From NCBI GenBank assembly GCA_020629965.1, contig JAHDCG010000027.1, positions 1-41,161 of the forward strand: a DNA stretch of 41,161 nt, read 5' to 3'. The notes under the pieces were generated by a model, which was given only the letters and a program-made list of their open reading frames with translations, did not search any database and was not told the DNA's origin. Source of the DNA: Saprospiraceae bacterium. Lineage in GTDB: Bacteria > Bacteroidota > Bacteroidia > Chitinophagales > Saprospiraceae. Positions within the stretch are counted from its first letter, which is position 1. Every line of letters starts with the position of its first letter. The translations under genes and the position numbers were made by a program. This document shows, one piece after another, positions 1 to 41,161 of this stretch.

Positions 1-5
1 AACGT

Positions 6-84
6 TTAGTAACCGCGACTTTTAAGTCGTCGCAAACCATCTTCCTCTCTTTTTTTACGACGACCTGAAGGTCGCGGTTACTAA
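6..84. repeat. Inverted pair of REP-like hairpins (copies A and B)
   Basis: Copy A (6-32, plus orientation) begins TTAGTAACCG and contains the hairpin CGACTT-TT-AAGTCG (16-29). Copy B (58-84, opposite orientation) contains CGACCT-GA-AGGTCG (61-74) and ends CGGTTACTAA. The copies face each other, so the pair can also fold as one larger hairpin. Copy B overlaps the stop codon of the minus-strand gene at 81. Copy A carries the same TAGTAA double stop on the plus strand (7-12) and could end a plus-strand gene lying before the window; that last point is inference. Confidence 0.75.
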
Positions 85-743
85 CGTTCAAAAGCATACT
101 GCACGATATTCGCGCCCATCTGCAAGGCCGCACGGCGCACTTCCTGCGGGTCTTTGTGTACATCTTGGTCTTCCCAGCCGTCGCCCAAATCGCATTCGTA
201 AGTATAAAAACACACGACTCTGCCCTCGTGCAAAATACCGAAACCCTGCGGCGATTTACCTTCGTGCTCATGGATTTTCGGCAGTCCGTTGTTAAATTCA
301 AAAGTCTGCTTGTAAATTTCGTGTTCAAAAGGCAGCTCGACAAACTCGTATTCCGGAAAAACCTGCTTCATTGCCACGCGCACAAAGGGGTCCATGCCGA
401 AGTTATCGTCAATGTGCAAAAAGCCGCCGCCGATGAGGTAAGTCCGCAGATTTTCGGCTTCCGCTCCCGAAAAAACGACATTGCCGTGTCCGGTCATGTG
501 TACGAAAGGATGATTGAAAATTTCCGCGCTGCCGACTTCGACCGTCGCGTAATCGGTCATAAATTCCGTCCCCAATTCTTCATTACAAAACTGCGCGAGA
601 TTGGGCAAAGCCGTCGGATTGGAATACCAGTCACCGCCGCCGTTGTATTTCAACAATCCCATCTGCAAAGCGGGCTTCGGCGCATTACTGACGGTAAAAG
701 AATAAGTTGCAAAAAGTGCTAAAGCGAATATTATGTATTTCAT
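81..743 (-). CDS. DUF4159 domain-containing secreted protein
   Basis: A 220-residue protein with a signal peptide (residues 1-20, MKYIIFALALFATYSF) followed by a single DUF4159-type domain. Recognisable parts are LKYNGGGDWYSNP near residue 35, the MTGHGNVVFS segment near 85-95, GGGFLHIDDNFGMDPF near 107-120 and the HEIY/LPKIHEHEGKSP segment near 140-165. DUF4159 is a class-I glutamine-amidotransferase-like fold of unknown function, and in Bacteroidota it is often found as a stand-alone periplasmic protein. The ATG at 743 directly precedes the signal peptide. The gene ends on a TAG that lies inside a REP-like repeat. No other gene is close enough to assign an operon; the aminopeptidase gene upstream is separated by a 74-bp spacer made of short direct repeats (754-795). 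The biochemical role is unknown. Confidence 0.8.
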   Translation of the reverse strand: MKYIIFALALFATYSFTVSNAPKPALQMGLLKYNGGGDWYSNPTALPNLAQFCNEELGTEFMTDYATVEVGSAEIFNHPFVHMTGHGNVVFSGAEAENLRTYLIGGGFLHIDDNFGMDPFVRVAMKQVFPEYEFVELPFEHEIYKQTFEFNNGLPKIHEHEGKSPQGFGILHEGRVVCFYTYECDLGDGWEDQDVHKDPQEVRRAALQMGANIVQYAFER

Positions 744-817
744 GTTTTTTTTTGAGTTGAGAGTGGCGAGTCAAGAGTTGAGAGTAAAGAGTTGAGCGGC
801 TCTTCGCTCTTTACTCG

Positions 818-1867
818 CTACTCGCCGCTTTCTGTCGGAAAATCCCCGCTGTCCACATCCTGCAAGAATTTGATAATGCCGCGCATCGTAAATTCTTGGT
901 CGTCCCATATCGCCAAATGCGAACCGTTCGGGCTGATTAAAGAACGTCCGTTTTGTACCAATGTTGCCATTTCCGCCATTTCTTCGGGGTTCATGGTGTC
1001 ATATTTTGCGCCGACCATGAGCGTCGGTACTTCGAGTGTCGGCAGTTTATCCCAGACCGACCAACCTTTCAAAATACCGCCCGGCACAAACTCACTCGGC
1101 CCCTGCATGTACTCGTAAACGGGCTGGTTAATGTGCTTAAAACTGCGCAAAACCGGCTCGGGCCATTCCGCCGCCGGGCGACGCAAAATGTGCTTGGTGT
1201 AGTATTCATTGAACACCAAATCCTGATAAATCGGATTGGCAAAGTCGCCTTTGTCTTCGTAAAATGACAAGCTGTCAATGAGGGACGGACGCAGTTGCGC
1301 GCGCAGTTTGGCATTATATGCCTCGTATTTATCAAAGTCGGCGGTCATGTTCAGCACCACCAAACCCTTCAGGTTTTGCTGATATTTTAAGGCGTATTCC
1401 ATGCCCAAAATACCGCCCCAAGAATTGCCCGCGAGGTAAAAATTATCGGCATTCAAACCGAGAGCCTGTCTGACCTCCTCCACCTCTTCGACAAAGCGGT
1501 CGATTGTCCACAGGCTGTCGTTTTCGGGTTGGTCGGAGTAGTATGAACCGAGTTGGTCATAATAGTAAAACTCGATGCCCGCCTGCGGAAAAAAACTGCC
1601 GAAGCATTCCAAATACTCGTGCGTCAGCGCGGGACCGCCATGCAGCAGCAGCACTTTTATCGGGCTGTTGCCGTGTCGCTTTGTCCAAACTTTATGCCCG
1701 CTTTTCAGTTCAATCATGCGCACGCCGCCCGCTTGTATGTCGGTGTCGGTGGTGAAATCATTGTAACTGCAATCGACTTTTTCAGCGACGGGCGCGGCTT
1801 GATTTTGACAGCCGAAATGCAGAATGAGAATGCAAAGCAGAGAAAAAAGGTAAACGGTAAATTTCAT
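818..1867 (-). CDS. Prolyl aminopeptidase-like alpha/beta hydrolase, probable lipoprotein
   Basis: An alpha/beta-hydrolase of the proline iminopeptidase (S33) group, expected to release N-terminal proline or another residue from peptides. The sequence shows the oxyanion motif HGGPALTHEYLE, the nucleophile elbow GNSWGG, a late Asp in GAKYDTMNPEE and the catalytic His in NGSHLAIWDD. I chose the ATG at 1867, giving 349 residues. It yields MKFTVYLFSLLCILILHFGC, a signal sequence ending in a lipobox-like HFGC with Cys20. An upstream in-frame TTG at 1897 would prepend about ten residues in front of the signal and overlaps the candidate -7 element. His at -3 of the lipobox is atypical, so lipidation is likely but not certain. 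It is probably anchored in the envelope. Substrate specificity inside S33 cannot be read from sequence alone. Confidence 0.83.
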   Translation of the reverse strand: MKFTVYLFSLLCILILHFGCQNQAAPVAEKVDCSYNDFTTDTDIQAGGVRMIELKSGHKVWTKRHGNSPIKVLLLHGGPALTHEYLECFGSFFPQAGIEFYYYDQLGSYYSDQPENDSLWTIDRFVEEVEEVRQALGLNADNFYLAGNSWGGILGMEYALKYQQNLKGLVVLNMTADFDKYEAYNAKLRAQLRPSLIDSLSFYEDKGDFANPIYQDLVFNEYYTKHILRRPAAEWPEPVLRSFKHINQPVYEYMQGPSEFVPGGILKGWSVWDKLPTLEVPTLMVGAKYDTMNPEEMAEMATLVQNGRSLISPNGSHLAIWDDQEFTMRGIIKFLQDVDSGDFPTESGE

Positions 1868-1894
1868 ATTTTTAATTTTTGCCGAATTGAAAGT

Positions 1895-1902
1895 CAAATA
1901 TA
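1895..1902 (-). promoter_or_regulatory. Candidate -7 element (TATATTTG) of the aminopeptidase gene
   Basis: On the minus strand this reads TATATTTG, matching the Bacteroidota -7 consensus TAnnTTTG, 27 bases before the ATG at 1867. No convincing TTG -33 box is seen, so confidence is modest. Confidence 0.4.
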
Positions 1903-2175
1903 GAAGTTTGCTGCAAAAGCACCGGAAAAATTCTTTATTATTGCGCTTTTTATGAGGAGCGGCTTTAGAAACTATTTGATTTTAAGAGAGAATTGCCGAT
2001 AAACCAAAATTGTGTCAGACGCGGATTATTTTGACATACATTAAAAAATTTGCGTCCGACAAATCAAACCTCGAAATACGAGACAAGAGACCTTTGAAAA
2101 AAGAAATCAAAACTAAAGTATCTTACCGTCCTCAAGCAATCGTAAATCGTACATCGTAAATCGTACATCCAAGTT
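1903..2175. other. Divergent spacer before bioB with an inverted repeat and a phrase repeat
   Basis: This 273-bp gap separates the minus-strand aminopeptidase from bioB. It contains an interrupted inverted repeat, TGTCAGACGC (2013-2022) against GCGTCCGACA (2052-2061), with only one mismatch in the ten-base arms. It also contains the direct repeat CGTAAATCGTACATCGTAAA (2141-2160, continuing to 2169) that recurs in other spacers of the window. No clear TAnnTTTG promoter for bioB is visible. The inverted repeat could be an operator, but it does not resemble the BirA operator I know. Confidence 0.5.
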
Positions 2176-3249
2176 ATGCAAAATAAACTCACCTACGAGC
2201 AAGTTTTAGAATGGTACAACCGCCCCCTGTTAGACCTCGTCTATGAGGCGGCCACCGTACACCGCGCCCACCACGACCCGCGCGAGGTGCAAATCAGTAC
2301 CCTGCTGTCCATCAAAACCGGCGGCTGTCCCGAAGATTGCGGTTATTGTCCGCAGGCGGCGCGCTACCATACGGGCGTGGAAAACGAAGGAATGCTCTCG
2401 CAAAAGCAGGTAGAAATTGCCGCCAAACGTGCTAAATTGATGGGTTCTTCGCGTCTGTGTATGGGTGCCGCGTGGCGCAATGTGAAAGACGATGCCGACT
2501 TCGACCACGTTTTGGACTTGGTAAAAACGGTCAATAATCTCGATATGGAAGTCTGCTGTACGCTCGGGATGGTGACGGAAAATCAGGCAAAAAAACTCAG
2601 CGACGCGGGGCTGTACGCTTACAATCACAACCTCGACAGCTCGGAAGAATACTACGAAAAAGTCATCTCGACGCGCGGCTACCAAGATCGCCTCGACACC
2701 ATCGACAACGTGCGCAAGGCGGGCATCACCGTCTGTTCCGGCGGCATCATCGGCATGGGCGAGTCGCCCGAAGACCGCTGTAAAATGCTCGTTACTTTAG
2801 CCAATTTGACGCCGCAGCCCGAGTCCGTACCGATTAATGCTTTGGTGGCTTCCGAAGGCACCCCCTTGGAAAACCAAAAGCCGATTTCGATTTTTGAAAT
2901 GGTGCGCATGGTGGCAGTAACCCGTTTGGCGATGCCGAAGACGACGGTGCGCCTCTCCGCCGGGCGCACGGAAATGAGTATCGAAGGTCAAGCCCTTTGT
3001 TTTATGGCGGGCGCAGCTTCCATTTTTGCCGGCGATAAACTGCTGACAACCCCCAATCCGGACATTTACGAAGATTTGGATATGTTCGACATTTTGGGTC
3101 TGAAACCGACCAAACCCTTCACCAAGCACGACAAACCGCAGCCCGAAAAAACGGCGGATTATGACTTGAAGGAGAAGCCGCGTTGGACGCGTCCGGGACA
3201 TGTGATTGCGGAGAATGAGGCGAAGAGGAAAACTAAAACAACGGTTTAA
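2176..3249 (+). CDS. bioB: Biotin synthase BioB
   Basis: A radical-SAM enzyme that inserts sulfur into dethiobiotin, the last step of biotin synthesis, in the cytosol. The 357-residue protein carries the cluster motif GGCPEDCGYCPQAARYHT with Cys51, Cys55 and Cys58 for the 4Fe-4S cluster. It also has the conserved YNHNLDSS segment near residue 155, GGIIGMGESPEDR near 195 and the late RLSAGRTEM segment near 265, all standard for BioB. Length is slightly above the usual 315-350 because of a charged C-terminal tail (after residue 310) rich in Lys, Glu and Pro. The ATG at 2176 is the natural start, and no Shine-Dalgarno sequence precedes it, as is usual in Bacteroidota. The other bio genes are not next to it. 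tpiA follows 93 bp downstream on the same strand. Confidence 0.97.
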   Translation: MQNKLTYEQVLEWYNRPLLDLVYEAATVHRAHHDPREVQISTLLSIKTGGCPEDCGYCPQAARYHTGVENEGMLSQKQVEIAAKRAKLMGSSRLCMGAAWRNVKDDADFDHVLDLVKTVNNLDMEVCCTLGMVTENQAKKLSDAGLYAYNHNLDSSEEYYEKVISTRGYQDRLDTIDNVRKAGITVCSGGIIGMGESPEDRCKMLVTLANLTPQPESVPINALVASEGTPLENQKPISIFEMVRMVAVTRLAMPKTTVRLSAGRTEMSIEGQALCFMAGAASIFAGDKLLTTPNPDIYEDLDMFDILGLKPTKPFTKHDKPQPEKTADYDLKEKPRWTRPGHVIAENEAKRKTKTTV

Positions 3250-3342
3250 ATCTGTGAAATACATCAGCTCGGTATATTGTTGCACAGAGATATAGCCTTG
3301 GTGTAAATTGGAATACCGAAAAAAATTGAATAAAAATTAACA

Positions 3343-4101
3343 ATGAAAAAAAGAAGAAATATAGCCGCAGGCAACTGGAAAATGAACCTTACCTACAAAG
3401 AAGGTCGCCTCCTTGCCCGCAAAATAGTGGACGGTACCGGTCGCAGTGACGTCACGGTCATTTTGGGTGTACCCGCCATTCATTTGAAAGCCATGGAAAG
3501 CATTCTCGGCGGAGTGTCCAATTTTAAGACGGCGGCGCAAAACTGTCACCACGAAGAAAAGGGCGCTTACACGGGTGAGTTATCCGCCGCGCAACTCAAA
3601 TCCGTCGGTACCGACTGCGTCATTTTAGGACACAGCGAACGCCGCGAGTACTTCAACGAAGACGCCGAACTGTTAGCCAAAAAAGTCGATATCGTCCTTA
3701 AACACGGCATGGAACCTATCTTTTGCTGCGGCGAAAAATTGGACATCCGAGAAAAAGGGACGCACGTCGAGTTGGTCAGCAAGCAAGTCAAAGACGCGCT
3801 TTTCCACCTGACCGACGAGCAATTTCGCAAAGTCGTCATTGCCTATGAACCTGTGTGGGCCATCGGTACGGGCAAAACCGCCTCGCCCGCACAGGCACAG
3901 GATATGCACAAAGCCATCCGCGACCTCATCCGCGAAAAGTACGGCGAAGAAACGGCTAACCTCACCTCTATCCTCTACGGCGGCAGCGTCAAACCCGCTA
4001 ACGCCGAAGAAATCTTCTCGCAGCCGGATGTGGACGGCGGCTTGGTCGGCGGGGCTTCTTTGAAGGCAGGAGATTTTACGAAGATTATTAAAGCGTTTTG
4101 A
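3343..4101 (+). CDS. tpiA: Triose-phosphate isomerase
   Basis: Interconverts glyceraldehyde-3-phosphate and dihydroxyacetone phosphate in glycolysis and gluconeogenesis. The 252-residue protein is of normal length and has the complete active site: Asn11 and Lys13 in GNWKMN, the electrophile His97 in LGHSERREYF and the general base Glu169 in AYEPVWAIGTGKTASP. The flexible phosphate-gripping loop 6 follows Glu169, and the C-terminal phosphate-binding GGSVKPAN and GGLVGGASL segments are intact. It starts at an ATG after an AT-rich stretch without a Shine-Dalgarno sequence. A perfect 15-bp-stem terminator lies 110 bp downstream (4212-4248), so the gene ends a transcription unit that could include bioB. 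Its TGA stop leads straight into a phrase repeat (4102-4127). Confidence 0.98.
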   Translation: MKKRRNIAAGNWKMNLTYKEGRLLARKIVDGTGRSDVTVILGVPAIHLKAMESILGGVSNFKTAAQNCHHEEKGAYTGELSAAQLKSVGTDCVILGHSERREYFNEDAELLAKKVDIVLKHGMEPIFCCGEKLDIREKGTHVELVSKQVKDALFHLTDEQFRKVVIAYEPVWAIGTGKTASPAQAQDMHKAIRDLIREKYGEETANLTSILYGGSVKPANAEEIFSQPDVDGGLVGGASLKAGDFTKIIKAF

Positions 4102-4211
4102 GTTGGTTGATGGTTGGTAGTTGGTGGATGTGTGCGATTTTCACTTTTGCGTTTAGTGGTTAAACGGACTTTTCGACCGTTCCGACTGAAAACAAATCCC
4201 TTCTATACAAT

Positions 4212-4248
4212 AAAAGCCTTTACGAAATCACATTCGTAAAGGCTTTTT
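4212..4248 (+). terminator. Intrinsic terminator downstream of tpiA
   Basis: A perfect 15-bp stem, AAAAGCCTTTACGAA (4212-4226) with TTCGTAAAGGCTTTT (4233-4247), and a six-base loop ATCACA, ending in a T run. It is A-rich on the 5' side, so it might also work on the opposite strand. Confidence 0.88.
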
Positions 4249-4313
4249 CTTTGTTCTCAACACCGATTCAAACCGTTTTTTTGCTTGATGTTACTAGTAA
4301 GATACTTGTGGCT

Positions 4314-4426
4314 TTAATAACCGCCGGCTTTAGCCGGTCGTAAAAAAAAGGTATCATGAGTTAGTAGCAATTTCCCATTTCAGCAAAAAACTTCGTTTTT
4401 TAGACGACTTGAAAGTCGCTGTTACT
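4314..4426. repeat. REP-like hairpins, copies C and D
   Basis: Copy C (4314-4341, plus orientation) reads TTAATAACCGCCGG and then forms the hairpin CCGGCT-TT-AGCCGG (4324-4337). Copy D (4402-4426, opposite orientation) has CGACTT-GA-AAGTCG (4405-4418) and a degenerate tail CGCTGTTACTG. Both lie between the convergent ends of tpiA and the TonB-dependent receptor gene. They belong to the same family as the copies at 6-84 and 26914-26940. Confidence 0.7.
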
Positions 4427-4434
4427 GAAAACAA

Positions 4435-4464
4435 AAGCCCTCCCGAATTTCTCCGAGAGGGCTT
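4435..4464 (-). terminator. Terminator of the TonB-dependent receptor gene
   Basis: On the minus strand, AAGCCCTC pairs with GAGGGCTT (4457-4464 with 4435-4442), followed by TTTTGTTTTC. It sits 25 bp past the stop codon of the receptor gene. Confidence 0.8.
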
Positions 4465-4488
4465 CACAGTTGGGTTTTAACTGCCTTT

Positions 4489-7365
4489 CTATTTCAGCGT
4501 GTAAGAGAAACCTAAACCAAAGTTAATCCCGGTTTGGAAGCGGCTGAAAATGAAATCTTCGTCGCCGCCTTGCTCTAAGGACTGCAGGTAGGGACTGTTC
4601 AATAAGTTATTGACGGTAGCTTTCACGGTGGCATTACCGATTTTTTTGCGGAGCGCAATGTCGAGTTGTGCGCGACCGCGTTCGTAGGTATCGGGCGTTT
4701 CTTCGAGACCGACGTAGAGCAGTTGGTCGCCCAAAACATTCAAGGAAACCACACCATCTAAACCTAATGCCTTATTGTCGTAGATCAAGGATGTGTTGAT
4801 GATGTACTCCGGCTGACCGATGAACGGACGCTCGCGCTCGAAGGCTACATCGGTAAAATCGAGGGCATCCATGCGAGAAATGATGTACGAGAAGTTACCC
4901 GAGACTTTAAAATCCTGCAAGCCGGGCACGAAACCAAGGCTTTTGCGCACTTCAAATTCGGCACCGTACAACTCCGCGCTTTCGGGGTTGCCGTACTGGA
5001 TTTCACGACCCAATTTATCACGGAAACCCGCCGCAATCGGATCTTTGAAATCTTTGTAGTAAGCACTGAAAGCAATCAATTCGCCCGACGCCGGGTAGAG
5101 TTCCCAACGCAAGTCGTAGTTAGAAATGTTCGTGCGCTGCAAGTCCGGATTACCGAAGTATGTCAACAACAACAACGGGTCGAAAGAAGCAAACGGCGTA
5201 ATTTCACGCATATTCGGACGGGCAACGGTGCGCGAGTAAACGGCACGCAAATTCATTCTCTCCGAGATTTTGTAAATTAAAGATGCGGAAGGCAAAAAGT
5301 CCGCCACGTCGATAACGCCGTTCTGCGCGGAAGTATCGGCACTTTCGACTAAGTAATCCGTCTTCTCAAAACGCACTCCGCCGACAAATTTCAACGGCTC
5401 GAAAATGTTAATCGTCGCCATACCGTAAGCCGCCGCTACATCCGCAGAGCCGCTGTAAATATTACGCAACTGCGAAACGTCGGTGATGTAATTCGCTAAA
5501 ATCACCCCGCCTCGATCCGACTGACCGATAACGCCCATATTTTCGGGGGCGAGGTAAGCATCGAGGTCGGCAAAACCGATTTCGCCGTTCGCCGCACGCT
5601 CCTCATCAATCATTAAGCGTTGCGTCTCACCGGTATTTTCTTCCACTTGGAAACGGTATTCCTGAAATTCGCGGTCTTTTTGCGTGATATAAGTACCGAA
5701 TTTCAGCTTGTTATCCGTGTCTTTAATCGGTATGGTAATATCCAGTTTATAATCCATCTGTACATCTTCCAAGTTACGGAAGAAGTGGAAAGGACGCTGA
5801 ATATTGGAGGCGGGTATGGTGACATCACCGAAGTCAGAGTTGTATTGGTATTCAAAATAACGGGTGTCCGGCTCGCGCATAAAGCTGTTGGTACGACCGA
5901 CTTTCCAGTCTAATTTGATGTTATTTTCGGTCAAAACGTGTTCACCGCCGAGTTGATAGGCAATCAATTCGCGCTCGTTGTAAGTCAAGGAAGTACCTCG
6001 GTAAAAATCGGGTGCGATGATATTATCCGGACGCTCACCCGCTGCCTCACGGCTGATTTTATCGGCGGTGCGGTTGTAAATGGTCGTAAAATTAATCTCT
6101 TGACCGCGACCGAATTTGTAAGCTAAACCCGCCAGACCGTTAAGGGTCGGGCTTTCCGTACTTTGTGTGACATCGAGGTCGCCGCGATTTTGCAGACCGT
6201 TAGCGGCATTAAGCAGTCGCCAATTTTGGCGCGTCAGGTCGGGCAGGTGCGTAAATTCACGCTTAAAGCTGCCGGCAAGAATAACCCCGAAAGGATTGTC
6301 ACCGATGCTGTAACGATTACCGAAGGCAAAACCCAAGTTATGATTAACGGGTGTCGAGGTTCTTGTCGGTTGAAACTTATTACTCAACTCGCTCACCGCT
6401 CTGTCCTGCAAGCGTCCGATTTCCTGCCCGTCGAAGCGTTCGTTTACGCGCTCGGCTACAAAAGGGGTATTGTTGTCAAAGTAAAACTCGTTATCAGGAT
6501 TAGCATTTGCGTCGATGATAAATTGCGGCAACGGACGGTTGTTACTGCCGAAACCCCACTTATCGCTGCTGCCCTCGTCCACGGTCAAAAAGTCGTCAAT
6601 TAGGTTGCTTTGTGAGTTATAAGAAGCTGAAGTGCTGATAGTCAGCGAGTACTGCTCGGGGATGGATTTTGTTTTCAAATTAACCGCGCCGCCCGTAAAT
6701 GTACCGGGTTGGTCGGGCGTAAAGGTCTTTGCCGTCACGATATTTTCCAAAAGGTTGGCGGGGATTAAATCCAACTGCGCACCGTTGCGGTAAGGATCCG
6801 AACTCGGCATTATCAAGCCGTTCAACTGTGACAGAGAATAACGGTCGCCGAGACCGCGAATGAAAATGTATTTGCCGCCCTGCACGGTCGCGCCGGTCAC
6901 TTTTTTCATAGCACCCGCCGCGTCGCCTACGCTGAAACGGCTCATTTCTTCAGAAGAGATGGCATCCTGAATTTTATCGGCTTTGCGCTGCTGCACCAAA
7001 AGGGCGACTTCCGTGCGTTCGATTTTTTCGGCTTTGACGACGACCTCTTCCAATATCTGCGCGTCTTCCGTCATGGTAAAATCGAGGTAAGTCACTTCTT
7101 TGTCTTTGACGACCACACTTTCCATTTTTTTGGTCGGGTAGCCCACGTAAGAGGCAACCACGGTGTAGGTGCCGGGTTCGACTTCGAGAATAAATTTTCC
7201 GTCAAAATCCGTGTCCGTTCCCGTCGTTGTTCCTTCGATGGAAACATTGGCAAACATCAAAGGCTCCCCCGAATCACCGTCAATCATGGTGCCGGTAATC
7301 GTGCCCTGCGCGGCAAGTGTAAAGACACCGAGAAGACAGACGAAAAGAATAGATATTTTTTTCAT
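4489..7365 (-). CDS. TonB-dependent outer-membrane receptor with CarboxypepD_reg-like N-terminal domain
   Basis: A 958-residue outer-membrane transporter of the TonB/ExbB/ExbD-energised type. A signal peptide (residues 1-19, ending LAAQ) is followed by a carboxypeptidase-regulatory-like beta-sandwich (about 20-110, with GTITGTMIDGDSGEPLMFAN and YTVVASYVGYPTK). A plug domain (about 115-250) follows, with EEVVVKAEKIERTE, the KKVTGATVQGGKYIFIRGLG segment and GGAVNLKTKS. The rest is a 22-strand-type barrel with repeated short beta hairpins and a YSRTVARPNMREITPFASFD segment typical of this receptor group. The last residues are FGLGFSYTLK, so the very C-terminal residue is Lys rather than an aromatic. 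No SusD partner is adjacent, which argues against a SusCD polysaccharide pair. The next gene upstream on the same strand encodes a T9SS beta-repeat protein but is separated by a terminator. The substrate cannot be read from sequence. Confidence 0.93.
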   Translation of the reverse strand: MKKISILFVCLLGVFTLAAQGTITGTMIDGDSGEPLMFANVSIEGTTTGTDTDFDGKFILEVEPGTYTVVASYVGYPTKKMESVVVKDKEVTYLDFTMTEDAQILEEVVVKAEKIERTEVALLVQQRKADKIQDAISSEEMSRFSVGDAAGAMKKVTGATVQGGKYIFIRGLGDRYSLSQLNGLIMPSSDPYRNGAQLDLIPANLLENIVTAKTFTPDQPGTFTGGAVNLKTKSIPEQYSLTISTSASYNSQSNLIDDFLTVDEGSSDKWGFGSNNRPLPQFIIDANANPDNEFYFDNNTPFVAERVNERFDGQEIGRLQDRAVSELSNKFQPTRTSTPVNHNLGFAFGNRYSIGDNPFGVILAGSFKREFTHLPDLTRQNWRLLNAANGLQNRGDLDVTQSTESPTLNGLAGLAYKFGRGQEINFTTIYNRTADKISREAAGERPDNIIAPDFYRGTSLTYNERELIAYQLGGEHVLTENNIKLDWKVGRTNSFMREPDTRYFEYQYNSDFGDVTIPASNIQRPFHFFRNLEDVQMDYKLDITIPIKDTDNKLKFGTYITQKDREFQEYRFQVEENTGETQRLMIDEERAANGEIGFADLDAYLAPENMGVIGQSDRGGVILANYITDVSQLRNIYSGSADVAAAYGMATINIFEPLKFVGGVRFEKTDYLVESADTSAQNGVIDVADFLPSASLIYKISERMNLRAVYSRTVARPNMREITPFASFDPLLLLTYFGNPDLQRTNISNYDLRWELYPASGELIAFSAYYKDFKDPIAAGFRDKLGREIQYGNPESAELYGAEFEVRKSLGFVPGLQDFKVSGNFSYIISRMDALDFTDVAFERERPFIGQPEYIINTSLIYDNKALGLDGVVSLNVLGDQLLYVGLEETPDTYERGRAQLDIALRKKIGNATVKATVNNLLNSPYLQSLEQGGDEDFIFSRFQTGINFGLGFSYTLK

Positions 7366-7582
7366 TTTACAGTTTTTATCATCCGATTTTCAAAAAAAAT
7401 CGGATTCATTAGTCAGCGTGAAAATTAAGAGATGTAAAAAGAAAGGGAATTAGGAAAGCAAAATATTTATTACTAAATTGACTTTACGACGAACGAATAA
7501 ATTTAAAGTAACAAAATAAAAGCAAATATTCAAAATTAAATTCTGAAATCGTATTTAATCTTGACTTTCGCTTTATCTGCCG

Positions 7583-7590
7583 CAAAGGTA
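7583..7590 (-). promoter_or_regulatory. Candidate -7 element (TACCTTTG) of the TonB receptor gene
   Basis: On the minus strand this reads TACCTTTGC, an exact match to TAnnTTTG followed by the frequently seen C. It lies about 218 bp upstream of the receptor ATG and downstream of the terminator of the preceding gene, implying a separate transcript with a leader of about 200 nt. No ORF in that leader looks convincing. Confidence 0.55.
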
Positions 7591-7657
7591 AATGAGCTAT
7601 GTTACCTGTATGTAAATTTATCTTTAACGAATCCGCCGGAATCGATTCTTCTGCAAC

Positions 7658-7704
7658 AAAAAAAGCAGCCGCCAATCACCACAAAACGGTAATTCACGGC
7701 TGCT
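7658..7704 (-). terminator. Terminator of the T9SS beta-repeat protein gene
   Basis: On the minus strand, AGCAGCCG (7704-7697) pairs with CGGCTGCT (7671-7664), the inner bases pair partly, and the structure is followed by a T run (7664-7658). It lies 28 bp past the stop codon of the gene at 7732. Confidence 0.88.
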
Positions 7705-7731
7705 CTTATACAGTCGGTTTATCTTAATAAA

Positions 7732-9348
7732 TTACTTCTTCACAAATTTACGCACCGCAGTACCCGCTTCGGTTTCTACATTGATAATGTAAGTACCGGC
7801 AGTCAGATTAGCTACGTTCAATGTTACATTGTTGACACCTGCGTTGAGCTGACCCAATTTTTCGGAATAGACCAAACGACCGGTCAAGTCCGTCATTTGT
7901 ACGGCAACTTCGGAAGTTGCGGTCAATTCAAAAGTAACGGTTGTCAGAGCAGCAGCCGGATTAGGCGTAACCGAGGCAGCCAAAGTGTTCAAATCTTGCG
8001 TGCTCGTGGTAGAACCCTCGCCGTCGTACAGGTAGTTATAAGAGTCCAAAGCAGTCCAACCGTGCGCCCAAGTTTGGCTGCCGGGTGCGCCGTAGCGGAA
8101 TGCGCCACGGTAATTAGTATTCTCCGCCTCGCTGTCGTGCTGTGCTGCACCACCATAAGCAGCGGAAGAAAAACCAAACGGACGCGGGTCTAAATTGTTA
8201 TCGGTAGTACGAGAAATACTCGCCAAGCCCGGGTCTTCCTGTGTATTACCGCCTGCCGCCAAAGCTGCGATAACCTGCGCTACATCGTCTTGCACATAAG
8301 TGCCGCCGCCGAAAGTGATATTGCCGGCAAAAGCAGAATTACCCGCCGCCAAGATGTCGATTGAAGAGTCTTCCACGCGGAAAGCGTAGCCCGAGGGTTG
8401 GTAGATGATGCTGTTCCACAGTTGCATAGAACCGGCTTCTTTCAAGCGCACACCGTCAGAGTTTGTATTAACTACTGCATTCGCACCGATGAAAGTTGCG
8501 TTATAAATTTCACCCGTTACCGCGTCTTCCACGCCGTCGTTACCGTCTTCCGAGCCGTCGTATTCGATAGCGTTGTCACCGAATGCGTCGTTGGTTTGAC
8601 CGTGAATAGAGAAAATGTATTGCAGGTAGCCCGACCAGCTTTCATCAAAATCGAAAGAGTCGTCACCGCAAAAAGCAGCAACCAAGTAAGTTGCATTAAC
8701 GGAACCGCCGAAAAACTCGAAACCGTCGTCTTTGTTCGCAAAAATTTCTACGTGGTCGATAGTCGTACCGTTACCGACACCACCGAGCGTCAGGCCGTTA
8801 ATTTCATTATCCGCACCGATATCCGCACCGCCGTGGCGCAAAGAAAGGTATTGAATAGTACCCGAGTTGTCAGCTACATTCGTGCCGCCGTAAGTACTCA
8901 AAGGATTTTCGGGGTCGAGACCTTCGATTTGGTCGGTACCGCCGTCTTCACCGACGGGTGCGTTACCCAAAACAATTAAACCGCCCCACAATTGGTTATC
9001 GTCTTGACCGAGGTCAGTCGGGTCGTTCAAATCATCCAATTCCGCTGTCATAATAATCGGATTGTCTGCCGTACCGGTTGCGTTAATCATTGCGTCGCGT
9101 GCAATCACCAATACAGATGCTACGTCGTTGCTGTTGGTAGGGTTCGCTTTTCCGCGAATGACCGTACCTGCCTCGATGTTCAAAACACCGCCCGCTTCCA
9201 AGAATACCGCACCGTCGATGATGTATTCCGTATCGGCAGTCCAGTTGTAAGTTTCGTTAGTTATATCCGCGTTTGTGACAGTTTGAGTCTGTGCCGTCAA
9301 AGCGGAAACAAAAAAACAAAGGGTTAAAAAGGTAAAAACTTTTTTCAT
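7732..9348 (-). CDS. Secreted parallel beta-repeat protein with T9SS type A sorting domain
   Basis: A 538-residue protein with a signal peptide (residues 1-19, ending LTAQ). A long repetitive beta-rich body (about 20-440) looks like a right-handed beta helix: GGVLNIEAGTVIRGK, then IQYLSLRHGGADIGADNEIN, VEIFANKDDGFEFFGGSV and an Asp-rich CGDDSFDFDESWSGYLQYIF segment. The C-terminal 80 residues form a T9SS type A (Por_Secre_tail) sorting domain, with VTPNPAAALTTVTFEL, LTGRLVYSEKLG, LTAGTYIINVETEAG and a final RKFVKK. It should be carried across the outer membrane by T9SS and anchored or released at the surface. Proteins with this body recur beside TonB-dependent receptors in my general knowledge of Bacteroidota, as here, but the role is unknown. 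It has its own promoter and terminator. Confidence 0.88.
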   Translation of the reverse strand: MKKVFTFLTLCFFVSALTAQTQTVTNADITNETYNWTADTEYIIDGAVFLEAGGVLNIEAGTVIRGKANPTNSNDVASVLVIARDAMINATGTADNPIIMTAELDDLNDPTDLGQDDNQLWGGLIVLGNAPVGEDGGTDQIEGLDPENPLSTYGGTNVADNSGTIQYLSLRHGGADIGADNEINGLTLGGVGNGTTIDHVEIFANKDDGFEFFGGSVNATYLVAAFCGDDSFDFDESWSGYLQYIFSIHGQTNDAFGDNAIEYDGSEDGNDGVEDAVTGEIYNATFIGANAVVNTNSDGVRLKEAGSMQLWNSIIYQPSGYAFRVEDSSIDILAAGNSAFAGNITFGGGTYVQDDVAQVIAALAAGGNTQEDPGLASISRTTDNNLDPRPFGFSSAAYGGAAQHDSEAENTNYRGAFRYGAPGSQTWAHGWTALDSYNYLYDGEGSTTSTQDLNTLAASVTPNPAAALTTVTFELTATSEVAVQMTDLTGRLVYSEKLGQLNAGVNNVTLNVANLTAGTYIINVETEAGTAVRKFVKK

Positions 9349-9424
9349 GTTTAAATTATTTTTTTCCGGCTCTTCAGTTAATTTTACAATCGAGCCGTAT
9401 TAACAGTAGTGGTTAATTATGCCG

Positions 9425-9432
9425 CAAAGGTA
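9425..9432 (-). promoter_or_regulatory. Candidate -7 element (TACCTTTG) of the T9SS beta-repeat gene
   Basis: The minus strand reads TACCTTTGCGGC, identical over the core to the element upstream of the TonB receptor gene. It is 76 bp from the ATG at 9348, implying a leader of about 70 nt. The shared 12-base context in the two promoters could reflect common regulation or simply the strong consensus. Confidence 0.6.
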
Positions 9433-9677
9433 GAAGCCCTGCGTTGTCTGTGAATTACCGAAATTTTAAGTTTATGTGAAGGGATGGCGGGAAGGGTTAA
9501 CGTTAAATTTACACGAATTACGATGTACGAATTACGAATTACGATTGCTTGGAGGAGGTGGGATGCTTTGGTTTTTGATATGTTTTTCCGGTGGTTTCCT
9601 GTCATGTGTTTCTTTGAAAAGAAATCGAAGCTTTGTGTCTGTATTTGCAGTTCAAGAGAGGACTCCTATCGTAAAGA

Positions 9678-10134
9678 CGTTGCACTACGACGTCTTGCTG
9701 TGAGAAAACCACGCAATCAATTAAAAAAATCTCATTCAGGCATAAAACGAAAGCCCCTCGTACATCGTAAATCGTACATCGTCAATCGCTCCCGTTGCAC
9801 TGCGACTTCTTGCTGTGAGAAAACCACGCAATCAATTAAAAAATCTCATTCAGGCATAAAATGAAAACCCCTCGTACATCGTAATTCGTACATCGTCAAT
9901 CGCTCCCGTTGCAATGCGATATGATGCTGTGAAAAAACGAAGCAACCAATTAAAAAATCTCATTCAGGCAAAAAACGAAAACCCCTCGTACATCGTAAAT
10001 CGTACATCGTCAATCGCTCTCGTTGCAATGCGATATGATGCTGTGAAAAAACGAAGCAACCAATTAAAAATCTCATTCAGGCAAAAAACGAAAGCCCCTC
10101 GTACATCGTAATTCGTAAATCGTACATCGTAAAT
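9678..10134. repeat. Four-copy 114-bp tandem repeat
   Basis: Units start at 9678, 9793, 9907 and 10021 (spacing 115, 114, 114). Each runs CGTTGCA..., CTGTGAGAAAACCACGCAA or a close variant, ATCTCATTCAGGCA, CCCCTCGTACATCGTA, and then the TCGTACATCG phrase. Units 1-2 and units 3-4 form two more similar pairs (TGAGAAAACCACGC versus TGAAAAAACGAAGC). The array ends exactly at the stop codon of the subtilisin gene. The wider gap 9433-9677 contains another cluster of the ACGAATTACGATGTACG phrase (9514-9545) and no gene I can support. Confidence 0.9.
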
Positions 10135-13082
10135 CATCTCTTACTAACCCGCAAAACCCGTTGCTCCTCCCCCGCTGTTATTTGTAGAAAATACAGACCG
10201 TCCGGGCGATTTTGCAATAAATCGAGGTTTTTATTATAATTGCCGCCGGCATCCGTTTCTAAATGAGTCGGCGGTGAGGCTTTGCCGGCAACATCAATGA
10301 CCGTAACCGAAAAAGGCAGATACGGCTCGAACCGCAAACTTAAATTCAGCACACCCGCCGTCGGATTGGGAAAAACCCGCACGGCAAAATCTTTCTGCGC
10401 AACCTCTTCCGTCGCCGTCATACACGCCGGCGCAAACTCAGCAGCCGCCGAAAAACCGCCCTGCCCCGCTTGACACACGGCACTGATATTCATTTGATAA
10501 TGCCCGCAATTTTCTAAATTTTCAATCGTCACCGTAGGACTTTCCGTAAAAATTTCCTCGGAGTAACTCAAATCCAATGCGCGGTAAGCAATCGCATACA
10601 TCTCCGCTTCCGGTACTGCCTCCCACGTCAGCGTCGCCGTCGTGGCGGTAGAGTCGGTCTGCACGATATTTGTCGGCGGGGCGCAATCAGAATCCGCAGT
10701 ACCGCCGGTCGAACCGAAAACTTCGGCGCAGTAGTCTTCCGTCTCGCCGTACACGTAGGTTTCGCAGGCGTGTTGCGGGTTTTCATCGTCCAAAAACTTC
10801 ATGGAAATACGCAACCGCAGCGAGCCGGCCGGCAGGTCTTCGGGCAGCGCAATCGAGCCGTTGACGATACCGACGACGGACTCTTCGCTGTCGAAAAGCA
10901 GTTCGTTTTCACCAAAAATACCGTCTTGGTCGAGGTCTGCCCAAATTCGCCAGTATTCCGGATATTCGATAAATGTATAGCCCGGCACCAGGGTAAAATT
11001 TACCGTTTCGCCCGCATAAAGCGGAATAGTTTGGTCGGTAAAATCTCCGTAACCGCCGTCGTTTCCGCTGTTGTTATGATGCACTCCGAACAGCACGGCG
11101 TCGATAAATTCCGCGTCGGCAGTCAAGCCCTGCGCCGGGCAATAAGCCGCATCGGTACAAGTGCCGCAGCCGCCCGCTTGCAGAAATATACTCTCGCTCC
11201 ACGCGCTTTCGCCGGTTGCGCAGATTGATTTTAGCTGAAACTCGACTTGAGTACAGGGCAGCGTGTCGTCAAAAAGAAAAGGCGCAGTCACCGCCGTCGC
11301 ATTTTCTATCCATTCCTCATTTTCGGAATAGCGAAAGCGATAAAAAACCGAGCCCGTGCCCGCTTGCGTTTGCCAATTTATCGTAAATTCGGTAAAGCCG
11401 TCTGACTCCGCCGTAATCTCGGTCGGCGGCAGACAACAGCCGGCGGTAGTCGCCGTGTAGGTCGGCGAAATATAATCGGCACCCTGACATTGACTCACGA
11501 AATAATACTCGTATTCGGTGCACTCCGCCAAGCCCGTCACCGTGACCGGTGAGGTGACATCAGGGAGGGTAAAAAATTCCGAAACGCCGAGCGGACTGTA
11601 AAACAGATCCGTATTTTCTCCGCTGAAATCAAGAAAACTCAACGTCAGTTCCGTCGCATTTTCGGAAGTCGCACCACTGCCGACAGCCGGCTGACAGGGC
11701 GCACACAACGTCTGCGCAAACGATAAACTGTTACCGGCGTTGATACGACTGCCGGTCGAGACTTCGTTTGCCAAACCGGACGCATAATCACCGCCGGCAT
11801 AAATCAAATCACGCACTATGCCGGCGGCAAATGTCGGGTCGTTATGTGCGATTGTCCCCAAATTTCCGCAGGGTAAAGCATATATCAAAGCCGCCAAACC
11901 GCTGACCGCCGGCGCGGCAAAGGAAGTACCCGAGCGCAGTCCGACGCCTTCGCCCTGCGCCAATGTCCACACGTTTTCGCCCGGCGCGGCAATATCGACG
12001 TGGGTGCTGCCGTGACCCGAAAAATTGCGCACATCGTCGTGGTCGGTCGCCGTGACACTGATAAGCCAGGGGCTGTCGCAGGTCGTCGGCAAATCACCGA
12101 CAGCATCAACGTTTACATTTTGGTTGGTCGTTGCCGCCACGCTCAAGATGCCGGCTTCACCGAGAATATCGAAATAAGCACACCACAGCGGCGCGTCTTC
12201 CGGATTGCCGCCGTCGATGCCGAAACTCGTATTGGTCACGGTCACAAAGGCACCCGCCGCCCCGTCGGTTTCCTGATAAATTTGTCGTTGCGTCAAGGCG
12301 TAATCGTAGCCCTCGATGATTTCCGCTTCGGTGCCGCCGCTCGCCAAAATTGCCATAATTTTTACGTTCCAATTCAAGCCCGTCAGTCCCGTACCGTTAT
12401 TGCCGACCGCGCCCGCTATGCCCGCTACCGCCGTGCCGTGCGAGCCGATACCGAGGTTATCCGCTTCCGAAAAAACATTCCAACCGCGGTAGTCGTCGAT
12501 AAAGCCGTTCATGTCGTCGTCGATGCCGTTATCGGGAATTTCCGCGTAATTTTTCCACATATTCGCCGCCAAATCCGGGTGAAAAATTTCCATGCCGTCG
12601 TCGATGACCGCAATCACGATTGTATCACCCTGCGCCGTCAATCCGCCCGTCGTGATGTCCCAAGCCGTCTCCGCGTCCGTATCGCTGCCGGGGCTGCCGC
12701 CGCTTTGCCCCGAGTTATTCCACTGCCATTGCAAGCCGTAAAAAGGATCGTCGGGTGCAGTGCGTCGCTGCGCAAAATGATTGAATTGTGCAGCCTGTAC
12801 GGGCGTTTGCAGGCGAACGTGTGCGAGAAAATCGCTTTCGTTTACTTCCGTCCAATCAAAGGTAAAGCGGTAAATCAGCGCAGACCGGGACAATTTGCCG
12901 GCGGATTGAAAAACGGTATTTTTATCGGAAAAATTTTGCAGAGAAGCGGTAAAAGACTTGAGGTCGGTATCGTCGGTGAGGTGAATGAGCAACTCCCCCT
13001 GCACCCGCGTCAAGGGCTGTGCAAGGCTGCTTTGCAGAGAAACCAAGCAAAAAAACAGGCAGTTAAAAAGCAGCTTTTTCAT
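10134..13082 (-). CDS. Secreted subtilisin-like (S8) protease with FN3, GEVED and T9SS type A sorting domains
   Basis: From the ATG at 13082 the protein is 982 residues. Domains in order are a signal peptide (1-22, ending SLAQ), an I9-like propeptide region (about 25-105) and an S8 peptidase domain (about 115-420). The S8 catalytic residues are Asp161 in VIAVIDDGMEI, His215 in GSHGTAVAGIAG, oxyanion Asn284 in TVTNTSFGID and Ser387 in RSGTSFAAPAVSGLAAL. Fibronectin-III-like modules follow (about 465-640, with CTEYEYYFVSQC and CTQVEFQLKSIC). Next come a GEVED-type module (about 690-790, with YWRIWADLDQDGIFGENE and GETEDYC), another FN3 module (about 800-885) and a type A sorting tail (about 900-982, with VRVFPNPTAGVLNLSL). 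An in-frame TTG at 13091 is rejected as start because it falls inside the -7 element. It is predicted to be exported by T9SS as a surface or secreted protease; the natural substrate is unknown. Confidence 0.94.
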   Translation of the reverse strand: MKKLLFNCLFFCLVSLQSSLAQPLTRVQGELLIHLTDDTDLKSFTASLQNFSDKNTVFQSAGKLSRSALIYRFTFDWTEVNESDFLAHVRLQTPVQAAQFNHFAQRRTAPDDPFYGLQWQWNNSGQSGGSPGSDTDAETAWDITTGGLTAQGDTIVIAVIDDGMEIFHPDLAANMWKNYAEIPDNGIDDDMNGFIDDYRGWNVFSEADNLGIGSHGTAVAGIAGAVGNNGTGLTGLNWNVKIMAILASGGTEAEIIEGYDYALTQRQIYQETDGAAGAFVTVTNTSFGIDGGNPEDAPLWCAYFDILGEAGILSVAATTNQNVNVDAVGDLPTTCDSPWLISVTATDHDDVRNFSGHGSTHVDIAAPGENVWTLAQGEGVGLRSGTSFAAPAVSGLAALIYALPCGNLGTIAHNDPTFAAGIVRDLIYAGGDYASGLANEVSTGSRINAGNSLSFAQTLCAPCQPAVGSGATSENATELTLSFLDFSGENTDLFYSPLGVSEFFTLPDVTSPVTVTGLAECTEYEYYFVSQCQGADYISPTYTATTAGCCLPPTEITAESDGFTEFTINWQTQAGTGSVFYRFRYSENEEWIENATAVTAPFLFDDTLPCTQVEFQLKSICATGESAWSESIFLQAGGCGTCTDAAYCPAQGLTADAEFIDAVLFGVHHNNSGNDGGYGDFTDQTIPLYAGETVNFTLVPGYTFIEYPEYWRIWADLDQDGIFGENELLFDSEESVVGIVNGSIALPEDLPAGSLRLRISMKFLDDENPQHACETYVYGETEDYCAEVFGSTGGTADSDCAPPTNIVQTDSTATTATLTWEAVPEAEMYAIAYRALDLSYSEEIFTESPTVTIENLENCGHYQMNISAVCQAGQGGFSAAAEFAPACMTATEEVAQKDFAVRVFPNPTAGVLNLSLRFEPYLPFSVTVIDVAGKASPPTHLETDAGGNYNKNLDLLQNRPDGLYFLQITAGEEQRVLRVSKR

Positions 13083-13088
13083 TCCGAA

Positions 13089-13096
13089 CAAAGGTA
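13089..13096 (-). promoter_or_regulatory. Candidate -7 element (TACCTTTG) directly before the protease ATG
   Basis: The minus strand reads TACCTTTGTTCGGAATG, so the -7 element ends only six bases before the ATG at 13082. If it is used, transcription would begin at or next to the start codon, giving a leaderless mRNA. Confidence 0.45.
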
Positions 13097-13360
13097 CGGG
13101 AATTTGTTTTCGGGAATGAAAGTTTCGGAAAAGTTGACGGAGGATAGACAGTTTTTTTTGATGATGGACGGTGGACGATAAGACGGTGGACGGGGGAAAT
13201 TTTTTACGCTGATTTTTTATGATTTGATATGATTTTCGCTGATTAGGAAAGAGAGTCCGAGCATTTATTTCATATTTGAAAATACAGACGTTCCTCCGAT
13301 TCGCAGGGTTGTTTGGTTCTAAAGTTCAGCGCACCGGAGCACAAGTCGCTCCCGGTAGGG

Positions 13361-13442
13361 TTCCCCCGATTCGGGGGCGGAGGGGGCTGAAGACGCGCGT
13401 CTCTACTCGTCTTCAGCCCCCTAACCCCCGAATCGGGGGGAC
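13361..13442. repeat. Long GC-rich inverted repeat in a 474-bp spacer
   Basis: The arm 13361-13395 (CCCCCGATTCGGGGG, then AGGGGGCTGAAGACG) pairs with 13408-13442 (CGTCTTCAGCCCCCTAAC, then CCCCCGAATCGGGGG). Each arm also contains its own 15-base palindrome. The AGCCCCCTAACCCCCGAATC segment recurs at 22332-22351 next to the 217-bp array. The rest of 13083-13556 holds short phrase repeats (GGACGGTGGAC near 13167-13195, GATTTGATATGATTTTC near 13222) and no gene I can support. Confidence 0.75.
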
Positions 13443-13556
13443 TTTCTGCGCTCCTGATTTTATGGTAAACAGAACTAATCAACCCTGCCCAATGGGAGAA
13501 CTTGCTGCGTGACTAATTTTACGGATATAATTGAGAACCCATCAACCCTTCATCCC

Positions 13557-16500
13557 CTACCTTACCAAAGTCACATCTCCCCTAATCACCTCCGTCCGTC
13601 CGTCAACGAAAAGTACCCGCGCCGTGTAAACAAAAACCGCGTTGTTCATGCGTTCTTCGCGCATCCGACCGTTCCAACCGAGGTTGGGGTCATTGGGGGC
13701 GAAGTCCTCATTTTGGAAAACCAAATTGCCCCAACGGTCGAAAATCATCAGACTTTGGATGCTGAGAACTTGCCTTGCGTCTGCGTAAATGGTGAACGCG
13801 TCGTTAATGCCGTCGTCGTTCGGACTGAAAGCATTTGGGACGTAAATACGAGCTTCGCGGTTGACGGTAATCAGAATGTCGTCACTGACCGAGCAGCCGA
13901 GACTGTCCTGCAAAAACAAAGTGTAAACCGTTGACTCCGAGGGACTTGCAAGTACGGTAGTCGTCGTGTCGTTGTCGAGCGAGTCGGTCGGCGTCCAACG
14001 CAGGATTTCAAAGTCAAAAAGATTTGTGGCGGCGTCGATGAGGTAACTTTCACCCTGCAAAATCTCTTGGTCGTCGCCCAAAAAGAGGAAAGGCGCGTCG
14101 GCGGCGGGTACGTTGACGGTCTGACTGCCGAAACCGTCCGCGCTGCCCGTAATGCCGACTTCGTAATTGCCGGCGGAGAAGCCCGTCAGCACAATCGGAA
14201 AGTTGCTGAACGTACCGCGATTTTCACCGTCAACGGTGACAATGAAAGGCGGCGTACCGTTAAAAATCGTGTCGATGACGATGTTGCCGTTGTTGTCGCT
14301 GAAGCAATCGGTCTCAAAACCGGTCGCGGAAAAATCAATCGAAAAAGTCAGATTGACCGTCACGATACTGTCGCAACCCGTGACCGCCGCGCCGGGCAAT
14401 GTCACCGTTCCCGACGGATTGTCGAGGTCAAAAACGGTCGTGCCGACGGTAACGGACTCGCCGGGTTCTAAGTTGATTTCCAACGTACCCGTAGTCGGCG
14501 GCGTGAAGGTCGCATTCATGGTCAAAATACTGTCGCAACCGTTAAACGCCGCATTTTCAAAAGTGAAAACCGCCGTCGAATTAGCTTCGTTTAAAGTCGT
14601 ACCGTTGATGACGACGCTTTCACCGGTGCAAAGTACAGTGTCTAAAGTGCCGAAGGTATTTTCTAAAAAGGTCAAACTGACCACGGCAATACTATCGCAG
14701 CCGGCGGCGGAAGGTACGTCGAGAATTTGCGTACCCGTCGGATTGTCCGCGTCGTAGGTTTCGCCTTCGATTTGCAGACTTTCGCCGGGACAAAGGGTTT
14801 GGTTGATTTCCGCGACGGCGGGTGCGTAAAAACTCGTGCTGACATTCACAATCGAGTCGCAGCCGAGGTAAGAACCGTTCTCGAAAAGTTCGGTACCCGT
14901 CAGATTATCCGCGCCGTATTCGGTGCCGTTAATGATTTCGGTTTCGCCTTCGCAAAGCAACAAATCAAGGTCGTTTACGACGCTTTCGACGAAAGTTAAA
15001 GCGACATTCACCGTCGAGTCGCAGCCGTTAAAACTACCGTTTTCAAACAGCACGCTACCCGTCGGATTGCTCTCGTCAAAAATTTCGTCGCCGACTTCCA
15101 AACTGCCGCCGGTGCACAACATTTGTGTCAAATCGGTCACGGGATTTTCGTAAAAACCGAGCGTAACATTGACCGTCGAGTCACAACCGTTGAAAGATGC
15201 GTCGTCGAGGATAACGGTGCCGGTCGGGTTGTTAACGTCAAAAATTTCGCCGTCAATAATAAAGTTTTCACCCTCGCAGACAAACGGATTTATGTCGGCA
15301 ACGGCAGGCGCGAAAAATTCTAAATCGACCTCCACAATAGAGTCGCAACCGAGAAAACTTCCGTTTTCAAAAATCACCAGACCCGTCGGATTATCGATGT
15401 CGAAAATTTCGGTATCGACCGTAAAAACAGCGTCGGGACAGTAGATGCCGTCGAGGTTGAAAATGATTTCATCGAAAAATTGCACCGTGACGTTGACCGT
15501 CGAGTCGCAGCCGTTGAAGGAAGCGTTTTCTAAAATTGCCGGACCGCTCGGATTGTCCGCGTCGAAGATTTGACCGCCGATTTCGACGCTGCCGCCCTCG
15601 CACAAATCGACGGTCGTGCTGCCGACGGCGGGCGGGTAGAAGAATAAATTGACAAAAATCGTTGAGTCGCAACCGAGGTAGGACGCATCGTCTAAAGTCA
15701 GGCTGCCCGACAGATTATCAGCGTCGTAAGTCGTGCCGTTGATGACCGCGCTGCCGCCTTCGCAAACAAAAGTGTCGATTTGTGAAAAGACCTCATCGCC
15801 GAAAGTCAAAGTGACATTGACCAAGGAATCGCAGCCTAAGAAACTCGCATCGGGCAAAAGAACGGAGCCGCTCGGGTTATCTTCATCGAAGATTTCGCCG
15901 CCGAGTTCGAGACTGCCTCCGGGGCAAAGAGCTTGCATTAAATCGCCTTCCGGCTGCGGGTAAAAATCTAAGGTGACATTCACCAAAGAGTCGCAACCTA
16001 AGAAACTCGCGTCGGGTAAAAGGACGCTGCCGCTCGTGTTGTCCGCGTCGAAAGTTTCGCCCTCGAAAGTAAAGGAGTCGCCTTGACAAATTATCGTGTC
16101 TAAATCGCCTTCCGGCTGCGGGTAAAAATCTAAGGTGACATTCACTAAAGAATCGCAACCTAAGAAACTCGCGTCGGATAAAAGAACGCTGCCGCTCGTG
16201 TTGTCCGCGTCGAAAGTTTCGCCTTCAAAAGTAAAAGAATCACCTTGACAAATTATCGTGTCTAAATCGCCTTCCGGCTGCGGGTAAAAGTCTAAGGTGA
16301 CATTTACCAAAGAATCGCAACCTAAGAAACTTGCTTCGGGTAAAAGGACGCTGCCGGTCAGATTATCCGCGTCGAAAGTTTCGCCTTCAAAAGTAAAAGA
16401 ATCACCTTGACAAATTATCGTGTCTAAATCGCCTTCCGGCTGCGGGTAAAAGTCTAAGGTGACATTTACTAAAGAATCGCAACCTAAGAAACTTGCGTCG

Positions 16501-19500
16501 GTGAGAAGAACGCTGCCGCTTGTGTTGTCTGCGTCAAAGGTTTCGCCCTCGAAAGTAAAGGAGTCGCCTTGACAAATTATCGTGTCTAAATCGCCTTCCG
16601 GCTGCGGGTAAAAATCCAACGTGACATTCACCAAAGAGTCGCAACCTAAGAAACTCGCGTCGGGTAAAAGAACGCTGCCGGTCAGGTTGTCCGCGTCGAA
16701 AGTTTCGCCTTCAAAGGAAAAAGAATCGCCTTCGCAGACTACGGGGTTGAAATCGCCTTCGGGCTGCGGCACAAATTCCAATGCTACCGTAACCAAGCTG
16801 TCGCAACCGATTGCATTTTGCAAAGTCACCTCACCGGTCGGATTATCCGCGTCGAAAATTTGCCCGCCCAATTCAAAAGTATCACCCGTGCAAAGCATCG
16901 GCATCGTCGCCGAAGTATCGGGCGCAGCGACAAATAAATCGGTGATAACCGCCTGTGGGTCAGCGGTATAAATCTCCAGACAACCGGGGTTCATCAGCGA
17001 AACGGGGTAAAATTCAATCGACTCCCCTTCCGCTAAATCGTAGTCTTCCGGGCAGATTTGAATAATTAAAAATTCATCGTTCGTATTATAAGGTGACGTG
17101 ACGCCCTGAATGGCAAGGTCGAGACTGTAAGGCCCGCCGCCGCTGAAATTATATTGCAAATCGTAGCAATCTCCTTCGCAAATCGTGGTGTCCTGCGGTA
17201 CGGGTTCGAGGAAGGGCGGGTCGTACCAGACCACGGGCACCCCCGGCGAAACGCTCAAACAGAAGTCATCCAAATTGACATTGCCGGTGCCGTCGTCCAT
17301 GCCGACGATGGCGGAAATGTAGTAAGTTTGCCCCGAAACGTAACCGTCCGGCGCGCCGAAAGTCGGGTCGTCGCTGATGTCGAAAACGGTTCCCAAAAAT
17401 TGATTGGGTAAATCGTGCAGCGCATATTGCAAAATGTCGCCGAATTGAAAAATCGGGTCTTCATCGACCACCGCCGTAATTTCTTCGTCAAAACAGGCAT
17501 TTAAAATCGGGAAAACGTCCAATTCGCCGGCGTCGTTGAAGCAGTTGCAGTTGGTAAAAAGAGCCACCTCGACCTCGCAGCCGTTGGCATCTTCCACGAC
17601 GTAAACCGTGAAAGTCTCGTTGGGAATGTCATCGGTCGTGACAAAACTGCCGAGAATGCTGCCCGCGCCCGAGGTCAGCGCGTAAGGAGGCGTACCGCCG
17701 GTAATTTGAAAAGTAGCGAAATAAGTGGAATTATCGTCGCTGCAATTATAGTTAATGTTTTCGAGCATCAGCAGCGGCGAAGGGGAAATCGTCACACTGT
17801 TGGGCGTATTGACGATACCCGGACAGGTTTGCGTACCGACACTCGACAGCGTGTAGGTCGTCTCGGTCGTCGGGCAGACCGTGTAGGTAAAACTGTCTTC
17901 GAAGGTCGTAAATTCATCGTCTTCACCGTTGCTGCCCGTGATTTCAAAAGTCACGTTGCCGATGCCGTCCAATTCAATGACAAAATCCACGCAATCTTCG
18001 CCGCAAATCGACTGACTCATACCGATAAGTGTGGCATTGGATTGGTCCCAAATCACCGGCTGCCCTTCGGTAATTACCAAACAGGGGTCGTCCAAGTCCA
18101 CGTTGCCCGTGCCGTCGTCATTACCGGCTATCGCCGAAATGTAGTATATCACATTCGGCTCCAACACCGCCGCATCCCAAGCAAAAGTCGGGGTATTATT
18201 GGTAAAAAAGACCTCGCCCAAAGTCTCGTCGGGGGTGCTGTGCAGGATAAATTGCACGATGTCGTCGTCGTCCAAAACCTCGTCGGTGTCGTCGTAAAAA
18301 CCGGTGACCGGACTGCCGACACAATTAGTTATCGGGTCTTGTTCCATGTCACCGAGCACGGTCGTACATTCAAATTCGCAGCCTTCCGCGCCCTCGATGA
18401 TGACGGTATTACAGCCGTTAGCGTCCGATATTTCAAAGAAATAAGTGCTTTCGTCCATAATCGGAACGGAGGTAAACACATTTGCCGAAAAATTACCGCC
18501 CGTGCCTACCACATTAAAAGGTTCCGTACCGGTGAGCGCGAAAGTGTATTGATAAGACGTATTATCATCGGCACAAATAAAGTCCTCGCTATTGACTGCT
18601 ACCTCGGGCGCGGCGTTTATCGTCGCTTCGTCGTTCACATTTTCAACAGTACAAGCTCCGGCGGAAATTTCCGTCAGCACCACGGTCGTCGTTGCGTTTA
18701 CGGTAATATCGACGCTTGCGGAATTGCTGTTTGTCGTTTGATTAACCGGCGTATTTCCGTTGACGGTATAGCTGAAAGCAAAAGGCGGCGTACCCGTAAA
18801 ATTAAAAGTCACCATCGCATCCTCTCCCGCACAAACCGCGTCGGGCGCGCTGACTGTACCCGTCGGGGCTTCCGTCCACATTACGGGTGTACCGGCGGCT
18901 ACGCTGAGGCAATCATCAGCGAAATCCGCATTTCCGCTGCCGTCGTTATTGCCGGCTACCGCCGAAATGTAGTACACCGTGCCCGTCGTCAAAAAGCCGC
19001 TTTGCGCAAAAGTCGGCGTCGGGCTGTAAATATTCGGATTGCTCAAAGCGGGATTTGGTGAGGTATGAATAATGTAGCCCAAAATGTCATCGCTTTCCAA
19101 ATCTTCGTCGCCGTTCGGCAGTCCGGTCGCGGGTTCTCCTTCACAAAACATCAGCGGCGGATTGGGAATTGTCATCGTACCCGAGTCGGTAAAGCAGTCG
19201 CAGTCGTTGTTATCGGCGACCGAAACCGGGCCGCAGTTATTCGCATCGTCGATGATAAAATTGTAAGCCGTGCCGCTCGGAATCGGGTCGGAAGTGTAGG
19301 TATTTCCGGAAATACCGTCCGTGCTGCCGTTGACGGTGTAAGGGGCGGTGCCGCCGGTAATTTCAAAAACCACCGTGTATTCCAAGCCGTTGCAATCGTC
19401 GGAAATCAGCGTAAAATCGGGTGCTTCGCTGACCGTCACGACCGCAGGACCACCGAGTATCGTACCCGTACAAGTGCCGGACGCGACCGACTCCAAAGAG

Positions 19501-22076
19501 TAAACGGTGGTCTCGGTCGGTGCGACTTGCAGGATAAACGGATTGTCGGAAGTGGTCTGCGCAGCTTGTGGTGTGCCGTTGAGATTATACACAAAGGTAA
19601 ACGGCGCATTTCCCGTAAAAAAGATTTCCAAATTGTAAGTCTCGCCGCTGCAAATCGTACCGTCGGCAATAATTTCCGCATTCGGTGCGGGGCTGACCGT
19701 CACCTCTGCACTGCTGCTGACCGTGCCCTCGCAACCGGCATCTTCGTAGCTGAACAAGGTGTAAGTCGAAGTATTCCCGGGGCTGACATTGAGAATGTAA
19801 GGGTTGTCATTGGTCGTAATCGGAGGCTGTGCGATATTGTCAATACGATAGACAAAAGTGTGCGGCGCATTACCCGTAAAGTCGATTTGAATATCCGCAT
19901 TTTCACCCGCGCAAATTGTCGCATCACCACTGATAACGGCTTGCGGAGCGGGATTGACGGTGACATCGACCTCGCCGTCCACAGCAAAATCACAGCCGCC
20001 TGCACTCGCATTGAGCAGCGTATATTCTGCGTTAAATGCGGGCATGACGTCGATGGTCGTGACCGCGTTCGGATTGTTGGTAAAATTTAGGGGACTGCCG
20101 CCGTTGGTGAGCAACACAAAATTAAAGGGCGCGGTGCCGCTGTCGAAAGTGACGGTGAGAGTGAGGGTTTCGCCTTGGCAAATGTTGTCGTTGCCGGAAA
20201 TGGTGGCAGTGCCGGTACTCGTGATAGTGAAATTTTCGCTGTGATTAACCGCTCCGACACAACCGCCGCTGCTGACTTGCAGAAGGGTAAATGTGGTATT
20301 TTCGGACACATTCGGTACAGTTACCGTTTCACCGTTAACGACACTAAATACTTGAGTAGTCGTAGCGGTGTTCGTAATTTCCACGGTCACATCGTACGTT
20401 GCGGTACCCGGAAGGGTGAAAGTCAAATCCACATCCGAACTGCCGCAGGCCTCGGTCGGACTGATGATTAAACCGGTATTGGCTTGATTAGGTCCGTCTT
20501 CTACAGTCAGAGTAATCGGCACGGGGTCGGACAGGCAGCCGGTTGTAAAGTCATTGACAACAGCATATATGACGGTAGTCGAGGTTGTAAAGGGATTGCT
20601 GTTGATGAAGCCCGTACCGTCGCTGTTTAGGTAAAAATCTACACCGGTACCCGGTTGATTATTGACATCGGGTATAATTGCCGTCAAATCAAAAGCAGCC
20701 GTCCCCGTACCGTCATCGCACGCCGAGGCGGAAGCAGCATTTGCCGGAGGCGCATTAATAATGTTCAAAGTAACCGTACCGGGTGTGCCGGGGCATTGCG
20801 GATTATTGCTGTCACCGACCAAGGCAAACACCTGACCGCCGTTTGCACTTTCAAAATTTGTAGGATTACCAACGGGATTATTGGTGGTCGGGTCGAGGTA
20901 ATAAACCACACTTTCGCCCGAGTTGCCGTTCACCATATTGTCTGCCTCGGTGAGGTCAAAAAATGCCGTACTCGAGGAGGAACAAGCGAACAGATCAGCC
21001 GGCATACCGTCAACGGGGCAAATGACATTAAATCCGAAAGATGAAGTAAAAGTCTGCGGACAACCCGGCGTCAGAGGATTGACAATGCCGGTAATGTTTG
21101 GTGTCTGACCGCAAGAAGTATCGTCGATAGTGTAGCTGAAATCATTGACGGTAGCAGGGGTATCGTTATCGGGCGGCGGCACAGTCTCGACGGCAGGACT
21201 GACACATCCGTTATTAGTGTAAGTATTATTGCCGAACTCATCTACAATCACAAAATCGCCGTTGGAACCTGAAAGACCGGGCGCATCCGTATCGTGTAAC
21301 CAAAGTGTATTACAACAAGAAAGACCGATATTAAACTCTCTGATACCGCTGCTCGAGGCATTGGAAAGGGCTCCCGCGCCTCGATCGCAATCGCTTTGCA
21401 TAACGTATGCAGTCTGACCGGTTGCACAAAACGCGGATAAATCCATATTAAATGTTTGTCCTGCACTCGGAAAGAAAATCACAACAGCACTTGCAGGCAC
21501 TTCATCTCCCGGTCCGACTGCTACAAAAGTACCGCCGCAACCCGGGTCGGAAGTGAGATTTGCCATCAAGGTCGGATTAGGGAATTGCCAGTTACACCCC
21601 TCGCCGGTATTGATATCGTCGTTAAAAGGAGGCATGTTATTATTCTGAAAAGGAAAGTCCACGTAAAAATCATTGACAGCAAAACCGCCTCCGCTGTTTA
21701 TCAGCATAAATTCATTATCAGCCTCCCCGCCGCCGCCTTCTACACAAGCATCGATGAGAGCACCTACCACAGTCGGACAGGGCATACAAGGTGTGATAGT
21801 CGTACTGCTGCCGCCCTCAATGTCCGAACTGCCGATGAATGTACCGCCGCCGTTGTAGGGGTTGTAATTTCCGTCACCGATGTACCAATCGATAGTACCG
21901 CCGTCGGGCAAATTTTCTCCCTCTACCGAAAAGGTTATCATATCCCCTTCGCAAACCTCTCCGCCGGGCAGGTCACTGTTGGACACAGTAATGGTCGGGC
22001 ACTGTGCCGACAGAGAAAAAGCTGTAATAAAAAGCAAGGATATTAAAAGTAAAAAACGCGATAACGTTTGACTCAT
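13557..22076 (-). CDS. Giant secreted repeat protein with gliding-motility-associated (CHU_C, T9SS type B) C-terminal domain
   Basis: A 2839-residue protein. A signal peptide (1-24, ending SLSAQ) is followed by a lamin-tail-like region (about 95-290, with ADNEFMLINSGGGF and LWLHDTDAPGLSGSNGDFV). A chain of Ig/SprB-like modules follows (about 330-950). Three homologous modules of about 280 residues then begin near residues 960, 1231 and 1514, each with TYYISAIAGNDDGTGNV-like and DDCLSV-like blocks. Sixteen tandem repeats of about 54 residues occupy about 1724-2579. A SprB-like module and the CHU_C sorting domain (about 2740-2839, with NAFSPNDDGINDAF and IFDRWGNLVFQNEDF) end the protein. CHU_C marks T9SS type B export and surface attachment. 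By family this is most likely an adhesin or cell-surface filament; gliding itself is not shown. The gene is transcribed alone, with a -7 element 67 bp upstream of the ATG. Confidence 0.9.
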   Translation of the reverse strand: MSQTLSRFLLLISLLFITAFSLSAQCPTITVSNSDLPGGEVCEGDMITFSVEGENLPDGGTIDWYIGDGNYNPYNGGGTFIGSSDIEGGSSTTITPCMPCPTVVGALIDACVEGGGGEADNEFMLINSGGGFAVNDFYVDFPFQNNNMPPFNDDINTGEGCNWQFPNPTLMANLTSDPGCGGTFVAVGPGDEVPASAVVIFFPSAGQTFNMDLSAFCATGQTAYVMQSDCDRGAGALSNASSSGIREFNIGLSCCNTLWLHDTDAPGLSGSNGDFVIVDEFGNNTYTNNGCVSPAVETVPPPDNDTPATVNDFSYTIDDTSCGQTPNITGIVNPLTPGCPQTFTSSFGFNVICPVDGMPADLFACSSSSTAFFDLTEADNMVNGNSGESVVYYLDPTTNNPVGNPTNFESANGGQVFALVGDSNNPQCPGTPGTVTLNIINAPPANAASASACDDGTGTAAFDLTAIIPDVNNQPGTGVDFYLNSDGTGFINSNPFTTSTTVIYAVVNDFTTGCLSDPVPITLTVEDGPNQANTGLIISPTEACGSSDVDLTFTLPGTATYDVTVEITNTATTTQVFSVVNGETVTVPNVSENTTFTLLQVSSGGCVGAVNHSENFTITSTGTATISGNDNICQGETLTLTVTFDSGTAPFNFVLLTNGGSPLNFTNNPNAVTTIDVMPAFNAEYTLLNASAGGCDFAVDGEVDVTVNPAPQAVISGDATICAGENADIQIDFTGNAPHTFVYRIDNIAQPPITTNDNPYILNVSPGNTSTYTLFSYEDAGCEGTVSSSAEVTVSPAPNAEIIADGTICSGETYNLEIFFTGNAPFTFVYNLNGTPQAAQTTSDNPFILQVAPTETTVYSLESVASGTCTGTILGGPAVVTVSEAPDFTLISDDCNGLEYTVVFEITGGTAPYTVNGSTDGISGNTYTSDPIPSGTAYNFIIDDANNCGPVSVADNNDCDCFTDSGTMTIPNPPLMFCEGEPATGLPNGDEDLESDDILGYIIHTSPNPALSNPNIYSPTPTFAQSGFLTTGTVYYISAVAGNNDGSGNADFADDCLSVAAGTPVMWTEAPTGTVSAPDAVCAGEDAMVTFNFTGTPPFAFSYTVNGNTPVNQTTNSNSASVDITVNATTTVVLTEISAGACTVENVNDEATINAAPEVAVNSEDFICADDNTSYQYTFALTGTEPFNVVGTGGNFSANVFTSVPIMDESTYFFEISDANGCNTVIIEGAEGCEFECTTVLGDMEQDPITNCVGSPVTGFYDDTDEVLDDDDIVQFILHSTPDETLGEVFFTNNTPTFAWDAAVLEPNVIYYISAIAGNDDGTGNVDLDDPCLVITEGQPVIWDQSNATLIGMSQSICGEDCVDFVIELDGIGNVTFEITGSNGEDDEFTTFEDSFTYTVCPTTETTYTLSSVGTQTCPGIVNTPNSVTISPSPLLMLENINYNCSDDNSTYFATFQITGGTPPYALTSGAGSILGSFVTTDDIPNETFTVYVVEDANGCEVEVALFTNCNCFNDAGELDVFPILNACFDEEITAVVDEDPIFQFGDILQYALHDLPNQFLGTVFDISDDPTFGAPDGYVSGQTYYISAIVGMDDGTGNVNLDDFCLSVSPGVPVVWYDPPFLEPVPQDTTICEGDCYDLQYNFSGGGPYSLDLAIQGVTSPYNTNDEFLIIQICPEDYDLAEGESIEFYPVSLMNPGCLEIYTADPQAVITDLFVAAPDTSATMPMLCTGDTFELGGQIFDADNPTGEVTLQNAIGCDSLVTVALEFVPQPEGDFNPVVCEGDSFSFEGETFDADNLTGSVLLPDASFLGCDSLVNVTLDFYPQPEGDLDTIICQGDSFTFEGETFDADNTSGSVLLTDASFLGCDSLVNVTLDFYPQPEGDLDTIICQGDSFTFEGETFDADNLTGSVLLPEASFLGCDSLVNVTLDFYPQPEGDLDTIICQGDSFTFEGETFDADNTSGSVLLSDASFLGCDSLVNVTLDFYPQPEGDLDTIICQGDSFTFEGETFDADNTSGSVLLPDASFLGCDSLVNVTLDFYPQPEGDLMQALCPGGSLELGGEIFDEDNPSGSVLLPDASFLGCDSLVNVTLTFGDEVFSQIDTFVCEGGSAVINGTTYDADNLSGSLTLDDASYLGCDSTIFVNLFFYPPAVGSTTVDLCEGGSVEIGGQIFDADNPSGPAILENASFNGCDSTVNVTVQFFDEIIFNLDGIYCPDAVFTVDTEIFDIDNPTGLVIFENGSFLGCDSIVEVDLEFFAPAVADINPFVCEGENFIIDGEIFDVNNPTGTVILDDASFNGCDSTVNVTLGFYENPVTDLTQMLCTGGSLEVGDEIFDESNPTGSVLFENGSFNGCDSTVNVALTFVESVVNDLDLLLCEGETEIINGTEYGADNLTGTELFENGSYLGCDSIVNVSTSFYAPAVAEINQTLCPGESLQIEGETYDADNPTGTQILDVPSAAGCDSIAVVSLTFLENTFGTLDTVLCTGESVVINGTTLNEANSTAVFTFENAAFNGCDSILTMNATFTPPTTGTLEINLEPGESVTVGTTVFDLDNPSGTVTLPGAAVTGCDSIVTVNLTFSIDFSATGFETDCFSDNNGNIVIDTIFNGTPPFIVTVDGENRGTFSNFPIVLTGFSAGNYEVGITGSADGFGSQTVNVPAADAPFLFLGDDQEILQGESYLIDAATNLFDFEILRWTPTDSLDNDTTTTVLASPSESTVYTLFLQDSLGCSVSDDILITVNREARIYVPNAFSPNDDGINDAFTIYADARQVLSIQSLMIFDRWGNLVFQNEDFAPNDPNLGWNGRMREERMNNAVFVYTARVLFVDGRTEVIRGDVTLVR
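14342..16905 (-). repeat. Sixteen tandem 54-residue (162-bp) coding repeats
   Basis: Each unit follows the pattern xCxGxSxxxxGExFDxDN, then a TGSVxLxDASFLGCDS-like block, then VNVTLxF and a linker such as YPQPEGDLDTI. Cys occurs at position 2 and in GCDS about 31 residues later. Five consecutive units between about 15941 and 16757 are almost identical at DNA level (same phrase at 15941, 16103, 16265 and so on, spacing 162). The outer units have diverged. The most C-terminal unit begins LEPGESVTVG and has lost the first Cys. Confidence 0.92.
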
Positions 22077-22142
22077 ATCAAATCTTTGTGGGTAGTGTTT
22101 GTTGTGAAAATTCGGGGATATTCAGCACAGCGAAAGGCGGCG

Positions 22143-22150
22143 CAAAGATA
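22143..22150 (-). promoter_or_regulatory. Candidate -7 element (TATCTTTG) of the giant repeat protein gene
   Basis: The minus strand reads TATCTTTGCGCC, matching TAnnTTTG followed by C, 67 bp before the ATG at 22076. It implies a leader of about 60 nt. Confidence 0.55.
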
Positions 22151-22353
22151 CAACTCTAAGGTACACCGACCGGTCATTGTTTATTAAGACGATGTAAATT
22201 TTTGCAATATGAACCCTTTGCGACTTTTTGCGGTTAAGGAGAATTATCGGGCGGGTATTTTGAGAAAAGAGTCGGCAAAGGCGCGATTCGCTGCCGGAAA
22301 TTGTAATTTTGCGGTTTTTGGTGTGTGGCTTCAGCCCCCTAACCCCCGAATCG

Positions 22354-23180
22354 GGGGAACTTTCTCCGGGCTTGGGTTTGCGGTAAGTCTTGAATTTTTC
22401 GGTTCTTTCCTTCTGAAAAATCACGAAATTTAAGTTTACCCGTTTTGAAAATGAATGTAAATTCATAACGAATCTGAGGTTTGAAATTAGATGCTCCGGG
22501 GGTCGGGGGGTCTTTGAATACGGCTCTAAAACCCCTAACCTCCGCGACTAAAGTCGGGACAGGCCGGAGCGGGGAACTTTCTCCGGGCTTGGGTTTGCGG
22601 TAAGTCTTGAATTTTTCGGTTCTTTCCTTCTGAAAAATCACGAAATTTAAGTTTACCCGTTTTGAAAATGAATGTAAATTCATAACGAATCTGAGGTTTG
22701 AAATTAGATGCTCCGGGGGTCGGGGGGTCTTTGAATACGGCTCTAAAACCCCTAACCTCCGCGACTAAAGTCGGGACAGGCCGGAGCGGGGAACTTTCTC
22801 CGGGCTTGGGTTTGCGGTAAGTCTTGAATTTTTCGGTTCTTTCCTTCTGAAAAATCACGAAATTTAAGTTTACCCGTTTTGAAAATGAATGTAAATTCAT
22901 AACGAATCTGAGGTTTGAAATTAGATGCTCCGGGGGTCGGGGGGTCTTTGAATACGGCTCTAAAACCCCTAACCTCCGCGACTAAAGTCGGGACAGGCCG
23001 GAGCGGGGAACTTTCTCCGGGCTTGGGTTTGCGGTAAGTCTTGAATTTTTCGGTTCTTTCCTTCTGAAAAATCACGAAATTTAAGTTTACCCGTTTTAAA
23101 AACGAATGTAAATTCATAACGAATTTAAATTTTGAAGATAGATACTCCCCCGCTCCGGGGGTCGGGGGGTCTTCAATACG
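22354..23180. repeat. 217-bp tandem array, three full units and a diverged fourth
   Basis: Units start at 22354, 22571, 22788 and 23005, exactly 217 bp apart. Each begins GGGGAACTTTCTCCGGGC and contains AAATCACGAAATTTAAG, GATGCTCCGGGGGTCGGGG and CGACTAAAGTCGGGACAGG. Units 1-3 are nearly identical; unit 4 diverges after about 23090 and ends in CGGGGGTCGGGGGGTCTTC. The array fills most of the 1.19-kb gap between the giant protein gene and lysS. Open frames run through it on the minus strand, but 217 is not a multiple of 3. The same DNA is therefore read in different frames in successive units, and I do not regard them as genes. Confidence 0.95.
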
Positions 23181-23267
23181 AATTTTCCCCCGAAAAGAAA
23201 ACTACAACAATTAAGAGGTAGCAAGTGACATCCCACCAACTACCAACCATCAACTATCAACCATATC

Positions 23268-24995
23268 ATGACCGAACAAGAACTCGTCAGAAGAAAAAAT
23301 CTGGAAAAAATTACCGAACTCGGCTTTAATGCTTTTCCCGCCGAGCAATTTAAAGTCGATTTTAAAACGACCGACTATACGACTGCGGACTATCATAAAT
23401 CTTTGGCAAATAAGCTGGAAGAAATCAAAGGTATTGGTGCCGCCGGTGCGGAAAAACTGCGGGATGCACTGTTTGCCAAACGCTTTCGTGCGTCCGAGAT
23501 TTTGAAAGACGAGGATTTGGTAAAAGAATTAAACCTGTCGGAAAATGTGGAATTCGACGCGGGCGTAAAGCGTGAGCCGCAAACTTTGGAGGCGTTTTTG
23601 GCAACGGTTAAAACCGAGGCTCTCGGGGATTATGCACCCGACGAGCGCGGACAGGTACAAATTGCGGGTCGCTTTATGGGACAGCGCGGACCCTTTGCAA
23701 AGCTGCAGGATATGCACGGACGCATTCAGCTTTATATCGGTAAAAAAGACCTCGGCAGCAACGAAGAAGAGCAGGAAAAATATAAAAAACTCGTCAAACT
23801 GTTGGACATCGGTGACTTTATCGGCGTAAAGGGCGAGTTGTTCTCGACGGGAACGGGCGAGGTGTCTTTGCACGTGCGCGAGTTGACCTTTTTGAGTAAA
23901 TCTTTGCGCCCGCTGCCGATTGTCAAGGTCGATAAGGAAGGCAACAAATACGATGAATTTACCGACCCGGAACTCCGCTATCGTCAACGCTACGTGGACT
24001 TGGTCGTCAATCCGTCGGTGCGCGATATTTTCGTAAAGCGCAGCAAAATCATCTCTTCCATGCGCCGCTTTTTCGATGCGAAAGGCTGGTTGGAAGTAGA
24101 AACACCGGTGTTGCAACCGATACACGGCGGCGCGGCGGCACGCCCGTTTGCGACGCACCACAATGCGCTCGACACGCCGTTGTACATGCGCATTGCGAAT
24201 GAACTTTACCTGAAAAAATTGATTGTCGGTGGCTTTGAAGGGGTTTATGAAATCGGGAAAATGTTTCGCAACGAAGGGATGGACAGAACGCACAACCCGG
24301 AGTTTACGAGTATGGAAATTTACGTTGCCTACAAAGATTACGAGTGGATGATGGAAATGACCGAGCAGTGCATCGAGCAAATCGCCCGCGACGTGAACGG
24401 CAGCACGGAGGTGACTTACGGCGGTAAAACCATCGACTTTGCCGGTCCCTACACCCGCATGACAATGGCGGAAAGTATCAAAAAATATACGGACATCGAC
24501 ATCGCCGGCATGGACGAAACTGCCCTGCGTGAGGTCTGTAAAAAACTGCACATCGGCGTCGATAAAAGCATGGGTAAGGGCAAACTCATCGACGAAATCT
24601 TCGGTGAGAAGGTCGAAGCCAATTTGATACAGCCGACCTACATTACCGATTACCCGATTGAAATGACACCGCTGGCGAAAAAGCACCGCAGCTCGGAAGG
24701 CTTGGTAGAACGTTTTGAACTCTTCGTCAACGGCAAAGAAATCGCCAACGCTTACTCGGAGTTAAACGACCCGATCGACCAACGGCAACGCTTTGTTGAC
24801 CAACTCGAACTCGCCAAACGCGGCGACGACGAGGCAATGGTGCTCGACGAAGACTTCCTCCGCGCCCTCGAATACGGTATGCCGCCGACCTCGGGTCTGG
24901 GCATCGGTATCGACCGGCTGACTATGTTGCTGACGGGACAGCACTCGATACAAGAGGTGTTGTTTTTTCCGCAGATGAAACCGGAGGTTAATTGA
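23268..24995 (+). CDS. lysS: Lysyl-tRNA synthetase (class II) with an N-terminal HhH-like insert
   Basis: Charges tRNA-Lys in the cytosol. The 575-residue protein opens with the usual LysRS start (ELVRRKNLEKITELGFNAFP). The OB-fold anticodon-binding domain is at about 128-210 (QIAGRFMGQRGPFAKLQDMH). The class II catalytic core carries motif 1 (GWLEVETPVLQPIHGGAAA, from 273), motif 2 (FRNEGMDRTHNPEF, from 333) and motif 3 (GLGIGIDRLTMLLTGQHS, near 545). Between residues 38 and 120 there is extra sequence not expected in LysRS. It includes EEIKGIGAAGAEKLRDAL (51-68), which looks like a helix-hairpin-helix, followed by a helical DEDLVKELNL segment. The start ATG at 23268 follows a phrase repeat and has no Shine-Dalgarno sequence. 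The TGA stop also lies at the edge of an inverted copy of the same phrase. Function as LysRS is nearly certain; the role of the insert is unknown. Confidence 0.97.
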   Translation: MTEQELVRRKNLEKITELGFNAFPAEQFKVDFKTTDYTTADYHKSLANKLEEIKGIGAAGAEKLRDALFAKRFRASEILKDEDLVKELNLSENVEFDAGVKREPQTLEAFLATVKTEALGDYAPDERGQVQIAGRFMGQRGPFAKLQDMHGRIQLYIGKKDLGSNEEEQEKYKKLVKLLDIGDFIGVKGELFSTGTGEVSLHVRELTFLSKSLRPLPIVKVDKEGNKYDEFTDPELRYRQRYVDLVVNPSVRDIFVKRSKIISSMRRFFDAKGWLEVETPVLQPIHGGAAARPFATHHNALDTPLYMRIANELYLKKLIVGGFEGVYEIGKMFRNEGMDRTHNPEFTSMEIYVAYKDYEWMMEMTEQCIEQIARDVNGSTEVTYGGKTIDFAGPYTRMTMAESIKKYTDIDIAGMDETALREVCKKLHIGVDKSMGKGKLIDEIFGEKVEANLIQPTYITDYPIEMTPLAKKHRSSEGLVERFELFVNGKEIANAYSELNDPIDQRQRFVDQLELAKRGDDEAMVLDEDFLRALEYGMPPTSGLGIGIDRLTMLLTGQHSIQEVLFFPQMKPEVN

Positions 24996-25095
24996 TGGTT
25001 GGTGGTTGATAGTTGCCTGTGTTTCTAATGCCGAGTAAATCATGAGGATTTCGTGTGCATGACAAATTATCAGGGACAAATTGCGGACTTTGTAG

Positions 25096-25116
25096 AGACG
25101 TGGCATTGCCACGTCT
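25096..25116. repeat. Short perfect palindrome AGACGTGGCA-T-TGCCACGTCT
   Basis: Ten-base arms around a single T, within GTAGAGACGTGGCATTGCCA. A degenerate relative, AAGACGT (9674-9680) with ACGTCTT (9690-9696), opens the 114-bp array. It lies in the 634-bp gene-free region downstream of lysS (24996-25629). That region also holds a terminator and a foldback element and shows no gene I can support. Confidence 0.6.
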
Positions 25117-25200
25117 TCTTAGGCAAAACACTCTGTTTTATGGCTCCCGACAAGATTATGAAAAACAATCCGACACCAAACAAATTTTTCATTTTACAAA

Positions 25201-25238
25201 AAAGGCAATCGATGCTTCGGTATCGGTTGCCTTTTTTT
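25201..25238 (+). terminator. Intrinsic terminator downstream of lysS
   Basis: AAAGGCAATCGAT (25201-25213) pairs with ATCGGTTGCCTTT (25222-25234) with one mismatch or wobble, followed by TTTT. It lies about 205 bp past the lysS stop and is the first clear terminator on that strand. Confidence 0.8.
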
Positions 25239-25279
25239 ATTTCCTTTTAAAAATTTTAAACGCCGCCTTATTTATAAAC

Positions 25280-25443
25280 TAAGTAGGTGACGGTATTTAT
25301 TTCGGTAAATTTAAGGACAAGATTTTTTCGTATATTTTCTTTAAAAAATCAGTGCATAGCCGTAGCTACGGACTTATTTTTTGGAGGAAATAGGCGGAAA
25401 AAGATGTTTTTAAATTACCGAAATAAATATTGTCACCTACTTA
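25280..25443. mobile_element. 164-bp foldback (MITE-like) element
   Basis: The 28-base terminal inverted repeats are 25281-25308 (begins AAGTAGGTGACGG) and 25415-25442 (ends GTCACCTACTT), with two mismatches. One flanking base pair extends them to 25280-25443. The interior also folds back imperfectly to the centre CCGTAGCTACGG (25360-25371), so the whole element is one long interrupted palindrome. It encodes nothing. I see no clear target-site duplication. Transposition as a non-autonomous element is inference. Confidence 0.65.
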
Positions 25444-25629
25444 ACGGTTGCCCCCGCTTTTATTTCCCTATTTATTTCAATACTAACTTCTACCCTTTCT
25501 CCTCTATAAAGAAACTGCCCCGTGCCGTTGGCATTTTATGGCAAATCTATCGAGATGCACAAAGAGGAAATTCACTTCCTCCGCAAATCCGCATCATTCG
25601 CGAATCTATCCACCTCACACGCACCGATT

Positions 25630-26805
25630 TCACACCAACTTTTGCACCGTCGTCTCCGCCGTTAAATTCCAATTTTTATCTACATTCAACAGGTTTAATC
25701 CCGGAGTTTTCCCGACTTCAATACTGCCGATTTCTTTTTCCATACCGAGGGCTTCAGCGCCGTTGAGGGTTGCCCATTGCAGCAGGGTCGGCAGGTCGAG
25801 GTAAGATTGGTAGCGGCTGATGGTCTTCATCTCGTCGAGGACGGAGAGCGTCCAATTCGAGGTCAGCGAGTCGGTGCCGATGGTCATTTTGGCATCGTTG
25901 TCGATAAAGGCTTGGTAGTTCGGCAAGCGGTTTTCGATGTAGAGATTGGCGTTGGCGCAGGTTGCCCAAAAGACGCGGTCGCCCCACGCTTGGGCGGCTT
26001 GAATATCGGCGGCGGTGGTCAGGGTGTTGTGGACAAAAAGGGTACGATTTTTCGGATTCATGCGCTCCAAAGCGTAATAAATCGAGCTTTTGCCGCTTGC
26101 CGAAAATTTGTCTAACGGTATGTCGAAGCCGTTGTAGAAGTCCAAAAATTGACCCGTTTTGCTCTCGAAAAGCAAATTTTCGGGCGGCGTTTCCTGATTG
26201 TGAATGCTGACGGTGGCGTTCTCGTCGTTCACTTCATTTATCAATTCAAATAGTTTTTTACTGACGGAATACGGCGCGTGCGGCACGGTAGATTTACGAT
26301 TACCGTTGCCGTCGGCATGGTCAGCGTACACTTCCATGTAGGCGTCAAAATAGTGTTGCGCCTGACTATCCTGCAAAAAGTCGAACATTTCTACGAAAGA
26401 ATAATAGCGAATGTCGCTCTCCTCTTTGACTTTTTTGGTGTCTAATTTATTGGAAATATCACCGACGGCAACAATGCCGCCCTCCCGCATTTCTCGGTCG
26501 CCGGCGAGAATGGCGGCGTCGATTTCTTCCTGCGGCCGGTTGCGCATCGTCACGACTTTGGTGATGAAGGGAATGAGTCCGGTGCCGGTCTCGACCTTGC
26601 CTTTCATGTGCGACAGTTCCAAATGACAATGCGTGTTGACGAAGCCGGGCGTGATGATGCCTCGGTGTTTTTCGAGGTCGCCGGCGTCGTGTTTTTCGCG
26701 GGCATCGACGGCGAGGATTTTGCCGTTTTTATCAACGGTGACAACGCCGTTTTTGAGGGGTTCGCCCGTGGCGGTGAAGATGTAATCGGCGGTTATTTTT
26801 CTCAT
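25630..26805 (-). CDS. Amidohydrolase-family (SsnA/ATZ-TRZ-like) metal-dependent deaminase or hydrolase
   Basis: A 391-residue cytosolic metalloenzyme of the amidohydrolase superfamily, subtype with one metal. Visible ligands are His59 and His61 in THCHLELSHMKGK, His202 with Glu205 in SIHNQETPPEN, His259 in TLFVHNTLT and Asp312 in IGTDSLTSN. This is the order expected for cytosine/adenosine-deaminase-like members. The N-terminal beta-sandwich segment (ADYIFTATGEPLKNGVV) and the C-terminal LGMEKEIGSIEVGKTPGL that rejoins it are both present, so the protein is complete. Possible substrates include S-adenosylhomocysteine or methylthioadenosine, or aminodeoxyfutalosine in the futalosine menaquinone route. 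No neighbouring gene supports a choice, so I leave the substrate open. It starts with ATG at 26805. The DUF1015 gene upstream on the same strand is 131 bp away, across a REP-like copy. Confidence 0.85.
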   Translation of the reverse strand: MRKITADYIFTATGEPLKNGVVTVDKNGKILAVDAREKHDAGDLEKHRGIITPGFVNTHCHLELSHMKGKVETGTGLIPFITKVVTMRNRPQEEIDAAILAGDREMREGGIVAVGDISNKLDTKKVKEESDIRYYSFVEMFDFLQDSQAQHYFDAYMEVYADHADGNGNRKSTVPHAPYSVSKKLFELINEVNDENATVSIHNQETPPENLLFESKTGQFLDFYNGFDIPLDKFSASGKSSIYYALERMNPKNRTLFVHNTLTTAADIQAAQAWGDRVFWATCANANLYIENRLPNYQAFIDNDAKMTIGTDSLTSNWTLSVLDEMKTISRYQSYLDLPTLLQWATLNGAEALGMEKEIGSIEVGKTPGLNLLNVDKNWNLTAETTVQKLV

Positions 26806-26913
26806 TTCTGTTGTTTTTAGCAGATATGCGGATTTAACGGATGAGGCGGATTTGTGCGGATTTTTTGTTTCGCTTTAATCTGCTTTATTTATCTCTCTTT
26901 TGATTTTACTTTC

Positions 26914-26940
26914 CGACGACTTAAAAGTCGCGGTTACTAA
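26914..26940. repeat. REP-like hairpin, copy E, overlapping a stop codon
   Basis: Contains CGACTT-AA-AAGTCG (26917-26930) and the conserved tail CGGTTACTAA. On the minus strand the tail reads TTAGTAACCG, and its TAG (26939-26937) is the stop codon of the DUF1015 gene, with TAA next in frame. Confidence 0.75.
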
Positions 26941-28043
26941 AAGTCTCTTACTGCCAAGCCGTTTTTCATGCGCGGCTCGAACCAGGTGCTTTTGGGCGGC
27001 AAGACCGCGCCGGCGTCCGATATTTTCATAAAATCCGCCATTTGGACGGGGTACAAAATGAAGCCGATGCGGTGGTCGCTTTTGATAACTTTATCGCGGA
27101 CTTTTTCGGTGCCGGCTACGCCTTCGACGTAGCGGACGCGGGTATCGGTGCGCACGTCTTCAATGCCGAGAATATCATGTAACACTTTGTCATTCAGCAT
27201 TTTAACGTCGAGCAGCACGTCGTTTTCGTAGTATTCTTCGATGATTTTCGGTCGCCAGGTGAGGGCATAAATTTCACCTTTGGTAATCATAATTATCTCG
27301 TGCTTACGCAGCGGTTTTCTGATTTCTTCCAAAATTTCAATGTCGAAAAGTTTGGAGAGTTTCGCCATGAAGAGCGTGGGAGACATGTCTTCGAGAGCGT
27401 CGATAACGCGGTTAAAATCCCAAATTTGCAGTTCATCGGTCGGAAAAAATGCGGCGAGAATGTGACCGAAATCTTCGGGTGTTTTACCGGCGTCGCGGGC
27501 GTGCAAAGTGGATTGCGCGGCGATGCGGTGGTGTCCGTCGGCGATGTAGGCGGTCGGTACGTTTTCGCCGAAAATGGTTTGCAGCCGCTCAATTTGTTGC
27601 CAGTCGGTGACTTCCCAGAAGCAGTGTTTGCTGTTGTCGCCTTCAAAATCGAGGTGATAGGCGGGTTCTTTTTCGGAGATATTTTCGGCGATAAAATTTT
27701 GCAAATTTTCCTCGTTTCTGACCGCCAGCAAAATGGGTTTTACCTGTGCTCCGCGCAACAGCAGCAGGTGAATTTGTTGCTGCTCTTTGGTCGCCAAAGT
27801 GTGCTCGTGCTTTTTGATATTGTTCTCGACGTATTCGCGGATATCGACACAGGAAATGATACCGGTGTGATTGCGCTGCGGGGTCTGAATTTGATAAATC
27901 AGCACACACTCCTGCCCGCTGCGCTCAAAAAGACCGGTCTTGCGATAATTCGGATATTCTTCTTTGACGGTCGAAAAAAAAGTATCGGCGGAGGTGATGT
28001 ACTTGAGATTGGGTTTGACGGTGCGAAAAGGGAATATTTTCAT
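26937..28043 (-). CDS. DUF1015 family protein
   Basis: From the ATG at 28043 the protein is 368 residues. It begins MKIFPFRTVKPNLKYI, like the family start (PFRAVRP-type). An in-frame TTG at 28079 would add twelve residues that do not fit the family. The hallmark YIADGHHRIAAQS lies at 166-178. Other family features are the LLLLRGAQVKPILLAVRNEE segment near 93-112 and the ILGIEDVRTDTRVRYVEG segment near the C-terminal third. DUF1015 proteins are soluble and of unknown biochemistry; the IADGHHR motif has suggested a ParB-like or nucleotide-linked fold to some annotators, but I would not assign a reaction. In many Bacteroidota the gene is next to serC/serA; here it stands alone. The TAG stop is provided by a REP-like repeat. 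Confidence 0.88.
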   Translation of the reverse strand: MKIFPFRTVKPNLKYITSADTFFSTVKEEYPNYRKTGLFERSGQECVLIYQIQTPQRNHTGIISCVDIREYVENNIKKHEHTLATKEQQQIHLLLLRGAQVKPILLAVRNEENLQNFIAENISEKEPAYHLDFEGDNSKHCFWEVTDWQQIERLQTIFGENVPTAYIADGHHRIAAQSTLHARDAGKTPEDFGHILAAFFPTDELQIWDFNRVIDALEDMSPTLFMAKLSKLFDIEILEEIRKPLRKHEIIMITKGEIYALTWRPKIIEEYYENDVLLDVKMLNDKVLHDILGIEDVRTDTRVRYVEGVAGTEKVRDKVIKSDHRIGFILYPVQMADFMKISDAGAVLPPKSTWFEPRMKNGLAVRDF

Positions 28044-28255
28044 AAACGAGGTTAGGTAACTGTTTTTTGTTTGTTGCAAAATCCGCTTTTATCGCAATTT
28101 AATTTATACGAAAAAAGGTGGTGTCGGTCTTGCGGGCGCAAAGTACGGCGCAATCGGGAAGATTGCAAAGTAATGAGGTGCGTAATGTTTGAGTTTTGTC
28201 ACTAAACACCCGAGTCATACGTAACAAATAAACGCCTAAACAAATAAACATCTCC

Positions 28256-29038
28256 TCAAAAATGCTGCTCCACCAATTCATCCGTTTTCTCCTGACTCAA
28301 CCGGCGATATAATTTTCCGTTAATTGCAAAACTGACTATACCCGTCTCTTCACTCACCAAAAATGCGGCAACCTCGGTGCGCTCCGTAATCCCGACGGCG
28401 GCGCGGTGACGCAGACCGACGCTTTGCGGTAAGTCGGCACTGTCGGACAGCGGCAGAATGCAGCCGGCGGCAATGATTTTATCGCCTTTTATCAGCATTG
28501 CGCCGTCGTGCAGCGGGCTGTTTTTAAAGAATATATTTTCAATGAGCGGGCGGCTGATGTCGGCATTGAGTTTGACGCCGCTTTCGGCAATGCCCTCCAG
28601 ATTGGCATTTTTATTCAAAATTATCAAAGCCCCTTCTTTGCGTTTGCTCATGCGGTGCAAGGCTTTTTTCAACTCGTCGGCAGCGTGTCGATTAGCCTCG
28701 ATTTCCGCCTCTCCCCTGTCCAAAAGTCGGTTTAACAGTTTGGAACGTTGGCGCAGTGTATTATTGGCAAAAGTGATAAGAAAACGGCGTACCTCGGGCT
28801 GAAAAACGATAATCAAAATGATAACTCCCGTGCTGATGAGCAGCCCGATTATCGAACTTAACATTTGCATGTTCAAAGCTCGCACCGCCCACGACAACAC
28901 CAGCAAGGTCAGCACCCCGAGAAAAATATTGACCGCGATGCTGCCGCGCAGCAGCTTGTACAGCTGGAATAACAACCAACCGACAACAAGTACGTCCAAT
29001 AAATCCCACAACGTGACGGGAAGGAAGCCTATTTCCAT
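28256..29038 (-). CDS. cdaA: Diadenylate cyclase CdaA (c-di-AMP synthase)
   Basis: Makes cyclic di-AMP from two ATP at the inner membrane. The 260-residue protein has three N-terminal membrane segments (about 12-30, 35-52 and 58-80). A DisA_N/DAC catalytic domain follows with both signature motifs: Asp178-Gly179-Ala180 in SPLHDGAMLI and Arg210-His211-Arg212 in GLRHRAAVGITERTEV. Length matches the CdaA/DacA (TIGR00159) family. In several Bacteroidota this gene follows folP; here its divergent neighbour is a DUF2853 gene and no folP or cdaR is adjacent. The ATG at 29038 lies beside a cluster of the ACGATGTACGA phrase (29049-29103) in the divergent spacer. c-di-AMP commonly controls potassium and osmotic balance; the targets here are not in the window. 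Confidence 0.95.
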   Translation of the reverse strand: MEIGFLPVTLWDLLDVLVVGWLLFQLYKLLRGSIAVNIFLGVLTLLVLSWAVRALNMQMLSSIIGLLISTGVIILIIVFQPEVRRFLITFANNTLRQRSKLLNRLLDRGEAEIEANRHAADELKKALHRMSKRKEGALIILNKNANLEGIAESGVKLNADISRPLIENIFFKNSPLHDGAMLIKGDKIIAAGCILPLSDSADLPQSVGLRHRAAVGITERTEVAAFLVSEETGIVSFAINGKLYRRLSQEKTDELVEQHF

Positions 29039-29235
29039 AATAAGAATGACGATGTACGATTTACGATGTACGAATTACGATGTACGAATTACGATGTACG
29101 ATTCCACTTTTACCTTCTCACCTCTCACCTCTCACCTCAAAATCCCAAAACCCTCACGAAATAATCTAAAAAACTTCGTTTTCAGACTTTTTTCACCAAA
29201 AACGGGTAATTCCTCGCTTATTCGCTGCAAAATTA

Positions 29236-29243
29236 TATCTTTG
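29236..29243 (+). promoter_or_regulatory. Candidate -7 element (TATCTTTG) of the DUF2853-trpA unit
   Basis: TATCTTTGCC matches TAnnTTTG followed by C, 58 bp before the DUF2853 ATG. It could drive both DUF2853 and trpA, because no separate promoter fits in the 35 bp before trpA. Confidence 0.55.
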
Positions 29244-29300
29244 CCACTACGTGAAGCCGATTTCGCGTACCAAATTTTCAACTAAATTTAAACATAACTT

Positions 29301-29636
29301 ATGAGTACTAACGCAGAAAAACTTGAAAAGTATAAAGGTACCGCCATGTCACAATTGAATGACGCCGGGGTGAAAGACATCGATGTATCTTTGCTGGATA
29401 CCCTCGTCAATCGCATGAAAACCATGATTGACAACCGCGATGCAACACTTGTTTCGACGAGTGATAAAGCAGAATTGGAAACCGTGCGCAAAAACTTCGT
29501 AGTGAAAAAACTTGAAGTCAGCGATAAAGAAGAAGGCATGAAAGCGGTGAATGCCGTGGCCGAAAAAATGAAAGGCGAGCGCAACAAGAACCGCGCGGCT
29601 TTTTATTACCTGGTACAAAAAGAACTCGGTAAGTAG
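29301..29636 (+). CDS. DUF2853 family protein
   Basis: A small soluble all-helical protein of 111 residues. The DUF2853 hallmarks are visible: the DTLVNRMKTMIDNRDATLVS segment (about 33-52), ELETVRKNFVVKKL (about 58-71) and the C-terminal NRAAFYYLVQKELGK. No signal peptide or membrane segment. Function is unknown; I recall the family as common in Bacteroidota and proteobacteria. The ATG at 29301 follows an AT-rich stretch without a Shine-Dalgarno sequence. trpA begins 113 bp downstream on the same strand across a terminator-like structure. That could make DUF2853 the proximal gene of a two-gene unit, but a functional link to tryptophan synthesis is not implied by the sequence itself. Confidence 0.88.
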   Translation: MSTNAEKLEKYKGTAMSQLNDAGVKDIDVSLLDTLVNRMKTMIDNRDATLVSTSDKAELETVRKNFVVKKLEVSDKEEGMKAVNAVAEKMKGERNKNRAAFYYLVQKELGK

Positions 29637-29658
29637 GCCCTACCGACCTCGAAATCAG

Positions 29659-29714
29659 GCAGTCGGACTGCCGCAATATTCAGAATGTTGCTGCGGCGAT
29701 ATTCTGAATTTTTT
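29659..29714 (+). terminator. Terminator with competing hairpins between DUF2853 and trpA
   Basis: The 3' hairpin ATTCAGAAT (29678-29686) with ATTCTGAAT (29701-29709), extended inward by partly wobble pairs, is followed by TTTTT: an intrinsic terminator. Upstream, GGCAGTC-G-GACTGCC (29659-29673) forms a second hairpin. GCCGCA (29670-29675) can instead pair with TGCGGC (29692-29697), which would break both. The set resembles an attenuator. There is no Trp codon run or leader peptide, so the classical ribosome-mediated mechanism is not supported. Confidence 0.65.
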
Positions 29715-29749
29715 ATTGTAAAATACCCGACCACACAACACTAAAACTC

Positions 29750-30535
29750 ATGAATCGCATTTCTAAACTCTTCGCCGAGAAGCAAAGAGACATTCTCAAC
29801 ATTTACTTCACGGCGGGCTTCCCGCACTTAGACGCTACCGAAAAAATTATCCTTGCCCTCGACCGCGCCGGCACCGACCTCATCGAAATCGGTATGCCGT
29901 ACAGCGACCCCCTTGCCGACGGCCCGACCATACAGGAAAGCGGCACGGCAGCCATCAAAAACGGGATGACGGTGGCGTTGCTTTTTGACCAAGTTAAGGA
30001 AGTGCGTAAACAGACGGAGATTCCGATGGTACTGATGGGTTACTTCAACCAAGTGATGCAATACGGCGAAGAGAAATTTTTCCGAGATGCTGCCGCTGCG
30101 GGCGTTGACGGTTTGATTTTGCCGGACTTGCCGCTGTATGAATACGAAAATTTCTACCAAAAAATGATAACCGAAGCGGGTCTGAAAATGAGCTTTCTCA
30201 TCACGCCGCAGACATCGGAAGACCGCATCCGCAAGGTCGATGAATTGACGGAAGGATTTATTTACGTCGTTTCTTCGGCAGCGATTACGGGGGGTTCGGG
30301 CGGCATTTCACCGGCACAGATTGATTATTTTAATCGCATCAATGCCATGAATTTAAAAAATCCAAAACTCATCGGCTTCGGTATTTCGGACAAAAAATCT
30401 TTCGATACGGCGGCCGCACACGCAAACGGTGCGATTATCGGCAGTGCTTTTATTCGGGCTTTGCAAGGGAGTGAGGATGTGAAGAAAACGGCGGCGGAGT
30501 TTGTGAGAAAGATACGGTTGACGGAAGATTATTGA
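29750..30535 (+). CDS. trpA: Tryptophan synthase alpha chain
   Basis: Cleaves indole-3-glycerol phosphate to indole and glyceraldehyde-3-phosphate, working as a complex with TrpB. The 261-residue TIM barrel is of normal length. The catalytic pair is Glu46 in DLIEIGMPYSDP and Asp57 in DPLADGPTIQ. The phosphate-binding and late barrel motifs include GVDGLILPDLPLYEYE (near 115-130), YVVSSAAITGGSGG (near 170-183) and IGFGISDKKS (near 205). The ATG at 29750 follows a terminator-like region by only 35 bp. That leaves no room for an independent promoter with -33 and -7 elements outside the hairpins. In most Bacteroidota trpA ends a trpEGDCFBA cluster; here it is separated from every other trp gene. 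Confidence 0.97.
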   Translation: MNRISKLFAEKQRDILNIYFTAGFPHLDATEKIILALDRAGTDLIEIGMPYSDPLADGPTIQESGTAAIKNGMTVALLFDQVKEVRKQTEIPMVLMGYFNQVMQYGEEKFFRDAAAAGVDGLILPDLPLYEYENFYQKMITEAGLKMSFLITPQTSEDRIRKVDELTEGFIYVVSSAAITGGSGGISPAQIDYFNRINAMNLKNPKLIGFGISDKKSFDTAAAHANGAIIGSAFIRALQGSEDVKKTAAEFVRKIRLTEDY

Positions 30536-30550
30536 AGAGTTACTACTGTG

Positions 30551-30578
30551 TAACAAAAATTCTTTTGAATTTTTGTTA
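30551..30578 (+). terminator. AT-rich hairpin between convergent genes
   Basis: TAACAAAAATTC (30551-30562) pairs perfectly with GAATTTTTGTTA (30567-30578) around a TTTT loop, 15 bp past the trpA stop. A second perfect palindrome, TTCCGATA-GT-TATCGGAA (30592-30609), follows. Either may terminate trpA or the convergent gene ending at 30762; T-runs are short, so confidence is moderate. Confidence 0.5.
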
Positions 30579-30761
30579 TTTAAAAGTTTAGTTCCGATAG
30601 TTATCGGAATTAACCGTTTAGAACCGCCTGCTACGACTAAACGATCGAACGCATAAATCTTATCAGCCAAACCGTCTCGCGGGGTTTCAACATCTCAACG
30701 ATTCAACAAAAATCCTCTAATCCTGTCCGCCTTTTACGGTCTGTCTCTCAAGGTCAAAACC

Positions 30762-32870
30762 TCAATAAAACTTCACCAAAGTCACCACCAAAATAATCAG
30801 GAAAAATGCGGGAAAGTACGATGCTTTGAATATCTGATTGTCGTTGAAGTCGAAGATTTTACTCTTGTCTTTGGTGTAAGTAATCAAATTTGCCGTCGAG
30901 GTCACAAGCATGAAATAGGCGACAAAATAAAAGTACTCGATGTAAATCAAATCGGCGGTGACAATCTCCTTACGCATATCGATGTGCGAAAAAATCAGGA
31001 CGAAAAAGAAAGCCGCCATGCTTTCGATAATGCCTTGCCGTTCCTGTGTCTTGTGGCAGGCATAAATCAAAATGAAGACCATAATCAGTGTGACGAATAT
31101 AGGGATTAAATACGTCACAAAAGCATTGAGCAGCAAGCGGCGGGTGTGAACGTTGTAGTGCAGCACGGGCACCTCTTCAAAAAGTGCCTTTTGACCGTAG
31201 CCGAAATCAGAGTCATAAGTCTCCGTCGAGTAGTTGAAATAACTCTCTAAAATCTCGCTGCCGGGAATGCGAATGTCGGGATTTAAACCGCTTTTGCGCG
31301 AAGGATTGGTATATGTATAGCTCGCCAAATCCGGCGTTAAAATCAAATTGTCATTATTATCCGATGGCGTGATTCTAATGTTGATGTGTCGCTTATCCAG
31401 GGGGAAATCGGAGTAGTTCAAATTGAGCAGCAACGTCACCCGAAAATCCCAACCGACGAGCAGATAACCGGGTCCGGCGGCACTCGGTTCGATGATTTTG
31501 CGATAGGACTCCTCCAAATATTCCGCTTCGGAGAAAGGTGACATCTGCGGTAACTGTACGCCGATGCTGACTTCTTCCGCGAGGGCTAAAGGATATTTCT
31601 GCCAAATTTTTCCGCCGACGTTGAGGTTGTAGCTGTCCTGAAATTCCATGCGCTCGACATACATACCCGTCGGTATCGGTGTCGGTTTAGCGGTTTTGAG
31701 CGTGTCGGCTTTCAGATGTTGCGCGGTGATAAACTGACTCAATGCGGTCAGGTCGGTTATCGGCGGACTTTTCTCGTCGCCGTGTACTTTTTTGTCGGTG
31801 TGCTGCAGTTGACCGACTAAGAAAATATTTGCGATTAAAAGCACCGATGCCAGGAGGCTCAAAATCCAAATTTCCCGCTCGTCCAAGTAGTCTTTGCCGA
31901 AAATTATCCCCATAATACAGACCAACAAAAAGGACAAAGAAATCGCAATTCTGATAAATTTTCGGTTCAATACTTTCGAGTCGTCCAAAAAGTCTTCCTT
32001 ATAAAAAAACAGACCGATGCCCCAACCCGACGTCGGTATTTTATCATAGAAAAAGAGTGTTTCTTCCCCGCTTTCTTCCTCTGCAAATTCAACTTTTCCC
32101 GACTCGCCCGCCAACAGTTCCGCGTAGGCATTTGCCAATACCGGATTGGTTTCCGTCTGCACTTCTCCTAATTTTGTCGTGCCCACGTACTCATTCACCG
32201 GGTGTGCCAAAAACGTGCCTTCCTTCGAGGTTATCAGTCCGTAGCCCGTCTTGCCGAGAGCAAGTTTGTGCACCAGTTCTTTAAAGCCGCTCGCCACAAA
32301 ACTCATCGTAATCGTGCCGCGTACCCGGCCTTTTTTTTCGCCGCTTGTGTAATAAAACGGAATGCCGTAATCGACGTACCAATCCTGCGCCGCCTTCGCA
32401 AAGTAAGGCTCTACCCACTTCGCGCCCTCGTCCCGCACCTCGGTGTACCAAGCCGTCCCGCTGACGTTTTTGTCAAAGTAATCGTAGCTTTTTCCGACGT
32501 ACAAATAGTCCTGCGTGCCCTTGTTGTAGTACGGACAAAACAGCCGTTTTTCATCGGAAAACGCACCCGGTTCGTAGCAAGCCGTCACGCCCTGTATGCC
32601 CGCAATACTTTCCGCGCTTTCTTTGATAATGCGTTCAATTTCCGCTTCGGTGTAGTCGTTACTGCCGAATAAATCCGCCAGTCGATTGCCTTCCGCCGTG
32701 ATTTCGGACAGTATTGTATCGACTCGGTCGCGCAGTAAGGCGGTCGTCTCCGCGCCTTCCTTTTGGGCGTAGGCTTCTCTTTGTTTTTGAAATTGCAGGT
32801 AATCAAAAATCAAGTAGGCTGTCCATAAAAACAGAATAATACCGATACCGTAGAAGAGTTTTTTAAACAT
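30762..32870 (-). CDS. Predicted 7-TM receptor channel: periplasmic dCache sensor fused to a pentameric ligand-gated ion channel module
   Basis: Part by part in the 702-residue protein: TM1 at about 5-22. A periplasmic dCache-like domain at about 35-295 shows GTAWYTEVRDEGAKWVEPYF (138-157), TGYGLITSKEGTFLAHP (208-224) and the closing SGWGIGLFFYKEDF (281-294). TM2 lies at about 306-326 and TM3 at 336-355. A second periplasmic beta-rich domain (about 360-575) contains GWDFRVTLLLNLNYSDFPLD; FPLD at 489-492 matches the invariant Pro-loop motif (F/Y)P(F/L)D of pentameric ligand-gated channels. Then come M1 (578-603, with Pro590), M2 (612-630), M3 (638-663, with YFYFVA as in GLIC M3) and M4 (684-700). 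The positions give cytoplasmic N-terminus, both sensors outside and C-terminus outside, as the channel fold requires. No Cys pair brackets FPLD, as in bacterial homologues. Channel assignment is inference from motifs and topology; a channel-derived signalling receptor is the alternative. Confidence 0.72.
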   Translation of the reverse strand: MFKKLFYGIGIILFLWTAYLIFDYLQFQKQREAYAQKEGAETTALLRDRVDTILSEITAEGNRLADLFGSNDYTEAEIERIIKESAESIAGIQGVTACYEPGAFSDEKRLFCPYYNKGTQDYLYVGKSYDYFDKNVSGTAWYTEVRDEGAKWVEPYFAKAAQDWYVDYGIPFYYTSGEKKGRVRGTITMSFVASGFKELVHKLALGKTGYGLITSKEGTFLAHPVNEYVGTTKLGEVQTETNPVLANAYAELLAGESGKVEFAEEESGEETLFFYDKIPTSGWGIGLFFYKEDFLDDSKVLNRKFIRIAISLSFLLVCIMGIIFGKDYLDEREIWILSLLASVLLIANIFLVGQLQHTDKKVHGDEKSPPITDLTALSQFITAQHLKADTLKTAKPTPIPTGMYVERMEFQDSYNLNVGGKIWQKYPLALAEEVSIGVQLPQMSPFSEAEYLEESYRKIIEPSAAGPGYLLVGWDFRVTLLLNLNYSDFPLDKRHINIRITPSDNNDNLILTPDLASYTYTNPSRKSGLNPDIRIPGSEILESYFNYSTETYDSDFGYGQKALFEEVPVLHYNVHTRRLLLNAFVTYLIPIFVTLIMVFILIYACHKTQERQGIIESMAAFFFVLIFSHIDMRKEIVTADLIYIEYFYFVAYFMLVTSTANLITYTKDKSKIFDFNDNQIFKASYFPAFFLIILVVTLVKFY

Positions 32871-32975
32871 CCGGAGTTTTCTTGCATATAGTATGCCGTA
32901 AAAAAATATACGTTTGATTCTTTTTTCAAAATCTTAGAACCGAGAGCCAAAATACAAAAGAAATTATTATTCGCA

Positions 32976-32983
32976 AATTTACC
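32976..32983 (-). promoter_or_regulatory. Candidate -7 element (TAAATTTG) of the receptor-channel gene
   Basis: The minus strand reads TAAATTTGCG, matching TAnnTTTG followed by C, about 106 bp before the ATG at 32870 and just past the terminator of the preceding gene. A TTG lies about 16 bases further upstream, a little short for a -33 box. It suggests the receptor gene is transcribed alone. Confidence 0.45.
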
Positions 32984-32998
32984 GTTTGTCCGAAACGC

Positions 32999-33036
32999 AA
33001 AAAAGCAGCGCAATCCTAAGACTGCGCTGCTTTTTT
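32999..33036 (-). terminator. Strong terminator of the charged secreted protein gene
   Basis: GCAGCGCA (33005-33012) pairs with TGCGCTGC (33023-33030) and the flanking A6/T6 extend the stem to 14 bp. On the minus strand it ends in a T run, 20 bp past the stop codon at 33057. It is nearly symmetrical and could work on both strands. Confidence 0.88.
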
Positions 33037-33056
33037 TGGTCAGAAAAAAGAAATTA

Positions 33057-33617
33057 TCAGTTTCCTCTTTTCATTTTTTCACCTTCGACTTTTTGCTTAG
33101 ACTTCGACTTTTGCGTTTTTCCGTCTGCCGATTCGACTTCGGTTTTTACCTTAGTTTTACTTTTCATATCGTCGCCGTCGATTTTCGTTTTCTTGTCAAT
33201 GCTGCGTTCGACTTCCGCGCCGTTGTCGCTTTCGATTTCTTCCTCGATTTGGACTTTGCGCTTCATATCGTCGCCGTCGATTTTGGTTTTCATTTCAACC
33301 TCGCCTTCGACTTCTTCGCCGGTGCGGGTTGTGCCGTCATACTCGATTTCGATTTCCTCCTCTACGTCGCCGTCATTTTCGACGTCGCGCATGATTTCGA
33401 TTTCACCTTCGAGCATTGTACCGTCTTCGGTCGTGACTTTAAATTCGGTTTCTTTTTCCAAATCACCGTCTTTGTCTTTGTCCATTTTGGTGACAACTTT
33501 TTCAACGGTTTTTTCGGTCATTTTGCTTTGCTCTTTCGCGGGTTTAGTTTGCGCAAAAGTCACGGCGGAAAACATCATTGCCAACGCCAAAGCGGTTAAA
33601 AATTTTAAATTTTTCAT
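33057..33617 (-). CDS. Small secreted, highly charged repeat protein of unknown function
   Basis: A 186-residue protein I do not recognise. A signal peptide (1-22, LTALALAMMFSAVTFAQ) is followed by a sequence almost entirely of Lys, Glu, Asp, Thr and Val, with no Cys and few aromatic residues. Imperfect repeats occur: KTKIDGDDMKRKVQIEEEIE is followed 35 residues later by KTKIDGDDMKSKTKVKTEVE. An earlier, weaker unit (TEFKVTTEDGTMLEGEIEI) resembles them. Alternating charged and beta-branched residues suggest extended strands or a disordered polyampholyte in the periplasm or outside; that is inference. It has its own strong terminator and is separated from the GT39-like gene upstream by a 210-bp gap that includes the palindrome GTGAATA-GTT-TATTCAC (33709-33725). 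Confidence 0.75.
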   Translation of the reverse strand: MKNLKFLTALALAMMFSAVTFAQTKPAKEQSKMTEKTVEKVVTKMDKDKDGDLEKETEFKVTTEDGTMLEGEIEIMRDVENDGDVEEEIEIEYDGTTRTGEEVEGEVEMKTKIDGDDMKRKVQIEEEIESDNGAEVERSIDKKTKIDGDDMKSKTKVKTEVESADGKTQKSKSKQKVEGEKMKRGN

Positions 33618-33827
33618 CTGTAAAAATAAGTTTGGTTAGAGATTTTTCGGAGTCAAACGCACTTGCGATTCGATTTTATAATTCCGAAAAATCAGTAAAG
33701 ATTTTAGTGTGAATAGTTTATTCACTTCGTAAATGATAAGGTGCAGACCGGCGGGTTTGTTCGGTAAAACGATCTTGCAAGGCGATTATTTATAATATTT
33801 TAACGATTGTCATTGTTTACTCTGATT

Positions 33828-35258
33828 TTATTTTGTCAACGCAAAAATGCGCACTTCCTCTTTTGCAAAAATCTCTTTTCCCAATTGGTTTTTTACTTTG
33901 TTTTCCGCTGCACGCGAAGTTGAAATCAAATATTCCGCGCCTTCATTTTTATACACTTCCAACGCCTCGCTCGTCAATTTATCCTCCCAAAAACTCCACC
34001 CTTTTCTGCCCGTGTAATAGTGCATTATCGCGGCGGAAATATCATTGCCGACCACCACCGGAGCATCGGGCGGCAGCACCGCTTGTATCTCTTTTTTGTA
34101 AATCTGTAAGGTGCTGCGTTGACTCATATCCCACCGGCTGTTCATGCGCAGATAGGCAGTCAGAGGTACGACCGCGATGCAGATATACAGTAGAATTTTC
34201 GCGGTTTTGTTACCGTTTAACAAGGTTTTTGCACCGAGCGCAACGAGTAAAAATATCAGCGGCAAAAAGGGTAAAAAGTAATAATCGTGGCTTTTTCCGA
34301 CCACATTCAACTCATACAAAAAATAAAGAGCCAAAACCGCAAACCAAGCAAGGAAGGGAATTACAGCCCGTTTACGATAATACTTTTGTCGAAAGAAAAT
34401 GAAAATGCCGACCAAGAAAGGCAGCAACGCACCGAAGTTGAGCAGATTTTCGGGTAAAGTCGAAATGAGGTGATGTTGAAAATAATCCGCCGCAACCCGC
34501 AGACTGCTTTCGCTCGCAAAAATGCCTTTGACTACGGGGTTTCCTTCCCAGGTCGGAATCACCCAAGCGTACCACAGTAAGGGCAAAATTTGCGGCGCAA
34601 AAACAAGGGCAACGTCGCGCACAAAACCGGAAATATTCTGCCGCACGGTCAGCAATAAATACACGCCGGGAAGTGCGCAGTACAACACGAACGGCAATTT
34701 AGCAGCCGTAGCGAGCATGTATAGAAGCCCGGCGCAAAAGAGCAAAAGCGTTGATTTTCTTTGCCGCGAAAGCAGAAAAACCGTCGTCGCCCATATCCCG
34801 CAGCAGAGCGCGAAATTATCGGGCATCGGCGCGACCGTGAAATAGTAAAAGGTAGGCGAAAAACTGAAAAACCACGCCGCCGCGAGTGCGATAATTTTCT
34901 TTTTCGTCAACAGATAAACCAACCAAAAAAAACCGACGACCGAAGCCACTCCGGTCAGCAAAGACAGCAGCCGCGTAATGATAATCCGGTCACTGCCCGC
35001 CGCCCGATATACCGCCCCGAAGAGCCACTGCATGACGGGAAATTCCATGCGAAAAATGCCGTCGGTCGCCCCGCGATTGTCTCGACGCGGATTGAAAATA
35101 TTGAAATCTTCGTGCGCAAAATTGAGAATATTATTTTGCGTCATCGCTTGGCGGTAGGCGTGCATGCTTTGGATATCGACCCGAAACGCGGGCGCGTGCA
35201 AGAGCGTGTAGAGAAATAACCAAGCAAAAAACGGCAGCAGTATTGTTCGTTTCTTCAT
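33828..35258 (-). CDS. GT39-like multi-spanning membrane glycosyltransferase
   Basis: A 476-residue inner-membrane protein with about ten hydrophobic segments in the first 360 residues and a soluble C-terminal part. It resembles the ArnT/PMT-like family (glycosyltransferase family 39, GT-C fold), which transfers sugars from polyprenyl-phosphate donors on the periplasmic side. Typical marks are the first-loop motif MHAYRQAMTQNNILNFAHED (about 32-51), NIFNPRRDNRGATDG (53-67), EFPVMQWLFGAVY (about 72-84) and RLLSLLTGVASVVGFFWLVY. The motif has HAYRQ where others carry DE or WRQ, as in many Bacteroidota members. The acceptor and sugar are unknown. Its gene lies downstream of the aspartic protease gene on the same strand (84 bp gap) and they may be co-transcribed. 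No surface-polysaccharide cluster is visible. Confidence 0.8.
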   Translation of the reverse strand: MKKRTILLPFFAWLFLYTLLHAPAFRVDIQSMHAYRQAMTQNNILNFAHEDFNIFNPRRDNRGATDGIFRMEFPVMQWLFGAVYRAAGSDRIIITRLLSLLTGVASVVGFFWLVYLLTKKKIIALAAAWFFSFSPTFYYFTVAPMPDNFALCCGIWATTVFLLSRQRKSTLLLFCAGLLYMLATAAKLPFVLYCALPGVYLLLTVRQNISGFVRDVALVFAPQILPLLWYAWVIPTWEGNPVVKGIFASESSLRVAADYFQHHLISTLPENLLNFGALLPFLVGIFIFFRQKYYRKRAVIPFLAWFAVLALYFLYELNVVGKSHDYYFLPFLPLIFLLVALGAKTLLNGNKTAKILLYICIAVVPLTAYLRMNSRWDMSQRSTLQIYKKEIQAVLPPDAPVVVGNDISAAIMHYYTGRKGWSFWEDKLTSEALEVYKNEGAEYLISTSRAAENKVKNQLGKEIFAKEEVRIFALTK

Positions 35259-35342
35259 GCGAAAATCGAGTCAAATTTTTATTTGAAATCAGCGCGTGAA
35301 GATAGTGAAAACAGGCAAAGCAGAGAAAAATCGCCGCGTTTT

Positions 35343-36266
35343 CTACCAAACGTACAGCTTTTGTTTTTTGTAATTGATGGAAATAACCGCTGACTCGAAG
35401 AAGGGAAAACCCAAAAGTCCGTCTAAAGCAAAATCCATATCACCTTTGACGCCGGAGAGGTCGGTGAAAAGATATTTCATGTTTTGAAAAGACTCTTTTT
35501 GAATACGCGTGTCGGAAATACGGGCGGAAACCGAGACGACCTCCTGCCGATTCATACCGACGAGTTTCTCTTTTTTTACTTTGCTCAACATCGACTTCGG
35601 CAAAAATTTTAGAAAGGACTCGTCCAGCAGATTGGATTCCGCACCGCAGTCTAAACCCAAATACGCCGTTTGGTCGCCGATTTTTACTTTTAAAACGGGT
35701 AAATGGTCGATCATTTCCAGATTAAAAACTGCTTTGGGTTTGCGGTCTTTGTGCCACACGGATTTGCGGTCGCGCGAAAGGACGAGTTGTTTGTTTTGAT
35801 AATCAAAAAGAACCTCCGCGTTTTTTAATAAGTCGTAACCAATTAAACCCGCGAGTTCCATGCCCGCCGCAGCTTCCAGATGACTGATATTCACGACCAG
35901 AGCGTTGGTATTACCGCGCCGCATACCCGCCCATTCAAAGCGGGAAACGACGGTTTCGCTCGAAGCCGTTAATGCGGAAAACTCCGCACTCATATTTTTT
36001 TCTTTATTTGATTTTTTACCGTTGAGAATGAGACCCGGCGCGCCGGTGTCCAGCATAAAGGTCTTCGGTTTTCCTTCCAAGCGGGCGTTAACGAAAATCT
36101 TTCCGTCGGCGAGTTGAAAAGGAACATAAACTAAATCACCCGGTAAAGCGGGTTCGTTTTCCAAAAAATTATCGCTGCCCAGAAATGCGATATCATTGTT
36201 TTGGGCAAATACGGGTGAGAAAATACTAAACAGCAGGTAGGTACATAAGTAAATTAAATTTTTCAT
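35343..36266 (-). CDS. Retropepsin-like aspartic protease, secreted
   Basis: A 307-residue protein with a signal peptide (1-21, ending PVFAQ). It shows two pepsin/retropepsin-type active-site motifs in one chain: Asp73-Thr-Gly-Ala in FMLDTGAPGLILNG and Asp206-Cys-Gly-Ala in AYLGLDCGAESNLLDE. Each is followed by a hydrophobic-hydrophobic-Gly-type segment (LAGLIGYDLLKNAEVLFDY near 138-156; DGLLGFPFFESAVISINYKK near 280-300), the pattern of single-chain bilobal clan AA proteases. Replacement of the usual Ser/Thr by Cys207 in the second motif is unusual. It is expected in the periplasm or outside the cell. Substrate is unknown. ATG at 36266. The gap upstream (36267-36625) holds only AT-rich sequence and phrase repeats. 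Confidence 0.8.
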   Translation of the reverse strand: MKNLIYLCTYLLFSIFSPVFAQNNDIAFLGSDNFLENEPALPGDLVYVPFQLADGKIFVNARLEGKPKTFMLDTGAPGLILNGKKSNKEKNMSAEFSALTASSETVVSRFEWAGMRRGNTNALVVNISHLEAAAGMELAGLIGYDLLKNAEVLFDYQNKQLVLSRDRKSVWHKDRKPKAVFNLEMIDHLPVLKVKIGDQTAYLGLDCGAESNLLDESFLKFLPKSMLSKVKKEKLVGMNRQEVVSVSARISDTRIQKESFQNMKYLFTDLSGVKGDMDFALDGLLGFPFFESAVISINYKKQKLYVW

Positions 36267-36691
36267 ACGCCTCGGTTTTTTTATTCCGCGGCAACGTCTT
36301 TTTTCATGTTCACGTCACGTCAGATTGGTCTTTGATATTTTTAATGTTAAATAAAAGTACAGGAAACTTCTCAAAATAACAAGTTTTGGACAAGATAAGT
36401 TTACTTTTAATTTACATTAAGTTAACACAGTCTGAATTTTGTTGAATTATTGAGTCGTTGAATCGTCGAGCGCGTCAAACCGGAAACCGAATATACGCAC
36501 GGAATTTTGCCATAACTCAATCGTATTGAAGGGGAACATTTGTTAGTGCCGGCTTCATACTTGACTATATTAAAAAACTGCGTACGGTTTTGGCGATCTA
36601 ACCATTCAACACCACAACGGTTCAACAAAAAACGCCCGCTGCAAAAATCATTTCACAGCGGGCATTCTATCAATTTAAACTTGATCGGAGA
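36267..36691. other. Gene-free spacer with phrase repeats and a terminator
   Basis: The spacer is AT-rich. It contains TTGTTGAATTATTGAGTCG (36438-36456) and an inverted relative ending GTTCAACAAAAAACG (36620-36634). The same word type (CAACGATTCAACAAAAA) appears at about 30697-30713 beside another convergent spacer. The terminator of the giant gene lies at 36626-36663. No gene is seen. Confidence 0.5.
36626..36663 (-). terminator. Terminator of the second giant repeat protein gene
   Basis: GCCCGCTG (36634-36641) pairs with CAGCGGGC (36656-36663). On the minus strand the stem is followed by a T-rich tract (36632-36626). It lies 29 bp past the stop codon at 36692. Confidence 0.85.
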
Positions 36692-39600
36692 TTATTCCTC
36701 TCGCAGCAAGGTAACATCACCGCTGAAAACTTCCGTGTGTCCGTCGGTGAAAAGTATTTCCGCTTTCCAAACGTAAACGCCGGTGTTCATCATCTCGCCG
36801 TTGTGGTCGCCGCGCCAGCCGAAATCTTCGTCATCCGGCGACGCATTAAAGATTTGAAAGACGGGTTCTCCCCACCGCGTATAAACCGATAAGTTTAAAA
36901 CGGTCTGCACATTTTCGCCGCCCTGCACGTAAAAAACGTCGTTGTTTTCATCGTTATTCGGTGAAAATCCGGTCGGCAGAAAAACGCGATAACCTTTGTC
37001 CACAAACACGGTCAGCGAAGTACTCACCGTGCAGCCCTCTTCGTTCACTGCCGAAAATGTGTATTCGGTCGTTTCCGTCGGCGTCGCATTGGTAACGATG
37101 CAGGAGTCGCAGGAAATGCCGGCCCCCTCCCATACCCACGCTGCGGGCGTAAAATTCGGCTCGGGGTCTAAGGTCAGACTATCGCCTAAAGTGATGGTTG
37201 GCGTTGCGCCCAAATCCGCAAAAAGCGGAGGCACGCCGGGAAAATTCAGCGTATCCGTCGCCGTGCATCCGTTGGCATCTTCGATAGTCAGCTCGTACTG
37301 CCCCGATGCCAGACCGGTGAAAACGGATGTTGTCGTCGCCTCTTCCGCATTCAGGCTGTACACGTAAGGTGCCGTGCCGCCGCTGACCTCGGTGACGCTA
37401 ATTATACCCGTCTCGTTCAGACAGCTCAATTCCGTTTGTTCAACGGCGAAAGTAAGCGAGTCGGGTTCGGTCAATTCTACGGTCAGCGTTTCGGTGCAGC
37501 CGTTGATGTCGGTGACGGTGACGGTTTGGCTGCCTGCCGTCAGGTCGTTATTAAACGGTCCGGTCACGCCGTTACTCCAGAGGTAGGTCAGAGTGCCGGT
37601 CCCGCCGCTTGCCGTGACTTCCGCCGTGCCGTCGCTGCCCGCCGCGCAACTGACATTATTGATGCTCGAAGCCGAAACAGTAACGGCTGCGGGACTTTCG
37701 ACGGCGACCGTCAGGTCGATTTCCAGACCTTCGTCGTCCGTTAAGACAATCGCATAATTTCCGGCGGGCAAATTTTCCGTTAAAATCACTTCTCCGAAAC
37801 CGGCAATTTCTCCGGCGCCGTTTTGCCCGTTGCCCGAATAAGTGTAGATGAATGGCGGATTTCCTTCCGTAGCCGATAAGGTAAAAGAGCCGTCATTTCC
37901 GCCGAAACAAGTAACGCCGCTCGCCTGTAAATCAGCCACAATGCCGCATGCCGTGACCGATAAATTAAGCATAACGATAGAGTCGCAACCTGCTTGATTT
38001 TGTAAAATGACTTCGTAATCGCCCGTCGCATCGAAGGTTTCGTTGCCGAGGGTGAAGGTCTCGCCGGTACATAAATCGACGGCAAGGTCGGTGATTTCAT
38101 TGGTCAAAACCGTCAAATCCAAATTCACCAAACTGTCGCAACCCGCAGCGGTCATCAGGTTCACGGCGTATTGACCGGTCGCATCGAAGGTTTCGGTGCC
38201 GACGGTAAAGGTCTCACCCGCACACACTTCAGCGGTCAGCGGAAAGACTTCATTCGGCAGCACCTCTAAATATAAAAGCACGATGCTGTCGCAGCCGTTT
38301 TCGTTCAAAAGCTCGATAACATAATCGCCGGCGGCGGTAAATTCCTGCGTATCGACAAAAACCGACTCGCCGCCGCAAATGGTTTCTTCAATGGTTTCCT
38401 CGTCTAATTCGTACACGGTCAGCGACAGATTAACAAGACTGTCACAGCCCGACGCTGCCGTTAATTCTATGCTGTAATCACCCGCTGCGGTAAATATTTC
38501 GTTCCCGATTTCCGCTTCTTCGCCCTCGCAGATAAACATTTCAACGTCCTCGACGGCGAAGGCAATGACCGTTAAATTCAAATCTACAATACTGTCGCAG
38601 CCGGCAAAGGAGGTCAGATTGATGACGTAATTTCCGCTTGCGTCAAAGGTTTGCGTGCCGATGGTAATTTCTTCACCTTCGCACAAGGTCTCGTTTAAAG
38701 ACTCGGTCTGCGGTTGCAGAACGGTCAAATTCAGATTTACCAAACTGTCACAGCCGCCCGTAGCGGTCAAGGAAACGGAGTAATCGCCCGCTGCGGTAAA
38801 TTCTTCGGTATCGACGAAAAAACTCTCGCCCTCACAGATAGTTTCGGTCAAATTTTCGGTCAAAACGTCGATGACGCTCAAATCCAAATTTACGATGCTG
38901 TCGCAGCCCGCCGTCGTTTGCAGATTGACAACGTAGCTGCCGGTTGCGTTAAAATCTTCGGTGCCGACGGTAAATATTTCGCCGCTGCAAATTTGCTCGA
39001 CCAAGTCGATTTCGTAGCTTTCGTTGACGGTTAATGCCAAATTTACCAAACTGTCGCAACCCGAAGCGGCGGTTAACTCGACCTGATAATCGCCCGTCTC
39101 GGTAAAAGTTTCGCTGCCGACGGTAAAGGTCGCGTCGCCGCAAAGGGACTCGACGAGGTTGGTTTCTATGACTTCGACGACCGTCAAATTCAAATCGACG
39201 ATAGAATCGCAGCCGTTTTGAGTGATGAGATTTACCGTATAATCGCCCGTCGCGTTAAAATCTTCGGTGCCGACGGTGAAGATTTCGCCCGCACAAATAA
39301 CTTCGGTCAGTGCCGGAGAAAAAGTCGGGTTGACCGTCAAATTCAAATTTACCAAACTGTCACAGCCCGCGACCGCCGTCAGCGGCACGGAATAATCGCC
39401 CGCCGTCGTAAAAGTTTCTGTGCCGACGGTGACGCTTTCGCCTGCACAAATTACCTCGTTTAAATCGGTGACAATGGAAGTCAAAACCGTCAAATCCAAA
39501 TCGACGATGGAGTCACAACCGCTTTCCGCCGTGAGGTTGACGGTGTACATGCCGGTCGCGTTAAAAGTTTCCGAACCGACCGTATAGCTGTCGCCGTCGC

Positions 39601-41161
39601 AGATGCTTTCGACGAGGTCGGTTTGCAAAAAGTCCAAAACGGTGAGGTTTAAATCGACGATGGAGTCGCAGCCGTTCACGGCGGTCAGACTAACGCTGTA
39701 ATCGCCGTCCGCATTAAAACTTTCCGAACCGACCGTAAAGCTTTCACCGTCGCAAATAACCTCCGTCAAGTCGGTTTGCAAGGCGGTTACTACCGTCAAA
39801 TCCAGAGAAACAATACTGTCACAACCCGCTGAAGAAGGCAAAGTAACTTCGTAATTTCCGTCGGTATTGAAGGTTTCCGTGCCGACCGTAAAGCCCTCGC
39901 CGTCGCAAATAACTTCAGTCAAATCGGTGGTCAAAAACTGCAAAACTTCCAAATCCAAACTCACGATACTGTCGCAGCCGGCGGCAGACATCAGCGTGAC
40001 ATCGTAATTTCCCGTTGCATTGAAACTTTCGCTGCCGACCTCGAAAGTATCGCCTTCGCAAATGGTTTCGGTCAGCGCTGTGGAGAGAAAAGTCAGCACT
40101 TCCAAATCGAGATTAATGATGCTGTCGCAGCCGCTTTGCGCGGTGAGTGTGACGCTGTAATTGCCCGTCGCGTCGAAACTTTCACTGCCGACTGTGTAGC
40201 TTTCGCCTTCGCAAATCATGGCTTCGACCTCCGTGGTCAGAAAAGTCAATACTTCCAAATCCAAATTGACCAAACTGTCGCAGCCGCTTTGCGAAGTCAA
40301 ATTAATGGTATAATCGCCCGTTGCATCGAAGGTTTCCGTACCTACGGTGAAGCTTTGTCCGTCGCAAATGACCTCGTTTAAATCTTCGGTCAAAACGTTT
40401 AAAACCGTCAAATCCAAATTCACGAGACTGTCGCAGCCGCCCGCTGAGGTGAGTGTTACGCTGTAGTTTCCGTCAGCGGTAAAAGTCTCCGTACCGACCG
40501 TAACGCTTTGCCCGTCGCAGATGGTTTCGGCGATATTTTCGGTGATGACATCGACTACGGTGAGGTCGAGATTGACAAGACTGTCGCAGCCGTTTTCGTC
40601 GGTCAAAGTCACGTCGTACATGCCCGTCGCATTGAAATTTTCCGTGCCGACGCTGTACATTTCGCCCGTGCATATCGACTCGACGAGGTTGGTTTGGGAA
40701 AGAGCGTTGACGGTCAATTCGAGATTAACGAGACTGTCGCAGCCCGCCGCGTCGGTCAGCGGCACTTGGTACATGCCCGTCGCGTCGAAGGTTTCGGTAC
40801 CGACGGTGAAGGTAGTGCCGCCGCAAATTTCTTCGTTCAAAAAAGTCTCTTGCATCGGCGTAACGGTGAGGTCTAAATTGACGACTTCGCTGCACTCTCC
40901 GTCGTCGGCGGGCAGCAAGACATTATACATGCCTGTTTCGTCAAAACTTTCGTCGCCGACTTCGTAAGTTTCGCCTTCGCATATCACGGCGACTTCGTCG
41001 GTCGCGGCGGCGGGGGTGACATTGACCGTCAGGAAGGTGGTACTGTCGCAGCCGGCTTGGTTGGTAAAAGTCTCTTCGTACAGTCCGGCCTCGGTGATGG
41101 TTTGACCGCCGAATTCGATGCTTTCGCCCTCGCAAATGGTCGTTTCTTCATCGGCAATGTC
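36692..41161 (-). CDS. Second giant T9SS type B repeat protein (5' end beyond the window)
   Basis: The reading frame is open to the window edge. A GTG at 40987 is not the start, because the 58 codons upstream continue the same repeats (ICEGESIEFGGQTITEAG, then NQAGCDSTTFLTVNV). At least 1489 residues are visible. From the visible N-terminal side there are about 21 tandem 51-residue repeats, each with a pattern near ICEGETFTVGTETFNATG followed by GCDSLVNLDLTV. Then come three SprB-like modules (coordinates about 37000-37950, with CFGGNDGSFTLSATEGNPPF and NVSCAAGSDGTAEV). The CHU_C sorting domain closes it (FLPTGFSPNNDENNDVFYVQ, YTRWGEPVFQIF, VFSGDVTLLREE). SprB-like modules and CHU_C are known from surface adhesins exported by T9SS. 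The same Cys-repeat family builds the C-terminal half of the 2839-residue protein at 13557. The missing N-terminus prevents any statement on the signal peptide. Confidence 0.9.
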   Translation of the reverse strand, partial: DIADEETTICEGESIEFGGQTITEAGLYEETFTNQAGCDSTTFLTVNVTPAAATDEVAVICEGETYEVGDESFDETGMYNVLLPADDGECSEVVNLDLTVTPMQETFLNEEICGGTTFTVGTETFDATGMYQVPLTDAAGCDSLVNLELTVNALSQTNLVESICTGEMYSVGTENFNATGMYDVTLTDENGCDSLVNLDLTVVDVITENIAETICDGQSVTVGTETFTADGNYSVTLTSAGGCDSLVNLDLTVLNVLTEDLNEVICDGQSFTVGTETFDATGDYTINLTSQSGCDSLVNLDLEVLTFLTTEVEAMICEGESYTVGSESFDATGNYSVTLTAQSGCDSIINLDLEVLTFLSTALTETICEGDTFEVGSESFNATGNYDVTLMSAAGCDSIVSLDLEVLQFLTTDLTEVICDGEGFTVGTETFNTDGNYEVTLPSSAGCDSIVSLDLTVVTALQTDLTEVICDGESFTVGSESFNADGDYSVSLTAVNGCDSIVDLNLTVLDFLQTDLVESICDGDSYTVGSETFNATGMYTVNLTAESGCDSIVDLDLTVLTSIVTDLNEVICAGESVTVGTETFTTAGDYSVPLTAVAGCDSLVNLNLTVNPTFSPALTEVICAGEIFTVGTEDFNATGDYTVNLITQNGCDSIVDLNLTVVEVIETNLVESLCGDATFTVGSETFTETGDYQVELTAASGCDSLVNLALTVNESYEIDLVEQICSGEIFTVGTEDFNATGSYVVNLQTTAGCDSIVNLDLSVIDVLTENLTETICEGESFFVDTEEFTAAGDYSVSLTATGGCDSLVNLNLTVLQPQTESLNETLCEGEEITIGTQTFDASGNYVINLTSFAGCDSIVDLNLTVIAFAVEDVEMFICEGEEAEIGNEIFTAAGDYSIELTAASGCDSLVNLSLTVYELDEETIEETICGGESVFVDTQEFTAAGDYVIELLNENGCDSIVLLYLEVLPNEVFPLTAEVCAGETFTVGTETFDATGQYAVNLMTAAGCDSLVNLDLTVLTNEITDLAVDLCTGETFTLGNETFDATGDYEVILQNQAGCDSIVMLNLSVTACGIVADLQASGVTCFGGNDGSFTLSATEGNPPFIYTYSGNGQNGAGEIAGFGEVILTENLPAGNYAIVLTDDEGLEIDLTVAVESPAAVTVSASSINNVSCAAGSDGTAEVTASGGTGTLTYLWSNGVTGPFNNDLTAGSQTVTVTDINGCTETLTVELTEPDSLTFAVEQTELSCLNETGIISVTEVSGGTAPYVYSLNAEEATTTSVFTGLASGQYELTIEDANGCTATDTLNFPGVPPLFADLGATPTITLGDSLTLDPEPNFTPAAWVWEGAGISCDSCIVTNATPTETTEYTFSAVNEEGCTVSTSLTVFVDKGYRVFLPTGFSPNNDENNDVFYVQGGENVQTVLNLSVYTRWGEPVFQIFNASPDDEDFGWRGDHNGEMMNTGVYVWKAEILFTDGHTEVFSGDVTLLREE
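37957..41161 (-). repeat. About 21 tandem 51-residue (153-bp) coding repeats
   Basis: Twenty complete units plus one partial unit at the edge, all 51 residues. Cys sits at position 2 (IC or LC) and at position 30 (GCDS). One unit (GECSE instead of GCDS) has a shifted Cys. DNA identity between units is moderate, unlike the near-identical block in the other giant gene, so this array looks older or more diversified. Confidence 0.93.

Follow-up and report, generated by a model that had tools for sequence, protein, structure and literature searches.

The window analyzed here, a stretch of 41,161 nucleotides from a Saprospiraceae bacterium, carries a gene that a first-pass annotation had read as a dCache sensor fused to a pentameric ligand-gated ion channel (pLGIC). 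This locus raises the question of whether sensor and channel are indeed joined in one chain and, if they are, by what route the sensor could act on the pore.

The gene and its sensor domain

The gene proposed at 30762-32870 is real, as the minus strand contains an intact single open frame there (30762..32870) of 702 codons plus a stop, with an ATG start and no internal stop. Judging from the open reading frame listing and the relatives, the 702-aa product is built, in this order, of TM1, a dCache domain, TM2, TM3, a pLGIC-type ligand-binding domain (LBD), and M1 to M4; all features described below lie on the same minus strand. The nearest relative is a gene of the same genus with 79% protein identity and a dN of 0.15 (dS is saturated and gives no ratio), which suggests a constrained protein rather than a chance frame. 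The downstream neighbor is a convergent trpA (Trp_syntA, E 1.7e-73), and 186 nt upstream, on the same strand as the channel gene, lies the gene of a small charged protein with a weak EF-hand match. Promoter-like sites (6, against a shuffled mean of 3.9) and terminator-like sites (5 against 3.5) are barely above the shuffled values.

The dCache domain spans residues 27 to 300 (31971..32792). Its presence, as first annotated, is borne out by Pfam, where dCache_1 scores 62.6 bits (E 5.4e-17; gathering cutoff, 45; best stretch, residues 128 to 286), and by a profile of eight Cache domains of the family, which matched the Methanosarcina dCache structure 3LI8 (E 1e-17) over profile positions 3 to 271 of 275. 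The sensor fold is thus the same, at near full length, as that of the Methanosarcina histidine kinase dCache domains 3LI8 and 3LIB, with the difference that those drive a kinase while the dCache of the window protein sits on a pLGIC module.

According to the accessible text of one study, amine- and amino acid-binding dCache domains have a ligand-contact Asp in common, an Arg holds the carboxyl group of the ligand in the amino acid-binding ones, and 3LIB is one of the amine-binding dCache_1AM domains (PMC10104139). When aligned by eye, without a structure, the column of this key Asp is occupied in the window protein by Thr188, which is invariant in the six close members, and T139 takes the position expected for the amino acid-binding Arg, two residues before a Trp. 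Neither the dCache_1AM (amine) nor the dCache_1AA (amino acid) motif could be found in the window protein in this by-eye alignment register, so we predict no amine or amino acid ligand for it. The same column is an Asp, also by eye, in two more distant members, L095 and L096.

Relationship of the C-terminal half to pLGICs

The Pfam match to Neur_chan that had been expected for the C-terminal half was not obtained. Neither Neur_chan_LBD nor Neur_chan_memb matched the window protein, NCBIfam likewise failed for this half, and among the 15 members of set A3 only two stand-alone proteins gave any score (L023, LBD, 25.9 bits against a cutoff of 26; L025, memb, 13 bits against 28.1). HMM searches of the PDB with the fused family alone returned no pLGIC, one giving an unrelated match (E 1.4) and the other being empty, and a search of the source genome with PF02931 matched nowhere, with the controls silent as well. 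Because Pfam gave no match, the case for the channel half was made by profile-profile comparison.

For this, we used a profile of the fused proteins only (A4), one of eight stand-alone Bacteroidota pLGICs (A5), and a combined profile (A6). The stand-alone set is itself clearly of the pLGIC type, as A5 found GLIC (3EAM) in the PDB at E 6.5e-27. Aligned with hhalign over the full module, A4 and A5 gave 98.9% across 246 columns, and the six close sequences alone still gave 97.0% against the stand-alone set. With the LBD alone (residues 399 to 578; 31137..31676), the score was 97.9% (E 3.4e-13; 95 columns), compared to 1.4% for the reversed profile, at most 0.92% for 20 column shuffles, and 0.15% for the dCache domain of the family itself. 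These comparisons identify the channel half as a pLGIC homolog, as the first reading had it. A direct match to GLIC, at best 5.8e-10, was obtained with a profile that included the stand-alone rows L023 and L025 and so was not counted as independent.

Searches of genomes connect the two kinds of protein as well. The C-terminal half recovered matches in 17 of 395 genomes of the phylum, namely, the source genome, 14 of family f37, G203, and a 58-residue fragment in G424, whereas A4 found 18 of 395, comprising the source genome, the 14 of f37, and three with stand-alone pLGIC-like proteins (1.8e-7, 4.2e-6, and 1.2e-5). Family f37 probably consists of green sulfur bacteria, since the FMO antenna protein was present in all five f37 genomes tested and in neither of two others. 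In the reverse direction, L023, the stand-alone protein of G203, was searched against 198 genomes and matched 8, among them its own source and that of the window; the E value was 9.3e-5 for the window gene and 9.6e-6 for a fused f37 gene.

A pLGIC LBD is marked by a Pro-loop (Y/F-P-x-D) and ends in a basic residue; in the window protein these are F489-P490-L491-D492 (31395..31406) and R578 (31137..31139). The FPLD motif reported earlier in the second beta-rich domain is therefore at residues 489 to 492, and P490, D492, and R578 are invariant in all 22 aligned rows. Structure prediction lends minor support only, because both AF2 models, built from an input of only six sequences, were poor (pLDDT 53.3 and 49.9, with a better helical block at residues 2 to 70, pLDDT 68 to 86). 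The best 50 PDB matches of a Foldseek search with the C-terminal half of the model were all pLGIC- or AChBP-type chains, with GLIC and AChBP on top (best E 3.7e-4; TM 0.31; eight matches at E ≤0.001).

Four hydrophobic segments follow the LBD: M1 (residues 584 to 602, containing P590; 31065..31121; hydropathy and alignment), the putative pore helix M2 (residues ~610 to 632, of uncertain register; 30975..31043; alignment), M3 (residues ~638 to 664; 30879..30959; a low-confidence AF2 helix with a weak hydropathy peak of 1.41), and M4 (residues 680 to 698; 30777..30833; hydropathy). The homology of GLIC and ELIC to the window protein covers the LBD and M1 to M4, through intermediates, although the M2 of the window protein is not securely alignable to theirs, and we know of no Cache domain or TM1-TM3 in either. 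A YFYFVA stretch in M3 had been likened to GLIC, but in the profile alignment, read by eye, the YFVA of GLIC falls several residues further along M3, and the likeness looks coincidental.

Three extra hydrophobic segments are conserved ahead of the ligand-binding domain

Seven hydropathy peaks are present in the window protein (residues 5 to 23, 305 to 323, 334 to 352, 584 to 602, 614 to 632, 636 to 654, and 680 to 698), in agreement with the seven-segment topology originally proposed. The first three precede the LBD. TM1 (residues 5 to 23; 32802..32858) begins a long stalk helix predicted by AF2 at residues 2 to 70. TM2 (residues 305 to 323; 31902..31958) is the exit helix of the dCache domain (AF2 helix, 298 to 323), and TM3 (residues 334 to 352; 31815..31871), found by hydropathy, by AF2 (helix, 331 to 353), and by hhalign of the hairpin, would bring the chain back outside. 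A linker (residues 353 to 398; 31677..31814), placed by the alignment and with a possible helix at ~374 to 390 predicted by AF2 at low confidence, leads to the first LBD strand.

The three segments ahead of the LBD were found by hydropathy in 19 of 19 fused proteins (residues ~1 to 45, 305 to 347, and 334 to 381), that is, the window protein, five close relatives (L003 to L007), and the products of 13 of the 14 f37 loci. The remaining f37 locus, L021, was left out since its open frame continues past the usual start, and L002, the same gene as L003 (G001:C427 = CALDUB010000427.1), was counted once. At the hydropathy threshold used, the M3 of L006 and the M4 of seven f37 members went undetected, and an extra marginal segment appears directly before TM2 in four f37 members. 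The same three segments occur in further full-length members from outside these groups, which are L093, a 697-aa frame on a large plasmid of Vibrio sp. THAF191d, and L095 and L096, from a pair of genomes that share a genus and belong to another order. Both the composition and order of the domains and the conservation of the three extra segments can be read directly from these proteins.

In a pLGIC subunit, the LBD and the C terminus need to be outside. From topology, we infer that the N terminus is inside, which with three segments before the LBD would place the dCache domain (periplasmic, following TM1 and preceding TM2), the LBD (also periplasmic, after the TM2-TM3 hairpin), and the C terminus all outside. 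Since the chain would cross the membrane twice between dCache and LBD, the two extracytoplasmic domains would not be joined directly.

The gene is rare near its own lineage (2 of 60 genomes, the source and a congener). The A6 profile finds a pLGIC in 35 of 395 genomes of the class (the source included) and in 59 of 241 genomes of the order of G203. A search of viral contigs gave no match, and a phage search gave a single one, limited to the Cache part. The dCache_1 scores of the relatives vary: L095 (62.8 bits) and L096 (56.6 bits) exceed the cutoff of 45, the Vibrio protein stays below it (36 bits), and so do all four f37 members scored, L009, L011, L020, and L022 (15.9, 20.3, 16.0, and 24.9 bits), so that by Pfam the Cache assignment in f37 is weak; it draws as well on aligning these proteins with the window protein over their full length. 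Comparison of the window protein with its five close relatives showed the membrane domain to be the most conserved part (94, 79, 68, 77, and 77% identity), followed by the LBD (86, 65, 71, 59, and 59%), the dCache domain (71, 63, 61, 62, and 55%), and the TM2-TM3 region (78, 53, 53, 53, and 47%). Because identity falls in this order, we read the family as a conserved putative channel with a faster-evolving sensor.

Five proteins (L097, L098, and L102 to L104; frames of 471 to 493 aa) possess the three N-terminal segments, the LBD, and M1 to M4 with only ~40 to 50 residues from TM1 to TM2, which leaves no room for a Cache domain, and a Cache scan of two of them (L097 and L098) found none. Their TM2-TM3-linker region aligns with that of the Cache proteins at 95.2% by hhalign (reversed, 2.6%; 20 shuffles, at most 0.71%). 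L094, encoded on an Acaryochloris marina plasmid, has a single segment at its N terminus; its alignment with L097 starts at residue 107, covers TM3 and what follows, and shows 34% identity.

In the other extended pLGICs inspected, the hairpin is absent. Eight long-frame proteins (L082 to L085, L099, L100, L105, and L106), part of the long-frame matches found, likewise combine a long sensor-like N-terminal domain with a pLGIC module, but their N terminus has one anchor, and the TM2-TM3 pair of the window family is missing ahead of the LBD. When the hydropathy threshold is lowered, a second, marginal segment appears in L084 at residue 92. The two proteins scanned, L082 and L085, gave weak Peripla_BP_6 matches under the cutoff. 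L101, a pLGIC extended with TPR repeats, has no hairpin either.

An unrooted tree was built from 45 pLGIC modules with the N-terminal extensions removed, hand-picked from 75 frames and including 7 of the 14 f37 loci. The 16 Cache-containing seven-helix proteins, the five Cache-less ones, and the Acaryochloris protein fall together on one side of a branch with support of 100/100, and five of the periplasmic binding protein-like proteins described above form a separate group. The Cache-less proteins nest among the Cache-containing ones (98/97), and constraining the latter to one clade was mildly rejected (AU p 0.032). The Vibrio protein forms a long branch, and the tool warned of long branches meeting. 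Provided that the root lies outside the group, the rooting we favor, the Cache-less members would have lost the sensor and kept the helices.

Proposed mechanism, alternatives, and gene neighborhood

The best explanation, to which we give a probability of about 0.7, is that the product is a pLGIC fitted with a Cache sensor, that it belongs to a distinct clade and has seven membrane helices in each subunit, and that the Cache domain would modulate the pore via the hairpin. Weighing against this reading are the missing Neur_chan and fused-only PDB matches, the poor AF2 models, the weak TM-only similarity and insecure M2 register, the sub-cutoff Cache scores of the f37 members scored and of L093, the Arg that three f37 rows carry at an M2 position which is acidic in others, and the Thr in the ligand-contact Asp column of the six close members. 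As the C-terminal-half and A6 profile searches found one pLGIC match in the genome of the window, a homopentamer is proposed, and by homology five identical subunits would form the putative channel. The fusion and topology of the first-pass annotation are supported, and its pentamer with five Cache domains is expected by homology. In such a homopentamer, five Cache sensors would flank the pore, each held there by its own helices and not joined directly to the LBD. Binding of a putative Cache ligand would shift TM2, this shift might be passed via the TM2-TM3 hairpin to the LBD, to the outer face of M1, M3, and M4, or to both, and the movement of the hairpin could modulate the pore through the membrane, with the LBD possibly serving as a second input.

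A more far-reaching version, which we put forward tentatively and at somewhat less than even odds, is that these proteins make up a new structural class of pLGIC. Each pentamer would have as many as 35 membrane helices, and an outer ring of TM1-TM3 hairpins would transmit Cache-ligand binding laterally through the membrane, while the Cache-less members, derived by sensor loss on the favored rooting, may use the ring to sense the membrane or a partner. The retention of the helices without the sensor in some relatives hints at a signal passing to the pore through the membrane. The family represents a well-studied sensor type mounted on putative channels and offers natural comparison sets (proteins with the Cache kept, proteins with the helices and no Cache, and the Acaryochloris protein with its single N-terminal helix), with which it becomes testable whether a sensor gates a pentameric channel laterally via membrane helices rather than via the LBD. 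Cache sensors whose specificity is known might also be used, by way of this family, to engineer ligand-gated channels.

The fusion of Cache and pLGIC is itself not new. As far as the accessible text goes, Tasneem et al. reported in 2004 fusions of MCP-N and Cache domains to prokaryotic pLGICs (ART-LGICs) in Methanosarcina, Cytophaga, and Microbulbifer, placed the extra domains between the signal peptide and the LBD, and suggested homopentamers and allosteric interplay (PMC549065). The window protein corresponds to their third architecture, a Cache-type domain N-terminal to the LBD and four TM segments in one chain. We give an even chance to the reading that it is an ordinary fusion of this kind, the Cytophaga, Microbulbifer, and Methanosarcina members sharing an unremarked hairpin; the domains named in 2004 are the same and the distributions overlap (Bacteroidota and Gammaproteobacteria), yet the accessible part of that paper describes signal peptide, extra domains, LBD, and four TM segments and no hairpin between Cache and LBD (PMC549065). 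Among the titles and abstract openings of the best literature matches listed, in which subscription papers mostly do not figure, we found no description of an intervening membrane hairpin. In the portions available, Jaiteh et al. (2016) discarded the terminal parts and called work on architecture promising (PMC4795631), a census of Cache domains has VWA_N and VGCC_alpha2 as its only entries for ion channels (PMC4822843), and a 2025 paper on DeCLIC considers the N-terminal sensor domains of pLGICs to be little known, DeCLIC being the only one partly characterized (PMC12664993). DeCLIC, another pLGIC, likewise has an N-terminal regulatory region in the periplasm, but this consists of two jelly-roll lobes, a fold other than Cache, packed on the peripheral ECD, and its TMD is described as M1 to M4, with no extra TM segments mentioned in the accessible text, compared to three in the window family (PMC9897478 and PMC12664993).

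A second alternative, that Cache is a module for assembly, anchoring, or localization and that gating is left to the pLGIC LBD, lipids, or protons, seems unlikely to us. It would fit the five clade members that have no room for a Cache domain and the failure of the amine and amino acid motifs in the window protein, but the domain has been kept at 55 to 71% identity across the five close relatives and is recognizable in L095 and L096, over the cutoff, and in the Vibrio protein, under it. Moreover, in the accessible text the N-terminal domain of DeCLIC is said to affect gating kinetics (PMC9897478).

That the protein is a pLGIC-derived receptor without conduction, which senses, changes shape, and passes its output to a partner while the pore helix has degenerated, we regard as quite improbable. 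The membrane domains of the fused and stand-alone proteins are weakly similar (TM-only hhalign, 35.7%; reversed, 0.34%), the register of M2 is unclear, and in the window group M2 is rich in Phe without a secure match to the canonical 0' or 9' residues, all of which would suit such a receptor, as would the envelope-related neighbors described below. Against it, conservation peaks in the membrane domain (68 to 94% identity), acidic residues near the inner end of M2, E610 and E616, are invariant in the six close members, and 8 of the 14 other clade rows have Glu or Asp at one aligned M2 site. At that site, three f37 rows have Arg, and L093, L095, and L096 have neither. R633, near the outer end, is common to all 20 aligned clade rows. 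A cation-selective M2 was considered and is not borne out by the wider clade alignment, in which the acidic site varies and the prime register is unsettled; for the window group, the acidic residues suggest no more than a lean towards cations.

Finally, that the C-terminal half is no pLGIC and resembles one by chance in its beta-rich domain and four helices is hardly credible, as the missing Pfam and fused-only PDB matches are outweighed by full-module and LBD-only scores far over the controls (the latter alone contradicts it), by matches in both search directions, by the invariant Pro-loop P/D and terminal R, and by the pLGIC/AChBP matches of Foldseek.

As to the gene neighborhood, a single conserved operon partner was considered and rejected. 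In four of the six close members (L003, L005, L006, and L007), the channel gene is preceded at a distance of 3 to 40 nt by a porin-like gene (split into two frames in L005), which is absent beside the channel gene in the window and in L004. The porin label is weak, with C-terminal aromatic residues and, in L003 only, sub-cutoff matches to Porin_O_P and DcaP; Pfam found no porin match in the L005 fragment or the L006 and L007 genes, and the L003 copy, searched against 14 genomes, was found in its own source only and not in the genome of the window. Other partners occur elsewhere. The f37 neighbors were called with Pfam on a subset and by BLAST for the rest, and in four of six f37 loci a gene for a two-partner secretion exoprotein follows the channel gene, accompanied in three by a ShlB-type transporter and separated in two by an intervening UPF0114 gene, while the remaining two loci have different neighbors. 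There is no universal neighbor, and many neighbors are envelope related. In Vibrio, the channel gene overlaps its upstream neighbor by 4 nt, in a run of genes that includes an SBP_bac_3 solute-binding protein.

Cysteine pair of the Cache domain

The Cache domain has two cysteines, C98 and C112 (window 32535-32579), which the alignment places at the same positions in all six close members (the window protein and relatives L003 to L007). This pair is a candidate disulfide.

Genes beside the Cache-pLGIC gene

Immediately 5' of the Cache-pLGIC gene, four of the six close members code for a porin-like protein, a label that is weak (L003:3743-4900, L005:372-1580, L006:2870-4150, and L007:3669-4880), with an aromatic C-terminal residue in all four products. 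A search of the window's genome for this porin-like gene gave no matches. Among the six green-sulfur-type loci, four (L087, L088, L089, and L092) contain a two-partner secretion exoprotein gene after the Cache-pLGIC gene, accompanied in three of them by a ShlB-type transporter gene and in two with a UPF0114 gene in between. The Vibrio plasmid member lies within a run of tightly overlapping genes (L093:2705-6956) that includes an SBP_bac_3 solute-binding protein, and this run resembles the PBP-II neighborhoods described by Tasneem et al. (PMC549065).

Other N-terminal layouts

Five seven-helix pLGICs (L097, L098, L102, L103, and L104) keep the three extra membrane helices, TM1 to TM3, with a space too small for a Cache domain. 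At another locus (L101:1202-3064), TPR repeats precede the pLGIC module, and the start of the protein is signal-peptide-like; this architecture is not known to have been described before.

Other features of the window

The window codes at 13557-22076 and 36692-40987 for giant proteins that both carry CHU_C type IX secretion tails; the second also contains SprB repeats and PKD-type domains. A 217-bp unit is repeated in 3.6 near-identical copies (99% matches) at 22354-23124, and the several listed ORFs that overlap it are probably not real genes. Short tandem repeats of 7/14 bp, related to one another in sequence, are found at several sites across the window (2138-2169, 9758-9788, and 29044-29101).
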